NCBI GenBank assembly: GCA_937859595.1
Contig: CALMAH010000036.1
Coordinates: 1 to 64,000 of the forward strand
From: an uncultured Acidobacteriota bacterium
Lineage (GTDB): Bacteria; Acidobacteriota; Blastocatellia; Pyrinomonadales; Pyrinomonadaceae
Direction: 5' to 3'
DNA: 64,000 nt
A model generated the notes under the pieces. It ran no database searches. It was not told where the DNA came from and worked only from the letters and a program-made list of their open reading frames with translations. The translations under genes were made by a program, and so were the position numbers. How positions within the stretch are numbered: position 1 is the stretch's first letter; every line of letters starts with the position of its first letter. This document shows positions 1-64,000 of the stretch, piece after piece.

Positions 1-47
1 AAGGGGGATCTCGGCCCAAGGGCTTTGGGCTTTCGTTTTAGGTTTTC

Positions 48-100
48 GATCTTTGTTTTAGATCTTTGATTTCGGTCTTTGATTTCGATCTTTGAAGTTT
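48..100. repeat. degenerate ~13-bp direct repeats (GATCTTTGATTTC)
   Basis: Four head-to-tail copies of a 12-14 bp T-rich unit (GATCTTTG followed by TTTTA, ATTTCG or AAGTTT) lie immediately beside the 14-bp minisatellite. The similar period suggests both arose by slippage in the same unstable stretch. No gene is visible here. Confidence 0.5.
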
Positions 101-125
101 TAAACTCCGGCTCTTGATCCGCGTT

Positions 126-363
126 GGGGAACGCATTCTGGGGAACGCAGCCTGGGGAACGCACCTTGGGGAACGCAGTCCGGCGAACCCATCCTGGTGA
201 ACGCATTCTGGTGAACGCATCCCGGTGAACGCATTCTCGGTGAACGCATCCCGGTGAACGAATCCTGGTGAACGCATCCCGGTGAACGCATTCCGGTGAA
301 CGCATTCTGGTGAACCCATTCCTGGTGAACGCATCCTGGTGAACGCATCCTGGTGAACGCAGC
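126..363. repeat. 14-bp tandem repeat (minisatellite), 17 copies
   Basis: Seventeen copies of a unit close to GGTGAACGCATCCT. The GAAC core recurs at 129, 143, 157, 171, 185, 199, 213, 227, 242, 256, 270, 284, 298, 312, 327, 341 and 355. The period is 14 bp except for two 15-bp steps. The first four copies carry GGGGAACGCA and later ones GGTGAACGCA, so variants are clustered as expected for local duplication. There are no spacers, so it is not a CRISPR array. Because 14 is not a multiple of 3, apparent repeat peptides in several frames (HQ/RSP-rich) are by-products. The stretch 1-425 contains no convincing gene. Confidence 0.9.
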
Positions 364-425
364 GGCAGGATCAATAAAGTTCGTGTGAAAAATGTTCTTT
401 GATGGCCGAACGGCTGTTGCCCGGG

Positions 426-1820
426 CTATCGGCCCGCTTCCAGGTCATATTCCCGCAGCCTTCTGTAAAGTGTTGAGGGCGAGATGCCGAGCAATTCTGC
501 GGTCTTTCCCCGATGCCAGCCGGTCCGTTCGAGGGCGTTTATTATCTGCTGTTTTTCTGAATCGCGCAGATTAACTGGCGACGCGTTGTGAAAATTCCGG
601 ACGCCCGTGGGGTCGTTTGACCCGAAGCTAACCGACATCGGCGAAGGTTCGGTCTTGTGGACTATCTCCGGAGGCAGTTCGTTCAATGTGATCTTGCCGT
701 TATCTGCGAGCAGAGCAGCCCGCTCAAGGCAATTCCTTAGCTGGCGGACATTGCCCGACCATGAAAAGCCCGTCAAAGCCTCTATTGCCGGATGGGTCAG
801 AACGGGCGGATTTGGCCCGCCGACCTTCTGCAAAAGGTGCTGAGCCAGCGGTTCAACGTCTTCCCGCCTTTCGCGAAGCGGAGCGATCTTGACCTCGAAG
901 CTGTTGATCCTGTACATCAGATCCGAACGGAAAACACCCTCGGCTATCGCCTGGTGCGGATCTCGATTCGTTGCGGCTAAGAGCCTCACGTCAACCTCAA
1001 CCTTCTTGACACCCCCTACCCGAAAGAACGACCGGGTCTCAAGCGCACGTAGGAGCTTGGATTGCAGCTGGGCGGGCATCTCCATGATCTCGTCAAGAAA
1101 AAGCGTCCCGCCGTCCGCGAGTTCGAAAAGGCCAAGCTTTCGTGCCCTCGCTCCGGAAAATGCTCCTGCCTCGTGCCCGAAAAGTTCCGACTCCAGCAAA
1201 GTATCCTGAAGGGCGGCGCAGTTTAGATCGATGAAGGGCCCATGGCCTCGATTGCTTAGCCGATGGATCGCCTGTGCGATCAGTTCCTTTCCGGTGCCCG
1301 ATTCTCCGGTTATCAGTACCGAGGTGTCCGTAGGAGCCACGCGGCGTACCAGCCTGAGGACCTCTTTCATCTGTGGCGATTCGGCTATTATTTCTGGCGT
1401 CGTTCCGCTGGCTCGTTCTATCTGAGCTCGAAGTCTCTGATTGTCGGTCTTCAGCTGACGTTTTTCTGCCGCTTGCTTTACGAGAGCGGTCAGCTCGGCT
1501 ATGCGGTAGGGCTTTGTGAGATAGTCGTATGCTCCCAGTTTCATTGCCGTGATCGCCGTTTCCACTGTTCCCTGGCCCGTCAGCATTATTATCTCAGGCT
1601 GATTGGAGCCTTTTTCACGTATCCGCTTGAGCAGTCCGATGCCGTCAAGCCGGGGCATATTGATATCGCAGAGCACTACATCATAGTCCTCCGCCTCGAG
1701 CATTTCCCACGCGGCTTCGCCATCGGCCGCGGAAGCAGCCTCGTGCCCGTGGCGGCTCATTTCTTTTTCAATAACGAGCCGGAGATTTCTCTCATCATCA
1801 ACTATCAGTAATTTGGCCAT
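426..1820 (-). CDS. NtrC-family sigma-54-dependent response regulator
   Basis: A 464-residue activator with the usual three parts. The receiver domain (about 1-120) has acidic residues D8/D9, phospho-acceptor D52 and switch lysine K103. The AAA+ sigma-54 interaction domain (about 145-375) has Walker A GESGTGKE at 172-179. A Fis-type helix-turn-helix ends the protein (about 425-460). The loop that contacts sigma-54 reads GAFSGA (219-224) instead of the usual GAFTGA; serine for threonine is a conservative change. It follows the histidine kinase gene by 59 bp on the same strand, so the two form a two-component system. Target genes are not evident; no sigma-54 promoter was identified nearby. Family call is firm, the regulated process unknown. 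Confidence 0.95.
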   Translation of the reverse strand: MAKLLIVDDERNLRLVIEKEMSRHGHEAASAADGEAAWEMLEAEDYDVVLCDINMPRLDGIGLLKRIREKGSNQPEIIMLTGQGTVETAITAMKLGAYDYLTKPYRIAELTALVKQAAEKRQLKTDNQRLRAQIERASGTTPEIIAESPQMKEVLRLVRRVAPTDTSVLITGESGTGKELIAQAIHRLSNRGHGPFIDLNCAALQDTLLESELFGHEAGAFSGARARKLGLFELADGGTLFLDEIMEMPAQLQSKLLRALETRSFFRVGGVKKVEVDVRLLAATNRDPHQAIAEGVFRSDLMYRINSFEVKIAPLRERREDVEPLAQHLLQKVGGPNPPVLTHPAIEALTGFSWSGNVRQLRNCLERAALLADNGKITLNELPPEIVHKTEPSPMSVSFGSNDPTGVRNFHNASPVNLRDSEKQQIINALERTGWHRGKTAELLGISPSTLYRRLREYDLEAGR

Positions 1821-1879
1821 AGCATTTCGTGAGGTGCCCGGTTTTCGGGGTGCCGTGTAGGATCGCCCCCTTCTGGACG

Positions 1880-3529
1880 TCAGTTCTTTGCTGCCGGGAG
1901 AAAAATAGTGAACGTGGTGCCCTTGCCTACATTTGAACGGACGCTGACCCGTCCGCCGTGGTCCGTTATGATGCCATAGCAGACCGCGAGACCAAGCCCT
2001 GTACCCTTGCCTACTTCCTTGGTGGTAAAGAAGGGTTCGAAGATCTTTGACATATCGTCGGTCGGGATACCCACGCCCGTGTCGGTCACTTCGATAGCGA
2101 CCCGATTGTTCATCGCAGATGCCCTAAAGGTCAGCACGCCTCCGTCCGGCATCGCGTCAATTGCATTGGTGGCAAGCGCGATGATCGCCTGTTGTATCTG
2201 CCCGCCATCCGCGTTCACGAGGGGAAGATCGCCGGCAATATCGACATCGAGCGTGACGAAATCGCTCCGGTTCTGGTGCGAGATGAGGTTTGCAGACGAG
2301 CGAAGTATCTCGCCGATATCGACAGGGTTCCGGTCGCCTGTTCGAATGCGGCTGAAGTCAAGGAGGCCGGTCGTTATCGACTTGCATCGGAATGCTTCGC
2401 TCTTGATAAGGCCCAAATATTCTGTAAGGTCCTCAAGCGCAGACACGCCGTCGAAATCGCCCTCGTCCACGCGATGTTCGAGGGCCTCTGCGCAGGCTGA
2501 GATCGTCGCCAATGGGTTGTTGATCTCGTGGACAACACCCGCCGCAAGCCGCCCGACAGCCGCCAGTTTTTCTGCGCGCCCGACGGCGTGTATAGCCTCG
2601 ACGCGCATTGTCACATCCTCGCCGACCGTGATCACATGGGTTACCTCACCGGTGACAGGGTCCCTCATCGGAACCTTGCTGACGACCCAGTGCTTGGTGG
2701 AGCCGTCTTCTGCAACCGTCTGCTGTTCGATACGTTCGATCTGGCCGGTGCTGAATGCCCGTTCGAATTCCTCACGCACACGGCCCTCAGGATATCTGGC
2801 AAGGACGTTAAAGACATTCCGCCCTACTGCCGAATCGCGCGGTATTCCCTGTGTCCCGATCTCTCGATGACGGTTCCATGTAACAATGCGGTAGTCGCGG
2901 TCAACCACATAGAGCGAAACGGGAAGGGCGTCGAGAACGGCCTCCGTGAATCGGCGATGTTCTTCCTTTGCACTGGTTATAGATCGATTTATGGCTGCCT
3001 CGTAATGGGCCGAGAGATTTACGCTCATTGCCGCCATTTGGGTTGCGGCATCAACCAGTCGGGCCCGCGTGTCGTTAAATTCGAGCTTTTCTTCGAATCC
3101 CACAGCGATGGCACCGCGTATTTCGCCGTTAATATGTAGAGGCGAGATATACTCGAGTGTATGAGGCCCGCCCTGGATGAGGAATTCTTTGTGATCCTCT
3201 TCAACATAGCCGATCTGGGGCGGAAGGAGATCGAGCCATTTTTCGAATCGCTTTCGATTGAGAAAATTGGTCAGCACTTCACCCTTCGTGTCGAAAGCAC
3301 AGTTCACGATGCCGATATTTTCGAGCTCCGCAACGAACAGGCACATATCGGCTCCGATGTGTGCCCGAATTGCCTCAGCAACCCTGGAAGCTACTTTCTT
3401 GGGGTGGACCGTAAAAAGCAGCTTGCGGCCGAGATCGGAAATGAATCGGAGCTCGGCCGAAGACTCTGTTGGCTGACCTGCACGGGCAGCTGTCCCGTGG
3501 GGTCGGTTTGTTGATTGGGAAACGGACAT
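1880..3529 (-). CDS. sensor histidine kinase (GAF-PAS-HisKA-HATPase, NtrB-like)
   Basis: 549 residues without any obvious transmembrane segment, so probably a cytosolic sensor. A GAF-like domain spans about 25-180 and a PAS domain about 193-310. The dimerisation/phosphotransfer helix carries H334 in the motif VVHEINNPL. The C-terminal ATPase has the N box (ALATNAIDAMPDGG), G1 (DTGVGIP) and G2 (GKGTGLGLAV). It is the promoter-proximal gene of the pair with the NtrC-type regulator and probably phosphorylates D52 of that protein. GAF plus PAS input without membrane helices suggests a soluble signal such as a small ligand or redox cue, but the ligand cannot be read from sequence. No clear Shine-Dalgarno precedes the ATG at 3529. 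Confidence 0.93.
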   Translation of the reverse strand: MSVSQSTNRPHGTAARAGQPTESSAELRFISDLGRKLLFTVHPKKVASRVAEAIRAHIGADMCLFVAELENIGIVNCAFDTKGEVLTNFLNRKRFEKWLDLLPPQIGYVEEDHKEFLIQGGPHTLEYISPLHINGEIRGAIAVGFEEKLEFNDTRARLVDAATQMAAMSVNLSAHYEAAINRSITSAKEEHRRFTEAVLDALPVSLYVVDRDYRIVTWNRHREIGTQGIPRDSAVGRNVFNVLARYPEGRVREEFERAFSTGQIERIEQQTVAEDGSTKHWVVSKVPMRDPVTGEVTHVITVGEDVTMRVEAIHAVGRAEKLAAVGRLAAGVVHEINNPLATISACAEALEHRVDEGDFDGVSALEDLTEYLGLIKSEAFRCKSITTGLLDFSRIRTGDRNPVDIGEILRSSANLISHQNRSDFVTLDVDIAGDLPLVNADGGQIQQAIIALATNAIDAMPDGGVLTFRASAMNNRVAIEVTDTGVGIPTDDMSKIFEPFFTTKEVGKGTGLGLAVCYGIITDHGGRVSVRSNVGKGTTFTIFLPAAKN

Positions 3530-3745
3530 TCTAATACACTGGCGCCCCTTTCGTGTGGAGAACGATCGTTGATCGGGAAAGTGCCTATCGGAAAGAGTTC
3601 AGAATGGGCCGCGTGAGGTGCGGCAACTGACAATCACTATTAAAGTATGTTTTTCACTGTTTGTCAATTATTTTAGGCATCATATGCAGGGTTGACTACA
3701 TCGATATCCAATGGTGAAAATCGTCTGAGAGACGATAGACGCGGC

Positions 3746-4423
3746 ATGAGACAGGTAATATCCGACTTTATAGGCTTTTTCTCGCTTTTCGCAGCCCTTT
3801 CCATATCTGTCGCCGGGCAGATCGTTGTTGATATGACCGTTGCCACAGTCGGCGACGGGGTAAGGGTAGAACTGATAACACTTTCGGACCTAAAATGGCA
3901 GCTTGCGCTCCAGCCGGGGACCTCGATCGACCAGCCGCGGAGCGAAGACCTGAACCAGGCACTCCAAACGCTGATAAACCAGCGGATATTCGTACTCGAG
4001 GCTGAACGTCTGCCGCAGAATCCGCCTACCGAAAAGGAGATCGCGGCCGAGGTGGAAAAAACACTCGCATATTTTACGTCGCCTTCGGAATTTGAGAACA
4101 GGCTTCGGAGGGTCGGGTTTACTTCGATTCGTGACGAGAATTTTGAGCGAATGATCGCGCAGCGGATCGCGATCGAGAAGTATCTCGACTTTCGATTTCG
4201 CTCCTTCATCGTGGTAACTCCCGATGATGAAGAAAATTATTACCGCACGGTCTTTGTTCCCGACTTCAGGCGGCGATTTCCCGGATTGCTGATGCCGACC
4301 CTGGACGAACGTCGAGGGGAGATCAACGAACTCTTGCGAGAGGAGCGGGTGGCGGCAGCGATAGAGGCCTTTTTGGACGATGCAAAGCGGCGTGTCGAGA
4401 TCGTGATACTTAGCGAATTGTGA
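3746..4423 (+). CDS. exported SurA-N-like chaperone domain protein
   Basis: About 225 residues from the ATG at 3746. An upstream in-frame TTG at 3692 would add 18 polar residues ahead of the signal sequence and is less likely. The N-terminus is hydrophobic and ends near SISVAGQ, as expected for a signal peptide. Residues about 35-175 resemble the SurA N-terminal chaperone domain: a short strand VATVGDGVRVELITLSDL, then the helix LNQALQTLINQRIFVLEAER and further helices. No rotamase (parvulin) domain follows, so it would be a chaperone-only periplasmic factor. It stands alone, divergent from the histidine kinase and convergent with the his operon. Fold assignment is moderate and rests on pattern similarity. 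Confidence 0.6.
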   Translation: MRQVISDFIGFFSLFAALSISVAGQIVVDMTVATVGDGVRVELITLSDLKWQLALQPGTSIDQPRSEDLNQALQTLINQRIFVLEAERLPQNPPTEKEIAAEVEKTLAYFTSPSEFENRLRRVGFTSIRDENFERMIAQRIAIEKYLDFRFRSFIVVTPDDEENYYRTVFVPDFRRRFPGLLMPTLDERRGEINELLREERVAAAIEAFLDDAKRRVEIVILSEL

Positions 4424-4452
4424 GCCGGCGAGGTAATTGGCTTGTCCCTTGT

Positions 4453-5058
4453 TCAGTTGTGCCGTTCCCGTAGCTTCTCCACAACCTTAGTGAGCGTAAC
4501 CCCTTTTGCTTCGAGCAGCACCATCAGGTGAAATAACAGGTCCGCCGATTCGTTCACGAAAGCGTCAAGATCATCATCTTTTGCGGCAATAACGGTCTCG
4601 ACTGCCTCCTCGCCGACCTTCTGCGCGATCTTGCTTAGGCCTTTCTCAAAAAGCGAAGAGGTGTATGAAGGGTCCGTTGGCCTCAGCCGTCTATCGGCGA
4701 TCAGGTCGCCGAGTTCTGTCAGGAACGCGAGGGAGTTGTTGTTTGCACTGTTTTTCTCTGCAAAACAAGTATCGTCGCCTGTATGGCACACAGGCCCGCT
4801 CGGCCTGGCAAGCACGAGCAATGTGTCGCGGTCGCAGTCAGTAGCGATTGACTCGAATTCAAGTAGGTTGCCGCTTTCCTCGCCTTTTGTCCAGAGCTTC
4901 TCGCGAGAACGGGAATAAAAGGTGACGTGTCCCGTCTCAAGGGTGAGCCGCAAGGCTTCATCATTCATAAATCCCAACATCAGAACACGTCTCGTGTCAG
5001 CGTCCTGCACGATAGCGGGTACCAAGCGGTCGGGATATTTTTCCCAGATCAGTTTCAT
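4453..5058 (-). CDS. hisI: bifunctional phosphoribosyl-AMP cyclohydrolase / phosphoribosyl-ATP pyrophosphohydrolase
   Basis: 201 residues. The N-terminal HisI half (about 1-110) hydrolyses the adenine ring of PR-AMP and shows its signature stretch from LGFMNDEAL through [17 protein letters not shown], with metal-ligand candidates in TDCDRD and [12 protein letters not shown]. The C-terminal HisE half (about 111-201) removes pyrophosphate from PR-ATP and shows the acidic helix motif [16 protein letters not shown]. The fused order HisI-HisE is that of enteric HisIE. It is the last gene of the his operon, overlapping hisF by 4 bp (ATGA). It converges on the SurA-N-like gene with a 29-bp gap in which I see no clear terminator. 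Confidence 0.96.
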
Positions 5059-5810
5059 CTTCGAACCTCTATTCCGCGCATTGCAAGGAATGATTTGAGT
5101 TCCCGCATACCGATCTCCCCAAAGTGAAATACGCTTGCCGCGAGCGCAGCATCGGCGCGGCCGCGGATGAACACATTCGCAAAATCATCCATTTTTCCGG
5201 CCCCGCCGGAGGCAATTACAGGAATGCCTACACACGCCGAAACGCTTCGGGTCAGCGGTTCATCAAATCCACGTCGAACGCCGTCGCTGTCCATCGAGGT
5301 CAAGAGGATCTCGCCGGCCCCGAGAGCTTCCCCTTGTTTTGCCCAGTCGACGGCGTCGAGATCCGTGGGTTCCCGCCCGCCGTTAAGATATACGTTCCAG
5401 CCAGACCCATTGCGTTTTGCATCGATCGCCAGGACGATAGATTGCGACCCAAAGTTTCGGGCAGCGCGGCCGATCAAGTCGGGATCCCTTACGGCCGCGG
5501 TGTTTATCGAGACCTTGTCGGCCCCCGACTCAAGCAGGGCACCGATCTGTTCCACACCGGAAATGCCTCCGCCAACCGTGAACGGGATATTCACGACCAT
5601 CCCTATCCGACGTACGAGATCGTTAAGTGAGGTGCGATTTTCATGGGTCGCTGTAATGTCCAAAAAGACGAGTTCGTCGGCACCCTCGCTGTTGTAACGT
5701 AAGGCGAGTTCGACCGGGTCGCCCGCGTCGCGGAGCCCGACGAAGTTTGTACCCTTTACCGTCCTTCCGTCTTTTACATCCAGACATGGAATTATTCGTT
5801 TAGCCAGCAT
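5055..5810 (-). CDS. hisF: imidazole glycerol phosphate synthase cyclase subunit HisF
   Basis: 252 residues from the ATG at 5810; the reading frame is open further upstream but that extension runs inside hisA and is not protein-like. A TIM barrel with catalytic D11 in [14 protein letters not shown] and the second aspartate in LAIDAKRNG. It uses ammonia from HisH to convert PRFAR to imidazole glycerol phosphate and AICAR. The start lies 11 bp inside the end of hisA and the stop overlaps hisIE by 4 bp, so translation is likely coupled throughout. Assignment is firm. Confidence 0.97.
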
Positions 5811-6522
5811 ATTTGGAGAGTTCCTCAAGGCCGATGTGCCCCTCGTAGATCGCCTTGCCGACAATGATACCGCTGCACCCGATCTCCTCGAGCCGGTCGA
5901 TATCTTCAAGCGAACTGACGCCCCCACTTGCGACGATCCTGAGCTCGGGTACCGCGGCAATGATCTCTTGATACAGATCGATCCCGGGGCCGGCAAGCGC
6001 TCCGTCTTTTGAAATATCAGTCACGCATGCCTCCTTGACCCCGAGGTCTTTCCACTTTCGCAGAAAATCGATCACATCGATCTCCGTCAGTGTCTTCCAC
6101 CCGTCGATCGCGATCCGACGCTCGCGCACATCAGCCCCGAGGAGGATCTTCTCCGGTCCGAACTCTCGCAGCCATTTCGTGACCGTGTCCGGAGTGCGGA
6201 CGGCAGCACTACCGATGCTTACAAGCCGGGCCCCGGCATCGAAAGCAGCCTTGATGTCATCATCGGTCTTTATACCGCCTCCGAGATCGATCTTAAGGTC
6301 CGTTGCAGACGAGATCAGCTCTACAACGGTCAAATTGGCAGGATGGCCTACCTTTGCACCGTCAAGATCCACAACATGGAGACGCTTAACGCCAACGGCC
6401 TCGAAGCTGACGGCCATTTCAACAGGGCTCTTATCGTAGATCTTGATCGAGCGGAAATCTCCCTCGGTGAGGCGGACACACTTGCCGCCGATGATATCGA
6501 TAGCAGGAATGATCTCGATCAT
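5800..6522 (-). CDS. hisA: ProFAR isomerase HisA
   Basis: 240-residue TIM barrel that isomerises ProFAR to PRFAR. The N-terminal catalytic aspartate is D9 in [15 protein letters not shown], and the second half carries the [13 protein letters not shown] phosphate/catalytic loop and the [11 protein letters not shown] motif. It overlaps hisH by 4 bp upstream and hisF by 11 bp downstream. HisA and HisF are paralogous barrels, told apart by the N-terminal motif. Assignment is firm. Confidence 0.97.
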
Positions 6523-7103
6523 AGGTTCAAAAAGTTCTCCATTATTATTTCTCCGGCTTTGCCCGATCTTTCAGGATGAAACTGGACGCCGAAGAAGTTT
6601 TCCCTTTCAAACGCCGCGGAAAATTCCCGGCCGTAGTTGCAAGTCGCTGTGGTGTATCCGCCCTTTTCGACATAGTAGCCATGCACAAAATAAAAATACT
6701 CACCGGACCGGACTCCGTTGAACAGCGCTGAGTTGCCGATCTGGACCGAATTCCACCCGATGTGCGGAACTTTAAGGGCAGACCTTGGAAACCTTTTTAC
6801 TTGTGCCCCGATGACGTTTAGACAACTAGTGCTGTTCTCCTCAGATGTTGCGCACATTACCTGCATACCCAGACAGATACCGAGCACGGGATTTGTGAGC
6901 GAGCGGATCACTAAGTCGAGTCCTTTCTCTTCAAGATACATCATTGCCGATGACGCTTCGCCAACGCCCGGAAAGATAACCTTGTCCGCGGATGAAAGGA
7001 TCTCCGGATCATCGGTAACGTCAGGCTCAACGCCGAAACGCCTGACACAATTTACGACAGAAGCCGTGTTCCCGGCGTTGTATTTCATTATCGCCAGCTT
7101 CAT
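6519..7103 (-). CDS. hisH: imidazole glycerol phosphate synthase glutaminase subunit HisH
   Basis: 194-residue class I glutamine amidotransferase that supplies ammonia to HisF. The nucleophile is C77 in GICLGMQ and the catalytic His-Glu pair is in FHPERSG near the C-terminus. The N-terminal [12 protein letters not shown] is close to the usual YGxGNxxSV. It overlaps hisB upstream (7100-7103) and hisA downstream by 4 bp each. Assignment is firm. Confidence 0.96.
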
Positions 7104-8203
7104 AAAACGCCTTTCGTCGTAGGGAGTTGGTTGCCCTCGCGTTTGATCGCCATTCGCAGAGATCTGGCGAATGCCTTGAATATTGCCTCGATCTTATGAT
7201 GTTCAATTGTTCCCTGAGCCTTTATGTTCAGATTGCATCGGGCGGCGTCTGCAAAAGATTTGAAGAAATGGAAGAACATTTCCGTCGGCATTTCACCGAT
7301 CTTCTCACGCTTGAATTCCGCGTCCCATTCGGTCCAACTCCTGCCGCCAAGGTCTATCGCAACCTGTGCGAGCGCATCGTCCATCGGCAGCGTGAAGCCG
7401 TAACGTCCAATTCCCGCCTTGTCACCTAAGGCGGACGAGAATGCCTCTCCCAGCGTTATCGCGACGTCCTCGATCGTATGGTGTTCGTCCACGCTTAGGT
7501 CGCCCGTTGCACGGATCGCGAGATCGATGCCGCCGTGTCTTGCGAGCTGCTCGAGCATATGGTCAAAGAATCCGATGCCGGTCGTGATCTCTGCACGGCC
7601 GCTCCCATCAAGGTTGAGCTCAATCTCTATGCATGTTTCCTTGGTTTTTCTGGTGATCGATGCCTTTCGTGGAGGTGTCGTCAGGAGGGAATAGATCTCA
7701 TCCCAGGAATCGACCACAAAAACACCATTTTCCCTGTCGTTAACAAGAGGGAAGTTAGAGTTCCGAATATAGATCGCCTTGCAGCCGAGATTACCGGCAA
7801 GTTCAATGTCGGTCGGACGGTCGCCGACAACATAGGAGTTCTCAAGGTCGTAGTCGCCTTCAATATACTTCGTCAGCATCCCAGTCCCGGGCTTTCTGGT
7901 GACGGCATTCTCATGGGGAAAAGTCTTGTCGACAAATACATCTTCAAAAACAATACCTTCGCCGCGCAATGTTTCGAGGACGAAGGTCTGAGCAGGCCAA
8001 AATGCTGATTCTGGAAAACTGTCCGTTCCCATACCGTCCTGGTTAGTAACCATCACGAACAGAAGATCGGTATCCCGCGCGATCCGGGCGAGATTGGTGA
8101 TAGCCCCGGGCAGAAATCGCAGTTTTTCAAGGACATCTACCTGAAAATCATGCGGCTCGCGGATAATTGTCCCGTCGCGGTCAAGAAAAAGTACTTGTCT
8201 CAT
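7100..8203 (-). CDS. hisB: bifunctional histidinol-phosphatase / imidazoleglycerol-phosphate dehydratase (HisNB fusion)
   Basis: 367 residues with two enzymes fused. Residues 1 to about 165 form a HAD phosphatase with nucleophile D8 and D10 in FLDRDGTI and a downstream [15 protein letters not shown] motif; it dephosphorylates histidinol phosphate. Residues about 175-367 form IGP dehydratase with [11 protein letters not shown] and [11 protein letters not shown] metal-binding motifs. The length and domain order match the enterobacterial bifunctional HisB (about 355 residues). In most bacteria outside gammaproteobacteria and some Bacteroidetes/Campylobacterota these activities sit on separate proteins, so the fusion is informative about descent. 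The stop of hisC and the ATG of hisB share a base (TAATG), and hisH overlaps by 4 bp. Confidence 0.96.
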
Positions 8204-9297
8204 TAGCCTCCGATAATTAGGGGGAATAGTTCGTCAGTCAAGTCTTGTGGCGCAATGCGGGCAAGCGCATTCACAAGCCGGTCATTCTCGTCTGCGGTAC
8301 CTACCGTAATTCGCAGACAGCCACCGCACAGTTCAACGCTGCTGCGGTCACGGACCACGATCTTTTCTTCCAGCAACGACCTATAGACACCTTTAGGGTC
8401 ATTTACCTTCACCAGAAGAAAATTCGCGTCCGACCGGAAAACCTCCTGGACACAACTCAATGCGGCAAGCATCGAACCAAGTCTTTCTCGCTCAGTCAGG
8501 GTCTGGCTGACCCAATGATCCACCTCACTTCGCCGATCGAGGACCTCCAAGATCCTTTGCTGAACCAGCCCGCTAATGTTATATGGCGGTTTAACCCTGT
8601 TCATAAGTGCAATGATCGGGCCGGCGGCCAGGGCCATTCCGACACGCAGTCCAGCCATACCCCAGGCTTTCGAAAAAGTTCGAAGCACGACCAGGTTCGG
8701 CAGTTGACCGAGTTCTTCGGCAAGCGAACCCGACGTAGAGAACTCGATATAGGCCTCATCAACGACAACGATACCCGAAAACTCCCTTGCAATGCGGAGA
8801 ACGCCTTCTCGATCCATCAAGTTGCCGGTCGGGTTATTGGGTGAGCATATAAATATTAGTTTTGTCTTCTCCGACACCGCATCAAGCACGCCGTTTATAT
8901 CCAACTGAAACCCTTCCGTTAGAGGGACGCCGCAAACTCCTATGTCGTTGAGTTCGGCAAGAACGGAGTACATACCGTAGGTCGGCGGGCAGATGATGCA
9001 CTCATCGCGGCCCGGCTCGCAGAACACCCGAAAGATCAGGTCGATAGGTTCGTCGCTCCCGCTGCCGACGAATATCTGGTCTGCGGCGATATTCAACATC
9101 GCCGATAAGCGACTTTTCAATTCCTTCTGCAACGGGTCTGGATATCTGTTAAGGCCCATTCCCGCCGGTGAACCGAAGGCATTCTCGTTCGCATCCAGAT
9201 AAACCTCGGCATCGCCCCCGAACTCGGAACGTGCTGAGGCATAAGGAAGCATACGGGCCACATTTGGCCTGACAAGTTTTTCGAGTTCAAATCTCAT
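8203..9297 (-). CDS. hisC: histidinol-phosphate aminotransferase HisC
   Basis: 364-residue fold-type I PLP enzyme that transaminates imidazole acetol phosphate to histidinol phosphate. The Schiff-base lysine is K210 in [15 protein letters not shown]180 in VVVDEAY contacts the pyridine nitrogen, and CSPNNPTGN provides the conserved substrate/PLP loop. It overlaps hisD by 4 bp and hisB by one base. Assignment is firm because of the operon context; in isolation it could be another aromatic aminotransferase. Confidence 0.96.
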
Positions 9298-10583
9298 TTC
9301 TGTTCGACTCTCGATCTTCTGATCGCCGCAGCATATCGGTGAGCCTCAAGCCCCTCGGCATCGGCCATTGCTTCTATAACTGGAGCGAGCCCCTGCATTC
9401 CTTCCGGGCTGATCTGCTGATAGGTGATCGTCTTTCGAAAGCTCTCGACCGAAACTCCGCTGAAGGCCCGTGCTGCACCGCCGGTCGGCAGAGTGTGGTT
9501 GGTGCCCGAGGCGTAGTCCCCCGCACTCTCGCAGGAGTAGTTGCCGATAAATATGGATCCGGCGTTTGTAAATCGCATTGCGACCTTTGCCGCATCGTCT
9601 ACTACGACGATCAGATGCTCCGGGGCATATTCATCGAGAAGCGCGATCCCGGCTTCAATGCTTTCGATCAAGATCGCCGTCGAATTCTCCATAGCCCGCC
9701 GCGCCGTTTCGCGACGAGGCAGCCTTTCGATCTGCCTGTCTATCTCGGCCAGCGTTCTTTCAATAACTTCCCGAGAATCTGTGACCAAAATGACCTGGCT
9801 GTCCGGGCCGTGTTCAGCCTGGGACAACAGATCGGCCGCCACGAACTCAGGGACACAGGTCTCGTCCGCAATTACCGCAAGCTCTGAAGGGCCGGCAGGC
9901 ATATCGATCGCGATCCCGGCCCGAAATATCTGAAGTTTCGCTTCGGTAACGAACTGGTTTCCGGGCCCGAAGATCTTGTGAACGGCTGGAACGGTCTCTG
10001 TCCCAAATGCCATTGCCCCGATCGCCTGGGCACCACCAATTTTGAAAACACGATCCACACCACAGAGATCGGCCGCGAAGAGCGTTGCAGGGGAAACGCT
10101 GCCGGTCTCGTTCGGCGGGGAACACATTATTACCTCACCGCAGCCTGCGAGTTTCGCAGGTACAGCGAGCATCAGAACCGTTGAGAACAGCGGAGCCGTG
10201 CCGCCCGGGATATACAGGCCAACCTTCTCGATCGGCAGGGTTCGTTTCCAGCAGACTACGTCGGGAGATGTCTCAATGGGATCGGGATCGCACACTTCGA
10301 CAAAGTGAAATTTCTCGATGTTCGATTTCGCCACGCCGATCGCTCGTTTCAGTTCCGTCGGAACAACGCCTCCCGCGTACTCGATCTCCGCTCGAGAGAC
10401 CTCGAAATTCTCGATCTGCACGGGGTCAAATTGTCGCGAACAATGTCTTAGCGCCTCATCGCCGCCGCGACGAACGTCGTCAAGGATGTTTGCGACCGTC
10501 CGTTCAAGAAAGCGCGAATCTGCCTTCGGTCGACTCAGAAGCCCGGCCCAACTATCCCTCTCTGGAAACTCAATTATCTGCAT
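9294..10583 (-). CDS. hisD: histidinol dehydrogenase HisD
   Basis: 429-residue zinc enzyme that performs the last two NAD-dependent oxidations, histidinol to histidine. Family motifs include GGTAPLFSTVLMLAVPAKLAG, KIFGPGNQFVTEAK, IDMPAGPSELAVIAD and the catalytic Glu-His pair in YAPEHLIVV. It follows hisG by 6 bp and overlaps hisC by 4 bp. Assignment is firm. Confidence 0.97.
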   Translation of the reverse strand: MQIIEFPERDSWAGLLSRPKADSRFLERTVANILDDVRRGGDEALRHCSRQFDPVQIENFEVSRAEIEYAGGVVPTELKRAIGVAKSNIEKFHFVEVCDPDPIETSPDVVCWKRTLPIEKVGLYIPGGTAPLFSTVLMLAVPAKLAGCGEVIMCSPPNETGSVSPATLFAADLCGVDRVFKIGGAQAIGAMAFGTETVPAVHKIFGPGNQFVTEAKLQIFRAGIAIDMPAGPSELAVIADETCVPEFVAADLLSQAEHGPDSQVILVTDSREVIERTLAEIDRQIERLPRRETARRAMENSTAILIESIEAGIALLDEYAPEHLIVVVDDAAKVAMRFTNAGSIFIGNYSCESAGDYASGTNHTLPTGGAARAFSGVSVESFRKTITYQQISPEGMQGLAPVIEAMADAEGLEAHRYAAAIRRSRVEQK

Positions 10584-10589
10584 AGCACA

Positions 10590-11444
10590 TCAACTGATCA
10601 TCTGGTCGATCGAAAGGATGAGTATCCCCTCGGCCCCTGCCTGCTTCAATCTGTCCACAACCGACCAGACCTCACGCTCCTCGACTACTGAATGAAGCGA
10701 GACCCAACCGGGTTCGGCCAAAGGCATTACGGTCGGGCTCTTTATGCCGGGTAGAAGTCCTGAAATTTCCTTTAGCTTTTCCTCCGGCGTATTTAGCAGG
10801 ATGTACTTGTTGCCCCCTGCGGCGAGCACACTCTTGATTCGGAACCTAAGATCGTCGAAAAGAGCTGCCGATCCATTGCGGATATCTCGGCGGGCGATCA
10901 GTATTGCTTCGGAGCGCATGACCGTCTCCACCTCCCGGAGCCCATTTGAGAACAACGTGCTTCCGGAACTGACGAGGTCGCAGACCGCGTCGGCAAGGCC
11001 GATCGACGGAGCTATCTCAACCGAACCGCTGATCTCATGGATCTCCGCCGCGACCCTATTTCTATCGAGAAAGGCCCTCAGAACTCGAGGATAGCTGGTT
11101 GCTATCCGCTTACCGCGGAGGCTTTCAACTGAAACATACTCGTCGGGTTTTGGAATGGCGATAGACAGACGGCAATTGCCGAAACCGAGTCGTTCAACTT
11201 GGTCAACCGGCCTTGGATATTCCGCGAGGATGTTCTCACCGACCACACCGATATCCGCGACCCCATCCGCTACGTATTGCGGAATATCGTCGTCCCTGAG
11301 AAAGAACATCTCGAGGGGAAAATCGGCCGCTTCTGCCTTGAGTTTGCCGTGGCCATTGGAAATACCTATCCCGCATTTCCGTAATAGCGCTACTGAGCCC
11401 TCGGCGAGCTTGCCCTGTTTTTGTAATGCGATCCTGAGTTTCAT
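10590..11444 (-). CDS. hisG: ATP phosphoribosyltransferase, long form HisG
   Basis: 284 residues, the length of long-form HisG, which carries its own C-terminal ACT-like histidine-binding domain (about 215-284) and does not need HisZ. The catalytic part shows YVADGVADIGVVGENIL and the PRPP-binding-type stretch APSIGLADAVCDLVSSGSTL. It catalyses the first, feedback-inhibited step of histidine synthesis. It is the first structural gene of the operon. Its ATG directly follows a six-T run (mRNA sense, 11450-11445) and only a weak GGAC lies where a Shine-Dalgarno would be. A histidine-rich leader peptide is encoded 104 nt upstream. Confidence 0.97.
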   Translation of the reverse strand: MKLRIALQKQGKLAEGSVALLRKCGIGISNGHGKLKAEAADFPLEMFFLRDDDIPQYVADGVADIGVVGENILAEYPRPVDQVERLGFGNCRLSIAIPKPDEYVSVESLRGKRIATSYPRVLRAFLDRNRVAAEIHEISGSVEIAPSIGLADAVCDLVSSGSTLFSNGLREVETVMRSEAILIARRDIRNGSAALFDDLRFRIKSVLAAGGNKYILLNTPEEKLKEISGLLPGIKSPTVMPLAEPGWVSLHSVVEEREVWSVVDRLKQAGAEGILILSIDQMIS

Positions 11445-11561
11445 AAAAAATAGTCCGACGCCCTCGAAACGTATTCAAGTTCGCGACGCTGGCATACAAG
11501 CTGGTTTTTCGTCTTAGTTGAGAAACGAGATTCGAGCCACGCGCGGTTTTATCCGGCGTGA
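11445..11561 (-). promoter_or_regulatory. candidate his attenuator region (mutually exclusive hairpins)
   Basis: In the transcript, UCACGCCGG (11561-11553) can pair with CCGCGCGUGG (11546-11537) around loop AUAAAA. This gives about 9 bp with one bulged C and includes the last His codon and the leader stop. A ribosome stalled on His codons would cover this arm and free the next segment, where CUCGAA (11536-11531) is perfectly complementary to UUCGAG (11468-11463), just upstream of hisG. The same UUCG can instead pair with CGAA a little upstream, the layout of an antiterminator/terminator choice. The terminator stem is weak and its U6 run (11450-11445) is separated from it by several bases, so control could instead act on hisG translation. 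Confidence 0.55.
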
Positions 11562-11596
11562 TGGTGATGATGAAGGTTGGGAACCGGGGTGTTCAT
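11549..11596 (-). CDS. hisL: his operon leader peptide (five consecutive His codons)
   Basis: A 15-codon ORF on the his strand, ATG at 11596 and TAA at 11549-11551, encoding MNTPVPNLHHHHHAG. The five histidine codons (11558-11572) are contiguous. It lies 104 nt upstream of hisG with nothing else between, as in enteric his leaders, whose peptide has seven His in a row. Scarcity of charged tRNA-His would stall a ribosome here and alter downstream folding. There is no clear Shine-Dalgarno, so translation may be leaderless or nearly so. A His run in the right strand, frame and place is very unlikely by chance. Confidence 0.85.
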   Translation of the reverse strand: MNTPVPNLHHHHHAG

Positions 11597-11607
11597 CTAT
11601 AAAACTA

Positions 11608-11636
11608 TTAAAAGCACAAAAGTGGAGGGGATGCAA
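11608..11636 (-). promoter_or_regulatory. possible his operon promoter
   Basis: TTGCAT (11636-11631) and TTTTAA (11613-11608) with a 17-bp spacer fit a weak sigma-70-type promoter. Transcription would start only a few bases before the leader ATG. Alternatives with shifted -10 boxes in the same AT-rich stretch cannot be excluded. Confidence 0.3.
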
Positions 11637-11676
11637 GCAAAGCCCGTAAGCCGATGTGATAAAATCTGCAAATAGT

Positions 11677-11898
11677 ATGGCTTCTGAGGTGAAAGACAGT
11701 GTCCTTGTGGAGTTTGGCCGCCGAGTCCAGCGATGTTACGGATGTTTTATTGCGTATCATTTGAAGGATATGTATCTCGGCGAGGACGTGACGTTTTTTT
11801 GCCAACATTGCAAAACCGAGGAGATGTTCCATTTTGATGACTTCTCGCGACTGATCGACATCTCGAAGCTAAAGGAAGTGACCGAGGCCGGCCCTTAG
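11677..11898 (+). CDS. small protein with two Cys-X2-Cys pairs
   Basis: 73 residues from the ATG at 11677; a GTG at 11656 would add seven residues. The sequence has CYGC and CQHC about 27 residues apart, a spacing compatible with a treble-clef or zinc-ribbon fold, and the ends are hydrophilic. It is divergent from the his leader and 23 bp upstream of the FHA protein on the same strand. I do not recognise the family. Function could be regulatory or metal-dependent; nothing in the neighbourhood decides it. No good ribosome binding site is visible. Confidence 0.5.
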   Translation: MASEVKDSVLVEFGRRVQRCYGCFIAYHLKDMYLGEDVTFFCQHCKTEEMFHFDDFSRLIDISKLKEVTEAGP

Positions 11899-11921
11899 TG
11901 TCGGCGACATTGAAATAAGGA

Positions 11922-13508
11922 GTGCAAGCAAAACTCATAATCGAAGGGCCCTATGAGACCCGGACTGAGACAGTCGCAGACGAACTCTCGGTCGGCCGGA
12001 CAGCGCTTGCCGACATTGAACTCGATGATGCCGGCCTTTCAAAGGTTAACACGACGTTTTTTGTTGACGACGGCTATCTGTGGGTAGCTGACGAAGATTC
12101 GACCAACGGAACGTTTTTGAACGGAGAGCGTGTCGCGGGCCGACCGCAAAGACTGAAGAACGGTGACAGGATCACTCTGGGAAGCACGACCTCGATCAGC
12201 GTTGAGATCACGGACGGGCGAGAGGAACCCGTTTGGAAAGAAACACCCGAAGAGGTATCTGCGCCAACGCCTCGTGTGGACGTTGGTGATCCGACAGTGG
12301 TCGCTCCGATCGCCCCGATCCAGTTCGACGACGAAGGGCAGCGGCCTCATGTCTATTTTGCCCTGGCCGGGGTTATGACCGTGGTAATGCTGCTTTTCGG
12401 TGGCATAGCCTATCTTTTGGTTCTACAAGGGCATTCGGGGGGCGAACAAAGACGACAGACCGCTTCGTCCGTTATTCCTGTCAGAGTCATCGATCCGCTT
12501 GGCGGCGAGAGCGATGAGGACCTCAACGACATTCTTGCAGCGTGGGAAGTTGCAGAAGATGAACTTGTAGCTTCAGACCTTGATGACACGAAAGTCGATT
12601 CTTCGGTTTCGGAAGAGCAGGACCTGAACGTTTCGGCAGCATTTCTGGCAGACAGGCAACGACTTGCGACAGAGGGCCGTCCGCCGATTCACATTCGGCC
12701 GGCGGGACTAAATGTGCCGCGAGAACTGTTTGGCGACGGCGTAATAAAGCAGACAAGAAAACTCCGGGAGATGAGAGAATCAGGGTACCAGCAACCGATG
12801 GACTTTGCAGACCTTGCACAGAAAAGGCTAAGCGGGGAGTTGATCGAGATGCCGATGGCCAGAGAGAGTTTCTATCTTGACGTTGGGGGATCTGCTCAGG
12901 ATGTTCCGTTTACCTCATTCGAGTTTGGATCGCCAAGTGACAGGCGGGAACCTATTGTGCCCGGTCATCCGAAGTATCCCCAGCTCAAGCAACTGGCCGA
13001 CAGTTTTGCCGGCCAAAAATACGATCTTAACGACCCGGCGGACCGTAGACAGATGCGTCGTAGGTTGTTGAGAATGTTTCACCCAAATGCCCGTCCCATC
13101 CTTCAGGAAATTGCCGATTCTTATTTCCAACGGTTTCGAAGGCCGCTTCGAGTAACATCTCTTACTCGGTCCATGGACTACCAGATCTTGTTGACTCAGG
13201 GCAATGCAAATGCCTACAAAGTGCGTGGCGCCGGTGCTTTGCCTCCGCATACGTCTGGTTGTGCTTTTGACCTGGCGAGAAAGCACATGCCTGCGGAAGA
13301 ACAGAATTTTCTGATGGAAAAGCTGGCCGAGATGGAGCGTGCCAATAAGATCGACGCACTTATAGAATATGGCGTTAATGCCTGTTTCCATATCTTTATT
13401 TACCACGACGGCAAACCGCCTCGTGCATCAAAATTCTACGAAAGCGACTACGACCGTTTCCCCTTTCTGACCGGCATCGCGTTTCGAGAGCCGGACCTGC
13501 ACCCGTAG
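11922..13508 (+). CDS. FHA-like domain, TM segment and C-terminal M15-like (DUF5715-type) peptidase domain
   Basis: 528 residues from a GTG at 11922 that directly follows AAGGA, an unusually tight spacing. Residues about 20-95 follow the FHA pattern (VGRTALADIELDD, DSTNGTFLNGERV). The usual SxxH is replaced by SKVNTT, so phosphothreonine binding is doubtful. One hydrophobic segment (about 146-171) should anchor it in the inner membrane, leaving residues 175-528 outside. The C-terminal domain has H443-x-S-G-x-A-x-D450 (HTSGCAFD) and a later FHIF (H490), the metal-ligand layout of M15/LAS-type peptidases that cut peptidoglycan cross-links. The call of a cell-wall peptidase is an inference. A large VWA gene follows after 56 bp. 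Confidence 0.72.
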   Translation: MQAKLIIEGPYETRTETVADELSVGRTALADIELDDAGLSKVNTTFFVDDGYLWVADEDSTNGTFLNGERVAGRPQRLKNGDRITLGSTTSISVEITDGREEPVWKETPEEVSAPTPRVDVGDPTVVAPIAPIQFDDEGQRPHVYFALAGVMTVVMLLFGGIAYLLVLQGHSGGEQRRQTASSVIPVRVIDPLGGESDEDLNDILAAWEVAEDELVASDLDDTKVDSSVSEEQDLNVSAAFLADRQRLATEGRPPIHIRPAGLNVPRELFGDGVIKQTRKLREMRESGYQQPMDFADLAQKRLSGELIEMPMARESFYLDVGGSAQDVPFTSFEFGSPSDRREPIVPGHPKYPQLKQLADSFAGQKYDLNDPADRRQMRRRLLRMFHPNARPILQEIADSYFQRFRRPLRVTSLTRSMDYQILLTQGNANAYKVRGAGALPPHTSGCAFDLARKHMPAEEQNFLMEKLAEMERANKIDALIEYGVNACFHIFIYHDGKPPRASKFYESDYDRFPFLTGIAFREPDLHP

Positions 13509-13564
13509 CCGGAGATCTCATTCGGTCGGTTGATATCAATGCCTGCCGTTCCTAAACTAGAGAA

Positions 13565-16500
13565 ATGAGCGAAAATGGACGCGAAGAGCGCCAGAGCCTA
13601 ACAGGTCTGGCTCGCCGCCTGTCACAGCTTTCGCCGGACAAACGCCGTGCGGCGATCGAAGTAAGCGCGGCATTGGCCGGTATTAGTCTGCGCGTCAGCC
13701 GCGATTTCGTCGAAGCTGTTCCAAAAGCGGCAGAGATACTTTCGGCAGACGAGATACGCGCGTGGGGCGAACTTGGTCGTCGGATTACGATGGGTAATGC
13801 TGAAACCGGTTCCACCTTTTTCGCGGCGGGGGTGTCCGGGCTCGAACATATACCGGAAGAGGCCAGAATATATGTCTTCCAGATATGCACACGGCAGCTG
13901 GCCCTCTCGAGCTCCATATCATTAAACACTTTTGATCTCATTCCGGGGCTTGCGTCTGGTGTCGATGATAAGGAACTGTTGACATCGATACTTCGGCTTG
14001 CGGGGGACATTGCGAACCGTTCCGCAAAGCACAGTGCAGATTTTCTGAAGAGCGCTCCACCAGTTGCTGTGGCTTTGAAGCGGTTTGGTAAAGATACGGA
14101 ACGGGTTGCTACGGCGGTAACGGCATTGGCCTCGAGCTTTGCGAACCGAACCGGCGGAATGGCAGCAGACCTATGGGCCAATCTTCCCGGCGCTATTGAT
14201 GGACTAGATGCAGACGAGGTGGTCACGCTTTCTGAAAGAGCGTCGAAATTCTTAGAATTGGGGGGAAGCGTTACCCTTCACTTCGTTTCCGCCGGCGGCA
14301 ACGTGCTAAGAAGTGAGCCGGGCGTTTTTGACGAATGGTGCGAAGTGTTAAGCCGTGTGGGTGTACACGGTAATGCGGTTCTGATCGCTTTTCTGCGGGC
14401 TTCGCCGAAGTTTTTTGACAAACTGTCGGGCCTGAAGATCGATGGAGAAGAAATCGGCTCAATAAAGACCCGAGGGATCCGGCGCGTGCTCAAGCTGGTG
14501 GGCGAGATCGCCGAATCCGATGCCGAGAGCGCTTTGGCTGCCTTCCGATCGTCCGTCTCAGCGCTGAGAAAAGTGTCGCTAGATCAATATGAAGAATGGA
14601 TCGAAACGGGGCTTCGCGAAATGGCCGATGATTCGATGAAAGCACGGCGAAGTTATTTCGCGCTCGAGACCAGGTATTCGAATGACAAGCTCCGAAAGAC
14701 CCGTTCTGGTTTACACCTTGAATCGGTTCAGCACGTTCTAAAACTTTACATAGAGGCCTTGACCGGACGCGAGATCGAGATCGCCCCACAAACCGCGATG
14801 CCGCAGGAATCGAGGATCGGCGATGGCAAGACGATCTACTTGCCCGTCTCTATAGCGGAGTTTGAATCTGAGGAGATGGATTTTCGGCTGTACAAGGTAT
14901 TGGCGGCATATGGGGCCGGGCAGATCGAGTTCGGCACATTTGCAAAGGACACAGATGCTCTCAAGGCCGCATTCTCAGACCTCGCGGACCTCTACTCGGC
15001 GACCGCAGAAGAGATAGATGCCTTCTCGCTAGCGGGCTATATCGAAGAAGTCCAGAAGGGTGATGTCGCTTTGTCTGACGCCGAGCTGCGCAGTGAGCTA
15101 AGCCGGCGAAGAAAGAGGTTGCCGAAGGATTCGGACTATCGTGCCGTATTGAACGTTTTTCCTGAACCACGGCTCGCAAAGAAGATATTCACTACAATGG
15201 AGAACGCCCGGATCGACGGGTTGCTTCGACACAATTATCGGGGGCTCAGAAAGGACCTCGACCTAATGCAGGAACATCTGAAAAAGAACCGGCCATTTAT
15301 TTTTGATATCCCGTATCATCAGGTGCCTTTCGAACTACTTTTTCAAATAACCCTCTGCGGCGGCGCAACTGACGACGCGAGAAGTTTCTACGGCCAGATC
15401 GTCTCCGAAATAGAGACCGTGATCGAAAAGCACGTCAGGTGGAATGAAACTGGGAGAGGCGTATTGCCCACTGTGGCGGATTCGCTTTTCGCAACCAGCC
15501 GTATCTATAACCTATTTCAGAACATCTCGCCCGAACAGGTGCAAGAGGCCGAAAGCGATGAGCAAGAAGACAAGAGCGAGTTCGCCTATGACGATCTGCA
15601 CACAGATGAGTCCGCGACCAAAGAGAAGATGAAGCGGGAGGAACGCCCCCAGACGATGCAGGATCTTCGCGATCTCTTCAATGCTTGGAACAGCGACGAT
15701 GACGAGGGCGAGCCCGACGATCTACAGGGCAGCGAGGCATGGTCGCACAACGAGATGCCGGAGCAGCCGCTCGAACCGGGCGACGAGGCGTTCGCATATG
15801 ACGAGTGGGACCGCGAGCTGAACGATTATCGCGTGGGCTGGAGCCGCGTCATCGAGAAGCGCGTTAAGCAGGGTGACCGCACATTTGTTGAACTTACCCG
15901 ATCGCGGTATCGCGGCGTGATATCATCCGTCCGCCACCAGTTCCAGCTGATGAAACCGGAAAATCTCACCAAGATCAATCGCGAGATCGACGGTGAGGAT
16001 TACGACCTGAACGCCCTTGTCGATCTTGTCATTGACCGAAAGGCGGATGGGCGTCAGTCTGAAAACATCTATACGAAGCGGCTTCGCCGCCAGCGCGATG
16101 TCGCTGTTTCGATACTACTCGACCAATCTTCATCCACAGCCAGAACTATCACCCGAAACCCGCTCCAGCCATACACTTACCCAGGACGCAGGATCATTGA
16201 AATAGAAAAAGAGGGCTTAGTACTGATGAGCGAGGCCCTCGAGGCTGTCGGCGACGTTTACTCGATCAATGGGTTCACGAGCGAGGGCAGACGGAACGTG
16301 AAGTTTTACGTAGTCAAGGATTTTGACGAAAGATACTCCGAGGAGACCGAACGTCGTATCGGCGGCATCACGTTTCAGAACAACACACGGCTCGGCGCCG
16401 CCATTCGCCACGCCTCGAACAAGCTGCTGCGTCAGGAGAACCGTACAAAACTGCTGATCATCCTCACCGACGGGCGGCCCTATGACCACGACTATGGCGA

Positions 16501-16702
16501 CGCGCGCTACGCCCGTGAGGACGTTCGCGAGGCTCTGATCGAGGCAAAGGTCAAAGGCATCACGCCCTTCTGCATCACGATCGACCGAGAGTCTGAGGCC
16601 GAACTGCGTGACCTCTACGGCGATGTCGGCTATACGATCATCGACGACGTGCTTTCACTTCCGGAAAGAATGCCGAATATTTATCGTCGGTTGACGAGTT
16701 AG
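13565..16702 (+). CDS. large CbbO/NorD-like protein with C-terminal VWA domain
   Basis: 1045 residues. The first ~350 are helical and internally repetitive (recurring short blocks ending in FA-A-P or FxxxxP motifs), and no signal peptide is evident. Acidic stretches (about 660-745) lead into a C-terminal von Willebrand A domain with an intact metal site: D853-x-S855-x-S857 in LDQSSST, a threonine in FQNNTRLG, and D969 in [14 protein letters not shown]. This architecture is that of NorD/CbbO proteins, which act with a MoxR-type AAA+ ATPase (NorQ/CbbQ) to remodel a client enzyme. No such ATPase, NO reductase or rubisco lies in the window. It follows the FHA/M15-like gene and its end overlaps the opposing gene by 4 bp. 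Confidence 0.8.
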
Positions 16703-17409
16703 TTATCGAGGCGGCGTGCGAATTTGCTACAGGAAATGAAGTGCCACCTCGTTTGATTCGCGTCAGATCTGGAATGATCCGGCACTTGATAACGGCACCG
16801 GGACTGAACATATCTCTTTCCGTTGTATCGATAGGTCACAAAGCTGGTTTCCGCAGCGGAGAAATGACCTTTTAGCAAAACGTCGCGATACCCATTTGTC
16901 CGTTTTCGAAGTACCTGCTTTCCCATTTCGGTGATGTCCCAGTAATCATTGTCGTGCAAAATGATCCGATACCGTCCATTCCGTTTTTCCAGTATCCAAA
17001 AATCACAGTTACCTACAGCCCCGCAGGATGGTATCGATACCGCCCGAACAAGAACCTCATTCTTGCGATCGCCGTTGAGATCGACGTACTTGATCTCTAA
17101 AATATCCTTGCAGTCAGTAACGTCCGTTGAATATTCTAGCACCTCGCGCGACGCTTTGTCCGCGAGCAAAGTTTTCCAGATCGGCATGATCCGAAGATCA
17201 GAACAATACGTTTTTTGCTCGATAGGCGGTTGGCGATGCGAGGCCGCATCCGGCGCACGGGCGGAAACGTCGAAGCCCGTTTCAACAATAGGCACGGATT
17301 GGAGCGGCTTTTGGCATAGACGTTCTTGTTGATAGGTCGACACACAGAGCAACCCAAAAACGAATGTGGCAAAAAGTACCAGGAAATGTCTTATATTTCT
17401 GCGTATCAT
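16699..17409 (-). CDS. hypothetical exported protein
   Basis: 236 residues with a positively charged start and a hydrophobic segment ([18 protein letters not shown], about 8-25), so exported or anchored by an uncleaved signal. The middle contains [16 protein letters not shown], reminiscent of an FG-GAP/VCBS calcium-loop strand pair, and several cysteines (SYCSD-type, [22 protein letters not shown]) that could form disulfides outside the cytoplasm. The 3' end overlaps the VWA gene by 4 bp in convergent orientation. I recognise no specific family. Confidence 0.6.
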
Positions 17410-17456
17410 TGCCCGTCTATCGAATAGAGATCACTCCGGTTATTTTACACCAACTG

Positions 17457-18179
17457 TCAACCTGCGATTCCCTTCAACAAGACACCTACGCCGTACGCCA
17501 ATCCGGCGGCGAGGGCACCGACGAACAAGGTTTCAAGGCCAGAGCGGTACCACGTGTGAGTTGACCAGCGGCTTTTGAAAGAGCCGATCAAAAAGAACGT
17601 TATTCCTGTCATGACGCAGGCGACAAGGAAAGTGCCGTTCGTGCCGAAGAGGTAAGGGAGAAGCGGCACAAGGCCGCAGATGACGAAAGCGCTGAAGGTG
17701 CTCCCGGCAGCGAGCCAGGGCGAGCGGATCTCATTCGGCAAGCCATATTCTTCGGTCAGCATGGTCTTTACCCAGCGATCTTTATCAGCGGTGATCAATT
17801 CAACCGCTTTCTCCAGCTCTTCGCCTTTAAAACCTTTTGCTCGATAGATCTCGCGGACCTCTTCCCGTTCGCCTTCGGGAGCAAGCTCGATATGCCGGTG
17901 TTCGATCTTCTCGATCCGCCTGTAATCATCGATCTCGGCCCGGGTACCGAGAAAGTTGCTGGCCGCCATCGAAAAGCCGTCCGCAGCAAGATTTGCAAAC
18001 CCGAGGATCAGGACGATCTTTGTCGAAAGCTCGGCACCCGCCACGCCCGACACCACAGCAAACGTCGTCACCGCACCGTCAACCCCGCCGTAGATAAAGT
18101 CGCGAATGTAATTATGGTTTGCAGATGCTATTCGCTCGGCGATCGCCTCGACGGTATGTTCGTGTTCGAGCTCTACCAT
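17457..18179 (-). CDS. VIT1/CCC1-family metal ion transporter
   Basis: 240 residues. The N-terminal helix starts after HNYIRDFIYGGVDGAVTTFAVVSGVAGA, the family signature. TM2 follows with NLAADGFSMAASNFLGTRAE, then a hydrophilic Glu/His-rich stretch (about 85-150) in the position of the VIT1 metal-binding domain, then three more helices. Members export Fe(II) or Mn(II) from the cytosol in exchange for protons. It is 47 bp downstream of the start of a divergently transcribed neighbour and 160 bp from the TPR regulator gene; no iron-regulator site was recognised. Substrate is inferred from the family. Confidence 0.9.
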   Translation of the reverse strand: MVELEHEHTVEAIAERIASANHNYIRDFIYGGVDGAVTTFAVVSGVAGAELSTKIVLILGFANLAADGFSMAASNFLGTRAEIDDYRRIEKIEHRHIELAPEGEREEVREIYRAKGFKGEELEKAVELITADKDRWVKTMLTEEYGLPNEIRSPWLAAGSTFSAFVICGLVPLLPYLFGTNGTFLVACVMTGITFFLIGSFKSRWSTHTWYRSGLETLFVGALAAGLAYGVGVLLKGIAG

Positions 18180-18339
18180 TTATCGCGATTTTATACTGAA
18201 AGTCGCATAACGTGAACTCATCCCGGCCACACCAATGCACATATATGCAGCGTCTTCGCCGGGTCGGCATCGATCTCGATCTTATGATCCTTGCTGGTCC
18301 GGTGTTGATGAAATGGCCAAGGGGTTTCAGGGCCTGATC

Positions 18340-20295
18340 CTAATCCGCAAGCTTCATTTCTCTCAAGATCGCCTGATAGCGCGGCTCGTTTTTGATTGCG
18401 TCAAACTCCGGTTGCACCTTTACCCATAGCATCCTATCGTCTCCCGCTCGCATACCATCTTCAAGGATGTCGAGAGCCTCATCTATCTCACCCATAACGA
18501 CCAACGCAACCGCGAACCTTATTCGGGGTTGATGTTCGACTGCGCGCCGCCTAAGATCGTTTTTCAGCTTTTCTGCTTCCGCGAGTTTGCCAAGTCTGAA
18601 ATAGGCCATCGCGCGATAGGTATCTGTGTGAAAGCTCTTCTTCGCTTGTTCAGGATAAGTTTCGTAACGGTCGAGTAGTTCCTGATATCTTCCCAGATTG
18701 AATAACGACATAGAAAGATAGCGAAATTCATTTACGGTGAACGGATCTAGAATAAAAGCCCGCTCATTGTGTTCTATTGATGCCTCAAATTGCCTGGCAA
18801 AGTTAAGAACGAGGGCATAACTTCTAAGATTGGCGTGCGACGTTGGGTCCAGTTCGCATGCCAAACGAGCATGATCTATCGCCTCATTATGCCTCCCCAA
18901 AGTGGTCAGCAGTAAACTATAGACTCGATGATGTTCGGCCACATTTGGAGTCAGCGCGATCGCTGTTCGAAAGTGATGCTCTGCCCCGGCCCAATCCCAT
19001 TCATAGGTCCGTTTGATCCAACCCATAGAGGCGTGGACCTCAGCAAGATTTGGATCAAGCTCCAAGGCGCGAAGGGCATATGAGCGGGCGTACTCGTATT
19101 TGCGCTTGCGCTCGTCATTAGTACGTGCAAGATTAGCGTCGCGGGCATGAAGATCCGCAAGTCCTGTCAGTGCCAAGACAAAATTCGGATCAAGAGTAAG
19201 GGCAAGCTCAAATTCTTTCAGAGCATTTACAAAGTTACCCTCATATGCCCTGCGATTGAAGTAAAGCAAACGGCCGCGCTGGTAAGCTTGATAGGCCTCA
19301 GAACTCTTGGTCGGAGGCCTACTTGCGACCAAATTCTCCGCTGCGATCTTCGAAAGCCCATTTTCAGCTATCAACTTTCCAAAGATCGTTTCTTGTAGAT
19401 CCAGCATTTGTTCAGGCCGTCCATCGAACTGCCCGGTCCAGATATTCTCTCCCGTACTTACTTTGATAAGCTGCAAATTTACTCTTATTCGCCCGCTTTC
19501 ATCCTGAACACGCCCGTCCAGTACCGCATCCAAGCCGAGATGACGGCCTATCGCGATCGGATCGCGCAGGTCATGATCATATGCGAGCATTGCCGAAGCG
19601 GGTCGTACCACAAAAACACCGAGACGGCTAAGCCGGACGGTAAGGGAGTCAGTAAGCCCAAACCGAACGCTTTCATCTACGTACCCAACGGCCCTAATCG
19701 GCAGCACCGCGATGTTATTGATCCCTGCAAGGGAACCTCCTGAGTTCCGATTGTATGCAGCCCACAGCAAAGCCGCCCCAACCACGATCACTAATAAAAC
19801 CCCGGTTGTCATTACCGGAACTGAAAAGCGTCTCGCCTTTGTTACTCTCTCGCCCGTCTTTGGTGTATGAATTAAAGGCTCGCCGAAACCGATTTCTGCG
19901 TTACCATCGACCTCTTCAATGACGGTCCTTGAGACAACTCGGCGTTCGATGGTTATCTCCCGCTGCTCAATGATATCTTCAACCTGCGCGAGGAAACGGT
20001 AACCGCGTTTGGGGATAGTTTCAATATATTCCCGTCCCCCTATCAAGCCAAGTGTTTTTCGAAGAATATAGATATTGTGCGTAAGGTTGCTTTCCTCGAC
20101 GAATGCTTCACCCCACACCCGGTCCATTATCTCGTCCTTTGAAAGTATCTCACCGGGCCTTCCGGTCAGCTCAACCAAAAGATCAACTGCTTTGGGCGGC
20201 AGAGAAACAACCGCTTCCTGATGCCAGAGCACACGGGTGCTGATATCAAGCCGGAACTCGTCAAACTCGCGAAATGTGGCGATGTCGTTTTCCAT
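18340..20295 (-). CDS. winged-helix/TM/TPR protein (CadC-like, copy A)
   Basis: 651 residues. Residues about 10-105 are an OmpR/PhoB-type winged helix (LPPKAVDLLVELTGRPGE, ETIPKRGYRF). A single TM segment lies near 180-205 (VMTTGVLLVIVVGAALLWAA). A TolB/FlgO-like domain follows (NNIAVLPIRAVG to about 335), then a run of TPR helices to the C-terminus. This is the one-component ToxR/CadC plan: DNA binding inside, sensing outside the membrane. It is a paralogue of the gene 112 bp upstream on the same strand; both share domain order and end with a similar motif (KVQPEFDAIKNEPRYQ here). The regulated genes and signal are unknown. Confidence 0.88.
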   Translation of the reverse strand: MENDIATFREFDEFRLDISTRVLWHQEAVVSLPPKAVDLLVELTGRPGEILSKDEIMDRVWGEAFVEESNLTHNIYILRKTLGLIGGREYIETIPKRGYRFLAQVEDIIEQREITIERRVVSRTVIEEVDGNAEIGFGEPLIHTPKTGERVTKARRFSVPVMTTGVLLVIVVGAALLWAAYNRNSGGSLAGINNIAVLPIRAVGYVDESVRFGLTDSLTVRLSRLGVFVVRPASAMLAYDHDLRDPIAIGRHLGLDAVLDGRVQDESGRIRVNLQLIKVSTGENIWTGQFDGRPEQMLDLQETIFGKLIAENGLSKIAAENLVASRPPTKSSEAYQAYQRGRLLYFNRRAYEGNFVNALKEFELALTLDPNFVLALTGLADLHARDANLARTNDERKRKYEYARSYALRALELDPNLAEVHASMGWIKRTYEWDWAGAEHHFRTAIALTPNVAEHHRVYSLLLTTLGRHNEAIDHARLACELDPTSHANLRSYALVLNFARQFEASIEHNERAFILDPFTVNEFRYLSMSLFNLGRYQELLDRYETYPEQAKKSFHTDTYRAMAYFRLGKLAEAEKLKNDLRRRAVEHQPRIRFAVALVVMGEIDEALDILEDGMRAGDDRMLWVKVQPEFDAIKNEPRYQAILREMKLAD

Positions 20296-20407
20296 GCGAA
20301 ACGGATCAAAGGTCCAAAAGGCCCGCTAGGATACTGAGGGGTCTAAAAAAAAGTCTATTTGAGATCTGTCCTTTTTACAACATGTTTCTCGTAGGATCAT
20401 TCCGCGT

Positions 20408-22345
20408 CTATTTCTGGGCGGAAGTGGGAAGTCCCAACTTCTTGAGCAATTGTTTGAATTCGGGCTCCATTCTGATGAAAGCAAACTCTGGCTCGACATT
20501 TATATTTGCAGCCCAAGGGTGCTTAGATTCGATCGCACTCTGCAGCAGCTTAAGAGTCGCTGCCGAATCCCTTATATGCGATGCAAGAATTGCCCTGCTG
20601 TGTTCGGACACCCCGGTTTTCTCCCACTCTTCCAACCAGTATTTGATCACTTCATCAACAGCCTGGGTCTTTCTTCGTTCTCGGATATTGTCTGCAAGCT
20701 CTGTAGAGCCGGAGTTGTCCAACGCTTCCAAATAGGCCAGCATCGCTCGCTCTTTATCACCTGTCTGCCATATACACCGTGCAAGATACCAACGAGGCGA
20801 AGAAAGTCTTCCATCCCGATCTATCGCCTCCCTGAAATGCCTCATAGCATCTTGGTTCTTACCTGAAAAGTAAAGAACAACACCAAGATTCATATTTACC
20901 CCGACCGACGCTGGTTCAAGTTCAACAGCGCGGCGAAGATCTGCTTCTGCTGCAGAAAAGTCCCCGAGTTTCAGCCTTAACATTCCTCGCCTGTGAAATG
21001 CGTCTGCCAAATCCGGGCTCAACTCAAAAGCCTTTTCAAATGAACGTGCGGCCGCTTCCCAGTCCCACTCATATGTGGTTTGGATCAGGCCCATAGTTAC
21101 AAATGCCTGGTAATTTTCAGGGTCTATCTCGATCGCGCGCTCAAGAAACGTCTTCGCGCGATCTACGTTTTCCTCGGAAAGGTCATAGTTGTAATCGTAT
21201 TTGAGATAATGAGAATCTGCGATCCCGACATAGGCTTCGGCGAAATTTGGGTCGATCTCGATAGCTTTTTCAAAATATTCAATGGCCTTGGTCAAGCCCT
21301 CAAAAGTTCGCTTTTGCCAGAAATAGCGACCCGTGAGGAAGTTCTCATACGCTTCAGGGTTTTCCGTCGGATTCTGTGCCAGCACCAAGTCGCCCCGTCC
21401 CGCCTCCTCCGTTCTCAATAGCGTTAGTATTCGCCCAGAAATTATGTCCTGCAAAGCCAGCAGCCGGTCTGGTTCGCCCACGAAACGATCGGACCAGATC
21501 TGATCGCCCGTACTTGTCGAGATAGCCCTGAGTTCAACTCTGAGGATCGCATCCTTCAACTCAACGCTCCCTGTGAACACCGCATCAACCAGCAACTCAC
21601 GGCCAGCGGTCACAGGGTCAACTTGGCCATCCATGTATCGCTGTACAACTGCTGTCGGGCGTATCCTGATCCTTTCTACTTCGCTCAATCGCGTGATGAC
21701 CGAATCGGTGATCCTCATCCGTAATATTTCATCCTCATTGCCCACTGCCCTTAGCGGCAGTACCGCAAGCGATCTTACGTTCGAAAAGCCAGCGACTGGC
21801 CTATCAGCTTGATACCATCTGGCCGCGAGTCCGGCAACGATAACCACTGCCACGACGATAACCAAAGCCGCTGCCCACCGGCGATAACCCTTTGGAGCTG
21901 AGACGCCTTCCGGCAAAGTCGCGACAGGCTTCTCGCTTGCGGCTGTCGCCTGTAATTGTAGATCTTTCTCATCGACCCACCGGGGGTCCGCCGGCGCCGC
22001 GGCGATCAACCCATTGCCCTCCGTCCCAACCACATCGGCGACAAATCGATATCCTCGCCGCGGTACTGTCTTTATAAACTCGTCCGGACATTTTTCCCGA
22101 ATCGCCTTTCTTATGGAATGAATTGCATGGGTAAGGCTGCTCTCCGCGCCGGGGGCCTCGCCCCAAACTCGCGCCGCAAGCTCCTCTTTTCTTATGATCT
22201 CACCCGGCGTTTCCGTTAGGACGATCAGCAGTTCGATCGCCTTTTCGGGGAGATCGACAGGGTCGTCCCCATACCAGAGTTCTTTTTTCTTCACCACCAG
22301 CCGAAAATCTTCGAAGCGGCGTATGTCGTTGAACTCATTTGACAT
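20408..22345 (-). CDS. winged-helix/TM/TPR protein (CadC-like, copy B)
   Basis: 645 residues with the same plan as its downstream paralogue: winged helix (about 8-105, LPEKAIELLIVLTETPGE, KTVPRRGYRFVADV), a TM segment near 160-180 (WAAALVIVVAVVIVAGLAA), a TolB/FlgO-like domain beginning RSLAVLPLRAVG, and TPRs with clear consensus (AIEYFEKAIEIDPNFAEAYVGIA). The two copies have diverged substantially, so the duplication is old. It is transcribed away from the small acidic ORF and the giant secreted protein, so the 191-bp divergent spacer could hold its operator, but I see no clear inverted repeat there. Confidence 0.88.
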   Translation of the reverse strand: MSNEFNDIRRFEDFRLVVKKKELWYGDDPVDLPEKAIELLIVLTETPGEIIRKEELAARVWGEAPGAESSLTHAIHSIRKAIREKCPDEFIKTVPRRGYRFVADVVGTEGNGLIAAAPADPRWVDEKDLQLQATAASEKPVATLPEGVSAPKGYRRWAAALVIVVAVVIVAGLAARWYQADRPVAGFSNVRSLAVLPLRAVGNEDEILRMRITDSVITRLSEVERIRIRPTAVVQRYMDGQVDPVTAGRELLVDAVFTGSVELKDAILRVELRAISTSTGDQIWSDRFVGEPDRLLALQDIISGRILTLLRTEEAGRGDLVLAQNPTENPEAYENFLTGRYFWQKRTFEGLTKAIEYFEKAIEIDPNFAEAYVGIADSHYLKYDYNYDLSEENVDRAKTFLERAIEIDPENYQAFVTMGLIQTTYEWDWEAAARSFEKAFELSPDLADAFHRRGMLRLKLGDFSAAEADLRRAVELEPASVGVNMNLGVVLYFSGKNQDAMRHFREAIDRDGRLSSPRWYLARCIWQTGDKERAMLAYLEALDNSGSTELADNIRERRKTQAVDEVIKYWLEEWEKTGVSEHSRAILASHIRDSAATLKLLQSAIESKHPWAANINVEPEFAFIRMEPEFKQLLKKLGLPTSAQK

Positions 22346-22536
22346 AGAACGTTTAAGAAATCATTAAGAAAAAAACGAGAAAACCCTCAAGACAGTTTTT
22401 GACGGAATTCGCTACGATTCGCAAAGTCCAAAGATGAGGAACTCACGATCTAGCGGATAGGTCGCTGCACCTTTCGGAAAGTACGCCGCCGAAATACCCA
22501 TTAACGGACAATATACAAAGTTTAAGGCAAGGCAGA

Positions 22537-22791
22537 ATGGAAAACAAGAAAATTGTTATCACAACTGTTTCTTCCGAGACCATAACGGTCAAGCGTACCA
22601 AAGCGATCTTAAAGGACGTAAAGACGCCGGTTGAAGACGACGTTAAGACTTCGCAGGTAAAAGTGATTGAACAAGATCTTGCCTCGGCGATAGCCAAAAT
22701 GGAGCTAGGTCCCTGTGATGAAGGAGCCTCGGACCCGAAACAAATGAACCCGGGCGAACCAGAACCTGCCGCCGATGATCATGGCAATTAG
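22537..22791 (+). CDS. small acidic hypothetical protein
   Basis: 84 residues, rich in Lys/Thr/Val in the first half and Asp/Glu/Pro in the second, one cysteine, no signal peptide or membrane segment. An AAGGCAG element 2 bp before the ATG could serve as a short-spaced ribosome binding site. It sits between the divergent winged-helix/TPR gene and the giant secreted protein, 20 bp upstream of the latter, so the two are likely co-transcribed. I do not recognise it; a chaperone-like or regulatory partner of the large protein is only a guess. Confidence 0.5.
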   Translation: MENKKIVITTVSSETITVKRTKAILKDVKTPVEDDVKTSQVKVIEQDLASAIAKMELGPCDEGASDPKQMNPGEPEPAADDHGN

Positions 22792-22811
22792 ATGAAAAAA
22801 GGAGTGTATGT

Positions 22812-25800
22812 ATGACCTATAAATTGAGCAGATCTTTATCGCATCGACCCCCAAAAGTGGTCTTTTCGACATTATTCATCATTGTCTTTTTAGGAACTTT
22901 CTCTGTATTTAATCTCGCTCAGAGTGATCCGCAGCCTGCGATAATGGGTACCACTAGCTCCAGCAATCGCGTAGTAGTGTTTCCAGATCCGGGAAACCAG
23001 CCAAATACTCAAATATTGGTTCCCGGGCTTCCGGCGAACGCAAATCCCCACGGTGTCGCATACTTTGACAGTGACAGGGCCTTGGTCTCCGATTTTAATA
23101 CTTCTCGAATATTCTTGGTTCGAGTTTCGACCGGCACATTACTAGCCACGATCGACACTTCAGCGGCCCCAGCCTATAACGGAACAGGTTCGATCGCTGT
23201 CTCGCCTGATGGACAAACCGCACTTGCGGTGGGAAATAATGATCAACTGATAGTCATCCGTGCTCCTTTCAATAATCAGTCGATCAGGCAGCAAATAACC
23301 TTACCGGGACTCCTCGATTCATTCCAAACCCAAGCGATCGTTTTTGACAATACGGGGCGAGCATTTGTGAATACACGCTTCGGGATATCGGTTATCGATC
23401 CTCCATATGCCTCGGTATCGTTTACTATGGCTCACAATGTGCTTCAGACCTATACTGGGGCACTCGCGATCTCGCCGGATGGAAGCACCCTGCTCTTAAC
23501 GCGGGCAACAAATGCAGTAAGGATCTACGATGCACCATTTTCATCTGAATCGGTACCGGTCGTGCGTCTTTTCCCAGCTAATGAGAGCATTGGACTAAGC
23601 GGGATCATGATAACCCCGGATGGCAATACGGCGATAACGGTTAGTGCCGGCAACTACCGAGCATTTTTTATGCACGCGCCTTTTACGGCGAGCTCTGTGA
23701 TCGAGGATATTCCTTTGCCGGTCGATAATTCCGGTTCGTTTGAAGATGTGGGGATCAGTGCAGATGGCAGGCTCGCAATTTTGACCGGGAATGGGATCGA
23801 TCAGGATCTGCCTGCGGTTCTGATCCGGGCCCCGTTCACTGCTGCTAAAACAGAAACTCTAAATCTTCCTGTTGGAGGCGTTGCTAACCCAAGCCGGGGT
23901 GCCGGTGCTGTGCGTTTCGTTCCACCCGGCCATGCTCCGGGGTTAAGTATTTCGATAAGTGGACCGTCCTCTGTCTGGGTCGGGGGAAATTTGACCTATA
24001 CGATCAATTATGCGAATACCGGCTCGCAATCGTCAGAAAATACCATCATAAATGCCCCACTGCCCGTAGGCACAACTTTCGTGTCCGCTTCGGACGGAGG
24101 CCAGCTAATCGACGGCAACGTTGTCTTCAACGTAGGAACGGTTGTACCTGCGGGCGTTCCACAGACCGTTTCATTCACGGTCAATGTAACCGCACCGGGC
24201 GGACAGTCCCTCATTGCCAAAAACTATACTATTGCCGCTGCGGGAATTTTCCCGGTCTACGGTCTGGCGGCTCGGACCGCCGTTTTCGGCGTAGGTAGTT
24301 GTTCGACACCGGATGTTCGGTTTGTTTCTTTGTCTCCGTCGGAGATCCCTCTTGCAACGGGCCTACGTACCATCGTTACCGGGGATTTCAATAATGACGG
24401 CAACCTGGATTTTGCGTTTACGGGTCTTGGACAGCCTGGGGTGATCTCCGTCCTGTTGGGCGACGGACTTGGCACATTCACGCCCCCGGCAACACCTCCT
24501 GTTACCGTACAGACCAATCCCGAATTTATGGTTGCTGCCGATGTAAATAACGACGGTAACCTAGACCTTTTGGTTGTTAATACCCAATCTCAATCGAGCA
24601 GCGTATCGGTTCGATTAGGGGACGGGAATGGTGGCTTCGCTCCTCCAGCAGTGCCGGAGATCGCAGTTGGTACGCAACCAACCTATATTGCTGTCGGCGA
24701 TTTCAACAACGATGGCAATATTGACTTCATCACTGCCAATAACGCATCCGGACAAAACAGCGTATCGATCAGGCTGGGTAACGGCATAGGAGGGTTTACC
24801 TCCCCGGCGGTGCCTGAGATCGCGGTAGGGACGCAGCCTTGGGCGGTTGCCGTTGGTGATTTCAACAACGACGGTAACCTCGATTTCGTTGCTACCAACA
24901 ATTCGGCAATTTCGAATAACGTTTCTATCAGGCTGGGAGACGGCCAGGGAGGTTTTACTTCACCTGCTGTCCCCCAGATCCCGGTAGGCTCTTCTCCTCG
25001 CGGAATTGCTGTTGCGGACTTCAATAATGACGGCAATTTGGACTTTGCGGTAGCCAATCAACAGGCGGGCAATGTTTCGATCCGGCTCGGCAACGGGCTA
25101 GGGGGATTTACATCTCCGGTCGTGCCTCAAATAACCGCTGGCTCAAGCCCAAGGACTCTTGTAATTGAAGATCTTAATAACGATGGGAACAAAGACCTTG
25201 TGATCGTTAACCTTGGGTCGTCTATGACCTCGATCCGCCTCGGTGATGGAAACGGCGGGTTCTCTCTTTCCGCTGAACCCGAGATCCCGGTCGGCCGAGC
25301 CCCTTATCACGTTGCTGTCGGCGACTTCAATAACGACGAGAAAATAGATCTTGCGGTGATCGGTGCCTTTCTGGAAGGCTTTATTTCAGTACGGTACGGC
25401 GCCTGTGTTGGCGGTACTTCTGAACTAACACTCTCGCCACCAACCGCCAACGTGCCGGTTGGAGGAACGCAGCAGTTTTCCGTGAGTGGCGGCACGGCTC
25501 CGTATACGTTCAGCATCTTCCAGAACCAATCTGGTGGAAGCATTGATCCCGGAACAGGATTTTACACCGCCGGCGCGGTTGCCGGAACCGATACGATCCG
25601 CGTTACTGATGCCGAGAACGCAACAGCAGAGGCGACCGTAACAGTTGTACAGCCTGAACCGCTGGCGATCTCGCCACAGATCGCGACATTGCCGGCCGGG
25701 GGTACCCAGCAGTTCACGGCGAACGGCGGGACCGCGCCCTACTCGTTTACTATCCTTCAAAATCAGTCAGGTGGGAGCATCAACGCCGAAACCGGCCTTT

Positions 25801-27911
25801 ACACGGCCGGCCCGAACCCAGGCACCGACATTGTCCGTGTAACGGATGATGAAAAGGCCACGGCGGATGCTACGGTCACGGTCATTCTGTCAGATCCACT
25901 AGAGATCTCTCCGCAGGCTGCGACGATAAATGCGGGTGGCACGCAGCAGTTTGCCGCATCTGGGGGGACCGCGCCCTACTCGTTTACCATTTTTCAAAAT
26001 CAGTCAGGTGGGAGCATCAACGCCGAAACCGGCTTTTACACGGCGGGTCCGAACCCGGGCACCGACATTGTCCGCGTAACGGATTCGGCCGGCGCAAACG
26101 ATGATGCCTTCGTTACGGTCGAACTGCTGGCGTGCCTGACGCCGCCGCCGAACCTGGTCGCCTGGTGGAGAGGCGAGGGCAACGCCGTGGATATTATGGG
26201 CGGACCAGGCGGAACGCTGGAGGGCGGTGCCACCTTTGCACCGGGACACGTCGGACAGGCATTTGACCTTAACGGCACCGACGCTTCAGTCCTGCTACCG
26301 TCTTTAAATCTCGGCAATGCATACACTGTGGAGTTTTGGGCAAATTTAAGGACCGGTTCACTTCCGACCTTTACTCACATTGTTTCAAACTCTTGGACCG
26401 CTACTGGATTTGGGACTTTGTATCTTCGCAACAATCGGTCCTTTACTTATTACTATGGGGGCACTCCTGTAGCCCAGACCGCTGCTGAGATCTTACCCGT
26501 GGGAGAGTTTGCCCACGTAGCTCTGACTCGAGACGCTACCGACGGCCTTACACGGATATATGTGAACGGATTGCTTGCGGCGACCTCAAGCAATACTTCT
26601 TCCGTTGCGTTTAACAATCAAGTTAGGCTGGGGTATTCCGTTGATTCGGAAAGCTCTCGCTTTCCAGGCCTAATTGATGAAGCAACGTTCTATAACCGAA
26701 CTCTTTCTCAGGCAGAGATACAGGCCATACACGCCGCTGGTGAAGGCGGGAAGTGCGCTCCTTTATTTATGTCGCCCCAAACCGTCACTCTTGGCACCGG
26801 TGGCTTCCAGCAGTTCGAGGCCAACGGCGGAACCGCTCCGTACACGTTTAGCATTGTTCAAAATGAGACAGGTGCAAGCATCAATCCTGATACGGGATTT
26901 TATCTGGCGGGTCAGACCCCCGGCACGGACATAGTTCGGGTTACGGATTCGAACAATTCGTCGCTCGACTCCACTGTTACGGTCTTGCAATGCCTCACGC
27001 TTCCAAACGGCATCGCCGGATGGTGGAAAGGCGAGGGTAACACCGCAGACGCAATGGGCGGCCCAAGCGGAACGCTGGAGGGCGGTGCCACCTTTGCACC
27101 GGGACACGTCGGGGAGGCATTCGACCTGAACGGCACCGACGCTTCAGTCCTGCTTCCGACAATGGATCTTGGCAATGCCTTTACGATAGAGCTTTGGGCA
27201 AATCTCCGGAATATTCCCCAATTTACCCAGTTCATTGCCCTTGTTTCGAACAATTCTTCGGACAGCGGATATGGATCCTTGTTTGTAATGAACGACGGGC
27301 ACCTCCTGTACCAAGGTGGCCTTGTATCTGCGGCAACTGCGCCCGGGATCTTGCCAGTAGGACAGTTTACACACATTGCTTTGACTCGTGATGCTACCGA
27401 TGGGCGTACGCGGATATACGTGAACGGTGCACTTGCAGCTACTTCAACTGCGACCTCCTTCGTCCCATTTAATAATCCAGTTAGGCTGGGATTTTCGATA
27501 ATTGGGGCTCATGCCCGCTTTAATGGGCTAATTGACGAGGCCACATTCTATAGCCGAACTCTTTCACAGTCAGAGATAGAGGCCATACATGCTGTCGGGC
27601 AGGGCGGAAAATGTTTTACCCCCACTTCCGCTCCGGCCTCGGTCAGCGGGCGCGTCCTTACGTCTGATGGGCGAGGACTGGCACGAACAAGGGTGACGCT
27701 GACCGATGTAAAGGGTACGACGCGTGTCGCACAGACCAACGCATTCGGCTATTTCGCGTTCGACGATGTCAGAGTCGGCGAGTCTTATGTTCTGGCCGTA
27801 TCACACCGCAGCTATCAGTTCGAAGAACCGGAGCGGGTTATTACGGTCGACGACGACATAACAGGGATAGTGTTTAGCGCTATTGATGGCCGGAAACCCG
27901 GCGGGCTCTAG
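22812..27911 (+). CDS. giant secreted protein: propeller, DUF11-like, FG-GAP, Ig-like, two LamG, C-terminal carboxypeptidase-regulatory domain
   Basis: 1699 residues with ATG preceded by GGAG. A signal peptide ends near residue 37. Residues about 40-375 look like a YncE-type beta-propeller (ISPDG/TPDG repeats). A DUF11-like domain covers about 378-485. Seven FG-GAP/VCBS repeats (GDFNNDGNLDF type, calcium-binding Asp/Asn loops) cover about 500-865. Three Ig-like repeats ending TVTV lie at about 869-1105, LamG domain 1 at about 1106-1314, a fourth Ig-like repeat at 1314-1390, LamG 2 at 1391-1605, and a CarboxypepD_reg-type domain closes the protein (SGRVLTSDGRGLARTRV). No LPXTG, T9SS or PEP-CTERM tail was recognised. 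Role is probably adhesion or cell-surface binding of glycans or proteins; this is inferred from domains. A terminator follows. Confidence 0.88.
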   Translation: MTYKLSRSLSHRPPKVVFSTLFIIVFLGTFSVFNLAQSDPQPAIMGTTSSSNRVVVFPDPGNQPNTQILVPGLPANANPHGVAYFDSDRALVSDFNTSRIFLVRVSTGTLLATIDTSAAPAYNGTGSIAVSPDGQTALAVGNNDQLIVIRAPFNNQSIRQQITLPGLLDSFQTQAIVFDNTGRAFVNTRFGISVIDPPYASVSFTMAHNVLQTYTGALAISPDGSTLLLTRATNAVRIYDAPFSSESVPVVRLFPANESIGLSGIMITPDGNTAITVSAGNYRAFFMHAPFTASSVIEDIPLPVDNSGSFEDVGISADGRLAILTGNGIDQDLPAVLIRAPFTAAKTETLNLPVGGVANPSRGAGAVRFVPPGHAPGLSISISGPSSVWVGGNLTYTINYANTGSQSSENTIINAPLPVGTTFVSASDGGQLIDGNVVFNVGTVVPAGVPQTVSFTVNVTAPGGQSLIAKNYTIAAAGIFPVYGLAARTAVFGVGSCSTPDVRFVSLSPSEIPLATGLRTIVTGDFNNDGNLDFAFTGLGQPGVISVLLGDGLGTFTPPATPPVTVQTNPEFMVAADVNNDGNLDLLVVNTQSQSSSVSVRLGDGNGGFAPPAVPEIAVGTQPTYIAVGDFNNDGNIDFITANNASGQNSVSIRLGNGIGGFTSPAVPEIAVGTQPWAVAVGDFNNDGNLDFVATNNSAISNNVSIRLGDGQGGFTSPAVPQIPVGSSPRGIAVADFNNDGNLDFAVANQQAGNVSIRLGNGLGGFTSPVVPQITAGSSPRTLVIEDLNNDGNKDLVIVNLGSSMTSIRLGDGNGGFSLSAEPEIPVGRAPYHVAVGDFNNDEKIDLAVIGAFLEGFISVRYGACVGGTSELTLSPPTANVPVGGTQQFSVSGGTAPYTFSIFQNQSGGSIDPGTGFYTAGAVAGTDTIRVTDAENATAEATVTVVQPEPLAISPQIATLPAGGTQQFTANGGTAPYSFTILQNQSGGSINAETGLYTAGPNPGTDIVRVTDDEKATADATVTVILSDPLEISPQAATINAGGTQQFAASGGTAPYSFTIFQNQSGGSINAETGFYTAGPNPGTDIVRVTDSAGANDDAFVTVELLACLTPPPNLVAWWRGEGNAVDIMGGPGGTLEGGATFAPGHVGQAFDLNGTDASVLLPSLNLGNAYTVEFWANLRTGSLPTFTHIVSNSWTATGFGTLYLRNNRSFTYYYGGTPVAQTAAEILPVGEFAHVALTRDATDGLTRIYVNGLLAATSSNTSSVAFNNQVRLGYSVDSESSRFPGLIDEATFYNRTLSQAEIQAIHAAGEGGKCAPLFMSPQTVTLGTGGFQQFEANGGTAPYTFSIVQNETGASINPDTGFYLAGQTPGTDIVRVTDSNNSSLDSTVTVLQCLTLPNGIAGWWKGEGNTADAMGGPSGTLEGGATFAPGHVGEAFDLNGTDASVLLPTMDLGNAFTIELWANLRNIPQFTQFIALVSNNSSDSGYGSLFVMNDGHLLYQGGLVSAATAPGILPVGQFTHIALTRDATDGRTRIYVNGALAATSTATSFVPFNNPVRLGFSIIGAHARFNGLIDEATFYSRTLSQSEIEAIHAVGQGGKCFTPTSAPASVSGRVLTSDGRGLARTRVTLTDVKGTTRVAQTNAFGYFAFDDVRVGESYVLAVSHRSYQFEEPERVITVDDDITGIVFSAIDGRKPGGL

Positions 27912-28023
27912 AGTAAAGACTGGCAGGGGCAGGCTCGAAGACGATGCCATCCCTGCTGAACCCGGTGATCTTTGGGAAACGGTGAATGGCGTCACCTCCT
28001 TGGGGGAGATCGCCGGGATATGG

Positions 28024-28050
28024 GGGAGCCTTTCCGAGGCTCCCATTTTT
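28024..28050 (+). terminator. intrinsic terminator after the giant secreted protein
   Basis: GGGAGCC (28024-28030) pairs with GGCTCCC (28038-28044) around a 7-base loop and is followed by ATTTTT. It sits in the gap between convergent genes and its T-run touches the stop of the opposing gene. Confidence 0.8.
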
Positions 28051-28855
28051 ATAGTTGGAGGGAACGCCGAAGCGTCCGGACATCTGCGGGTTTGTCAAAT
28101 ATTGAACCGGCTATAGGGCGATCATACTGTATGGATTCAACATTTATCCGAGACGTGTGCGTTCCGTTGGTGAACCGGTCGATCACAAATGGTGACCGAA
28201 CGCCGGCGTTTTCGATGAACTGTGCATAGCGGTCTTCCTCAACGATCTCTTCATTGTCCATGTTCAAACGGACATGAATGGCCTTGGCAGGAACGCCGTC
28301 GTCGGCTCCGATCTCAAATTCAACCGTGAAACCGTCGTCGTAGGTCAACTTGATAACGTCGTTTCTTTTTCCCAACGTAGCCGGTCGCCGGCCCACATAT
28401 TCGAGTGTTGCCTGGCCCCGCCAGTAGCCGCGGAGAAGGTTGTCCAGGCTAACACGCATCCCTCGCCGAAAATTTTGTAACTGTATCTCGGTCTGGTCCC
28501 GGATCGCGTCCATATTTCCGTCATAGACCCATCCTTGTTCACCAAAGTTGGCCTGGACGTTCCGGATCTTTCCGCTGCGAAACTCGGTCCGCTCCTTGTC
28601 CGGGAAAACGATCGTGTCATGGAAGCTTTGGAATGAGACCACGACACCATCCCGGATGACGCTGAATTTGCCGCGGCTGATCTGCGTGGTTATTTTCAGG
28701 TAACGTTCACCGCCGAGATAGGCAACGGCTCTGGCGATAACAGTTTCGGCATCGGACGGGTTTTCCTGTTCTTGCTGGGCATGTACACCTGCTCCAAGTG
28801 CACAGAGGAAAACGGACGCAAAAACGAAAGCGTGGAAAGTCCTAATCAACTTCAT
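28049..28855 (-). CDS. exported LolA-like protein
   Basis: 268 residues with a signal peptide ending around GAGVHAQ. The body alternates strands in the manner of LolA/outer-membrane lipoprotein-sorting folds: GKFSVIRDGVVVSFQSFHDTIVFPDKERTEF, then ANFGEQGWVYDG, then DVIKLTYDDGFTVEFEIGADDGVPAKAI. These proteins present a hydrophobic cavity for lipid or acylated cargo in the periplasm. It overlaps the TonB-like gene upstream by 14 bp, so the two are translated together and may act together at the envelope. The fold call is moderate and the cargo unknown. Confidence 0.65.
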   Translation of the reverse strand: MKLIRTFHAFVFASVFLCALGAGVHAQQEQENPSDAETVIARAVAYLGGERYLKITTQISRGKFSVIRDGVVVSFQSFHDTIVFPDKERTEFRSGKIRNVQANFGEQGWVYDGNMDAIRDQTEIQLQNFRRGMRVSLDNLLRGYWRGQATLEYVGRRPATLGKRNDVIKLTYDDGFTVEFEIGADDGVPAKAIHVRLNMDNEEIVEEDRYAQFIENAGVRSPFVIDRFTNGTHTSRINVESIQYDRPIAGSIFDKPADVRTLRRSLQL

Positions 28856-29495
28856 AATCTACGACCTTGGTCACACTCATCGGCTTGCCGCTCTTGTGAA
28901 TTGCTGGCCTAAACTCGATTTTGGCGACGGCTTCATCGATCTTGCGTTTCTGTTCGTCAGAGAGAGGCGAAACATATCTAAAGACCGAAACCCGCCCATC
29001 CGCTCCGAAAAAAACCTCTACCGCGATCCGGCCTTCGGCCTCGGGGATGATCTCGCTCCGGCGGATATCAGGCGGCGGCATGCTCGTGATCGCGACCTTG
29101 GTAGTAATGTCCGAATCCGAGTTTTCGTAATAGAGCGTGAACCTGTAATCAACGTTTATGATGATGTCCACCGGCTTTCCGTTTACCATTCTCGGACGAA
29201 AGCTAATACGTCGGGCTGAACTGATGGCTTGTTCCGTCAATCCGAACGGCAGAGACGTGACCGGTGTTACCCGCCCAATGCGGCCTGTCGCGAGGAGCTG
29301 CACCCGCAGGCTTACTATCCCTTCAACGCCATTTTGGCGAGCCGCGTTCGTGTAAGGAGCCCTCGGACGATCAAGTATCTCATACTCCTGTACTGCTCCC
29401 TGATGTGAGGCCGCCTTGCCTCCATCCTGTGCAAAGAAACCCGAGCTGAACACAAAGACGAGGATCGCGGTGAAAATAGATCGATTCATGGTCAT
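28842..29495 (-). CDS. TonB-family protein with two TonB-C-like domains
   Basis: 217 residues, signal peptide at the N-terminus (about 1-22), then two TonB C-terminal-like modules. The first begins APYTNAARQNGVEGIVSLRV and ends FRPRMVNGKPVDIIINVDYRF. The second includes AEGRIAVEVFFGADGRVS and ends FRPAIHKSGKPMSVTKVVDYEV. There is no proline-rich spacer and no separate N-terminal energy-coupling helix beyond the signal, so it is not a classical TonB. Such secreted TonB_C proteins are common in Acidobacteriota and Bacteroidota. It is the first gene of a two-gene operon with the LolA-like gene. Confidence 0.8.
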   Translation of the reverse strand: MTMNRSIFTAILVFVFSSGFFAQDGGKAASHQGAVQEYEILDRPRAPYTNAARQNGVEGIVSLRVQLLATGRIGRVTPVTSLPFGLTEQAISSARRISFRPRMVNGKPVDIIINVDYRFTLYYENSDSDITTKVAITSMPPPDIRRSEIIPEAEGRIAVEVFFGADGRVSVFRYVSPLSDEQKRKIDEAVAKIEFRPAIHKSGKPMSVTKVVDYEVD

Positions 29496-29516
29496 AACGA
29501 AGATGATGGATCAAGC

Positions 29517-29559
29517 AAAAAAAGAATTGAGCCTTGACGGCAGTTTACCATCAAGGCTC
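29517..29559 (-). terminator. intrinsic terminator of the clpC-like gene
   Basis: On the minus strand GAGCCTTGA (29559-29551) pairs with TCAAGGCTC (29537-29529) around a 13-base loop and is followed by AATTCTTTTTTT. It lies just past the stop at 29585 and before the downstream TonB-like gene. Confidence 0.85.
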
Positions 29560-29584
29560 TGGTCAGGAAAGGAATAGGCTGGTC

Positions 29585-31864
29585 TCAATTGAGGCTAAAT
29601 GCCTCGTTCGGCCTTACGATAATCTCATCGCCTTCAACGTCTATCGTGAACCGGACACCCATTTTCCATTGATTGGTGATCGGCAATTTGACCTTCTGGT
29701 CGATGTGTCGTTTGAGAAAACGCGCACCGTAGGCGGGGCTGAAGCCTTTTTCCGTAAGGAGATCGACGGCCGGTTCGGTTATTTCGACCAACTTGCCCTG
29801 TTTCTCCATCTGCTTCTGCATCTTTTTGAGATATAGACGAGCGATCTCGCGAACCTCGTCCATCGTAAGAGGCGAGAAGACAATTATTTCGTCGATCCGA
29901 TTTCGGAATTCGGGTGTGAATCTGGTTTCTGCGGCCTTCATCACATCTCCCTTAATGGCGCTCATGTCTCCTACGGACTTCATTCCAAAACCTAACGGCT
30001 TTTCGTATTTCTTAAAGTTTTCCGAGCCGAGGTTTGAGGTCATTATCACTATAGCGTCCGAAAGATAGACCTTTTTTCCGCGGCCGTCGGTGATCCAGCC
30101 TTCGTCAAAGGCCTGCAGAAAGATATTCATCAGATACGGTGATGCCTTTTCTACTTCGTCCAGTAGAAGCACGGTGTATGGATTGTCGCGTAGTTGCTCC
30201 GTGAGAATACCGCCGCGTTCGCTGCCGACAATGCCCCGCGGCATGCCGATCAGTTTTTCGATGCCGACCGTGCCGTCACCATATTCGCTCATATCGATCC
30301 GGATCATCTTGCTTTCGTCGCCGAACATGAACTCTGCGACCGCCTTAGCGAGCTCGGTCTTGCCTACGCCGGTGGGTCCGAGAAACAGCAGGACACCGTC
30401 CGGTGCGTAGTGATTTTCCTTAAGCGGACCTTTGTTCAAACGCAACCTTTCGGCCACGGCGCGGACCGCATCCTTTTGCCCTATCACTCGATTGCCCAGA
30501 TCGGATTCCATTACGGAGAAACGGTCTGAGGTGTCCCGATAGATCATGTCCTTCGGGATCCGAGATTCCTGTGAGATGACGTCTATGATGTGCTCGGGCC
30601 TGACTATCAGGTGTTCAGGCTCATTTATCTCGACCTTTACCGACGCAGTGTCGAGCCATCCGATGGCCTTGTCGGGCAGATGTAGGTTGCGGATATATTT
30701 AGGTGACATTTCCAGGGCCGTGTTTATCGCCTCGTCGGAAATGGTCACTGAATAGTTCTTCTCAAGTCTCGGCTTCAGACCTAGAAGTATCTGCCTGGTC
30801 TCATCGATCGTCGGTTCCTCTACTTTGACTAGGCGGAACCTCCTCGATAGGGCCTCGTCCTCACCAATGTATTCCTTATACTCGGTCATCGTGGTGGCCC
30901 CGATTATCCTGAGCTCGCCACGCGCCAGAGCGGACTTGAACATATTCGCTGCATCCGAAGTGGTACCCATCGCTGCACCGGCACCGATTATCGTATGGGC
31001 CTCGTCAATGAAAAGGATGATGTTGTCCTTTTCCTTTACCTCGTCAATGATGCCCTTAATACGCTCCTCGAACATGCCGCGCAACATGGTTCCGGCAACT
31101 ATGCCGCCCATCTGAAGCTGGACGATATGGGAATCGCGAAGCCTGGCAGGAACCTTCTCAGGTTCGAGTTCTATGAGCCGAGCGAGGCCCTCAACGACGG
31201 CGGTCTTGCCGACACCCGGCTCACCGACCAGCATTGGAGAATTCGACCTTTCCCTGTGAGAGAGGATCTCGATCATCTGGAGGATCTCTTTCTCGCGGCC
31301 GATGGTCGGTGGGAACTTGTCTTGCCGCGCGAGCTTGTTCATAGAAACCCCGAAATGGCGGAGGAAACTCGGCAACTCATACTTCTGCCGAACACGTTCC
31401 TCTTCCTTTTCGCGTTTTCTTATTCTGGTACGGGCTGTTTGTGCCACCTCTTCGGAGGGCACCCCAAGATTTTGCAGAACATCGTTCAATACGCTTCGTT
31501 CATCATTTGAAAGGACATAAAAGATGTCGCTCGCGTCGATAACGCGGCGACCCTGTGAACGGGCCCTGTCCATCGCGCGTTTAAATAGCTCGGTGGTTTC
31601 CGGAGCGATCCTGAAACCCTTTCCCGTATGCTGTCGGCCCATGTCCATGCGCTTTTCGATAAGCAACTTGACCGATCGCGGATCAACCGCCAGGTCGCGC
31701 ATCGTTGAGGTGAAAAGGTCTTCTTCCTCTGTGGTAACCGCATGTAGGATATGTTCGATCGCAACGTAATTCTGATCGCGACGTCGCGAGGCATCAAGGG
31801 CGGCCTCTAATACTCGCCGCCCGCTTTCGCTGAACTTATCTTTATAAGCGTCTATATCTGCCAT
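29585..31864 (-). CDS. clpC: ClpA/ClpC-type AAA+ unfoldase
   Basis: 759 residues. An N-terminal Clp_N repeat domain (about 1-150) is followed by two AAA+ modules with Walker A GEPGVGKT (first) and GPTGVGKT (second). The long ClpB-type coiled-coil middle domain is missing, replaced by a short linker. The second module carries KYEKPLGFGMK just before a variable loop, which corresponds to the ClpP-binding IGF/LGF loop of ClpA/ClpC. The protein is therefore probably a partner of ClpP protease, feeding substrates for degradation, and not a disaggregase. No clpP or clpS is in the window. It is the last gene of the hsp20-clpB-grpE strand, 199 bp after grpE, and has its own terminator. Confidence 0.9.
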   Translation of the reverse strand: MADIDAYKDKFSESGRRVLEAALDASRRRDQNYVAIEHILHAVTTEEEDLFTSTMRDLAVDPRSVKLLIEKRMDMGRQHTGKGFRIAPETTELFKRAMDRARSQGRRVIDASDIFYVLSNDERSVLNDVLQNLGVPSEEVAQTARTRIRKREKEEERVRQKYELPSFLRHFGVSMNKLARQDKFPPTIGREKEILQMIEILSHRERSNSPMLVGEPGVGKTAVVEGLARLIELEPEKVPARLRDSHIVQLQMGGIVAGTMLRGMFEERIKGIIDEVKEKDNIILFIDEAHTIIGAGAAMGTTSDAANMFKSALARGELRIIGATTMTEYKEYIGEDEALSRRFRLVKVEEPTIDETRQILLGLKPRLEKNYSVTISDEAINTALEMSPKYIRNLHLPDKAIGWLDTASVKVEINEPEHLIVRPEHIIDVISQESRIPKDMIYRDTSDRFSVMESDLGNRVIGQKDAVRAVAERLRLNKGPLKENHYAPDGVLLFLGPTGVGKTELAKAVAEFMFGDESKMIRIDMSEYGDGTVGIEKLIGMPRGIVGSERGGILTEQLRDNPYTVLLLDEVEKASPYLMNIFLQAFDEGWITDGRGKKVYLSDAIVIMTSNLGSENFKKYEKPLGFGMKSVGDMSAIKGDVMKAAETRFTPEFRNRIDEIIVFSPLTMDEVREIARLYLKKMQKQMEKQGKLVEITEPAVDLLTEKGFSPAYGARFLKRHIDQKVKLPITNQWKMGVRFTIDVEGDEIIVRPNEAFSLN

Positions 31865-32063
31865 AAAATCTGTCCGCCGATCTTCGGTAAATCAGGTGAG
31901 CCGGCAAGGGCTGCAAAAACAATCATATCACCTGAGCGGCCTCCCCGAAAAGAATATTTCGTATGGCCAGCCGGATCGGATGGCGGCAAGCCGTTTCGTT
32001 GCAGCCCGGAATCAAAGAAAGGTCTATCGCGAAGTCGATCTAAACCACAGTTGCAGGAGAGAC

Positions 32064-32744
32064 CTAGTCGCCCGCGGCCTGGGCCGCAACTTTACCGACT
32101 TGAACTCTGGCCGGCCTCAACAACCGGTCGCCAAACTTGTAACCACGCTGATATTCGGCAACGATCTTTCCGTCCTGCTCTTCGCTATCAACCGGGATCA
32201 TGTCGACCGCCTCGTGAACTTCCGGGTCAAAGTCGGTCCCGATAGATGCAACCACTTCAACCCCAACACTCGCTAGTGCGTGTTCGAACGAACGGGCAAC
32301 GCCTATAACGCCATCTCGCAAATTATCGACCGAAGGATCCTGCTCGCTCGCTGAAACTGCGAGATTCAGGTTGTCCAGAACCGGCAAAAGGGTCTGCAGG
32401 AAGTTGAATTTGTTCTGACTTGCCCGATCCTCGAGGGTCTTCATCAAACGGGCACGCATCTCGGCGGTCTCCTTTTCAAGGTCGGCCTTTGCCTCTTCGA
32501 ACTTCGCCTGAACTCCAACTAGCTTTGATTCGGCGGCCTCGCGGCGCTCGGTCTCGGCCTTCAGGCGGGTTTCGAGTTCGATCTCTTTCGGAGATCTTAC
32601 TGGTTCTTTCGGCAACGGGTTCCCATCGTCTTCAAGTGCCTCGCGCCGGACGCCATTTTCGTCAACACGGCGTTTGTCGTTAACAGGTATTTTCAAATCT
32701 TCCTCTTCCAAATGTTCTTCTAATTGGTGATCTGTCTGGTTCAT
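32064..32744 (-). CDS. grpE: GrpE nucleotide exchange factor
   Basis: About 226 residues from the second in-frame ATG (32744), which has a purine-rich GAAGAAAG before it; an upstream ATG at 32762 adds six residues and has no ribosome binding site. Acidic N-terminus, then a long coiled coil (about 60-140), then the C-terminal beta domain with GVGVEVV-type strands and DPEVHEAV, EYQRGYKFGDRLLRPARVQVGK, the GrpE signature. It exchanges ADP for ATP on DnaK. dnaK and dnaJ are not in this window, so grpE is separated from its usual partners. It lies 66 bp downstream of clpB on the same strand. Confidence 0.94.
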   Translation of the reverse strand: MNQTDHQLEEHLEEEDLKIPVNDKRRVDENGVRREALEDDGNPLPKEPVRSPKEIELETRLKAETERREAAESKLVGVQAKFEEAKADLEKETAEMRARLMKTLEDRASQNKFNFLQTLLPVLDNLNLAVSASEQDPSVDNLRDGVIGVARSFEHALASVGVEVVASIGTDFDPEVHEAVDMIPVDSEEQDGKIVAEYQRGYKFGDRLLRPARVQVGKVAAQAAGD

Positions 32745-32828
32745 CTTTCTTCGTTTGAACATTGGTTAGAATTCTAAGCTTTCGATCGAAATAAAGAAAG
32801 TTGCTTGTCCCGATCGAAATGACACGGC

Positions 32829-35441
32829 CTAGCTGGTTACCGCTTTCTGCTCTTCGCCGGCTGGCGTGAAGTTCATCACGCCCTCGTCTGCCGAAACGCG
32901 TACCGTCTGCCCGCCGGAGATCTCGCCGTTCAACAGCTTTACAGCTAGCGGGTTTTGTATCAGCGACTGTATCGCACGTTTTAGCGGCCTTGCCCCGTAA
33001 ACCGGGTCGTAGCCCTGCTGAACTATCAGATCTCGAGCAGAAGTTTCGAGGTCGAGCGTTATGTCCCGTTCGGCGAGCATCGCCTTAAGCTTGGTCAGCT
33101 GTATGTCAATGATCGCGGCGATCTGCTCCTTGCCGAGCTGTTGGAATACGACGATGTCATCAATACGATTCAGAAACTCCGGTTTGAAATGGTCGCGGAG
33201 TACCTGCAGGACATTCGCGCGTATATCGCGGTCAGCGAGCGGATTCTCCGTCGCCGCCTGTATCTCGCGCGAGCCAAGGTTTGAGGTCATTATCAAGACG
33301 GTATTCTTAAAATCAACTACGCGGCCTTTGCTGTCCGTCAGGCGGCCGTCATCTAGTATCTGAAGCAGTACATTGAAAACGTCCGGATGGGCCTTTTCGA
33401 TCTCGTCGAACAGCACTACGGAGTAAGGACGCCGGCGCACGGCTTCGGTCAACTGCCCCCCTTCTTCATAACCGACATATCCCGGCGGTGCTCCGATCAT
33501 TCGGGCAACGGCGTGTTTTTCCATGTACTCCGACATATCGAGTCGGACCATTGCCCGTTCGTCATCGAAAAGGAATTCGGCAAGTGCCCGAGCGGTCTCA
33601 GTCTTGCCGACCCCTGTCGGGCCGAGAAATATAAATGAGCCGACAGGGCGGTTCGGATCCTGCAGCCCCGCTCGTGCCCGTCGCACGGCGTTTGCAACTG
33701 CTTCCAATGCCTCGTCCTGGCCAATGACACGTTTGCGAAGGTTATCTTCCATCGCGACAAGCTTTTGCATTTCGCTCTGAAGCATCTTCGAGACCGGCAC
33801 ACCGGTCCATTTTGCAACGACCTCGGCAACGTCTTCCTCGTCAACCTCTTCTTTCAGGAAAACCCCGCCTTGCTGAAGCTCCTCGAGCCGGGTCTGTTCC
33901 GCTTCGATCTGCTTTTCCAGCTCCGGGATCCTGCCGTACTGAAGTTCTGCCGCTTTGTTAAGGTCGCCTGCGTGTCGGGCCTGCTCAAGTTCGAGTTTTG
34001 CCTGTTCGAGCTGTTCCTTGCCAACCCTCATCTTTTCGATCTCGGCCTTTTCGGATTGCCACTGTGCCTTCATTGCAGATGAACGTTCCTTGAGGTCGGC
34101 GATGCGTTTCTCTATATCGTCAAGCCGTTCCTTTGATTTTTCGTCCGTTTCGCGGCCGAGCGCCTGGCGTTCGATCTCAAGCTGGAGTATCTCCCGTTCG
34201 AGTTCATCTATTTCTTGCGGAAGCGAGTCTATCTCGATACGGATCCTCGACGCGGCTTCGTCGATAAGGTCGATGGCCTTATCCGGCAGAAATCTGTCAG
34301 TGATGTAACGGTTTGAAAGCATCGCGGCGGCAACGATAGCCGCATCTTTGATTCGGACACCGTGGTGAACCTCATAGCGTTCCTTCAGGCCGCGAAGTAT
34401 CGCGATCGTGTCCTCGACATTAGGTTCCCCGATGTACACCTGCTGAAATCGACGCTCGAGGGCTTTATCCTTCTCTATGTATTTTTGATACTCGTTGAGC
34501 GTTGTAGCTCCAACTGCCCTCAGCGTTCCGCGTGCCAATGCAGGCTTTAACATGTTCGATGCGTCTATTGCCCCCTCGCTTGCCCCGGCACCGACCAACG
34601 TATGCAGCTCGTCGATGAAAAGTATGATCTGACCTTCGGCCTTTTCGATCTCATTCAAGACGGCCTTTAAACGATCCTCAAATTCTCCGCGATACTTCGC
34701 CCCGGCAAGCATAGCTCCGAGGTCAAGTGACACCAAACGCTTGTTCTTCAGCGTTTCCGGCACGTCACCGGATACGATCCTTTGAGCCAGCCCTTCGACG
34801 ATCGCTGTCTTGCCTACACCGGGTTCGCCTATCAGAACCGGATTGTTCTTGGTTCTCCTCGAAAGTATCTGTATCGTGCGTCGGATCTCGTCGTCTCGCC
34901 CGATCACCGGATCCAGCTTTCCCTTGCGTGCGCGTTCTGTTAGGTCCTGTGCATATTTCTCAAGCGCCTGAAAGTTCTCTTCAGCGTTCTGGTCGGTAAT
35001 TCTCGAGCCGCCCCGCATCTCCGTGATGACCTTCTCCAAGTCCTCTCGAATAATGCCGTTCGATCGCAGGATGCGGCCAGCGTCACCTTCCTTTTCCGAA
35101 GCGATCGCGAGAAGCAAATGTTCAGTGGAGACATATTCGTCCTCCATCTTTTCTGCTTCCTTCTGAACCACCTGAAAGATCGTGTTGGTCCGAGAACTAA
35201 AATACTGCTGGCCGCCCGTCACCTTTGGCATCTTCTCTATCGCCGCCTGGATCTCGTCGGCGATGGCAGTTACATTGGCCCCGATCTTTCCAAGTATCGG
35301 CCTTAACACTCCCTCCTTTTGCTCAAGCATCGCAGCGAGAATGTGTTCCGGCTCAACCTGCTGGTTCTGATTCTTTTCGGCGACGCCAATTGCTGACTGG
35401 ACAGCCTCCTGGCCGCGGATCGTAAACCTGTCGAATCTCAT
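32829..35441 (-). CDS. clpB: ClpB disaggregase
   Basis: 870 residues, the normal length. Clp_N domain (about 1-145), first AAA+ module with GEPGVGKT, the regulatory coiled-coil middle domain (about 405-530, heavy in Glu/Lys/Arg heptads), second AAA+ module with GPTGVGKT and [20 protein letters not shown], and the C-terminal [11 protein letters not shown] motif. No ClpP-binding loop is present. It works with DnaK/GrpE to extract proteins from aggregates. It is downstream of hsp20 on the same strand with an 86-bp gap that contains an inverted repeat; the ATG follows an AT-rich stretch without a clear Shine-Dalgarno. Confidence 0.97.
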
Positions 35442-35469
35442 ATTATTATTTTACTCTAAACAGACCGCG

Positions 35470-35510
35470 ACGCAGAGCGGATGCCGGGTCACCCCATCAC
35501 CTCTCTGCGT
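35470..35510. repeat. intergenic inverted repeat (CTCTGCGT type)
   Basis: ACGCAGAG (35470-35477) and CTCTGCGT (35503-35510) are perfect 8-bp inverted arms in the spacer between hsp20 and clpB. The right arm continues CCACGGTG. Vocabulary and placement resemble the inverted elements in the suf region, which also fill gene spacers. Confidence 0.6.
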
Positions 35511-35527
35511 CCACGGTGTTAACGAAC

Positions 35528-36022
35528 CTAGGCATTCGCCGATTTGATCTCGGCCTCGATCGACTTCGCGTCAGAACCGCTGCCGGAGATCTCGATCTTT
35601 CGCGCCTTTGTCTCCTCGCGTTTTGGCAGAGCGATGCGAAGAACACCATTCTCGAAATCTGCGGTGGCACCCTCCGCCGTTACCGTTTGCGGCAAGGTGA
35701 ACTGGCGGGTAAATGCGCCGTACGACCTCTCCACTCTATGATAATTGTCACCTTCCGTCTTCTTCTCGAACTTTCGCTCACCCTTGAGGGTCAGAACGTT
35801 GTTCTCGACGGAAACCTCAAAGTCCTCGCGGTTCATTCCGGGAAGTTCTGCCTCAACGATCAGACGATCCTTGTCCTCGAAGATATCAACACTGGGACTC
35901 CATGCTCCCCGCGCAAATTCTCCTCGCTCGGCACTCGCCGGAACCACACTAAAGAGTCTGTTCATTTCATCGTTGAGTGTACGCAACTCGCGAAACGGGT
36001 CAAATTTGATCATGTTCATCAT
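35528..36022 (-). CDS. Hsp20/alpha-crystallin small heat-shock protein
   Basis: About 164 residues. GGAGG at 36032-36028 places the start at one of two ATGs, 36022 (spacing 5) or 36019 (spacing 8); a further upstream TTG overlaps the GGAGG itself and is unlikely. The alpha-crystallin domain covers about 40-140 (SVDIFEDKDRLIVEAELPGM, then NGVLRIALPKREE near its end) with a short N-terminal arm and a C-terminal tail. It binds unfolding proteins without ATP and holds them for ClpB/DnaK, which fits the downstream clpB-grpE-clpC genes. A near-consensus promoter and a palindrome precede it. Confidence 0.95.
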   Translation of the reverse strand: MMNMIKFDPFRELRTLNDEMNRLFSVVPASAERGEFARGAWSPSVDIFEDKDRLIVEAELPGMNREDFEVSVENNVLTLKGERKFEKKTEGDNYHRVERSYGAFTRQFTLPQTVTAEGATADFENGVLRIALPKREETKARKIEISGSGSDAKSIEAEIKSANA

Positions 36023-36060
36023 CATATCCTCCAAAAAGTAACTGGTTGATTGGGTTATAT

Positions 36061-36076
36061 GACTAAAGTATTAGTC
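36061..36076. promoter_or_regulatory. candidate operator palindrome at the hsp20 transcription start
   Basis: GACTAA-AGTA-TTAGTC is a perfect 6+6 inverted repeat placed 8-23 bases downstream of the hsp20 -10 box, i.e. at about +1 to +16. It does not match CIRCE or HAIR. A repressor bound here would block initiation. Confidence 0.4.
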
Positions 36077-36083
36077 TTGTAAG

Positions 36084-36112
36084 ATAATAAAATATGAGTG
36101 ACAAGATGTCAA
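36084..36112 (-). promoter_or_regulatory. sigma-70-type promoter of hsp20
   Basis: TTGACA (36112-36107), a 17-bp spacer and TATTAT (36089-36084) give the best housekeeping promoter in the window. The implied start is near 36077, leaving a leader of about 50 nt before the hsp20 ATG. Confidence 0.75.
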
Positions 36113-36241
36113 GTGCGGATTTCTGACCATGAAAGCCAAAACCAGACAAAAAAACGCGCGTTTCCGGATGACACTAAGGCGTTTTCTCGGTTATATTTAC
36201 TTCGCACTTTTCCGGAACACCGAACGTGAAGTTTTGTCGGC

Positions 36242-37345
36242 ATGACAACCTTCATGTATTTCTCTATGAAAATTGTTCAAGAGATCATGTGGCCGCTGGC
36301 GGCGGTTTTTGCCGCTTTCGTAGTTGGCGGGATCATTGTGCTTCTCATCGGCGATGATCCTTTTTCGACCTATTACCACTTGATCGGCAATTCGTTCGGC
36401 TCCCTCAACGACATCGGCTACACCCTTTTCATAGCCACCCCGCTCATATTTACAGGGCTCGCGGTTGCAGTGGCATTCCGGTGCGGACTTCTCAACATCG
36501 GTGCTGAGGGACAGCTTTATGTCGCCGCATTTGCGACTGCGTGGGTCGGAATAAAATTTGGCGGCGCGATGGTAACGGTGTTTGGGACAGAAGAGAATTG
36601 GTCATGGATGAGCCTGCCGTCGATTCTGCTCATCGGGCTTTGCATTGTTACGGCCATCGCGGCGGGTGCCGCTTGGGGGGCTATCCCCGGCATCCTAAAG
36701 GCCAAGTTCGGATCGCACGAGGTTATCAATACGATAATGCTCAATTTTATTGCGATCGCTTTGGTCAGTTACTTCACGCAGTATTTTTTCAAGATACCGG
36801 GTGACCCTATCCTGCAGACCGCAGAGATAGGCACAGGTGCCCGCATTCCCCGCATCAGTCAGTACATACCCGGAATGCCCGATTTCGTTCCGCTGAGCGT
36901 GGCTTTCCTTATAGCCATTTTGATGTGTGTGTTGGTCTATATCTTCTTGTGGAAGACAAAGTGGGGATATGAACTCCGTGCCGTAGGGGAAAGTCCGAAG
37001 GCGGCAGAGTACGGTGGTATCTCGGCCAGAAAGCAGATCATCATCGCGATGACCATCTCAGGCGGTTTAGCAGGTATGGTCGCTATCGGCGAGGTTCTCG
37101 GGTATCGGTATCGCTACTACGACGGCTTCTCAGACGGTTGGGGCTTTCTTGGGATAGCCGTTGCCTTGCTGGGAAGAAATCATCCTCTGGGTATATTTGT
37201 TGCCGCGATATTTTTTGCGGTATTAAAGCGGGGCGAGATTTTCGTAGATATCGAAACTCAATACGTTTCAAAGGACCTTGTATTGGTCCTGCAGGCGATA
37301 ATCATTATTTTTGTCGCTTCGATGCAGAAGTTCATCAGGAAATAG
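36242..37345 (+). CDS. nucleoside-type ABC transporter permease (BmpA-system, first permease)
   Basis: 367 residues, about nine hydrophobic segments. Conserved permease stretches include VAFRCGLLNIGAEGQLYVAA and KAKFGSHEVINTIMLNFIA, both typical of the YufP/NupP branch of the branched-chain/simple-sugar permease family that imports nucleosides. In-frame ATGs at 36254 and 36266 are alternative starts. The second permease starts one base after its stop. The usual ATPase and substrate-binding lipoprotein genes are absent on both sides; the downstream nucleoside enzymes support a nucleoside substrate. Confidence 0.88.
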   Translation: MTTFMYFSMKIVQEIMWPLAAVFAAFVVGGIIVLLIGDDPFSTYYHLIGNSFGSLNDIGYTLFIATPLIFTGLAVAVAFRCGLLNIGAEGQLYVAAFATAWVGIKFGGAMVTVFGTEENWSWMSLPSILLIGLCIVTAIAAGAAWGAIPGILKAKFGSHEVINTIMLNFIAIALVSYFTQYFFKIPGDPILQTAEIGTGARIPRISQYIPGMPDFVPLSVAFLIAILMCVLVYIFLWKTKWGYELRAVGESPKAAEYGGISARKQIIIAMTISGGLAGMVAIGEVLGYRYRYYDGFSDGWGFLGIAVALLGRNHPLGIFVAAIFFAVLKRGEIFVDIETQYVSKDLVLVLQAIIIIFVASMQKFIRK

Positions 37346-37346
37346 G

Positions 37347-38264
37347 ATGTACGAATTTCTTTCGGTCTCGGCGATCATAATCCTTTTCTCGACGTTGCGG
37401 CTCGCGACGCCCTTGATATTTGCCGCGCTTGGTGGAATGTTCTCCGAGCGCGCGGGGGTGATCAACATAGCTCTCGAAGGGCTGATGCTGGCCGGTGCGT
37501 TTACCGCCGCGGTCGTTACATATGAACTTCAAAACCCTTACATTGGTTTTGCCGCGGGTGTTGCGGCCGGAGCATTTGTTGCCCTTTTTTACGCTGTGGC
37601 CGTAATTCATTTTGAGGCCGATCAGGTAGTGTCGGGATTTGCGATAAACATTTTGATGTTGGGGCTGCCAGCAGTGATCAGCAGCCGCATCTATGATTCG
37701 GCTGGCTCTACCGAACAGATCGCGAAGGAGTTCCTGCTTACTGATTGGGCAAACCGGCTGAATCCCGCGACGGTCTTGGCGTTTCTATTAGTGCCAATTT
37801 GTTGGTACGTTCTTTACAAGACCCCATTCGGACTCCGGCTGCGGGCGACCGGTGAGAACCCGGAGGCGGCGGATACCGCAGGTGTTAACGTTAAAGGTCT
37901 TAGGTACACCGCCGTTATTTTGTCCGGCCTATTGGCGGCGGCAGGCGGTGCGTATCTTTCGATCGGCCAATCTTCGTTGTTCACAAAGGGAATGACCGCG
38001 GGCAGAGGCTTCATTGCGTTGGCCGCTCTCATCCTTGCTAAGTGGCGGCCGATCCCGGTGTTGTTCGCGTGCCTCTTTTTCGGCTTTACCGAGGCGCTTT
38101 CGATCCAGCTTCAGGGGATACTAAAGATGCCCTCGGGCGAGGATATTCCCGTACAATTTATCCAGATGATACCCTATGTACTTACGATAGTTGTATTAGC
38201 AGGATTTATCGGCCTTAGCCGTGCCCCGAAAGCTCTCGGAACGCCGTACAGGAAGGAGAAGTAG
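37347..38264 (+). CDS. nucleoside-type ABC transporter permease (BmpA-system, second permease)
   Basis: 305 residues from the ATG at 37347; the frame is open further upstream but that part is inside the preceding gene. Signature ATPLIFAALGGMFSERAGVINIALEGLMLAGAF-like N-terminus (NIALEG is diagnostic of the YufQ/NupQ branch), about eight membrane helices, and the EAADTAGVN cytoplasmic coupling loop. It pairs with the preceding permease to form the heterodimeric channel. AGGA lies just before the start. Role: uptake of nucleosides for the salvage enzymes encoded next. Confidence 0.88.
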   Translation: MYEFLSVSAIIILFSTLRLATPLIFAALGGMFSERAGVINIALEGLMLAGAFTAAVVTYELQNPYIGFAAGVAAGAFVALFYAVAVIHFEADQVVSGFAINILMLGLPAVISSRIYDSAGSTEQIAKEFLLTDWANRLNPATVLAFLLVPICWYVLYKTPFGLRLRATGENPEAADTAGVNVKGLRYTAVILSGLLAAAGGAYLSIGQSSLFTKGMTAGRGFIALAALILAKWRPIPVLFACLFFGFTEALSIQLQGILKMPSGEDIPVQFIQMIPYVLTIVVLAGFIGLSRAPKALGTPYRKEK

Positions 38265-38374
38265 ATGTGCGTCGGGCGGTCGATGTGGACTCGGGCCATA
38301 ACACATGAGGTGTGTGGAGATATCGAACGTTGGTCGGTCAAACTCACTTTTCAGTCTTTTTCGTTTTGGAACGT

Positions 38375-39229
38375 ATGACCCATGAAAACGCCCTTGAGGC
38401 AGCGGAATATATTAGATCGAAATACGACGGTGAGCCGAAGATCGCCGTCGTTCTTGGCAGTGGGCTTGGCAGCTTTGCCGATGAGCTGGAGAACTCGGTG
38501 GCTGTGCCCTACGAGGAGATCCCCCATTTTGTCCGTTCGACGGTAGAGGGACACGCCGGCCGCCTGGTTCTTGGAGAGGTCGGCGACAAGACGGTCGTAG
38601 TGCAGCAGGGACGATTTCATTACTACGAAGGCTATACGATGGAGCAGGTGATGTTCCCTGTGCGCACCTTTGGCCGAATGGGTATCGAGACGGTTTTACT
38701 CACCAATGCGGCCGGGAGCCTGAACGCCGACATGCGGCCCGGCAGCCTGATGTTGATCTCGGATCACATAAATATGATGGGGCGAAATCCGCTCCGCGGA
38801 CAGAACGACGAACGCTTTGGGCCGCGATTTCCGGACATGACCACAGTTTACGATCGAACCCTCCAGCGGCTGATCGATGCGACTGCAGGCGATATTGCGG
38901 CGGAGCGTTTTGAACAGGGCATTGACTCAAAGCTCACCGATTTTCTTTATCGTGGTGTTTACTGTGCGCTGTCCGGGCCGACCTATGAAACCCCGGCCGA
39001 GATCCGCCTCTACCGCCTGCTTGGCGCTGACGCGGTCGGAATGTCGACGGTACCGGAAGCGGTGGCCGCTCGCCATCAGGGTATGCGGGTCGCCGGTATC
39101 TCCTGTATCACGAATTTTGGGTCGGGGATGACGGGAGACGGAATTCATCACGATGATGTCATGGAAATGGGCTCGCGCGTGTCGTCCCTTTTCAAGCAAC
39201 TCCTGACCAGAGTGATCGCAAGAATATGA
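38375..39229 (+). CDS. purine nucleoside phosphorylase (PNP-I, trimeric type)
   Basis: 284 residues from the ATG at 38375 (preceded by GGAA); the frame opens at 38312 but the extra 21 residues are not conserved-looking. Motifs of the inosine/guanosine-specific family: VVLGSGLG phosphate loop, VQQGRFHYYEGY, TNAAGSL and SGPTYETPAEIRLYR, and the late asparagine region CITNFGSGM. It cleaves purine (deoxy)nucleosides with phosphate to base and ribose-1-phosphate. Next in the nucleoside salvage operon, its TGA overlaps the uridine kinase ATG by 4 bp. Confidence 0.95.
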   Translation: MTHENALEAAEYIRSKYDGEPKIAVVLGSGLGSFADELENSVAVPYEEIPHFVRSTVEGHAGRLVLGEVGDKTVVVQQGRFHYYEGYTMEQVMFPVRTFGRMGIETVLLTNAAGSLNADMRPGSLMLISDHINMMGRNPLRGQNDERFGPRFPDMTTVYDRTLQRLIDATAGDIAAERFEQGIDSKLTDFLYRGVYCALSGPTYETPAEIRLYRLLGADAVGMSTVPEAVAARHQGMRVAGISCITNFGSGMTGDGIHHDDVMEMGSRVSSLFKQLLTRVIARI

Positions 39230-39855
39230 TTATAGGTATCTGTGGGGGAACAGGTTCGGGAAAGACGACCATTGCCCGGTCGGTCCTGGAGGCTGTGGGA
39301 CGGGAAAATGTGGTGCTCGTTGAACAGGATTCGTATTACCGAAATCTTGCGGATATGCCGCTCGACGAACGCCATCAGGCAAATTTTGACCATCCGGATT
39401 CTATCGACAGCGATATGCTGGTCGGCCATTTGATGAGGTTGAAGCAGGGGCTGATCGTTGAGATGCCGCTCTATGATTTCAGGTCGCACACACGGAGCGA
39501 CCGTATCGAGATAATCGAGCCAAAACCCGTGATCCTTGTTGAGGGCATACTGATCTTTGCGGAGACGAGAGTGCTGGACCTGCTTGACGTGCGGGTTTTT
39601 GTGGACACGCCGAACGACATTCGGTTCATACGCAGGCTGAAACGCGATATTTCCGAACGAGGCCGCACGGTTGACTCTGTGATCGAGCAGTATTACAGGA
39701 CGGTTCGCCCGATGCATTATGAATTCGTTGAGCCATCCAAACGTCACGCGGACATCATCATACCCGAAGGGTCTAATTCCAATATAACGGTCGACTTTTT
39801 GTGCAGCATGGTACGCGAAAAATTGAAAGAGGAGCAGGCCACGGCCGCGTCGTAA
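39226..39855 (+). CDS. udk: uridine/cytidine kinase
   Basis: 209 residues. P-loop GGTGSGKTT near residues 7-15, the YYRNLADMPLDER and NFDHPDSID motifs of uridine kinases, and YDFRSHTR. It phosphorylates uridine or cytidine to the monophosphate. Four-base overlap with the phosphorylase before it and one-base overlap (TAATG) with cytidine deaminase after it indicate coupled translation. Confidence 0.95.
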   Translation: MIIGICGGTGSGKTTIARSVLEAVGRENVVLVEQDSYYRNLADMPLDERHQANFDHPDSIDSDMLVGHLMRLKQGLIVEMPLYDFRSHTRSDRIEIIEPKPVILVEGILIFAETRVLDLLDVRVFVDTPNDIRFIRRLKRDISERGRTVDSVIEQYYRTVRPMHYEFVEPSKRHADIIIPEGSNSNITVDFLCSMVREKLKEEQATAAS

Positions 39856-40253
39856 TGAAACACACTGAACAGGAATTGATCGCGGCGGCACGTGATGTTC
39901 GCGAAAAGGCCTACGCGCCATATTCCAATTTTAAGGTCGGAGCTGTGGTCGAGACTGAAGAAGGCGAGATCTACACCGGCTGCAACGTAGAATCGGCCAG
40001 TTATGGCCTTACGGTCTGTGCCGAGCGAGTGGCCATCTGGAAGGGCATCTCACGCGGGGTGACGAAGTTTGGCCGTATCGCCGTGGTCTGCGATACAGAG
40101 GAGCTTACGCCTCCGTGCGGCATTTGCCGACAGATCATCTGGGAGTTTTGCGGCGACGTACCGGTGATACTCTCCAACCTTCACGGCAAGAAGGAGACTA
40201 TTCAGATGAGCGAACTGCTGCCCCGCGCGTTCGACTCTAAGTTTTTGAAATGA
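39855..40253 (+). CDS. cdd: cytidine deaminase
   Basis: 132 residues from the ATG at 39855; a longer frame starting inside udk is ignored. Zinc site with C55-A-E57 and P-C88-G-I-C91, the three-cysteine pattern of tetrameric CDAs, and the substrate loop YSNFKVGAV plus GCNVESASYGLT. It deaminates cytidine and deoxycytidine to uridine forms, feeding uridine kinase. Overlaps udk by one base and the amidohydrolase by four. Confidence 0.96.
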   Translation: MKHTEQELIAAARDVREKAYAPYSNFKVGAVVETEEGEIYTGCNVESASYGLTVCAERVAIWKGISRGVTKFGRIAVVCDTEELTPPCGICRQIIWEFCGDVPVILSNLHGKKETIQMSELLPRAFDSKFLK

Positions 40254-41665
40254 TCAAGATCAATCTAGCAAAGACATTTTTCGTGCTTGTAGCCTTGGCT
40301 GCGGTCACAGCTGACGCTTCTTCCCCACGTTCGACTCTCGAGCAGGTCGATCTGCTGATCCTCGGCGGAACGGTCGTCACGATGGACGCCAAACGGCGTG
40401 TTGTCGAGAACGGCGGTGTTGCGATACGCGGAGGAAGTATAGTCGCCGTAGGCACGCGGGCTGAGATCGCAAAGACCTATCGTGCGAAGCAGAAGATAGA
40501 CGCCTCGGGCAAGGCGGTAGTTCCCGGATTGATAAACACTCACACACACATCCCGATGGTGTTGTTTCGCGGCATCGCAGATGATCTTGATCTGCAGGAG
40601 TGGCTGACGAAGTTCATTTTTCCCGCCGAGGCGAAGAATGTAGACGAAGCCTTCGTCCGGGCCGGAACGCGGCTCGGTCTCGCGGAGATGATACGCGGCG
40701 GCACAACCACTTACTGTGACATGTATTATTTCGAGGACGCCATCGCCGACGAGACCTCAAAGGCCGGTGTCCGAGGTGTGCTCGGGCAGACGGTAATTGA
40801 TTTCCCGGTGCCTGATGCAAAGACCTATGCCGAGGGGTTAGAGCTCACCGAACGGTTCATCAAAAAATGGCAAGGGCATCCGCTGATCGTTCCGGCCATC
40901 GCCCCGCACGCTCCCTACACCGTTTCTGAGAGCAACCTTACCGATGCCCGCGCCTTGTCCGACCGGTTAGGAGCCCCGCTTCTTATCCATCTTGCCGAGG
41001 CCGACACCGAAACCAAGGCTATTCAGGAAAAATATGACGGGCTCAGGCCGATCGAGTTCATGGAAAAGATCGCATTTTTCAATGACCGAACCATTGCGGC
41101 TCACGTGGTCCACGCAAATGAAAAAGAGCTTGATCTGCTCAAGCGTCACAATGTCGGCATCGCCCACAACCCCCAGTCAAATATGAAGCTCGCTGCCGGC
41201 GTAGCTCCTGTGCCGATGATGCTGGCAAAGGATATGAACGTCGGGCTCGGCACTGACGGCCCTGCGTCAAACAACGACCTCAATATGTGGGAAGAGATGG
41301 ACACCGCCGCCAAGCTTCATAAGGTGTTCTGGAAGGACCCAAAGGTGGTCTCCGCTGAACAGGCTTTCGAGATGGCGACCATTCGCGGCGCACGCGCTCT
41401 CCATATGGCCGACCGCATCGGCTCGCTCGAATCCGGTAAGCTGGCAGATATTGTCGTTGTCGATCTCGACGGGCTCCACCAGACCCCGATGTACAATCTC
41501 TATTCGCATCTTGTGTACGCCACAAAGGCCTCCGATGTCCGCACGGTCGTCATCCATGGCCGCATTGTTATGCGCGACCGCCGGTTGCTCACCCTTAATG
41601 AAAATGCTATAAAAAATGAGGCAATCGCTTATCGAAACAAGATCGTCGAAAGCTTGAAAAACTAG
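40250..41665 (+). CDS. exported MTA/SAH-deaminase-like amidohydrolase
   Basis: 471 residues. The first ~23 form a signal peptide (KINLAKTFFVLVALAAVTADA), unusual for this enzyme class. The rest is a TRZ/ATZ-type amidohydrolase: H98-x-H100 in NTHTHIP, HLAEADTETK, HAxE-like NEKELDLLKRHNVGIAHNP, and the metal aspartate in GLGTDGPASNNDLNMWEEM. Closest family members deaminate 5'-methylthioadenosine, S-adenosylhomocysteine or adenosine, which fits a nucleoside operon. Acting outside the cytoplasm it could convert adenosine to inosine before uptake. It is the last gene before a strong terminator. Substrate is inferred. Confidence 0.85.
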   Translation: MIKINLAKTFFVLVALAAVTADASSPRSTLEQVDLLILGGTVVTMDAKRRVVENGGVAIRGGSIVAVGTRAEIAKTYRAKQKIDASGKAVVPGLINTHTHIPMVLFRGIADDLDLQEWLTKFIFPAEAKNVDEAFVRAGTRLGLAEMIRGGTTTYCDMYYFEDAIADETSKAGVRGVLGQTVIDFPVPDAKTYAEGLELTERFIKKWQGHPLIVPAIAPHAPYTVSESNLTDARALSDRLGAPLLIHLAEADTETKAIQEKYDGLRPIEFMEKIAFFNDRTIAAHVVHANEKELDLLKRHNVGIAHNPQSNMKLAAGVAPVPMMLAKDMNVGLGTDGPASNNDLNMWEEMDTAAKLHKVFWKDPKVVSAEQAFEMATIRGARALHMADRIGSLESGKLADIVVVDLDGLHQTPMYNLYSHLVYATKASDVRTVVIHGRIVMRDRRLLTLNENAIKNEAIAYRNKIVESLKN

Positions 41666-41670
41666 CCCGC

Positions 41671-41699
41671 GGGCATCTGATGCCCGATTTTCTTTTTTT
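41671..41699 (+). terminator. intrinsic terminator of the nucleoside salvage operon
   Basis: GGGCA (41671-41675) pairs with TGCCC (41681-41685), loop TCTGA, followed by GATTTTCTTTTTTT. It begins six bases after the amidohydrolase stop codon. Confidence 0.85.
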
Positions 41700-41791
41700 G
41701 AGACAGTGTTTGCCGGGTCATCCAAAGTGAGCCTTCAAATATGTAGTTCGCTTGACCTTTACGGAAGCTTAAGTCAACAAGGAGGACTGAA

Positions 41792-43048
41792 ATGCCGTTA
41801 AATGTCAGAAGGTTTTCCGCTTCGGTATTTATAACTTTATTCGGTTTTATAATTTTTTCATACGCCCAAGCCGTTCCGGCCCCCACAGCCTCAACCACCC
41901 CCGAAAACCCCCAGCCAGCAGCCCGGACACTCACTCCGGCTGAGGTGATGCGTGGACGCATTGATAAGGCAAAAGCGTTTATCGTCGTCCGCAATTATCC
42001 TGCGGCGATCTATGAGCTCGAAACTATCCGCCGCGAGACCATCGACCCCTCGGTCCACTCGGTCGCAAATGTGCTGTTGATGAACAGTTACCTTGAACAG
42101 GGCAACTATCGTCGAGCTCAGGAGTTCCTTGCCGAGCTTTTCAATTCGCTCAAGTCCAATGATCCAAATGCCGAGGCGCTTTATGCCGGCGTCGCGGGCC
42201 AGATCGTAAAGGGCGCCCGCAGCCAGGTCGAACGCTACCGGCTGCTCGGGCTTTCTATCGCAGACCGCAGTCTGCCTCTTGAGGCTATTAACGACGTAGA
42301 AAAGATGCGTGAAACCCTGGAACTGGTCGTAAAGCAGGCCCGCGAGGTCAAGGCCGATAACGGACGCGCAGCACAACTGATGCCCTTGCTCGAAGAGGCG
42401 GCGGTTGCCCGCTCGCTGCTGGCCCGTGATGAATATGACGCCGGACGCTGGCGCAACGAGATAGCCGATGCTCGCGAGCAGATGGCACATTCGCAGAGTG
42501 TTGTTCTCAGCGCGATCCCCGATCCCGCTGCTCCGCCGGTAGCCGAAACCGAAACTGAGGCCGAGGCCGACGAGGCAGAAACAAAAGAAAGGGCCGCTTC
42601 CCAAGCTGCAAAACCTTCCGAGACTGCACTTGCCTCGACCGAAAAGCCCGTCATTGTTGAAAAGCAGCCTGCCGAACGCCCTGTAATTGTGGTCGGTGGT
42701 GAAAAAGCCTCCGGATCTGAGGAAAAAAAGGAAGGCGAGGCAGGGTCCGATCCGGGTCCCTCCGGCGATGGGCCGATAGAGGCCGGTTCGCTCATTCCTT
42801 TTGCTGTTCGCCAGCAAGCGCCCATCTATCCGGCTACGGCACGCCAGCTTCGCGCCACCGGCGTGGTCCGGGTCGAGATAAAGGTTGATGAAAATGGCGA
42901 TGTCGCCAGCATCGAGCGCGTCATCGGCCCGACTCTGCTTCAGGGGGCTGCCCGCGACGCCATTCTTCGTTGGAAATTCAAACCCTTTACCCGCGATGGC
43001 CGACCCGCTCAGGCGACCGGCTTTGTAAATTTTAATTTTTCGCTCTGA
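41792..43048 (+). CDS. exported TPR-like protein with C-terminal TonB domain
   Basis: 418 residues. Start chosen because AAGGAGG lies 7 bp upstream. Signal peptide about 1-26, then helical TPR-like pairs (about 45-210, NYPAAIYELETI, YLEQGNYRRAQEFLAEL), a Glu/Ala/Pro-rich disordered linker (about 235-325), and a TonB_C domain at the end (APIYPATARQLRATGVVRVEI, LRWKFKPFTRDGRPAQATGFV). Probably periplasmic; the linker could span to a partner. It is isolated between the nucleoside operon terminator and the M1 peptidase. A split TTGAC/GTCAA repeat sits in its 5' leader. Confidence 0.82.
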   Translation: MPLNVRRFSASVFITLFGFIIFSYAQAVPAPTASTTPENPQPAARTLTPAEVMRGRIDKAKAFIVVRNYPAAIYELETIRRETIDPSVHSVANVLLMNSYLEQGNYRRAQEFLAELFNSLKSNDPNAEALYAGVAGQIVKGARSQVERYRLLGLSIADRSLPLEAINDVEKMRETLELVVKQAREVKADNGRAAQLMPLLEEAAVARSLLARDEYDAGRWRNEIADAREQMAHSQSVVLSAIPDPAAPPVAETETEAEADEAETKERAASQAAKPSETALASTEKPVIVEKQPAERPVIVVGGEKASGSEEKKEGEAGSDPGPSGDGPIEAGSLIPFAVRQQAPIYPATARQLRATGVVRVEIKVDENGDVASIERVIGPTLLQGAARDAILRWKFKPFTRDGRPAQATGFVNFNFSL

Positions 43049-43201
43049 TCTCTCTCTCTTTTCTTTTCTGTTCCCGGCAACCATTTCCCGCATTTTTGCT
43101 CCTAACCCGATAGCAAAGCTGTTTTGGCAAACGTGAGGGCCGTTTTTTCGTTAGCGGTCCGAGTTCTGTGTTTTCGCCCGTCTGTGATAAATATTTGGGT
43201 T

Positions 43202-46111
43202 ATGCTCATCCGACTCTTGCTGGCCATCTCTCTCTTATCTATGGTTGCAATTTCCCAACCGTCTTCGTCGCTGCCGCCGATCGAGCCTGGCGTCTCGCTC
43301 GAACTCGCCCGCTGGCGCGCCGCCCACTACAGCGACGTCCGCTATAAGCTCAACCTGACGCTCGAAAAGGTGTCGCCCGTGCTCAAAGGCACCATAGAGA
43401 TAAGGGTGAATGTCAAAAGCTCCCCTCCTTACGAAGGAGGGGTGGCCGCCCCCGCGGTCTCGGGGGGCGGACGGGGTGGTTCTCCCATCATTCTCGACTG
43501 GCGAAAGATAAAAGGCCATGAAGAAAAGTCGACCATTAGTAGCGCGGAAATTAATGGCATAAGGCTGATCCCTGCAGGCAATCTCCAGTTAGATACCCCG
43601 GATGCATATCACGAATATGCCGAACATCTTATATTCCGCGACGGCGTTGTGGCGGGCGAGAATGTCATCAAACTCGATTTCACCTCCCCGATACTCACCA
43701 GCGGCTCGGCCATCACGCGGTACATCGATAAAGAGGACGGCTCAGAATACATCTACTCGCTCTTCGTCCCGTCGGACGCGAGCACGGCGTTCCCGGTGTT
43801 CGATCAGCCGGATCTGAAGGCGATGTTTGAGTTGAATGTTGTATCACCTTACGGTTGGACCGTGGTAAGTAATTCGGAGACTCCACTATTCGAGATCTTC
43901 GATGGCCAGGGAATTTCGCGTTCAAGAAAACCGGAATCGACTCTTCGCTTTTTTAAGCAAACCAAACCCATCAGCACCTACGTCTTTGCATTCGCAGCAG
44001 GGCCATTCGAGCGTGTGTCGGAACCGCCTGCGTCAGCGGGCGGCCAGTCTGGTAATGCACCGAACCAGCTCACCGTTAACACAGCGGGTTCTGAAAGGAT
44101 ACCGCCGACCGACATCTTCGTCCGCAAATCCCAAGCGGAGAAGCTCAAACCCCATGCTGCCGAAGTATTTCGTCTAAACCGGGAGGCTATCAAATATTTC
44201 GAGGAGTATTTCGATTACAAGTTTCCGTTCCCTAAGTACGATCTGGTTTTGATACCGGAGTTTCCATTCGGCGGGATGGAGCATGCGGGGGCGACGTTTT
44301 TGCGTGAGTCGTCGATCATCTTTCCGCAAGAGCCGACGAAGAACGACCACATCTCGCGGGCGCTGCTTATCTTTCACGAGGCTTCGCACCAGTGGTTTGG
44401 CGACACGGTCACGATGCGTTGGTTCGACGACCTTTGGCTCAAAGAAGGCTTCGCGACATTCACCGCCTACAAGGCTATGGAGCGGATCATGCCCGAGATG
44501 AACGCGTGGAAGGTCTTCTACGAACGCGTCAAACAGGCCGCCTACCAGACGGATTCGACCAAGGGGACAACGCCCATCTATCAGGAGATCAGCAACCTCT
44601 CCGCCGCAAAATCCGCCTACGGCGCCATCGTTTACAGCAAGGCCCCGGCCTTCCTCCGCCAAGCCGAGTTCTACCTCGGCGAAGACAAATTCCAAACCGC
44701 CGTCCGTGCGTTTTTGAGGAAGCATGAGTTTAAGAATGCTGGCTGGGAAGATTTGGTGAGCGAACTCGAAACGTCCAGTAAGAAGGACCTTACCGACTGG
44801 GCCAATATCTGGGTTAAGCGTCGGGGACTTTCGGTCGTAAAGACTGATGGCGGCTGTGGTTATGATGCTGCTTTCAAGCAGGTGCTTTGTGATGGTATCG
44901 ACACGAATCGCTGGATAGGAGCGATTCGGCAAGCAGGAGCCCTAAATAAAGAAGACATCTGGTTTATCCAAACCAATATTCTTTATCGATTTTCCAATAA
45001 GGCCGATCGCACAGCGACAATTTCGCTTTCAAAGAGCGACACTACTCTATTAGGCCTGCGCCATGAAAAAAATCCTGAGCTGATTTTCCCAAACTACGGC
45101 GATTATGGCTACGGCATTTTTCTCCTCGACGACAAGAGCCGCGATTATGTTCTAAAAAACATCCAGAACGAAAACGACCCGTTCCTGCGTTCAATGATGT
45201 GGGGAGCTCTCTGGGACAGTGTCCGCGAAGGCGAGCTTGACCCTCGAGTGTTTTTGGAGACAGCGATCAGGAATCTTCCTGCCGAAGAGGATGAGACAAT
45301 GGCCGCCTCGATCGCCGGCCGAGTCGGTACGGCAATGAATTATTACGTGGCTGACAAGACACGTGAAGAGTTGGCCCCGCGTATTGAGCATGTGTTCTCC
45401 GACAAGATGCGAACCGCTCAAACGCTTGGGCAGCGAATAACGTTTTACCGTGCTTTTCTGAATGCGGCATCGAGCGAGAAGGCTCGGGGCGTCTTGAAGG
45501 CGATGTTGTCAGAACCGCCTGCGTCAGCGGGCGGCCAGTCTGGCAGATCACCGAACTCGCCCGCCGTTAACGCAGGGGGTTCTGACCAGTCGATCCCGTT
45601 AAGGACCAAAGACAAGTTCGACATTGTCACGCGGCTGTTGATCCTGGGCGATCCGGAGGCGCCGGCTTTGCTGGCGGAGCTTGAAAAGACAGAGACGAGC
45701 GACGATGCAAAACGCTATGCCTATGCCGCGCGCGCAGGCATTCCCACCCCCGAAAACAAAGCGAAGTTTTGGAACGATTTCACAAACAACAAAGAGATCA
45801 GCGAAAGCTGGATCGAAGCGGCCTTCGTGCCTTGGAACTCCATCCGCCACAGCGATCTCACATTACCGTATCTGCAAAAAGCTCTGCAAGAGCTCCCCAA
45901 CCACAAACGCGACCGCAAGATATTCTTCGTCAATGGCTGGCTCGCGGCATTCATCGGCGGGCAGCGCAGCGAAGAGGCCCTCGCCATCATAAACAAATTC
46001 CTCGCCGATAACCCCAAGCTCGACAACGACCTGCGGCTCAAGATCCTCGAAAACGCCGACCTGATCGAACGCGCCGTCAAGATCAGGAAAAAGTCAGAAC
46101 CGCCTGCGTAA
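43202..46111 (+). CDS. exported M1-family aminopeptidase with three repeat-derived insertions
   Basis: 969 residues from the ATG at 43202, whose first ~20 residues form a signal peptide; an upstream in-frame start at 43124 would bury it. M1 zinc site H392-E-A-S-H396 with E415 and the substrate motif GGMEHAG (a known-type variant of GxMEN). The second half is a helical ERAP-like C-terminal domain. Residues 73-95, 273-298 and 770-795 are insertions encoded by palindromic repeats at 43418-43486, 44018-44095 and 45509-45586. All are a multiple of three bases and leave the frame open. The final residues SEPPA and the stop codon come from a fourth repeat arm, so the native C-terminus has been altered. 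The catalytic site is intact. No Shine-Dalgarno is obvious. Confidence 0.88.
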   Translation: MLIRLLLAISLLSMVAISQPSSSLPPIEPGVSLELARWRAAHYSDVRYKLNLTLEKVSPVLKGTIEIRVNVKSSPPYEGGVAAPAVSGGGRGGSPIILDWRKIKGHEEKSTISSAEINGIRLIPAGNLQLDTPDAYHEYAEHLIFRDGVVAGENVIKLDFTSPILTSGSAITRYIDKEDGSEYIYSLFVPSDASTAFPVFDQPDLKAMFELNVVSPYGWTVVSNSETPLFEIFDGQGISRSRKPESTLRFFKQTKPISTYVFAFAAGPFERVSEPPASAGGQSGNAPNQLTVNTAGSERIPPTDIFVRKSQAEKLKPHAAEVFRLNREAIKYFEEYFDYKFPFPKYDLVLIPEFPFGGMEHAGATFLRESSIIFPQEPTKNDHISRALLIFHEASHQWFGDTVTMRWFDDLWLKEGFATFTAYKAMERIMPEMNAWKVFYERVKQAAYQTDSTKGTTPIYQEISNLSAAKSAYGAIVYSKAPAFLRQAEFYLGEDKFQTAVRAFLRKHEFKNAGWEDLVSELETSSKKDLTDWANIWVKRRGLSVVKTDGGCGYDAAFKQVLCDGIDTNRWIGAIRQAGALNKEDIWFIQTNILYRFSNKADRTATISLSKSDTTLLGLRHEKNPELIFPNYGDYGYGIFLLDDKSRDYVLKNIQNENDPFLRSMMWGALWDSVREGELDPRVFLETAIRNLPAEEDETMAASIAGRVGTAMNYYVADKTREELAPRIEHVFSDKMRTAQTLGQRITFYRAFLNAASSEKARGVLKAMLSEPPASAGGQSGRSPNSPAVNAGGSDQSIPLRTKDKFDIVTRLLILGDPEAPALLAELEKTETSDDAKRYAYAARAGIPTPENKAKFWNDFTNNKEISESWIEAAFVPWNSIRHSDLTLPYLQKALQELPNHKRDRKIFFVNGWLAAFIGGQRSEEALAIINKFLADNPKLDNDLRLKILENADLIERAVKIRKKSEPPA
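43418..43486. repeat. in-frame palindromic insertion, type 2 (69 bp)
   Basis: Inside the aminopeptidase gene, 69 bp encode 23 Gly/Pro/Ser-rich residues. The DNA forms two strong hairpins: CCCCTCCTT/AAGGAGGGG with a 3-base loop, then CCGCCCCC/GGGGGGCGG. It is unlike the flanking coding sequence in composition and different in sequence from the other two insertions. Confidence 0.7.
44018..44095. repeat. in-frame REPIN-like palindromic element, copy 1 (78 bp)
   Basis: Begins TCGGAACCGCCTGCG and ends CAGCGGGTTCTGAA, so its ends are inverted copies of each other. It encodes 26 residues beginning SEPPASAGGQSG in the aminopeptidase. The first 36 bp match copy 2 with a single difference and total length is identical. 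Confidence 0.88.
45509..45586. repeat. in-frame REPIN-like palindromic element, copy 2 (78 bp)
   Basis: Begins TCAGAACCGCCTGCG and ends CGCAGGGGGTTCTGAC. Counting the preceding G (45508), the outer 9 bases are a perfect inverted repeat (GTCAGAACC/GGTTCTGAC) and about 20 of the outer 23 match. It encodes 26 residues starting SEPPASAGGQSG, in the same orientation and frame as copy 1. Confidence 0.9.
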
Positions 46112-46703
46112 GCGGGCGGCCAGTTTCGTCATTATGGGAAAATGGAACGACACCGACGAGCCGAACGCCTACCTCATAACCTTTCGGACATATGGTACCT
46201 GGCTTCCAGGAGACGAGCGCGGGTCCATCGACAAATATCACAATAAATACGGAGGCCCCCGCTCCGTGCCAAGCCAAGGCCGTGAATCGAGACACGCCGA
46301 ACGGCTTAAGAGTCAACCGTTTTTGTTAAATGCGGCGACACGGAAATTGGTAAAGTCGGCGGTTGGCGACGTTTGCCGATATAGAGAGTGGACGCTTTTA
46401 GCATTGAGTGTTCGGACTAATCATATTCATGCCGTTGTCTCGGCCCCTGTGTCACCTGGGAAGATCCTGAATGATCTTAAGGCTTATTCCACGCGCCGCT
46501 TGCGCGAAAATGGTGAATGGCACTTCGAACACAGCCCATGGGTGGACAAGGGCAGCGGCCGGTATTTGTGGACCGAGGAGCATGTCGTGTCGGCGTGTGA
46601 TTATGTGATCAATGGACAGGGCGGGCCGCTCCCGGAGTTTGATTAGTATCATGTGGCCGAGGGGCCAGAGAACTGGCCGCCCGCTGACGCGGGCGGTTCT
46701 GAC
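46093..46703 (+). mobile_element. RAYT unit: REP-associated transposase flanked by inverted REP arms
   Basis: A 611-bp unit. The left arm (46093-46124) begins GTCAGAACCGCCTGCG. The right arm (46672-46703) is its reverse complement at about 30 of 32 positions. The only gene inside is a Y1-type transposase starting nine bases after the left arm. The arms match the ends of the two 78-bp elements in the adjacent aminopeptidase. The left arm carries TAA where those copies have TCA, and this supplies the aminopeptidase stop codon (46109-46111). Confidence 0.85.
46134..46646 (+). CDS. REP-associated tyrosine transposase (RAYT, Y1/IS200-like)
   Basis: 170 residues, the size of RAYT proteins. The HUH motif is N-H97-I-H99-A and the probable nucleophile is Y118 in LNDLKAYSTRRL, with an N-terminal YLITFRTYGTWLPGDERG typical of this group. 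These enzymes nick single-stranded DNA at REP hairpins and are thought to spread them. It is bracketed by inverted REP arms that also match the 78-bp insertions in the adjacent aminopeptidase, so it is the likely source of those. No degradation is visible, so it may be active. Assignment is firm; current activity is unknown. Confidence 0.9.
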   Translation: MGKWNDTDEPNAYLITFRTYGTWLPGDERGSIDKYHNKYGGPRSVPSQGRESRHAERLKSQPFLLNAATRKLVKSAVGDVCRYREWTLLALSVRTNHIHAVVSAPVSPGKILNDLKAYSTRRLRENGEWHFEHSPWVDKGSGRYLWTEEHVVSACDYVINGQGGPLPEFD

Positions 46704-46784
46704 AATATAATCTTGACCAAAAAGTAATGATTTGAGATAATCAAGGCATTGAAAAATGCTAAGCCCTTTACGGTTGAATAGCTT

Positions 46785-47264
46785 ATGAAAATCTCGGCTC
46801 AGGAAGAATACGGACTGCGGTGTTTGGTGCAGTTGGCAAATCTTAGGGATGGCGAATCGCTTACGCTGCCGCAGATAGCTGAACGCGAAGGCATCTCAAC
46901 GGCAAACGCCGGCAAGCTTATGTGGCTGCTTAACAAGGCCGGTTTCGTCAATTCGACCCGCGGGACGAAAGGCGGCTATTTTCTCGCGCGTCCGGCCGGC
47001 GAGATCTATCTGAATGAGATCATTCGCGTCCTCGATGAAGATGTGCTCAGCTCGCATTGCGAAAGCTATACCGGCGTGCTCGATACATGCGTGCACACCG
47101 GCGACTGCGGCATCAGGCCCGTTATCGTCGGCCTGCACGAGATAGTAGAAAATGCGCTGTCGCGCATCTCGCTGGCAAGCCTCGTCGGCAGCGAGCGTTC
47201 GGTCGATGCGATGTTCCATAAGATACAAGGAATACACAAGACCATTGAACCGCAGAGGGTTTAG
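46785..47264 (+). CDS. Rrf2-family Fe-S-sensing regulator (IscR/SufR-like)
   Basis: 159 residues. N-terminal winged helix (MKISAQEEYGLRCLVQLA to about 70, GTKGGYFLARP wing) and a cluster-ligating trio C92, C102 and C108 in a loop spaced much like IscR (C92, C98, C104). It lies 141 bp upstream of sufB on the same strand and most likely senses Fe-S status to control the suf genes. There is no clear Shine-Dalgarno at the ATG. The promoter region upstream merges with the right end of the RAYT unit (46703), so insertion may have affected its expression. Confidence 0.92.
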   Translation: MKISAQEEYGLRCLVQLANLRDGESLTLPQIAEREGISTANAGKLMWLLNKAGFVNSTRGTKGGYFLARPAGEIYLNEIIRVLDEDVLSSHCESYTGVLDTCVHTGDCGIRPVIVGLHEIVENALSRISLASLVGSERSVDAMFHKIQGIHKTIEPQRV

Positions 47265-47274
47265 GTAGGAAATG

Positions 47275-47396
47275 GGCCACGAATTTCACTAGTTGCACTT
47301 ATTATTTTCTCGTGGCTACGAATTGAGATCAGATCTAGGCAGTCAGTGTGAAAACGGGAGCATTTTTTTCGTGAAATTCGTGTGATCAGTGGCTAA
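47275..47396. repeat. intergenic inverted element between the Rrf2 regulator gene and sufB
   Basis: CACGAATTTCAC (47278-47289), just after the regulator stop, and GTGAAATTCGTG (47371-47382), just before sufB, are a perfect 12-bp inverted pair 81 bp apart. The outer parts GGCCAC and GTGGCTAA extend the similarity. The element fills almost the whole spacer and so is part of the sufB leader. Confidence 0.75.
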
Positions 47397-47405
47397 TTTA
47401 ATTTT

Positions 47406-48845
<1,440 letters not shown>

Positions 48846-48849
48846 CAGA

Positions 48850-49233
48850 ATGAAAAAGATTCAACCACCAAACCAACCGCAGCCAAAAGGCCACTACTCG
48901 CCGGGCATTGAGCACAATGGCTTGATCTATGTTTCGGGCCAGTTGCCGATGTCGCTGGATACGCGGGAGCCGTTCACGGGATCGATAGAGGAACAAACGG
49001 AATTGGCCCTGCGGAATGTCGAGGCGGTGTTGAAGACGGCGGGCAGTGATCTGAATCACGTGCTGCAGATGACGATCTATGTTTCGGATATGGACTTGTG
49101 GGACGCGGTGAACAAGAAATACGCCGAGGTGATGGGCGAGCATCGTCCGGCGAGAGCGATAGTTCCTGTAAAGGAACTGCATTTCGGGACGAAGATCGAG
49201 ATCCAGGCGATCGCGGCGAAGAAAGAGAGTTAG
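48850..49233 (+). CDS. RidA-family protein (cytosolic)
   Basis: 127 residues from the ATG at 48850, five bases after the sufB stop codon; the longer frame overlaps sufB. It has the RidA fold pattern: [34 protein letters not shown], and the active-site arginine in [10 protein letters not shown] followed by KIEIQAIA. RidA enzymes hydrolyse reactive enamine/imine intermediates from PLP enzymes. PLP-dependent SufS in the same cluster could be a source of such intermediates, but that is a guess. A second RidA copy follows. Confidence 0.9.
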
Positions 49234-49258
49234 CCACAGATTTCACGAATTACACAAA
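49230..49258. repeat. intergenic element, single arm (TTAGCCACAGATTTCACG)
   Basis: The complete spacer between the two ridA genes is made of an arm like those around sufB (GCCAC, then TTTCACGAATTACAC). It includes the stop codon of the first gene (TAG) and ends against the ATG of the second. Confidence 0.6.
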
Positions 49259-49702
49259 ATGAAAACCTTAATCATTGCATCCTTGGTTCTGGCGTTAGGG
49301 CTAAGCATTTCGGCTCAGAAAAAGGCTATCGACACGGCCGACGCACCGAAGGCGATCGGGCCGTATTCGCAGGCGATAGTTGCAAATGGATTTGTGTTCG
49401 CGGCGGGGCAGATCGGGACGGATCCGAAAACAGGAAAGCTTGTCGAAGGCGTTGAAGCGCAGACCGAACAGGTGCTAAAGAATATTGCGGCGGTGCTAAA
49501 AGCTTCAGGAAGTTCTTTGGACGATGTTGTGAAGGCGACGGTCTTTCTCGCGGATATGAATGATTTCGCGAAAATGAACGAGGTCTACGCGAAGTATTTC
49601 AAGGCGCCGTTCCCGGCACGTTCTACAGTTCAGGTGGCACGGCTGCCGCGTGACGCAAAGATCGAGATCGAAGTGATCGCGGTCGTGAGTAAGAAGAAAT
49701 AG
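49259..49702 (+). CDS. RidA-family protein with signal peptide
   Basis: 147 residues. Residues 1-20 form a signal peptide ([15 protein letters not shown]), followed by a full RidA domain: [35 protein letters not shown], and the substrate arginine in PARSTVQV with KIEIEVIAV. An exported RidA is unusual, since its known substrates are cytosolic enamines. It is separated from the preceding ridA only by a 25-bp element. The two copies differ enough that one did not arise by recent duplication of the other. Confidence 0.88.
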
Positions 49703-49794
49703 CCACCGAGACCACAGAGATCACTGAGGCGGGAAGAGGTTTCGGAATAAAAGAATTATTCTCTGTTAACCTTGTGTTCTCTGTGGCAAAAACG
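49701..49794. repeat. intergenic inverted element between ridA copy 2 and the PnuC-like gene
   Basis: CCACAGAGA (49712-49720) and TCTCTGTGG (49778-49786) are a perfect 9-bp inverted pair. The outer parts read AGCCACCGAGACC and CTCTGTTAACC. The layout matches the sufB spacer: one arm just after a stop codon, the other just before a start. Confidence 0.7.
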
Positions 49795-49799
49795 AACTA

Positions 49800-50066
49800 A
49801 TGCAATTTTACGGCATAGATTGGCTGGCAACGGCCGCGGGGCTCTCAGGCGTATATCTGCTCGGCAGTAAAAACCGCTACGGATTTTTGGTAATGATGAT
49901 CGCCAGTCTTAGCTGGATGACGGTCGGTTTCCTGATCAACAGCCTCGCGCTGATCCTCGGCAGCGTCGTGTTCTTTAGCCTCCATTTACGCGGATACCTC
50001 GCATGGCGGCGAAACGAACGCAACGTTGCTGCGGAGGAGCCGTTTCACGTTTCGGTGGCAAAATGA
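49800..50066 (+). CDS. small PnuC-like membrane protein
   Basis: 88 residues with three hydrophobic segments (GIDWLATAAGLSGVYLLGS, YGFLVMMIASLSWMTVGFLI, LALILGSVVFFSLHLRGYLAW) and a short cytoplasmic tail. The pattern is like half of a PnuC-type vitamin transporter or a single SWEET-like repeat, which would have to dimerise. Family assignment is tentative. Its TGA overlaps the ATG of phzF (ATGA), so it is co-translated with that gene. Confidence 0.6.
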   Translation: MQFYGIDWLATAAGLSGVYLLGSKNRYGFLVMMIASLSWMTVGFLINSLALILGSVVFFSLHLRGYLAWRRNERNVAAEEPFHVSVAK

Positions 50067-50881
50067 AGTTACAGATATTTCAAGTTGATGCTTTTACATC
50101 GAAACTCTTCGGCGGAAACCCGGCGGCCGTTGTGCCATTGGCGGACTGGCTTTCGGACGAACTGATGCTCGACATCGCCGCCGAGAACAATTTGTCGGAG
50201 ACGGCTTTTTTTGTGCCTGAAAATGGCCGTTATAGCATTCGATGGTTCACTCCGGCGATCGAGGTTGACCTTTGCGGGCACGCGCCTTTGGCGACGTCGC
50301 ATGTGATATTTAATGAACTAAAGCTCGAGACGGAGCAGATAAATTTTCACTCGGACCGCAGCGGTTCATTGGGAGTAGTAAAGGATGGCGAACGTTTGGT
50401 TCTTGATTTTCCGTTGTATCCGATGAAGGAGATCAAACAGGTTGCGGGACTTGCAGAAGCGGTTGGCGCGAAACCGAAGCAGTCGTGGGAAGCGCAAGGC
50501 AATATGGTCTTCATGCTGCTTGATAGCGAAGTGCAGATCAAGGCTCTTCAGCCGGACATGTCGCTGCTTGCAAAGATCCCGTATGACGAGGTGATCGTAA
50601 CGGCAAAGGGCGAGACCAGCGACTTCGTGTCGCGTATGTTCGCCCCTCGCATCGGTATTCCGGAAGATCCAGTCACCGGTGCGATACATTGTTCGCTGAT
50701 CCCATATTGGGCACGCGAACTGGGCAAGACCGAGCTTTTCGCACGACAGGTCTCCAAACGCGGCGGCGAACTCTTTTGCCAACACGCCGGAGACCGCGTA
50801 AAGATCGGCGGGCAAGCGGTGACGTATTTTAAAGGTGAGATATTTGTCGAGGAAAATTTTCAAAATGCTATTAGAAGTTAA
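50063..50881 (+). CDS. PhzF-family isomerase/epimerase
   Basis: 272 residues from the ATG at 50063; the open frame upstream runs in the PnuC-like gene. N-terminal [20 protein letters not shown] and NNLSETAFF with the catalytic glutamate, then [13 protein letters not shown], and in the second half [23 protein letters not shown], all family hallmarks. PhzF proteins catalyse isomerisations of small dihydro-aromatic acids; only the fold is assigned here, not the substrate. Its end overlaps sufC by 17 bp. Confidence 0.9.
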
Positions 50882-51617
50882 AGACCTGCATGCAGGCATT
50901 GAAGGAAAAGAGATATTGAAGGGCCTGAATCTGCAGGTCCGTAAGGGCGAGATCCATGCGATCATGGGGCCGAACGGCTCGGGCAAATCGACTTTGTCGA
51001 AGGTGCTCGCCGGGCATCCTTCTTATGAAGTTATGTCAGGAGAGGTGCTGTATGAGGGCAAAGACCTGCTCGCACTTGAACCTGACGAACGGGCCCGCGA
51101 AGGCCTCTTTATGGCGTTTCAGTACCCGGTCGAGGTGCCTGGCGTGTCGAATTCTCAGTTCCTGCGGCTCGCCTATAACGAGAAGATGAAGCACCTCGGT
51201 GAGGAAGAGCTAGATCCGCTCGAATTCAACGACTATCTGAAAGAAAAGGCAAGGATCGTCGATATGGACCCGCAATTTTTTAAACGGTCCGTTAACGAAG
51301 GCTTCTCCGGCGGCGAGAAAAAACGTAACGAGATATTGCAAATGGCGGTGCTCGAACCAAAACTGGCGATCCTCGACGAGACCGATTCGGGCCTTGACAT
51401 TGACGCTCTCCGTATCGTCGCCGAGGGTGTTAACAAGCTCCGCTCCGAAGAAAACGCCATAATTCTTGTTACGCACTACCAGCGCCTTCTTAACTACATT
51501 ATCCCGGATTATGTTCACGTACTCTCGGCTGGCAAGATCGTCAAAGAAGGCGGAAAGGAGCTAGCCCTCGAACTCGAAGAGAAGGGCTACGATTGGGTAA
51601 AAGGAGCCGCTAAGTAA
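50865..51617 (+). CDS. sufC: SufC, Fe-S assembly ATPase
   Basis: 251 residues from the ATG at 50865. Walker [10 protein letters not shown], signature [11 protein letters not shown], Walker [13 protein letters not shown] and switch histidine in VTHYQR. The ATPase drives the SufBC2D scaffold and is not a transporter. It starts inside the end of phzF and is followed one base later by the DUF3703 gene. The presence of phzF, ridA and others between sufB and sufC is unusual compared with the compact sufBCD of most bacteria. Confidence 0.97.
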
Positions 51618-51618
51618 G

Positions 51619-51972
51619 ATGAGGCAGTTGGTTCTTGATGAATTTATTGACGCTGAGATCGCAAAGGCTGAGGAGCTCAATGCGTCTGGCGACCCGGAGG
51701 GGGCGTTCCGTCATCTCGAACGCGCACACGTCCTCGGGCAATCGAGTACTTTCCAGCACACACGTGTCCATTGGCTTATGTTTAAACACGGTTTCCGCGA
51801 GCGGGACCCGAAGGAAGTCGTAGGGCAAGTTTTGCGAATCGGCGGTGCCGCTACTAAAACGCCTTTTGGGATCTATCCGAAAGGCAACACCGGCGGAGCA
51901 AATGTTAGTCCGTTCAGGCCGATGCCGCTTGAGCCGGATTTGAAGGAAATACTCGAAAAGGCAGGTAAATAG
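51619..51972 (+). CDS. DUF3703-family protein
   Basis: 117 residues matching the DUF3703 pattern: GAFRHLERAHVLGQSST, HTRVHWLMFKHGFRERDPKEVVGQVLRI, and GIYPKGNTGGANVSPFRPMP. Histidines in the RAHVLGQ...HTRVHW pair could bind a metal, but no function is established for the family. It starts one base after the sufC stop, so it is probably translated with the suf genes. Confidence 0.85.
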   Translation: MRQLVLDEFIDAEIAKAEELNASGDPEGAFRHLERAHVLGQSSTFQHTRVHWLMFKHGFRERDPKEVVGQVLRIGGAATKTPFGIYPKGNTGGANVSPFRPMPLEPDLKEILEKAGK

Positions 51973-51984
51973 GACACTTTTAAG

Positions 51985-54108
51985 TTGGCGGAGTCGAAAC
52001 AAAGTAATAATTCGCTAGCTGCTGTTTTTGTCGCGGCTTGGACGATCCTGCTTCTCAGCGCGTTTTTTTCATTCCGTGGTGATGACGTGGGAAGGCTCGG
52101 CGTGTTGGCTGTTCAACTGGCCGACGGCGGCGTCTTTGGCACTGGGATCTTTGACAGTCTTACAGGTGCGTCGATCTCTGTACTTATAGTCATTGCTTGG
52201 TTTGGGCTGGGAAGCCTGATAGTCGATCGTATTCCGGTTCCCAAAAGTGATCGCCATTCGCATGTGCTCGAACTCGCTATTCGCATTGCCCTAGGGGCTG
52301 CGGCATGGTCAGCGTTCTGGTTCTTCTTGGGAACCCTCGGGTTATATACTCCGGCGTTCTCTCTTCTTGCGGTTGTTTTGGGTTTGGCGTTTGGGTTATT
52401 TGGTATCGGGAGGCTCAGAGCCGCAAAGGCCGAAAGCCGTGTCCCCGAGAAACCTTCGGCCTTTGATAAATTGCTGCTTGTTTTGATCGCGGTTCCGCTT
52501 GTGCTCTCTTTGATCGCCTCGCTGGCTCCGCCGACGGCAAAAGATACCCTGCTTTATCATTTCGCGGTGCCAAAAGCATTCATTGCACAGGGGAGTAGTG
52601 CCTTCATCGAGGGCAATATCGCCAGCTATCTCGCTCTTGGAACCGAGATGCATGTTGTCTGGGCGATGCTTCTTGGAGGGTTTGTAAGCGAACGTGCCTC
52701 CGAGGCCGCTGCAGGTGCATCGATCTGGGCATTTTTCCCGCTTTTGCTTGCCGCAGTTTTTGGCTGGGCAAGAGAGATCGGCATTAAAAGGCGTTGGGCA
52801 TTGATCACCGTTCTGATGGTCGCGACGGTGCCGACCGCCTATCACGTAGCGGCAAGTGCGTATATCGATATCGCTCTGGCTTTGTTCATAGCGTTAGCCG
52901 TTTACTCGCTGACTCGTTGGTGGAGGACGCTTGAATCTGGCCGGCTGATCTTTGTTGCGGTATTTCTCGGAGCAGCGCTTTCAGCAAAGCTGACTACTCT
53001 TTTCGTCATTGCCGCATTTGCCCTCGTCATCTTGCTTCGGGTGAGAAAAGCGCAGGAAAACGAGCCTGATAGTTTGGCAAGGATCGCTGGCCTTGGCATC
53101 GCCTCGCTGATCCTTGCCGGCGTCATCGCGTCGCCATGGTATTTAAGGACCTGGGCGGAGACGGGCAGCCCGATCTTTCCGTTTTATATGAGCATCTGGC
53201 CGGGCGAGGCCCCGGGTTGGGATGTAGAACGGTCAAACCTTTTCCAGGCGATGAATGCCCAATACGGCGGCTACGAAAAAACACTGATCGATTACCTGGC
53301 TGCTCCGTGGAACGTCTCGGTCGTGGCCCAGCCGGAATTGGCGACACATTTTGACGGAGTGCTCGGGGTTGCATTCATGATCGGGCTCCCGCTTTTGATC
53401 TGGGGGCTTTTGAAATTTGAGATGCCAGTTGAGGCAAAGATAGCATCCGGCGTAGCAGCTATAGTTTTTCTTTTCTGGCTCTCGTCAAGCCAACAGCTTC
53501 GCTACCTTTTGCCGATCCTTCCGCTGTTTGCGATTTCCATCGCGGCCGCCGCAACCCGGCTGGCTGAACGCCGAACTCCACTCTACAACGTATCAAAATA
53601 TGCAATTACGCTCGCAGGCGTTTCGGGGATCTTGGTCTCGTCGGCATGGTTTCTTAACAAGGCTCCTCACCGCGTAGTATTCGGCGGTGAAACAAAGGGT
53701 GAGTATCTTACGCGAAACATCGATTACTATCCCTATTACGAATGGCTTAACACTGAGACGGCCCCCGATGCAAAGGTTTGGCTGATAAATATGCGTCGCG
53801 ATACCTACAACCTTGATAGGCCTTACTTCTCAGACTATTTGTTTGAGGATTGGACGCTACGGCAACTGTTGTGGGAGGCAACCGATGCGGAAGATCTGAA
53901 ACGAAAGACCGCCGAAATGGGGATCGACTACGTGCTGGCAAGACATGATTTTTTGTTTGATCACAAACGCTCCCCTTTGGTGGACGATACAAAACCTCAG
54001 GTCGAGAACGAGGCAAGATTGAAAGCTGCCGGGCAGCTGCTATTAGATCCGAAAAATACAATAAGATCCGATAAAAGATTTAGTTTAGTAAGGGTAAATA
54101 GAAAATGA
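51985..54108 (+). CDS. GT39/ArnT-like polytopic membrane protein
   Basis: 707 residues from a TTG at 51985; no ATG fits near the N-terminus. About twelve or more hydrophobic segments, with a periplasmic-loop motif TAKDTLLYHFAVPKAFIAQG and a soluble C-terminal part (about 575-705). This is the plan of ArnT/PMT-type glycosyltransferases that use lipid-linked sugars. The acceptor cannot be told. It is inserted between sufC/DUF3703 and sufD, overlapping sufD by 4 bp (ATGA), so it is transcribed with the Fe-S genes although no biochemical link is known. Confidence 0.72.
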   Translation: MAESKQSNNSLAAVFVAAWTILLLSAFFSFRGDDVGRLGVLAVQLADGGVFGTGIFDSLTGASISVLIVIAWFGLGSLIVDRIPVPKSDRHSHVLELAIRIALGAAAWSAFWFFLGTLGLYTPAFSLLAVVLGLAFGLFGIGRLRAAKAESRVPEKPSAFDKLLLVLIAVPLVLSLIASLAPPTAKDTLLYHFAVPKAFIAQGSSAFIEGNIASYLALGTEMHVVWAMLLGGFVSERASEAAAGASIWAFFPLLLAAVFGWAREIGIKRRWALITVLMVATVPTAYHVAASAYIDIALALFIALAVYSLTRWWRTLESGRLIFVAVFLGAALSAKLTTLFVIAAFALVILLRVRKAQENEPDSLARIAGLGIASLILAGVIASPWYLRTWAETGSPIFPFYMSIWPGEAPGWDVERSNLFQAMNAQYGGYEKTLIDYLAAPWNVSVVAQPELATHFDGVLGVAFMIGLPLLIWGLLKFEMPVEAKIASGVAAIVFLFWLSSSQQLRYLLPILPLFAISIAAAATRLAERRTPLYNVSKYAITLAGVSGILVSSAWFLNKAPHRVVFGGETKGEYLTRNIDYYPYYEWLNTETAPDAKVWLINMRRDTYNLDRPYFSDYLFEDWTLRQLLWEATDAEDLKRKTAEMGIDYVLARHDFLFDHKRSPLVDDTKPQVENEARLKAAGQLLLDPKNTIRSDKRFSLVRVNRK

Positions 54109-55259
54109 GTTCATCTACAGCCGTAATGGAAACACAATTTACGGAAGCATTTAAAGAAAGGCTCGATTCCGAAAAAGATCCGGCCTTCAAAAAACTGCGC
54201 GAAGAGGCATTTGCTTTGTTCGCCGATGCCGGATTCCCGGCCGTAAAGCAGGAAGATTGGAAATATACAAATGTTGCTGCCATCGGCAATGCGGCGTGGA
54301 ACGTAGCCTCTATCTCTCCGGACCTCTCATCCGCGGACGAGAGCTCCGGAGCCGAATTGAGTCGGTTCCGATTTGATAGAAACGGCTTTACTGCGCTGAA
54401 CTTTGCACTGGCTGAGTTTGTCGTCGTCCGTATCCCAAATGAAACGGTCATCAAAGAACCGATCGAGCTCAATTTTGCGGCCCAAGATGCCGAGGCCATC
54501 TTTCCGCACATTCTGATCATTGCCGGCTCCGGAAGCAAAGCGACTCTTGTCGAAACATATTCCGCAACCGGCAAGGCATTTTCGAATACGGCCGTTCAGA
54601 TCGTCGTAGAAGACAATGCGCATCTCACCCACTATCGCGTTCAGAAAGATTCGGCAGATGCATTCAACTATGGAGCGACAGAAATAACGCTTGGGCAAGC
54701 TGTTTATGATTCGACCAACATCAACCTCGGCGGTGCTATTGCCAGACACGATATTGAGTTAAGGTTTACTGCCGAAGGTGGCGAAGCGTGGGTGGACGGG
54801 CTTTACATGCTCAGCGGCACTCAGCATTCAGATACCCATTCGGTGATCGATCACGCCGTGCCGAACTGTGTTTCCCATCAAACCTATAAGGGAGTGTTAG
54901 ACGAAAGTGCGCGGGGAGTTTTCAACGGGAAAGTTTTCGTCCGCGAGGGTGCGTCGGGTACAGACGCCGGCCAGCAAAACAAAAACCTGCTGCTATCGAA
55001 TGATGCAAGAGTAGACACAAAGCCGCAGCTCGAGATATTCAACGACGATGTTAAGTGTACGCACGGAGCAACTGTGGGCCAACTTGAAGACGAGGAGCTG
55101 TTCTATCTGATGACACGCGGATTACCGGAAGCGCTTGCAAGAAATTTGTTGACATACGGATTCGCAGAAGAAATCATCAATAAGATCAGCATATCGTCTA
55201 TAAAAGACGATCTGGACCAAACGGTTTTGAACCGGCTATCCGCCGAAATGGAGTTGTAA
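54105..55259 (+). CDS. sufD: SufD, Fe-S scaffold subunit
   Basis: 384 residues, close to usual SufD length. N-terminal KQEDWKYTNVAAI motif, central beta-helix with SGTQHSDTHSVIDHAVPNCVSHQTYKGVLDE (conserved His/Cys residues), and C-terminal DDVKCTHGATVGQLEDEELFYLMTRGLPE, which interacts with SufB. Completes the SufBC2D set in this region. Overlaps the membrane protein by 4 bp upstream; the next gene starts after one base. Confidence 0.95.
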   Translation: MSSSTAVMETQFTEAFKERLDSEKDPAFKKLREEAFALFADAGFPAVKQEDWKYTNVAAIGNAAWNVASISPDLSSADESSGAELSRFRFDRNGFTALNFALAEFVVVRIPNETVIKEPIELNFAAQDAEAIFPHILIIAGSGSKATLVETYSATGKAFSNTAVQIVVEDNAHLTHYRVQKDSADAFNYGATEITLGQAVYDSTNINLGGAIARHDIELRFTAEGGEAWVDGLYMLSGTQHSDTHSVIDHAVPNCVSHQTYKGVLDESARGVFNGKVFVREGASGTDAGQQNKNLLLSNDARVDTKPQLEIFNDDVKCTHGATVGQLEDEELFYLMTRGLPEALARNLLTYGFAEEIINKISISSIKDDLDQTVLNRLSAEMEL

Positions 55260-55260
55260 T

Positions 55261-55950
55261 ATGTCTATCGATAAATTCGCTAAAGCGTCGTTTCTGATCC
55301 TCGTCATTGGCTTGTTGAACGTATGGGCTCAGAAAGTTGCGGAAGATAATGTCCATACCTTCAAACTCGCTGCGGTCTTTGATCACTCAACTGAACCGCC
55401 GACTTCGCAATACGGTCGCAACGTGGCTTGTGTCGATCTGGTCACTCTTACTATGCGTTGCAGGATGGCGAACGGCATAATTTACGGAGAACGCTATGGC
55501 GTGAATTGGGACATTTTACAGGTCGTCGGCCCGCAAACGCGAATGATAGAGATCGGAAAGTTTGAACTCGATGACGTCTTTGAGATCCCTCATATCGAAC
55601 CGTGGGCAAGGCTCAATCCCGGTGAACTGCGATCGCTCCATTTCAACGCATCAGGCTCCGATGGAGAACACGGTTTAAACGGCGACGGATCGAAGCAGGA
55701 ACTGCCCCGGCGGGAGGGCGGTGCAAATAAGCCTGTTAAATATCAGGTCAGCTCCAGGATAGTTCGTCCCGATGGAACGGTTCTTGACGACGATTACAAA
55801 CCGTCCGTACAAATAAACAGGGGCTATGTCTATGCCGTTCGGGTGTTTGATCAAGAGAATGATCAGTATCTCTTGCTTCGCATAGATGAATTGGAACGAG
55901 GGAAAAGGGCCATTATTTCTATCAAGCGGGTAGAAGGTCCATCGAGGTAG
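55261..55950 (+). CDS. hypothetical exported protein in the suf region
   Basis: 229 residues with a signal peptide (about 1-23, ASFLILVIGLLNVWAQ). The remainder is mostly beta-strand-like with a central Gly/Ser/Asp-rich stretch and two cysteines (NVACVD, MRCRMA) that could pair outside the cytoplasm. No family recognised. It starts one base after sufD and stops five bases before sufS, so it is embedded in the Fe-S operon. Confidence 0.65.
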   Translation: MSIDKFAKASFLILVIGLLNVWAQKVAEDNVHTFKLAAVFDHSTEPPTSQYGRNVACVDLVTLTMRCRMANGIIYGERYGVNWDILQVVGPQTRMIEIGKFELDDVFEIPHIEPWARLNPGELRSLHFNASGSDGEHGLNGDGSKQELPRREGGANKPVKYQVSSRIVRPDGTVLDDDYKPSVQINRGYVYAVRVFDQENDQYLLLRIDELERGKRAIISIKRVEGPSR

Positions 55951-55955
55951 AGCGA

Positions 55956-57215
55956 ATGGAAATTATGTCGAAGAACGGCGCAAGCAAGACGGCAGTTAAT
56001 TGGGACGTTGAGAAAGTACGTAGGGATTTTCCGGTGCTTCATCGCGAGGTAAACGGAAAGCCTCTGGTCTATCTGGACAATGCCGCCTCGGCGCACGTGC
56101 CTCAGTCCGTTATTGATCGGACGACGAAATATTTGCGAGAGGAGCATTCTAATGTTCATCGCGGCGTTCACTATCTGTCTCAGCACGCGACAAACGCCTA
56201 TGAGGCGGCCCGAGAAAAAGTGAAGCGCTTTATAAATGCTCGCGAATCGGCAGAATGCATCTTTGTCCGTGGCTGCACCGAGGGGGTCAACCTTGTCGCC
56301 TCTGCCTACGGAAAAAAGTTCGTTAACGAAGGCGACGAGATCCTCGTTTCCCAGATGGAGCATCACTCTAACATTGTCCCGTGGCAGATGATCGCTGAAG
56401 AGCGCGGCGCCCGCGTTCGAATGATCCCGATCAATGATCGCGGTGAACTCATAATCGAAGAATACGAAGGCCTGTTGAACGAAAAAACCCGAATGGTGGC
56501 CATCTCTCACGTATCGAACTCACTCGGAACGATCAACCCTATAAAGGAAATGATCGCATCTGCCCACAAACACGGCGTCCCCGTTTGTGTTGATGCCGCT
56601 CAGAGCGTGCCGCATTTTCCTGTTGATGTTCAGGACCTCGATGCCGATTTCTATGTCTTTTCAGGTCACAAGATGTTCGCCCCGACCGGCAGCGGCGTCG
56701 CTTACGGCAAACGCAAATGGCTCGACAAGATGTCGCCGTACCAAACCGGCGGTGGCATGATCCGCAGCGTTACGTTCGAAGGCACCACCTTTGCCCCGAT
56801 ACCAGAAAAGTTCGAGGCCGGCACTCCTGCCATTGCAGCAGCTATCGGTCTCGGCGCGGCGATCGACTATCTGAATTCGGTCGATTTCGCCGCGGGCGCG
56901 GCATACGAGTTGGAATTGCTGAAGTACGCAACCGAAAGGCTCGATGATATCCCCGAAGTAAAGATCATCGGAACCGCCGCGGAAAAAGCGAGCGTGCTTT
57001 CGTTCACTATCGAGGGCGTTCATCCTCACGACATCGGCACGATACTCGACCAGCAGGGCATCGCCATCCGCGCTGGCCATCACTGCGCCCAACCCGTGAT
57101 GAATTTCTTCGATGTCCCCGCAACCGCCCGCGCCTCATTCGCCTTCTACAACACCCGCGAAGAGGTTGATAAACTCGCGGATGCCGTGCAGAAAGTTATT
57201 GAGGTGTTTGCTTGA
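55956..57215 (+). CDS. sufS: SufS, group II cysteine desulfurase
   Basis: 419 residues. GAGGT lies eight bases before the ATG. PLP lysine K239 in FSGHKMFAPTGSG and the sulfur-accepting C377 in RAGHHCAQPV, with the group II spacing. VSHVSNSLGTINP and DAAQSVPH are further family blocks. It extracts sulfur from cysteine to form a persulfide that is passed on through SufU. It sits in the suf cluster with a cupin 64 bp after. Assignment is firm. Confidence 0.97.
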   Translation: MEIMSKNGASKTAVNWDVEKVRRDFPVLHREVNGKPLVYLDNAASAHVPQSVIDRTTKYLREEHSNVHRGVHYLSQHATNAYEAAREKVKRFINARESAECIFVRGCTEGVNLVASAYGKKFVNEGDEILVSQMEHHSNIVPWQMIAEERGARVRMIPINDRGELIIEEYEGLLNEKTRMVAISHVSNSLGTINPIKEMIASAHKHGVPVCVDAAQSVPHFPVDVQDLDADFYVFSGHKMFAPTGSGVAYGKRKWLDKMSPYQTGGGMIRSVTFEGTTFAPIPEKFEAGTPAIAAAIGLGAAIDYLNSVDFAAGAAYELELLKYATERLDDIPEVKIIGTAAEKASVLSFTIEGVHPHDIGTILDQQGIAIRAGHHCAQPVMNFFDVPATARASFAFYNTREEVDKLADAVQKVIEVFA

Positions 57216-57279
57216 TGTTGCTCGATTCAGCTATGTCTTATGGGTAGCTTACTAAGGCCCGCGCGGTCATTCGGAAGAG

Positions 57280-57627
57280 ATGGATAAGGTAGATCTCAGT
57301 AAAGAATTCTCTTGTCTTTCCGAACATTGGCGGCCAAGAGTCGTGGCTGCCCTCAATGGCCAGGAGGTGAAGATCCTTAAGTTCAAGGGCGAATTCCCCT
57401 GGCATTTGCATGAGAACGAAGATGAGATGTTTCTTGGGGTTACGGGTTCTTTTGCCATCGAGTTTCGCGACAAAAAGGTGAATATAGGTCCCGGAGAATT
57501 CATCGTCGTCCCTCGTGGCGTAGAGCACCGGCCTGTAGCTGAGGAAGAGGTTGAGGTCGTGCTTCTTGAACCCGCCAATGTTAGAAACACTGGCAGTGTT
57601 TACGACGCCCGCTACACTGCGCCTTGA
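57280..57627 (+). CDS. single-domain cupin
   Basis: 115 residues. Cupin motif 1 appears as FPWHLHENEDEMFLGVTG (His-His-Glu metal ligands) and motif 2 as IGPGEFIVVPRGVEHRPVA (final His). These small cupins bind a divalent metal and often protect or modify small molecules. It lies between sufS and fhs. No partner is obvious; it might bind iron given its context, but that is a guess. Confidence 0.88.
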   Translation: MDKVDLSKEFSCLSEHWRPRVVAALNGQEVKILKFKGEFPWHLHENEDEMFLGVTGSFAIEFRDKKVNIGPGEFIVVPRGVEHRPVAEEEVEVVLLEPANVRNTGSVYDARYTAP

Positions 57628-57704
57628 TACTCGTCGCAATGTTTCAGATTCAGTGTGTGAGTGAGATCACACTCTTAGCGATCACAGCCTACGATACTTA
57701 CAAT

Positions 57705-59405
57705 ATGATCACTGACCTCCAAATTGCCCAAACCGCCAACCTCAAACCCATCGAAGAGATCGCCGAACAACTCGGGCTCGGCCGTGACGACATCGATAAT
57801 TACGGCAGCCCTTACATCGCCAAGGTGCGGCTTAGGTCGCTTGATAGGCTTAAGGACAGGCCCAACGCGAAGTATATAGATATTTCCGCCATCACTCCGA
57901 CGCCGCTCGGCGAAGGTAAATCCACCACGCTGATCGGCCTCGGCCAGGCAATGAAACATCTTGGCAAACGATCTGTCATCACGTTGCGTCAACCCTCTCA
58001 GGGGCCGACCTTCGGCATCAAAGGCGGAGCGGCCGGTGGCGGTTATGCTCAGGTCGTCCCCATGGAGACCTTTAACCTGAACCTTACAGGTGATATCCAC
58101 GCCGTTACCGCCGCAAATAATCTCCTTGCCGCCATGGTCGATAATCGCCTCCTCCGCGGCAATCCGCTCAACATCAACCCTCACAGTATTACCTGGAAAC
58201 GCGTCGTTGATACAAATGACCGCGCGCTCCGAAAGATCATCGTAGGCCTCGGCGGCCGTATGGAAGGCGGCATTCCGCGCGAGACAGGTTTCGATATCAC
58301 GGTCGCTTCTGAGGTGATGGCGATACTCGCATTGACCACATCGCTGCAGGACATGCGAAAGCGGTTCGGCCGCATCGTCGTCGGACTGACACACGACAAG
58401 ACGCCCGTAACCGCCGAAGAGATAGGCGCTGCCGGGGCGATGACCGTCCTTATGCGTGACGCCATCCGCCCGACAATAATGCAGACGCTCGAAAACACGC
58501 CGGCGCTTGTTCACGCCGGCCCGTTTGCCAACGTCGCACACGGCAACAGCAGCATCCTCGCCGACCTGATCGGGGTCAAGACAGCCGATTACCTGATGAC
58601 AGAGTCCGGCTTTGGTGCCGACATCGGCGCCGAAAAATTCTTCAATATCAAGTGCCGCTACAGCGGGCTGAAACCAAATGCTTGTGTTATCGTCGCAACC
58701 ATTCGTGCGCTCAAATCTCACAGCGGCAAATACAAGATCGTCGCCGGAAAGCCGCTCCCTCCCGAAATGTTGGAAAACAACGTGGCCGACGTCGAGGCCG
58801 GCGCCGCAAATCTTCGTAAACAGATCGAGAACGTAAAGCTGCACGGCGTGGTTCCGGTCGTCGCGATAAACGCGTTCGTGAGCGACCATCCCGAAGAGAT
58901 CGAGGCCGTTAAGCGGATCGCGATCGAGAGCGGTGCGCTCGGTGCGGCCGTTTCGACTCATTGGGCCGATGGCGGCAAAGGGGCCATTGAGCTTGCTGAA
59001 ATGGTCATTGAGGCCGCCGAACAGCCAACCGAGTTCCGCTTTCTATACGATCTCGACCAGCCGATCAAGGCCAAGATCGAAACGATCTCGACCAAGATCT
59101 ATGGTGCCAAGGGCGTCAGCTACGAACCCTTCGCTGATCAGCAGATAGCGAATTACGAGGCGAATGGCTTTGGCAACCTCCCTATCTGTATGGCAAAAAC
59201 GCACCTCAGCCTTAGCCATGATCCAACCCTGAAAGGTGCACCGACCGGATTCACATTGCCCGTCCGCGAGGTCCGGGCCAGCGTCGGCGCCGGATTTATC
59301 TACCCGATCTGCGGCGATATGCGTACAATGCCCGCCCTCCCCGAACACCCCGCGGCCGAACGCGTAGATATCGACGAGAACGGGAATGTTGTAGGATTGT
59401 TTTAG
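57705..59405 (+). CDS. fhs: formate-tetrahydrofolate ligase
   Basis: 566 residues from the ATG at 57705; an upstream start at 57624 inside the cupin end would add 27 unconserved residues. P-loop PTPLGEGKSTT, RQPSQGPTFGIKGGAAGGGYAQ, LNLTGDIHAVTAANNLLAA and the long conserved central block including TESGFGADIGAEKF. It makes 10-formyl-THF from formate, ATP and THF. Its stop directly abuts the sufU start. There is no obvious reason for it to be in an Fe-S operon. Assignment is firm. Confidence 0.96.
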   Translation: MITDLQIAQTANLKPIEEIAEQLGLGRDDIDNYGSPYIAKVRLRSLDRLKDRPNAKYIDISAITPTPLGEGKSTTLIGLGQAMKHLGKRSVITLRQPSQGPTFGIKGGAAGGGYAQVVPMETFNLNLTGDIHAVTAANNLLAAMVDNRLLRGNPLNINPHSITWKRVVDTNDRALRKIIVGLGGRMEGGIPRETGFDITVASEVMAILALTTSLQDMRKRFGRIVVGLTHDKTPVTAEEIGAAGAMTVLMRDAIRPTIMQTLENTPALVHAGPFANVAHGNSSILADLIGVKTADYLMTESGFGADIGAEKFFNIKCRYSGLKPNACVIVATIRALKSHSGKYKIVAGKPLPPEMLENNVADVEAGAANLRKQIENVKLHGVVPVVAINAFVSDHPEEIEAVKRIAIESGALGAAVSTHWADGGKGAIELAEMVIEAAEQPTEFRFLYDLDQPIKAKIETISTKIYGAKGVSYEPFADQQIANYEANGFGNLPICMAKTHLSLSHDPTLKGAPTGFTLPVREVRASVGAGFIYPICGDMRTMPALPEHPAAERVDIDENGNVVGLF

Positions 59406-59855
59406 ATGTCAGAACTTAACGAGTTATATCAGGAGACAATCCTGGAACACAACAAAAATCCGCGGAATTTCCGCGAGATCGAAGATGCCGATAAGACCGC
59501 ACTGGGAAACAATCCTCTGTGCGGAGACGCTCTCGAGGTCTATGTAAAAATGGATGGAGATACGGTCGCCGACGTCGCCTTTAAGGGCTCGGGCTGTGCC
59601 ATTTCAAAGGCTTCCGCCTCGATGATGACCCAGGCCGTAAAAGGAAAAACTCGTGAGGCCGCCGACCTGCTTTTCATCGAGTTCCATAAAATGGTCACCG
59701 GCGAACTTGATATCGAAACAGAAGCGAATGACCTCGGCAGCCTCCGCGCATTCTCCGGTGTGCTCGAGTTTCCCGCACGCGTAAAATGCGCCTCGCTGAG
59801 TTGGCATACTCTCAACGCCGCGCTCCAAGGCGAGGACGAGGTCTCGACCGAGTAG
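59406..59855 (+). CDS. sufU: SufU-type sulfur-relay/Fe-S scaffold protein
   Basis: 149 residues. Zinc/sulfur ligands C39 (NPLCGD41), C64 (GSGCAISKAS) and C128 (VKCASLSWHTL), with the extra insertion of about 20 residues before the third cysteine that separates SufU from IscU. It activates SufS by accepting persulfide. Starts immediately after fhs. End of the gene cluster on this side; the DUF2585 gene follows 40 bp later. Confidence 0.94.
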   Translation: MSELNELYQETILEHNKNPRNFREIEDADKTALGNNPLCGDALEVYVKMDGDTVADVAFKGSGCAISKASASMMTQAVKGKTREAADLLFIEFHKMVTGELDIETEANDLGSLRAFSGVLEFPARVKCASLSWHTLNAALQGEDEVSTE

Positions 59856-59895
59856 AACGATCTGTTTCCGAATTGGGTGCCACGACTTCTTTCGA

Positions 59896-60483
59896 ATGCA
59901 GGATACTTCCGAAAACCAAATATCCGGCTATCTTCTTCCTGCCTTGTTGGCGGTCTCCATTACCGCTATCATGGCCGCCGTCCTACATCTGATGGGACGC
60001 TTTTGGTGGTGCCAACACGGCGATGCCGCTGTTTACGTTCACGAGGCGTGGGGCAGCAGCCATACATCTCAGCATCTTTTCGATCCTTACACATTCACCC
60101 ATATCCTCCACGGTGTTCTTTTCTTTTGGCTGACGGGTTTTCTGTTCGCTAAACTTGCGATCGAATGGCGTTTCCTTATCGCGATCATCGCGGAGACCGG
60201 TTGGGAAGTGCTTGAAAACAGTAATTTTATTATCGAAAAATACCGTGAGAATACGGCTTCGCTCGATTATTTTGGCGATTCGATCGCAAATTCCATCGGA
60301 GACGTGATCGCGTGTGCCGCCGGCTTTTGGATCGCCTTCAAATTCGGCATGTGGCGTTCGCTCATCTTCTTTATCGGCATCGAGATCTTTCTTCTTCTCT
60401 GGATCCGTGACAGCCTGCTTCTAAATATCCTGATGCTCATCTATCCGCTTGACGGCATTAGATCCTGGCAGATGGGAATGTAG
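59896..60483 (+). CDS. DUF2585-family membrane protein
   Basis: 195 residues, four or five membrane helices. Family hallmarks include TSQHLFDPYTFTHILHGVLFFW, ETGWEVLENSNFII, and DYFGDSIANSIGDVIAC, which place conserved Asp, His and Glu residues within or near the membrane. DUF2585 has no established function. It follows sufU on the same strand but at 40 bp it may be a separate unit. Converges on the GrdB-like gene. Confidence 0.88.
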   Translation: MQDTSENQISGYLLPALLAVSITAIMAAVLHLMGRFWWCQHGDAAVYVHEAWGSSHTSQHLFDPYTFTHILHGVLFFWLTGFLFAKLAIEWRFLIAIIAETGWEVLENSNFIIEKYRENTASLDYFGDSIANSIGDVIACAAGFWIAFKFGMWRSLIFFIGIEIFLLLWIRDSLLLNILMLIYPLDGIRSWQMGM

Positions 60484-60497
60484 CTGCAGTCCTGAGA

Positions 60498-61289
60498 TCA
60501 GCGTTCGCCTCGCGCGGCCTGTATCTGTGTTTCCAGATCCACTGCCAGCTTTCGTGAGCCCGGCTGGTCAAAGGTCTCTGTCCAGCGAAGCGCCTCATCC
60601 AGAATGCGAAGCTGATATTCTCGCCAATTCGGCTTGCCGGCGACCGAGCCGATCTCGCCATTGTAGTATGCGGTTCGTGGTGCCCTTATATTTTCCGAGA
60701 TGCCTTTGTCCACCGAGATCACCATCGTCGGTATCCCCGCTGCCTCGATCCCTCGTGCCAATAGGCCCATCGTCTGATGGCATAATCGCGAAGCGGGTAT
60801 CAGAAGTGCAGCGCTGACCTCATATCGGGCAAGCCGTTCGGCCAGCCTCGGTGCCATTTCGTCCACGACCCTGGTTGCATTCGGTATCCATGGGCTTAGG
60901 CTCCACCAAACGTCATTCAGGCGGCCGATGACTGCGTTTGCCTCATACTCCAACAGCCTCTCGATGGGTATTTGTACATTCCGGTCTTCAATCACGGCCT
61001 TTGTGTCAAAACCCTTTGCCGCGTACCGCAGGTCGGCTGCTTCAATTTCGATCGGGAACTCGCGAATCTCCGTATCCCCGTCCCTTGACGCCAGATCAAA
61101 GGGCTGGGTGGCGTCGATATATGCGCCTGCCGAGGATATCAGTGCCAAATTAAGCATCGGCAGGGCACGGCGGACCGGAGTGAACGGTGCATAGACGTTC
61201 TCGACCCACGGATAGCCCGCAAGGTTATCGCCGCCACCCCATCTTGCAAATCCCGACAAAAAATCGCCTCGTTTTTCGATTAGTTCCAT
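60498..61289 (-). CDS. GrdB/glycine-reductase-like family protein
   Basis: 263 residues. The central block SRLCHQTMGLLARGIEAAGIPTMVIS is the conserved part of the glycine/sarcosine/betaine reductase B-subunit family, where the redox residue before it can be selenocysteine; here it is an ordinary Cys (LCHQT) and no in-frame TGA occurs. Such stand-alone proteins probably do not form the full reductase complex, and no GrdA, GrdC or thioredoxin genes are near. It starts six bases after the DUF4149 gene on the same strand, forming a two-gene unit. Family call is fairly good, function unknown. Confidence 0.7.
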   Translation of the reverse strand: MELIEKRGDFLSGFARWGGGDNLAGYPWVENVYAPFTPVRRALPMLNLALISSAGAYIDATQPFDLASRDGDTEIREFPIEIEAADLRYAAKGFDTKAVIEDRNVQIPIERLLEYEANAVIGRLNDVWWSLSPWIPNATRVVDEMAPRLAERLARYEVSAALLIPASRLCHQTMGLLARGIEAAGIPTMVISVDKGISENIRAPRTAYYNGEIGSVAGKPNWREYQLRILDEALRWTETFDQPGSRKLAVDLETQIQAARGER

Positions 61290-61294
61290 ATCGA

Positions 61295-61822
61295 CTAGAT
61301 CTTGAATTGGTCCTCGAAATTTATATCCAGAACATTATCCTTTGCCGCGGTAGCCGTTCGCCGGTTCGCTATGATGAAAAACACTATCACGGCGGCACCC
61401 ATGCCCACCATCAAGACCCAGACCGAGTACTCGTGAAGGGTATTGAACTGGATCCGAAGCGGGTCGTCGACCGGGACCTGGTCGATCGGCTTACCCATCT
61501 CCTGCCTTACCAACAGCATCCACCACGCGATAACGAACTGTCCAACGGCACACGCCGAGGCGAGAACCAGCAGTATGAAACGTTCGGTCCAAAGCCAAAA
61601 CCTGTTCGCCGCTCCGTGGCCGATCAGCGTCGTCGCCAGCAAAACCAACGCTATCGCCAAGCCGCCATAGTTAAGCAATGCAAGAGTTCTGCTCACCATC
61701 GCTCCGGCAATTTCGCGTTCCGCGAGCACCGAAAAAGCCGTTTGGGCCACCCCGATGAAGAACACCGCCGCGCCTAGCCACAAAGCGACGAGCAGGAGCC
61801 TGATATCGAAGAAAAACTTCAT
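61295..61822 (-). CDS. DUF4149-type (TMEM205-like) membrane protein
   Basis: 175 residues from the ATG at 61822, which opens a hydrophobic segment (FFFDIRLLLVALWLGAAVFF); an upstream start at 61930 adds a polar stretch and is less likely. Four membrane helices with the pattern of DUF4149/TMEM205, including FNTLHEYSVWVLM near the end. Role unknown. It precedes the GrdB-like gene, and is divergent from prmC with a 170-bp spacer in which I see no clear promoter. Confidence 0.8.
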   Translation of the reverse strand: MKFFFDIRLLLVALWLGAAVFFIGVAQTAFSVLAEREIAGAMVSRTLALLNYGGLAIALVLLATTLIGHGAANRFWLWTERFILLVLASACAVGQFVIAWWMLLVRQEMGKPIDQVPVDDPLRIQFNTLHEYSVWVLMVGMGAAVIVFFIIANRRTATAAKDNVLDINFEDQFKI

Positions 61823-61992
61823 TACAATAGGGGAAGCCGGCAAATGAACATTATGTAGGTTTTGCCAAAAAAGGGCAAAGTGGGACCGGCAGGCGAACAT
61901 CAGCCCATCGCCTTTCCTGAAACCTTGCATCCAACAGCCGCATATGTTGACATTACCACTGCCGAACTAGCGAGGAGAGCCGATCATTTTGA

Positions 61993-62847
61993 ATGAACAT
62001 CGAGGACGCCATTTCATCTGCCGCATCCGATCTAAGGTCATCGGGGGTTCCTGATCCGCTCCGGGATGCGCGGACGCTGCTCTCGTCCGTCTTGGGCAGA
62101 GATCTGGCGTTCATTATCGCCCATCCGGAGTACATACTTTCCGACGACGAGCGTCGAGGCCTGGCTAGTGCAGTATTCCGGCGCTCGGCCCGTGAGCCGC
62201 TACAGTACATTGTTGGGCATCAAGAGTTTTACGGTCTTAGGTTTCGAGTTACGCCGGAAGTTCTGATCCCGAGGCCGGAAACGGAGGCCGTTGTTGAGAC
62301 GGTGATCGGTCTTCTTGAAAGGTTGCCGGAACCGAGGTTTTTTGAGGTCGGAGTCGGCTCGGGCTGCATCTCGGTGTCTATCCTGAAACATCTGCCAGGA
62401 GCTTGCGCGGTCGGATCGGACATATCTGAAACCGCTATTGCCGTTGCACGCGAAAATGCTGAACGGCATGGGGTCCTTTCGCGTTTTGAGCTTGTTTGCA
62501 CTGATATTTTTTCCGACCTTGCTTCCAACAAAAGGTATGACGTCATTGTCTCAAATCCGCCTTATGTCGATATCCGAGAAGTGGCCTCGCTTCAGTCTGA
62601 GGTCCGCGATTTTGAGCCGCGTATCGCGCTGACCGACAACGCCGACGGCTTGAGTATTATTCGCCGTATCGTGGAGTCTTCACCGATGCATCTGAAGCCG
62701 CGAGGAGCGCTTGTGCTCGAGATAGGTTTTCGGCAATCTCAAGCTGTCGGCGAGATGTTCGAAAGGGCACTATGGGGCGAGCCCGAGTTCCGTCCCGATC
62801 TTAGCGGCATTCCACGCGTAGTACTTGCCTTTCTGGACGATTTGTGA
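61993..62847 (+). CDS. prmC: release factor glutamine methyltransferase PrmC
   Basis: 284 residues, usual length. N-terminal helical release-factor-binding part, then IPRPETEAVVE, the SAM loop VGVGSGCISVSIL and the catalytic NPPYVD motif (VSNPPYVDI). It methylates the glutamine of the GGQ loop in RF1/RF2. Release-factor genes are not adjacent here. The ATG at 61993 has only a distant GGAG. Confidence 0.96.
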   Translation: MNIEDAISSAASDLRSSGVPDPLRDARTLLSSVLGRDLAFIIAHPEYILSDDERRGLASAVFRRSAREPLQYIVGHQEFYGLRFRVTPEVLIPRPETEAVVETVIGLLERLPEPRFFEVGVGSGCISVSILKHLPGACAVGSDISETAIAVARENAERHGVLSRFELVCTDIFSDLASNKRYDVIVSNPPYVDIREVASLQSEVRDFEPRIALTDNADGLSIIRRIVESSPMHLKPRGALVLEIGFRQSQAVGEMFERALWGEPEFRPDLSGIPRVVLAFLDDL

Positions 62848-62984
62848 TTACTATAAGGGCGTTCGAAGACATCTGAACTATAGAGCCCCGGGGGCATAGT
62901 CATCCGACGCTTCGGACCGGATCGGCCTGCTTTTTGTTTTGTATTTGACGTGAGTTCATTTTTCGTTTATCGGAGGTGAAGGAG

Positions 62985-63173
62985 ATGATGTATCTATTGT
63001 TGGCCCTTGTTTCGTTTTTGATCACGGCCGGAACATTTTATTACTATGTTCAGACCGCCCAAACGATCTTTATTGTTCTTGCGTTTATTTTTCTCGCCGC
63101 AGGTGTGGTTTGTGGCGGACTGTTTATGTCCGGCCGGGTAAATCAGAAAGAAGACATTCATATTACCGAATAG
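62985..63173 (+). CDS. small two-helix membrane protein
   Basis: About 62 residues. GGAGG (62972-62976) is eight bases before the ATG at 62985, giving one of the clearest ribosome binding sites in the window; an in-frame GTG at 62976 overlaps it and is unlikely. Two hydrophobic segments (MYLLLALVSFLITAGTFYYYV and a second rich in Phe/Ile/Ala) join at a short turn, with a charged tail. No family recognised. It is followed by two terminators and is probably a stand-alone gene. Confidence 0.6.
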   Translation: MMYLLLALVSFLITAGTFYYYVQTAQTIFIVLAFIFLAAGVVCGGLFMSGRVNQKEDIHITE

Positions 63174-63190
63174 AAGGTTGGCCGCCTGGC

Positions 63191-63212
63191 AGGTCCAGAG
63201 AGACCTTTTTTT
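63191..63212 (+). terminator. terminator 1 after the small membrane protein
   Basis: AGGTC (63191-63195) pairs with GACCT (63202-63206), loop CAGAGA, followed by seven T. A short stem but a good T-run. Confidence 0.6.
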
Positions 63213-63232
63213 GATCGCTCCTTTTTCAATGA

Positions 63233-63272
63233 AGCGGATAGCTTATTTTGGGCTGTCCGCTTTTTTGTTTTT
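63233..63272 (+). terminator. terminator 2, strong
   Basis: AGCGGATAGC (63233-63242) pairs with GCTGTCCGCT (63252-63261), ten base pairs with one wobble, then TTTTTTGTTTTT. With terminator 1 it insulates nfu from upstream transcription. Confidence 0.85.
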
Positions 63273-63375
63273 CGAAGTTCACATAACCGCCAGCTTGCCT
63301 AATGTTGACAAAAATGTAAGGATTTAAGAAAATCAGGGGAAGGCGGCGTTCGTGTCGCTTGAAATAGGAATATCG

Positions 63376-63942
63376 ATGCCAAAGATCGCAGACATCCAAG
63401 AAACACCAAATCCGAATGCCGTCAAGTTTATCTTGAAAGAGCCGGTATCGTTTGGAACGTCTCATTCGTTCAGCGATGCGGAAAGTGCGGCGGACGATGA
63501 ATTGGCGAGATCCATCTTTGAGGTCGGCAATGTTGTCTCCGTGTTCTACATGGACAAAATGATAACCGTCGAGAAGACGGATGATGCCGAATGGGATGAG
63601 GTGTTGCCCGAATTGGCAGTTCCGATCCGAGCCGCCGAAGGTCTTTCTGTGTCAAACGGCAATGGCGGCGCGGCAAGATCGGTTGGTGGGGCACTAGCCG
63701 CCGCAATTGATGACGATCCGAAACTTCGGGAGATCGATGCGCTGTTAGACGAACGAATACGCCCTTATCTTGCGAGCGACGGCGGATGGCTTGAGATCGT
63801 CGAACTCGTCGGGCAGACCCTCAAGATCAGGTATCAAGGTGCGTGTGGAAGCTGTCCCAGTTCGCTGACCGGCACGCTTATGGCCATCGAAAATATGATC
63901 AGAGAGGAAATAGACCCCGATATCGAAGTCGTTGTTACCTGA
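63376..63942 (+). CDS. Nfu-type Fe-S carrier (Nfu_N plus NifU C-terminal domain)
   Basis: 188 residues from the ATG at 63376, which has AGGA seven bases before it; an upstream GTG at 63352 is less favoured. N-terminal Nfu_N domain (about 5-90, [23 protein letters not shown]), a short Gly/Ala linker, and the NifU C-terminal domain with the cluster-binding pair in [12 protein letters not shown]. It receives clusters from the SufBCD scaffold and delivers them to apoproteins. It is separate from the suf cluster, about 3.5 kb away, and behind strong terminators, so it is independently expressed. Confidence 0.93.
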
Positions 63943-64000
63943 ACATTCGAGCACATTATCTGCTTTACTGACAATAATTTCTTGACATTCGCTGCTATCA

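Follow-up and report, generated by a model that had tools for sequence, protein, structure and literature searches.

The 64,000 nt stretch of Pyrinomonadaceae DNA analysed here (the window) raises the question of whether an acidobacterial his operon is controlled by a ribosome reading a histidine-rich leader peptide, and if so, through which RNA helices and at which level, transcription or translation. The starting point was a claimed His-rich ORF of 15 codons ending 104 nt before hisG, and this ORF was indeed found in front of the first his gene, its stop codon ending 104 nt 5' of the hisG ATG (11444). The observation of a His-rich leader ORF upstream of hisG is thus confirmed. The run occupies codons 9-13; five successive CAY codons occur a single time in the 64 kb, and none of 100 dinucleotide-preserving shuffles contains such a run. 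The leader and the genes that follow it are arranged as listed, the names hisD, hisC, hisH, hisA and hisF being those we presume from the translations by family knowledge.

11549..11596 (-), leader peptide ORF MNTPVPNLHHHHHAG followed by a stop codon; His codons at 11572-11558
10590..11444 (-), hisG, long form (Pfam HisG and HisG_C), at the head of the controlled operon
4453..10583 (-), hisD, hisC, bifunctional hisB (HAD and IGPD), hisH, hisA, hisF and hisIE (ORFs; Pfam for hisB and hisIE)

We explored the conservation of the leader in 119 genomes of the family, 34 of which hold the long HisG of the window type. Counting the window, 33 long-hisG loci of the family have a readable upstream region; every one of them carries a His-rich leader ORF, which ends 75-136 nt before the aligned hisG start. 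Typical leader peptides are MQLSSLNIHLHHHHHVHHTRVL and MKFFAGNQIHHHHHAEHRVN; the flanking residues vary, but the His run persists. No His-rich leader ORF was seen at two more distant acidobacterial long HisGs (L028 and L029, 48-49% identity). Poly-His peptides bind metals, and the ORF might accordingly be read as a small metal-binding or otherwise functional protein unrelated to the control of hisG; this is hardly credible, however, as conservation is limited to the His run and the RNA arms while length and other residues vary, and as the ORF, apart from a single case at hisS, is confined to positions before hisG. The same contrast between a kept run and varying flanks speaks against a T-box or another RNA element that senses tRNA directly, in which the His run would be incidental. 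Although his operons of other phyla are under T-box control (PMC9413887), the T-box covariance model did not match the window, neither the window nor 16 related loci reached the gathering score of any Rfam family, and nothing relevant appeared at relaxed score in 11400-11760, so that such an element can be given next to no weight.

The RNA between the His run and hisG contains three arms that can pair in alternative ways before the terminator is completed.

11553..11561 (-), arm 1, containing the last His codon
11536..11546 (-), arm 2 (CCGCGCGUGGC), partner of arm 1 (protector) or of arm 3 (antiterminator)
11482..11493 (-), arm 3 (GCCAGCGUCGCG), forming a 10-bp antiterminator with arm 2 and overlapping the 5' arm of the terminator

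The 9-bp hairpin UCACGCCGG/CCG.GCGUGG (11561-11553 with 11546-11537) is part of the MFE fold of the window. The initial annotation had placed both the last His codon and the stop codon in an arm of this hairpin; the His codon does lie in the 5' arm, but the stop codon falls in the loop. Such an early stop codon in the loop of hairpin 1:2 is common to the window and L012, and in most other loci of the family the stop codon is inside arm 2. Arm 1 (CACGCG) begins within the final codon of the His run and is complementary to CGCGUG of arm 2. The 2:3 helix joins arm 2 and the following AACUAAU with AUUAGUU ... ACGCG of arm 3; in the 3:4 helix, GCGAACUUGAAA of arm 3 is matched by UUUCAAG... of arm 4, beyond which the RNA continues with U. 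The window carries a 10-bp variant of 2:3, CGCGCGUGGC with GCCAGCGUCGCG, its own pairing amounting to -16.0 kcal/mol.

Because the helices are mutually exclusive and their spacing varies, RNAalifold on the whole alignment recovered only the CGCG part of 2:3, and we therefore used an alignment-free swap test, in which the arms of each genome are compared with arms exchanged among 28 sequences and p is obtained by permutation. Arms from the same genome pair better for 1:2 (p<5e-5), 2:3 (p<5e-5) and 3:4 (p=5e-4), and no better for the three control combinations 1:3, 1:4 and 2:4 in these 28 sequences. By alignment columns, 83% of the cells of 2:3 are paired vs 25-39% when the arms are slid, and C-G/U-A and other double changes are included; the paired cells exceed column shuffles (3/500), while the number of double-change pairs is not beyond them (136/500). 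The conservation of 1:2 on its own is too high to show much covariation by columns. The folding energy of the whole leader is unremarkable (z -0.79), a single-sequence fold being uninformative here. The protector, the antiterminator and the terminator are thus mutually exclusive helices kept by matching changes. The retained His run and the covarying helices in the hisG upstream regions of the relatives support the His-leader attenuation logic that had been suggested for this acidobacterium.

A different antiterminator had been proposed from the window, in which CUCGAA (11536-11531), next to the first hairpin, pairs with UUCGAG (11468-11463) in the 3' arm of the terminator. The two segments are complementary, and in the window 2:4 can form a strong helix (-16.7 kcal/mol between the two regions); however, exchanged arms pair as well as the genome's own (28 sequences, p=0.28) and the 2:4 probability in the window fold is near 0 at every ribosome position. 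This pairing is specific to the window sequence, and 2:4 was rejected as the antiterminator on the swap test, its being so after all having become very improbable. In the conserved antiterminator, as judged by comparison of the sequences, the partner of arm 2 (CGCG...) is the 5' terminator arm (2:3) and not the 3' arm.

The consequences of the 2:3 antiterminator were analysed with a simplified ribosome footprint, computing P(2:3) before arm 4 emerges. In this model the mean P(2:3) is 0.22 with free RNA, 0.66 with the ribosome stalled on His and 0.00 with the ribosome at the stop codon, the last value being nearly automatic since arm 2 is then covered; the corresponding values for the window are 0.12, 0.82 and 0.04. 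In every one of the 28 cases, the modelled 2:3 is favoured more by a ribosome stalled on His than by one at the stop codon. The modelled outcome is the one expected from the logic of transcription attenuation. We infer the following order of events and response to histidine. RNA polymerase would start just 5' of the leader ATG and a ribosome would follow through the leader ORF. With scarce His-tRNA the ribosome would stall on the His run and cover arm 1, leaving arm 2 to pair with arm 3, with the result that the terminator would be blocked and the his operon transcribed. With plentiful His-tRNA the ribosome would reach the stop codon and cover the start of arm 2, whereupon arm 3 would be free, the 3:4 terminator would form and transcription would end at the U-tract before hisG. 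When no ribosome is present, 1:2 would form and the terminator would win again.

The start of the transcript assumed in this mechanism is suggested by promoter-like elements next to the leader ORF.

11607..11636 (-), promoter-like elements, -35 TTGCAT at 11636-11631 and -10 TTTAAT at about 11612-11607

A strict sigma-70 scan gave no match for these elements in the window. In most of the 33 loci a motif consisting of CTTGCAA, about 18 nt and TGTGTT.TAAATAT is conserved directly 5' of the leader ATG; the transcript therefore probably starts a few bases before this codon, within about 10 nt. A Shine-Dalgarno sequence is absent from most leaders. The intergenic region with the leader promoter is shared with a divergent ORF of 80 aa with CxxC pairs (window 11656-11898, plus strand), which has no Pfam match.

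Whether the switch acts on transcription or on translation depends on the hairpin that precedes hisG.

11453..11487 (-), terminator hairpin 3:4
11445..11452 (-), U-tract UAUUUUUU, immediately 5' of the hisG ATG

The final stem had been described as weak, and the downstream switch as possibly translational. The window terminator GUCGCGAACUUGAAUACGUUUCGAGGGCGUCGGAC is less weak than thought (-11.7 kcal/mol) and is followed directly by the U-tract and the hisG AUG. An intrinsic terminator is thus found between the leader ORF and the first gene, imperfect in the window itself, where it is missed by a consensus terminator scan because of internal loops. In the equilibrium fold of the window, part of 2:3 is compatible with the inner hairpin of this terminator. 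A terminator-like hairpin with a U-rich tail is present in nearly all loci of the family, and several relatives (e.g. L018, L019, L034 and L035) have near-perfect intrinsic terminators. A His-stalling switch that exposes or masks the hisG start by means of a hairpin, without an end of transcription, would fit the imperfect window stem adjoining the hisG ATG and the one relative, L025, that lacks a clear terminator, but we regard it as unlikely, given the stems with U-rich tails and near-perfect terminators elsewhere and the lack of a consistent ribosome-binding site within the hairpin. In nearly all relatives the stem is followed by a U-tract, which argues for transcriptional rather than translational control. 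In L025 (G060) the leader ORF is retained and the hairpin near the hisG start includes GGAG; this locus may perhaps be a translational version.

The His run, the three helices and the U-tracts are therefore conserved, and they are linked to the his operon. On this comparative evidence the element upstream of the his operon is very probably a ribosome-mediated transcription attenuator. A covariance model of it, R1, matches in 38 of the 119 family genomes. All strong family matches but two are located at hisG; the two exceptions lie at a contig end and at hisS, respectively. Genomes of the same genus that lack the operon gave no R1 match, G017 excepted, in which the match lies at the contig end and HisD is a fragment. 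Among 297 genomes drawn from the phylum only those of the same genus match well; weak hits in the remainder of the phylum, with E values of 0.004-0.04, are probably due to chance, and G084:C160, G063:C375, G168:C5, G085:C263 and G045:C29 were discarded as such. One genome without a long hisG shows the His leader MLNILKTKSVHHHRLNIHAD and a terminator before hisS (L068, G066:C6:49375-49498), a candidate for the same switch acting on histidyl-tRNA synthetase. A general His leader before hisS was rejected, as it was found at 1 of 30 hisS loci, namely this one. In the window's genus, HisD was without a match in 21 of 41 genomes (17 of the 28 good ones), and these lack the long HisG as well, pointing to a probable loss of the his operon, and histidine auxotrophy, in about half of the genus.

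Vitreschak et al. in 2004 are said to mention attenuators in Bacteroidetes/Chlorobi. The closest formal likeness of the present element is to enteric hisL (RF00514), with a His-run leader ORF before hisG, alternating helices and a terminator before hisG, and the E. coli hisL-hisG arrangement was seen in this comparison. The acidobacterial leader differs in peptide, arms, phylum and HisG lineage, and the His_leader model RF00514 failed to match, both at gathering score and, in 11400-11760, at relaxed score. Described his attenuators come from Proteobacteria and from three groups of Firmicutes (PMC9413887). Those of the Firmicutes (Bacillus cereus group, Peptostreptococcaceae and Erysipelotrichales) likewise combine 3-5 His codons, a terminator and an antiterminator without matching RF00514, although they belong to an unrelated phylum and the likeness is one of described features. 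In Flavobacterium, leader peptides have been proposed to attenuate amino-acid operons, and the elements listed for F. psychrophilum include a structured one 5' of hisG that matches no Rfam family (PMC9723704). A survey from 2010 had almost no predicted attenuators with assigned function in Acidobacteria (PMC2965389), and the open-access literature yielded nothing relevant on his attenuation in Acidobacteria or Pyrinomonadaceae. It is thus well supported that this is a his attenuator of the classic type, absent from Rfam and, as far as searched, new for Pyrinomonadaceae and Acidobacteriota. Acidobacteriota are abundant in soil, and one of their families can now be given a specific predicted amino-acid switch.

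The operon itself seems to have a different history from its host. It had been called non-proteobacterial-looking, which fits a Bacteroidota-type origin: the nearest HisGs outside the family are from Bacteroidota, mostly Chitinophagaceae (58-63% identity), the gene order hisG-D-C-B(-H) is common to both, and Bacteroidota hisB aligns along most of the two-domain HisB of the window. In a quick HisG tree the family forms a single clade (SH-aLRT 100) among Bacteroidota; L143 lies outside (support 85). The operon was likely acquired from a Bacteroidota-like donor. Nearly all of the nearest Bacteroidota relatives have a His-run leader, and the leaders of F. psychrophilum (PMC9723704) and Chitinophagaceae share with ours the gene order, a short His-run ORF and a terminator before hisG. 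Their RNA core, however, is GGTARGC / GCTTACC...GGTAAGC, which a simple pattern found in 39-43 of 75 Bacteroidota loci vs 0 of 37 acidobacterial loci, and in Bacteroidota R1 gave no more than weak matches. It may be proposed, as a tentative reading that we hold to be rather doubtful, that the attenuator did not come with the transferred operon but re-evolved on it in Pyrinomonadaceae; its RNA core would be unrelated, and its leader ORF, mostly devoid of a Shine-Dalgarno sequence, would start no more than about 10 nt from the 5' end of the transcript. In that case classic attenuation would be running on a nearly leaderless message. The locus lends itself to the question of whether regulatory RNAs move together with a transferred operon or are built anew in the recipient.

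A second pathway of similar look was noted in the Pyrinomonadaceae family. Short ORFs rich in Phe, Tyr and Trp, e.g. MQNFSNNFYFYFSYFFTKSAGIKLCLK and MKTLSFTFGFFWFYFGKTAEGEALCIKD, lie upstream of a gene that we take from its translation to encode chorismate mutase (L073, L159-L165, L167, L178 and L186), and in several of these loci a GC-rich terminator follows; the downstream frames of L073 are presumably prephenate dehydratase- and DAHP synthase-like, as named from translation. Phe/Tyr-rich leaders are also present in family genomes without the His leader, and an aromatic attenuator in the family is likely.
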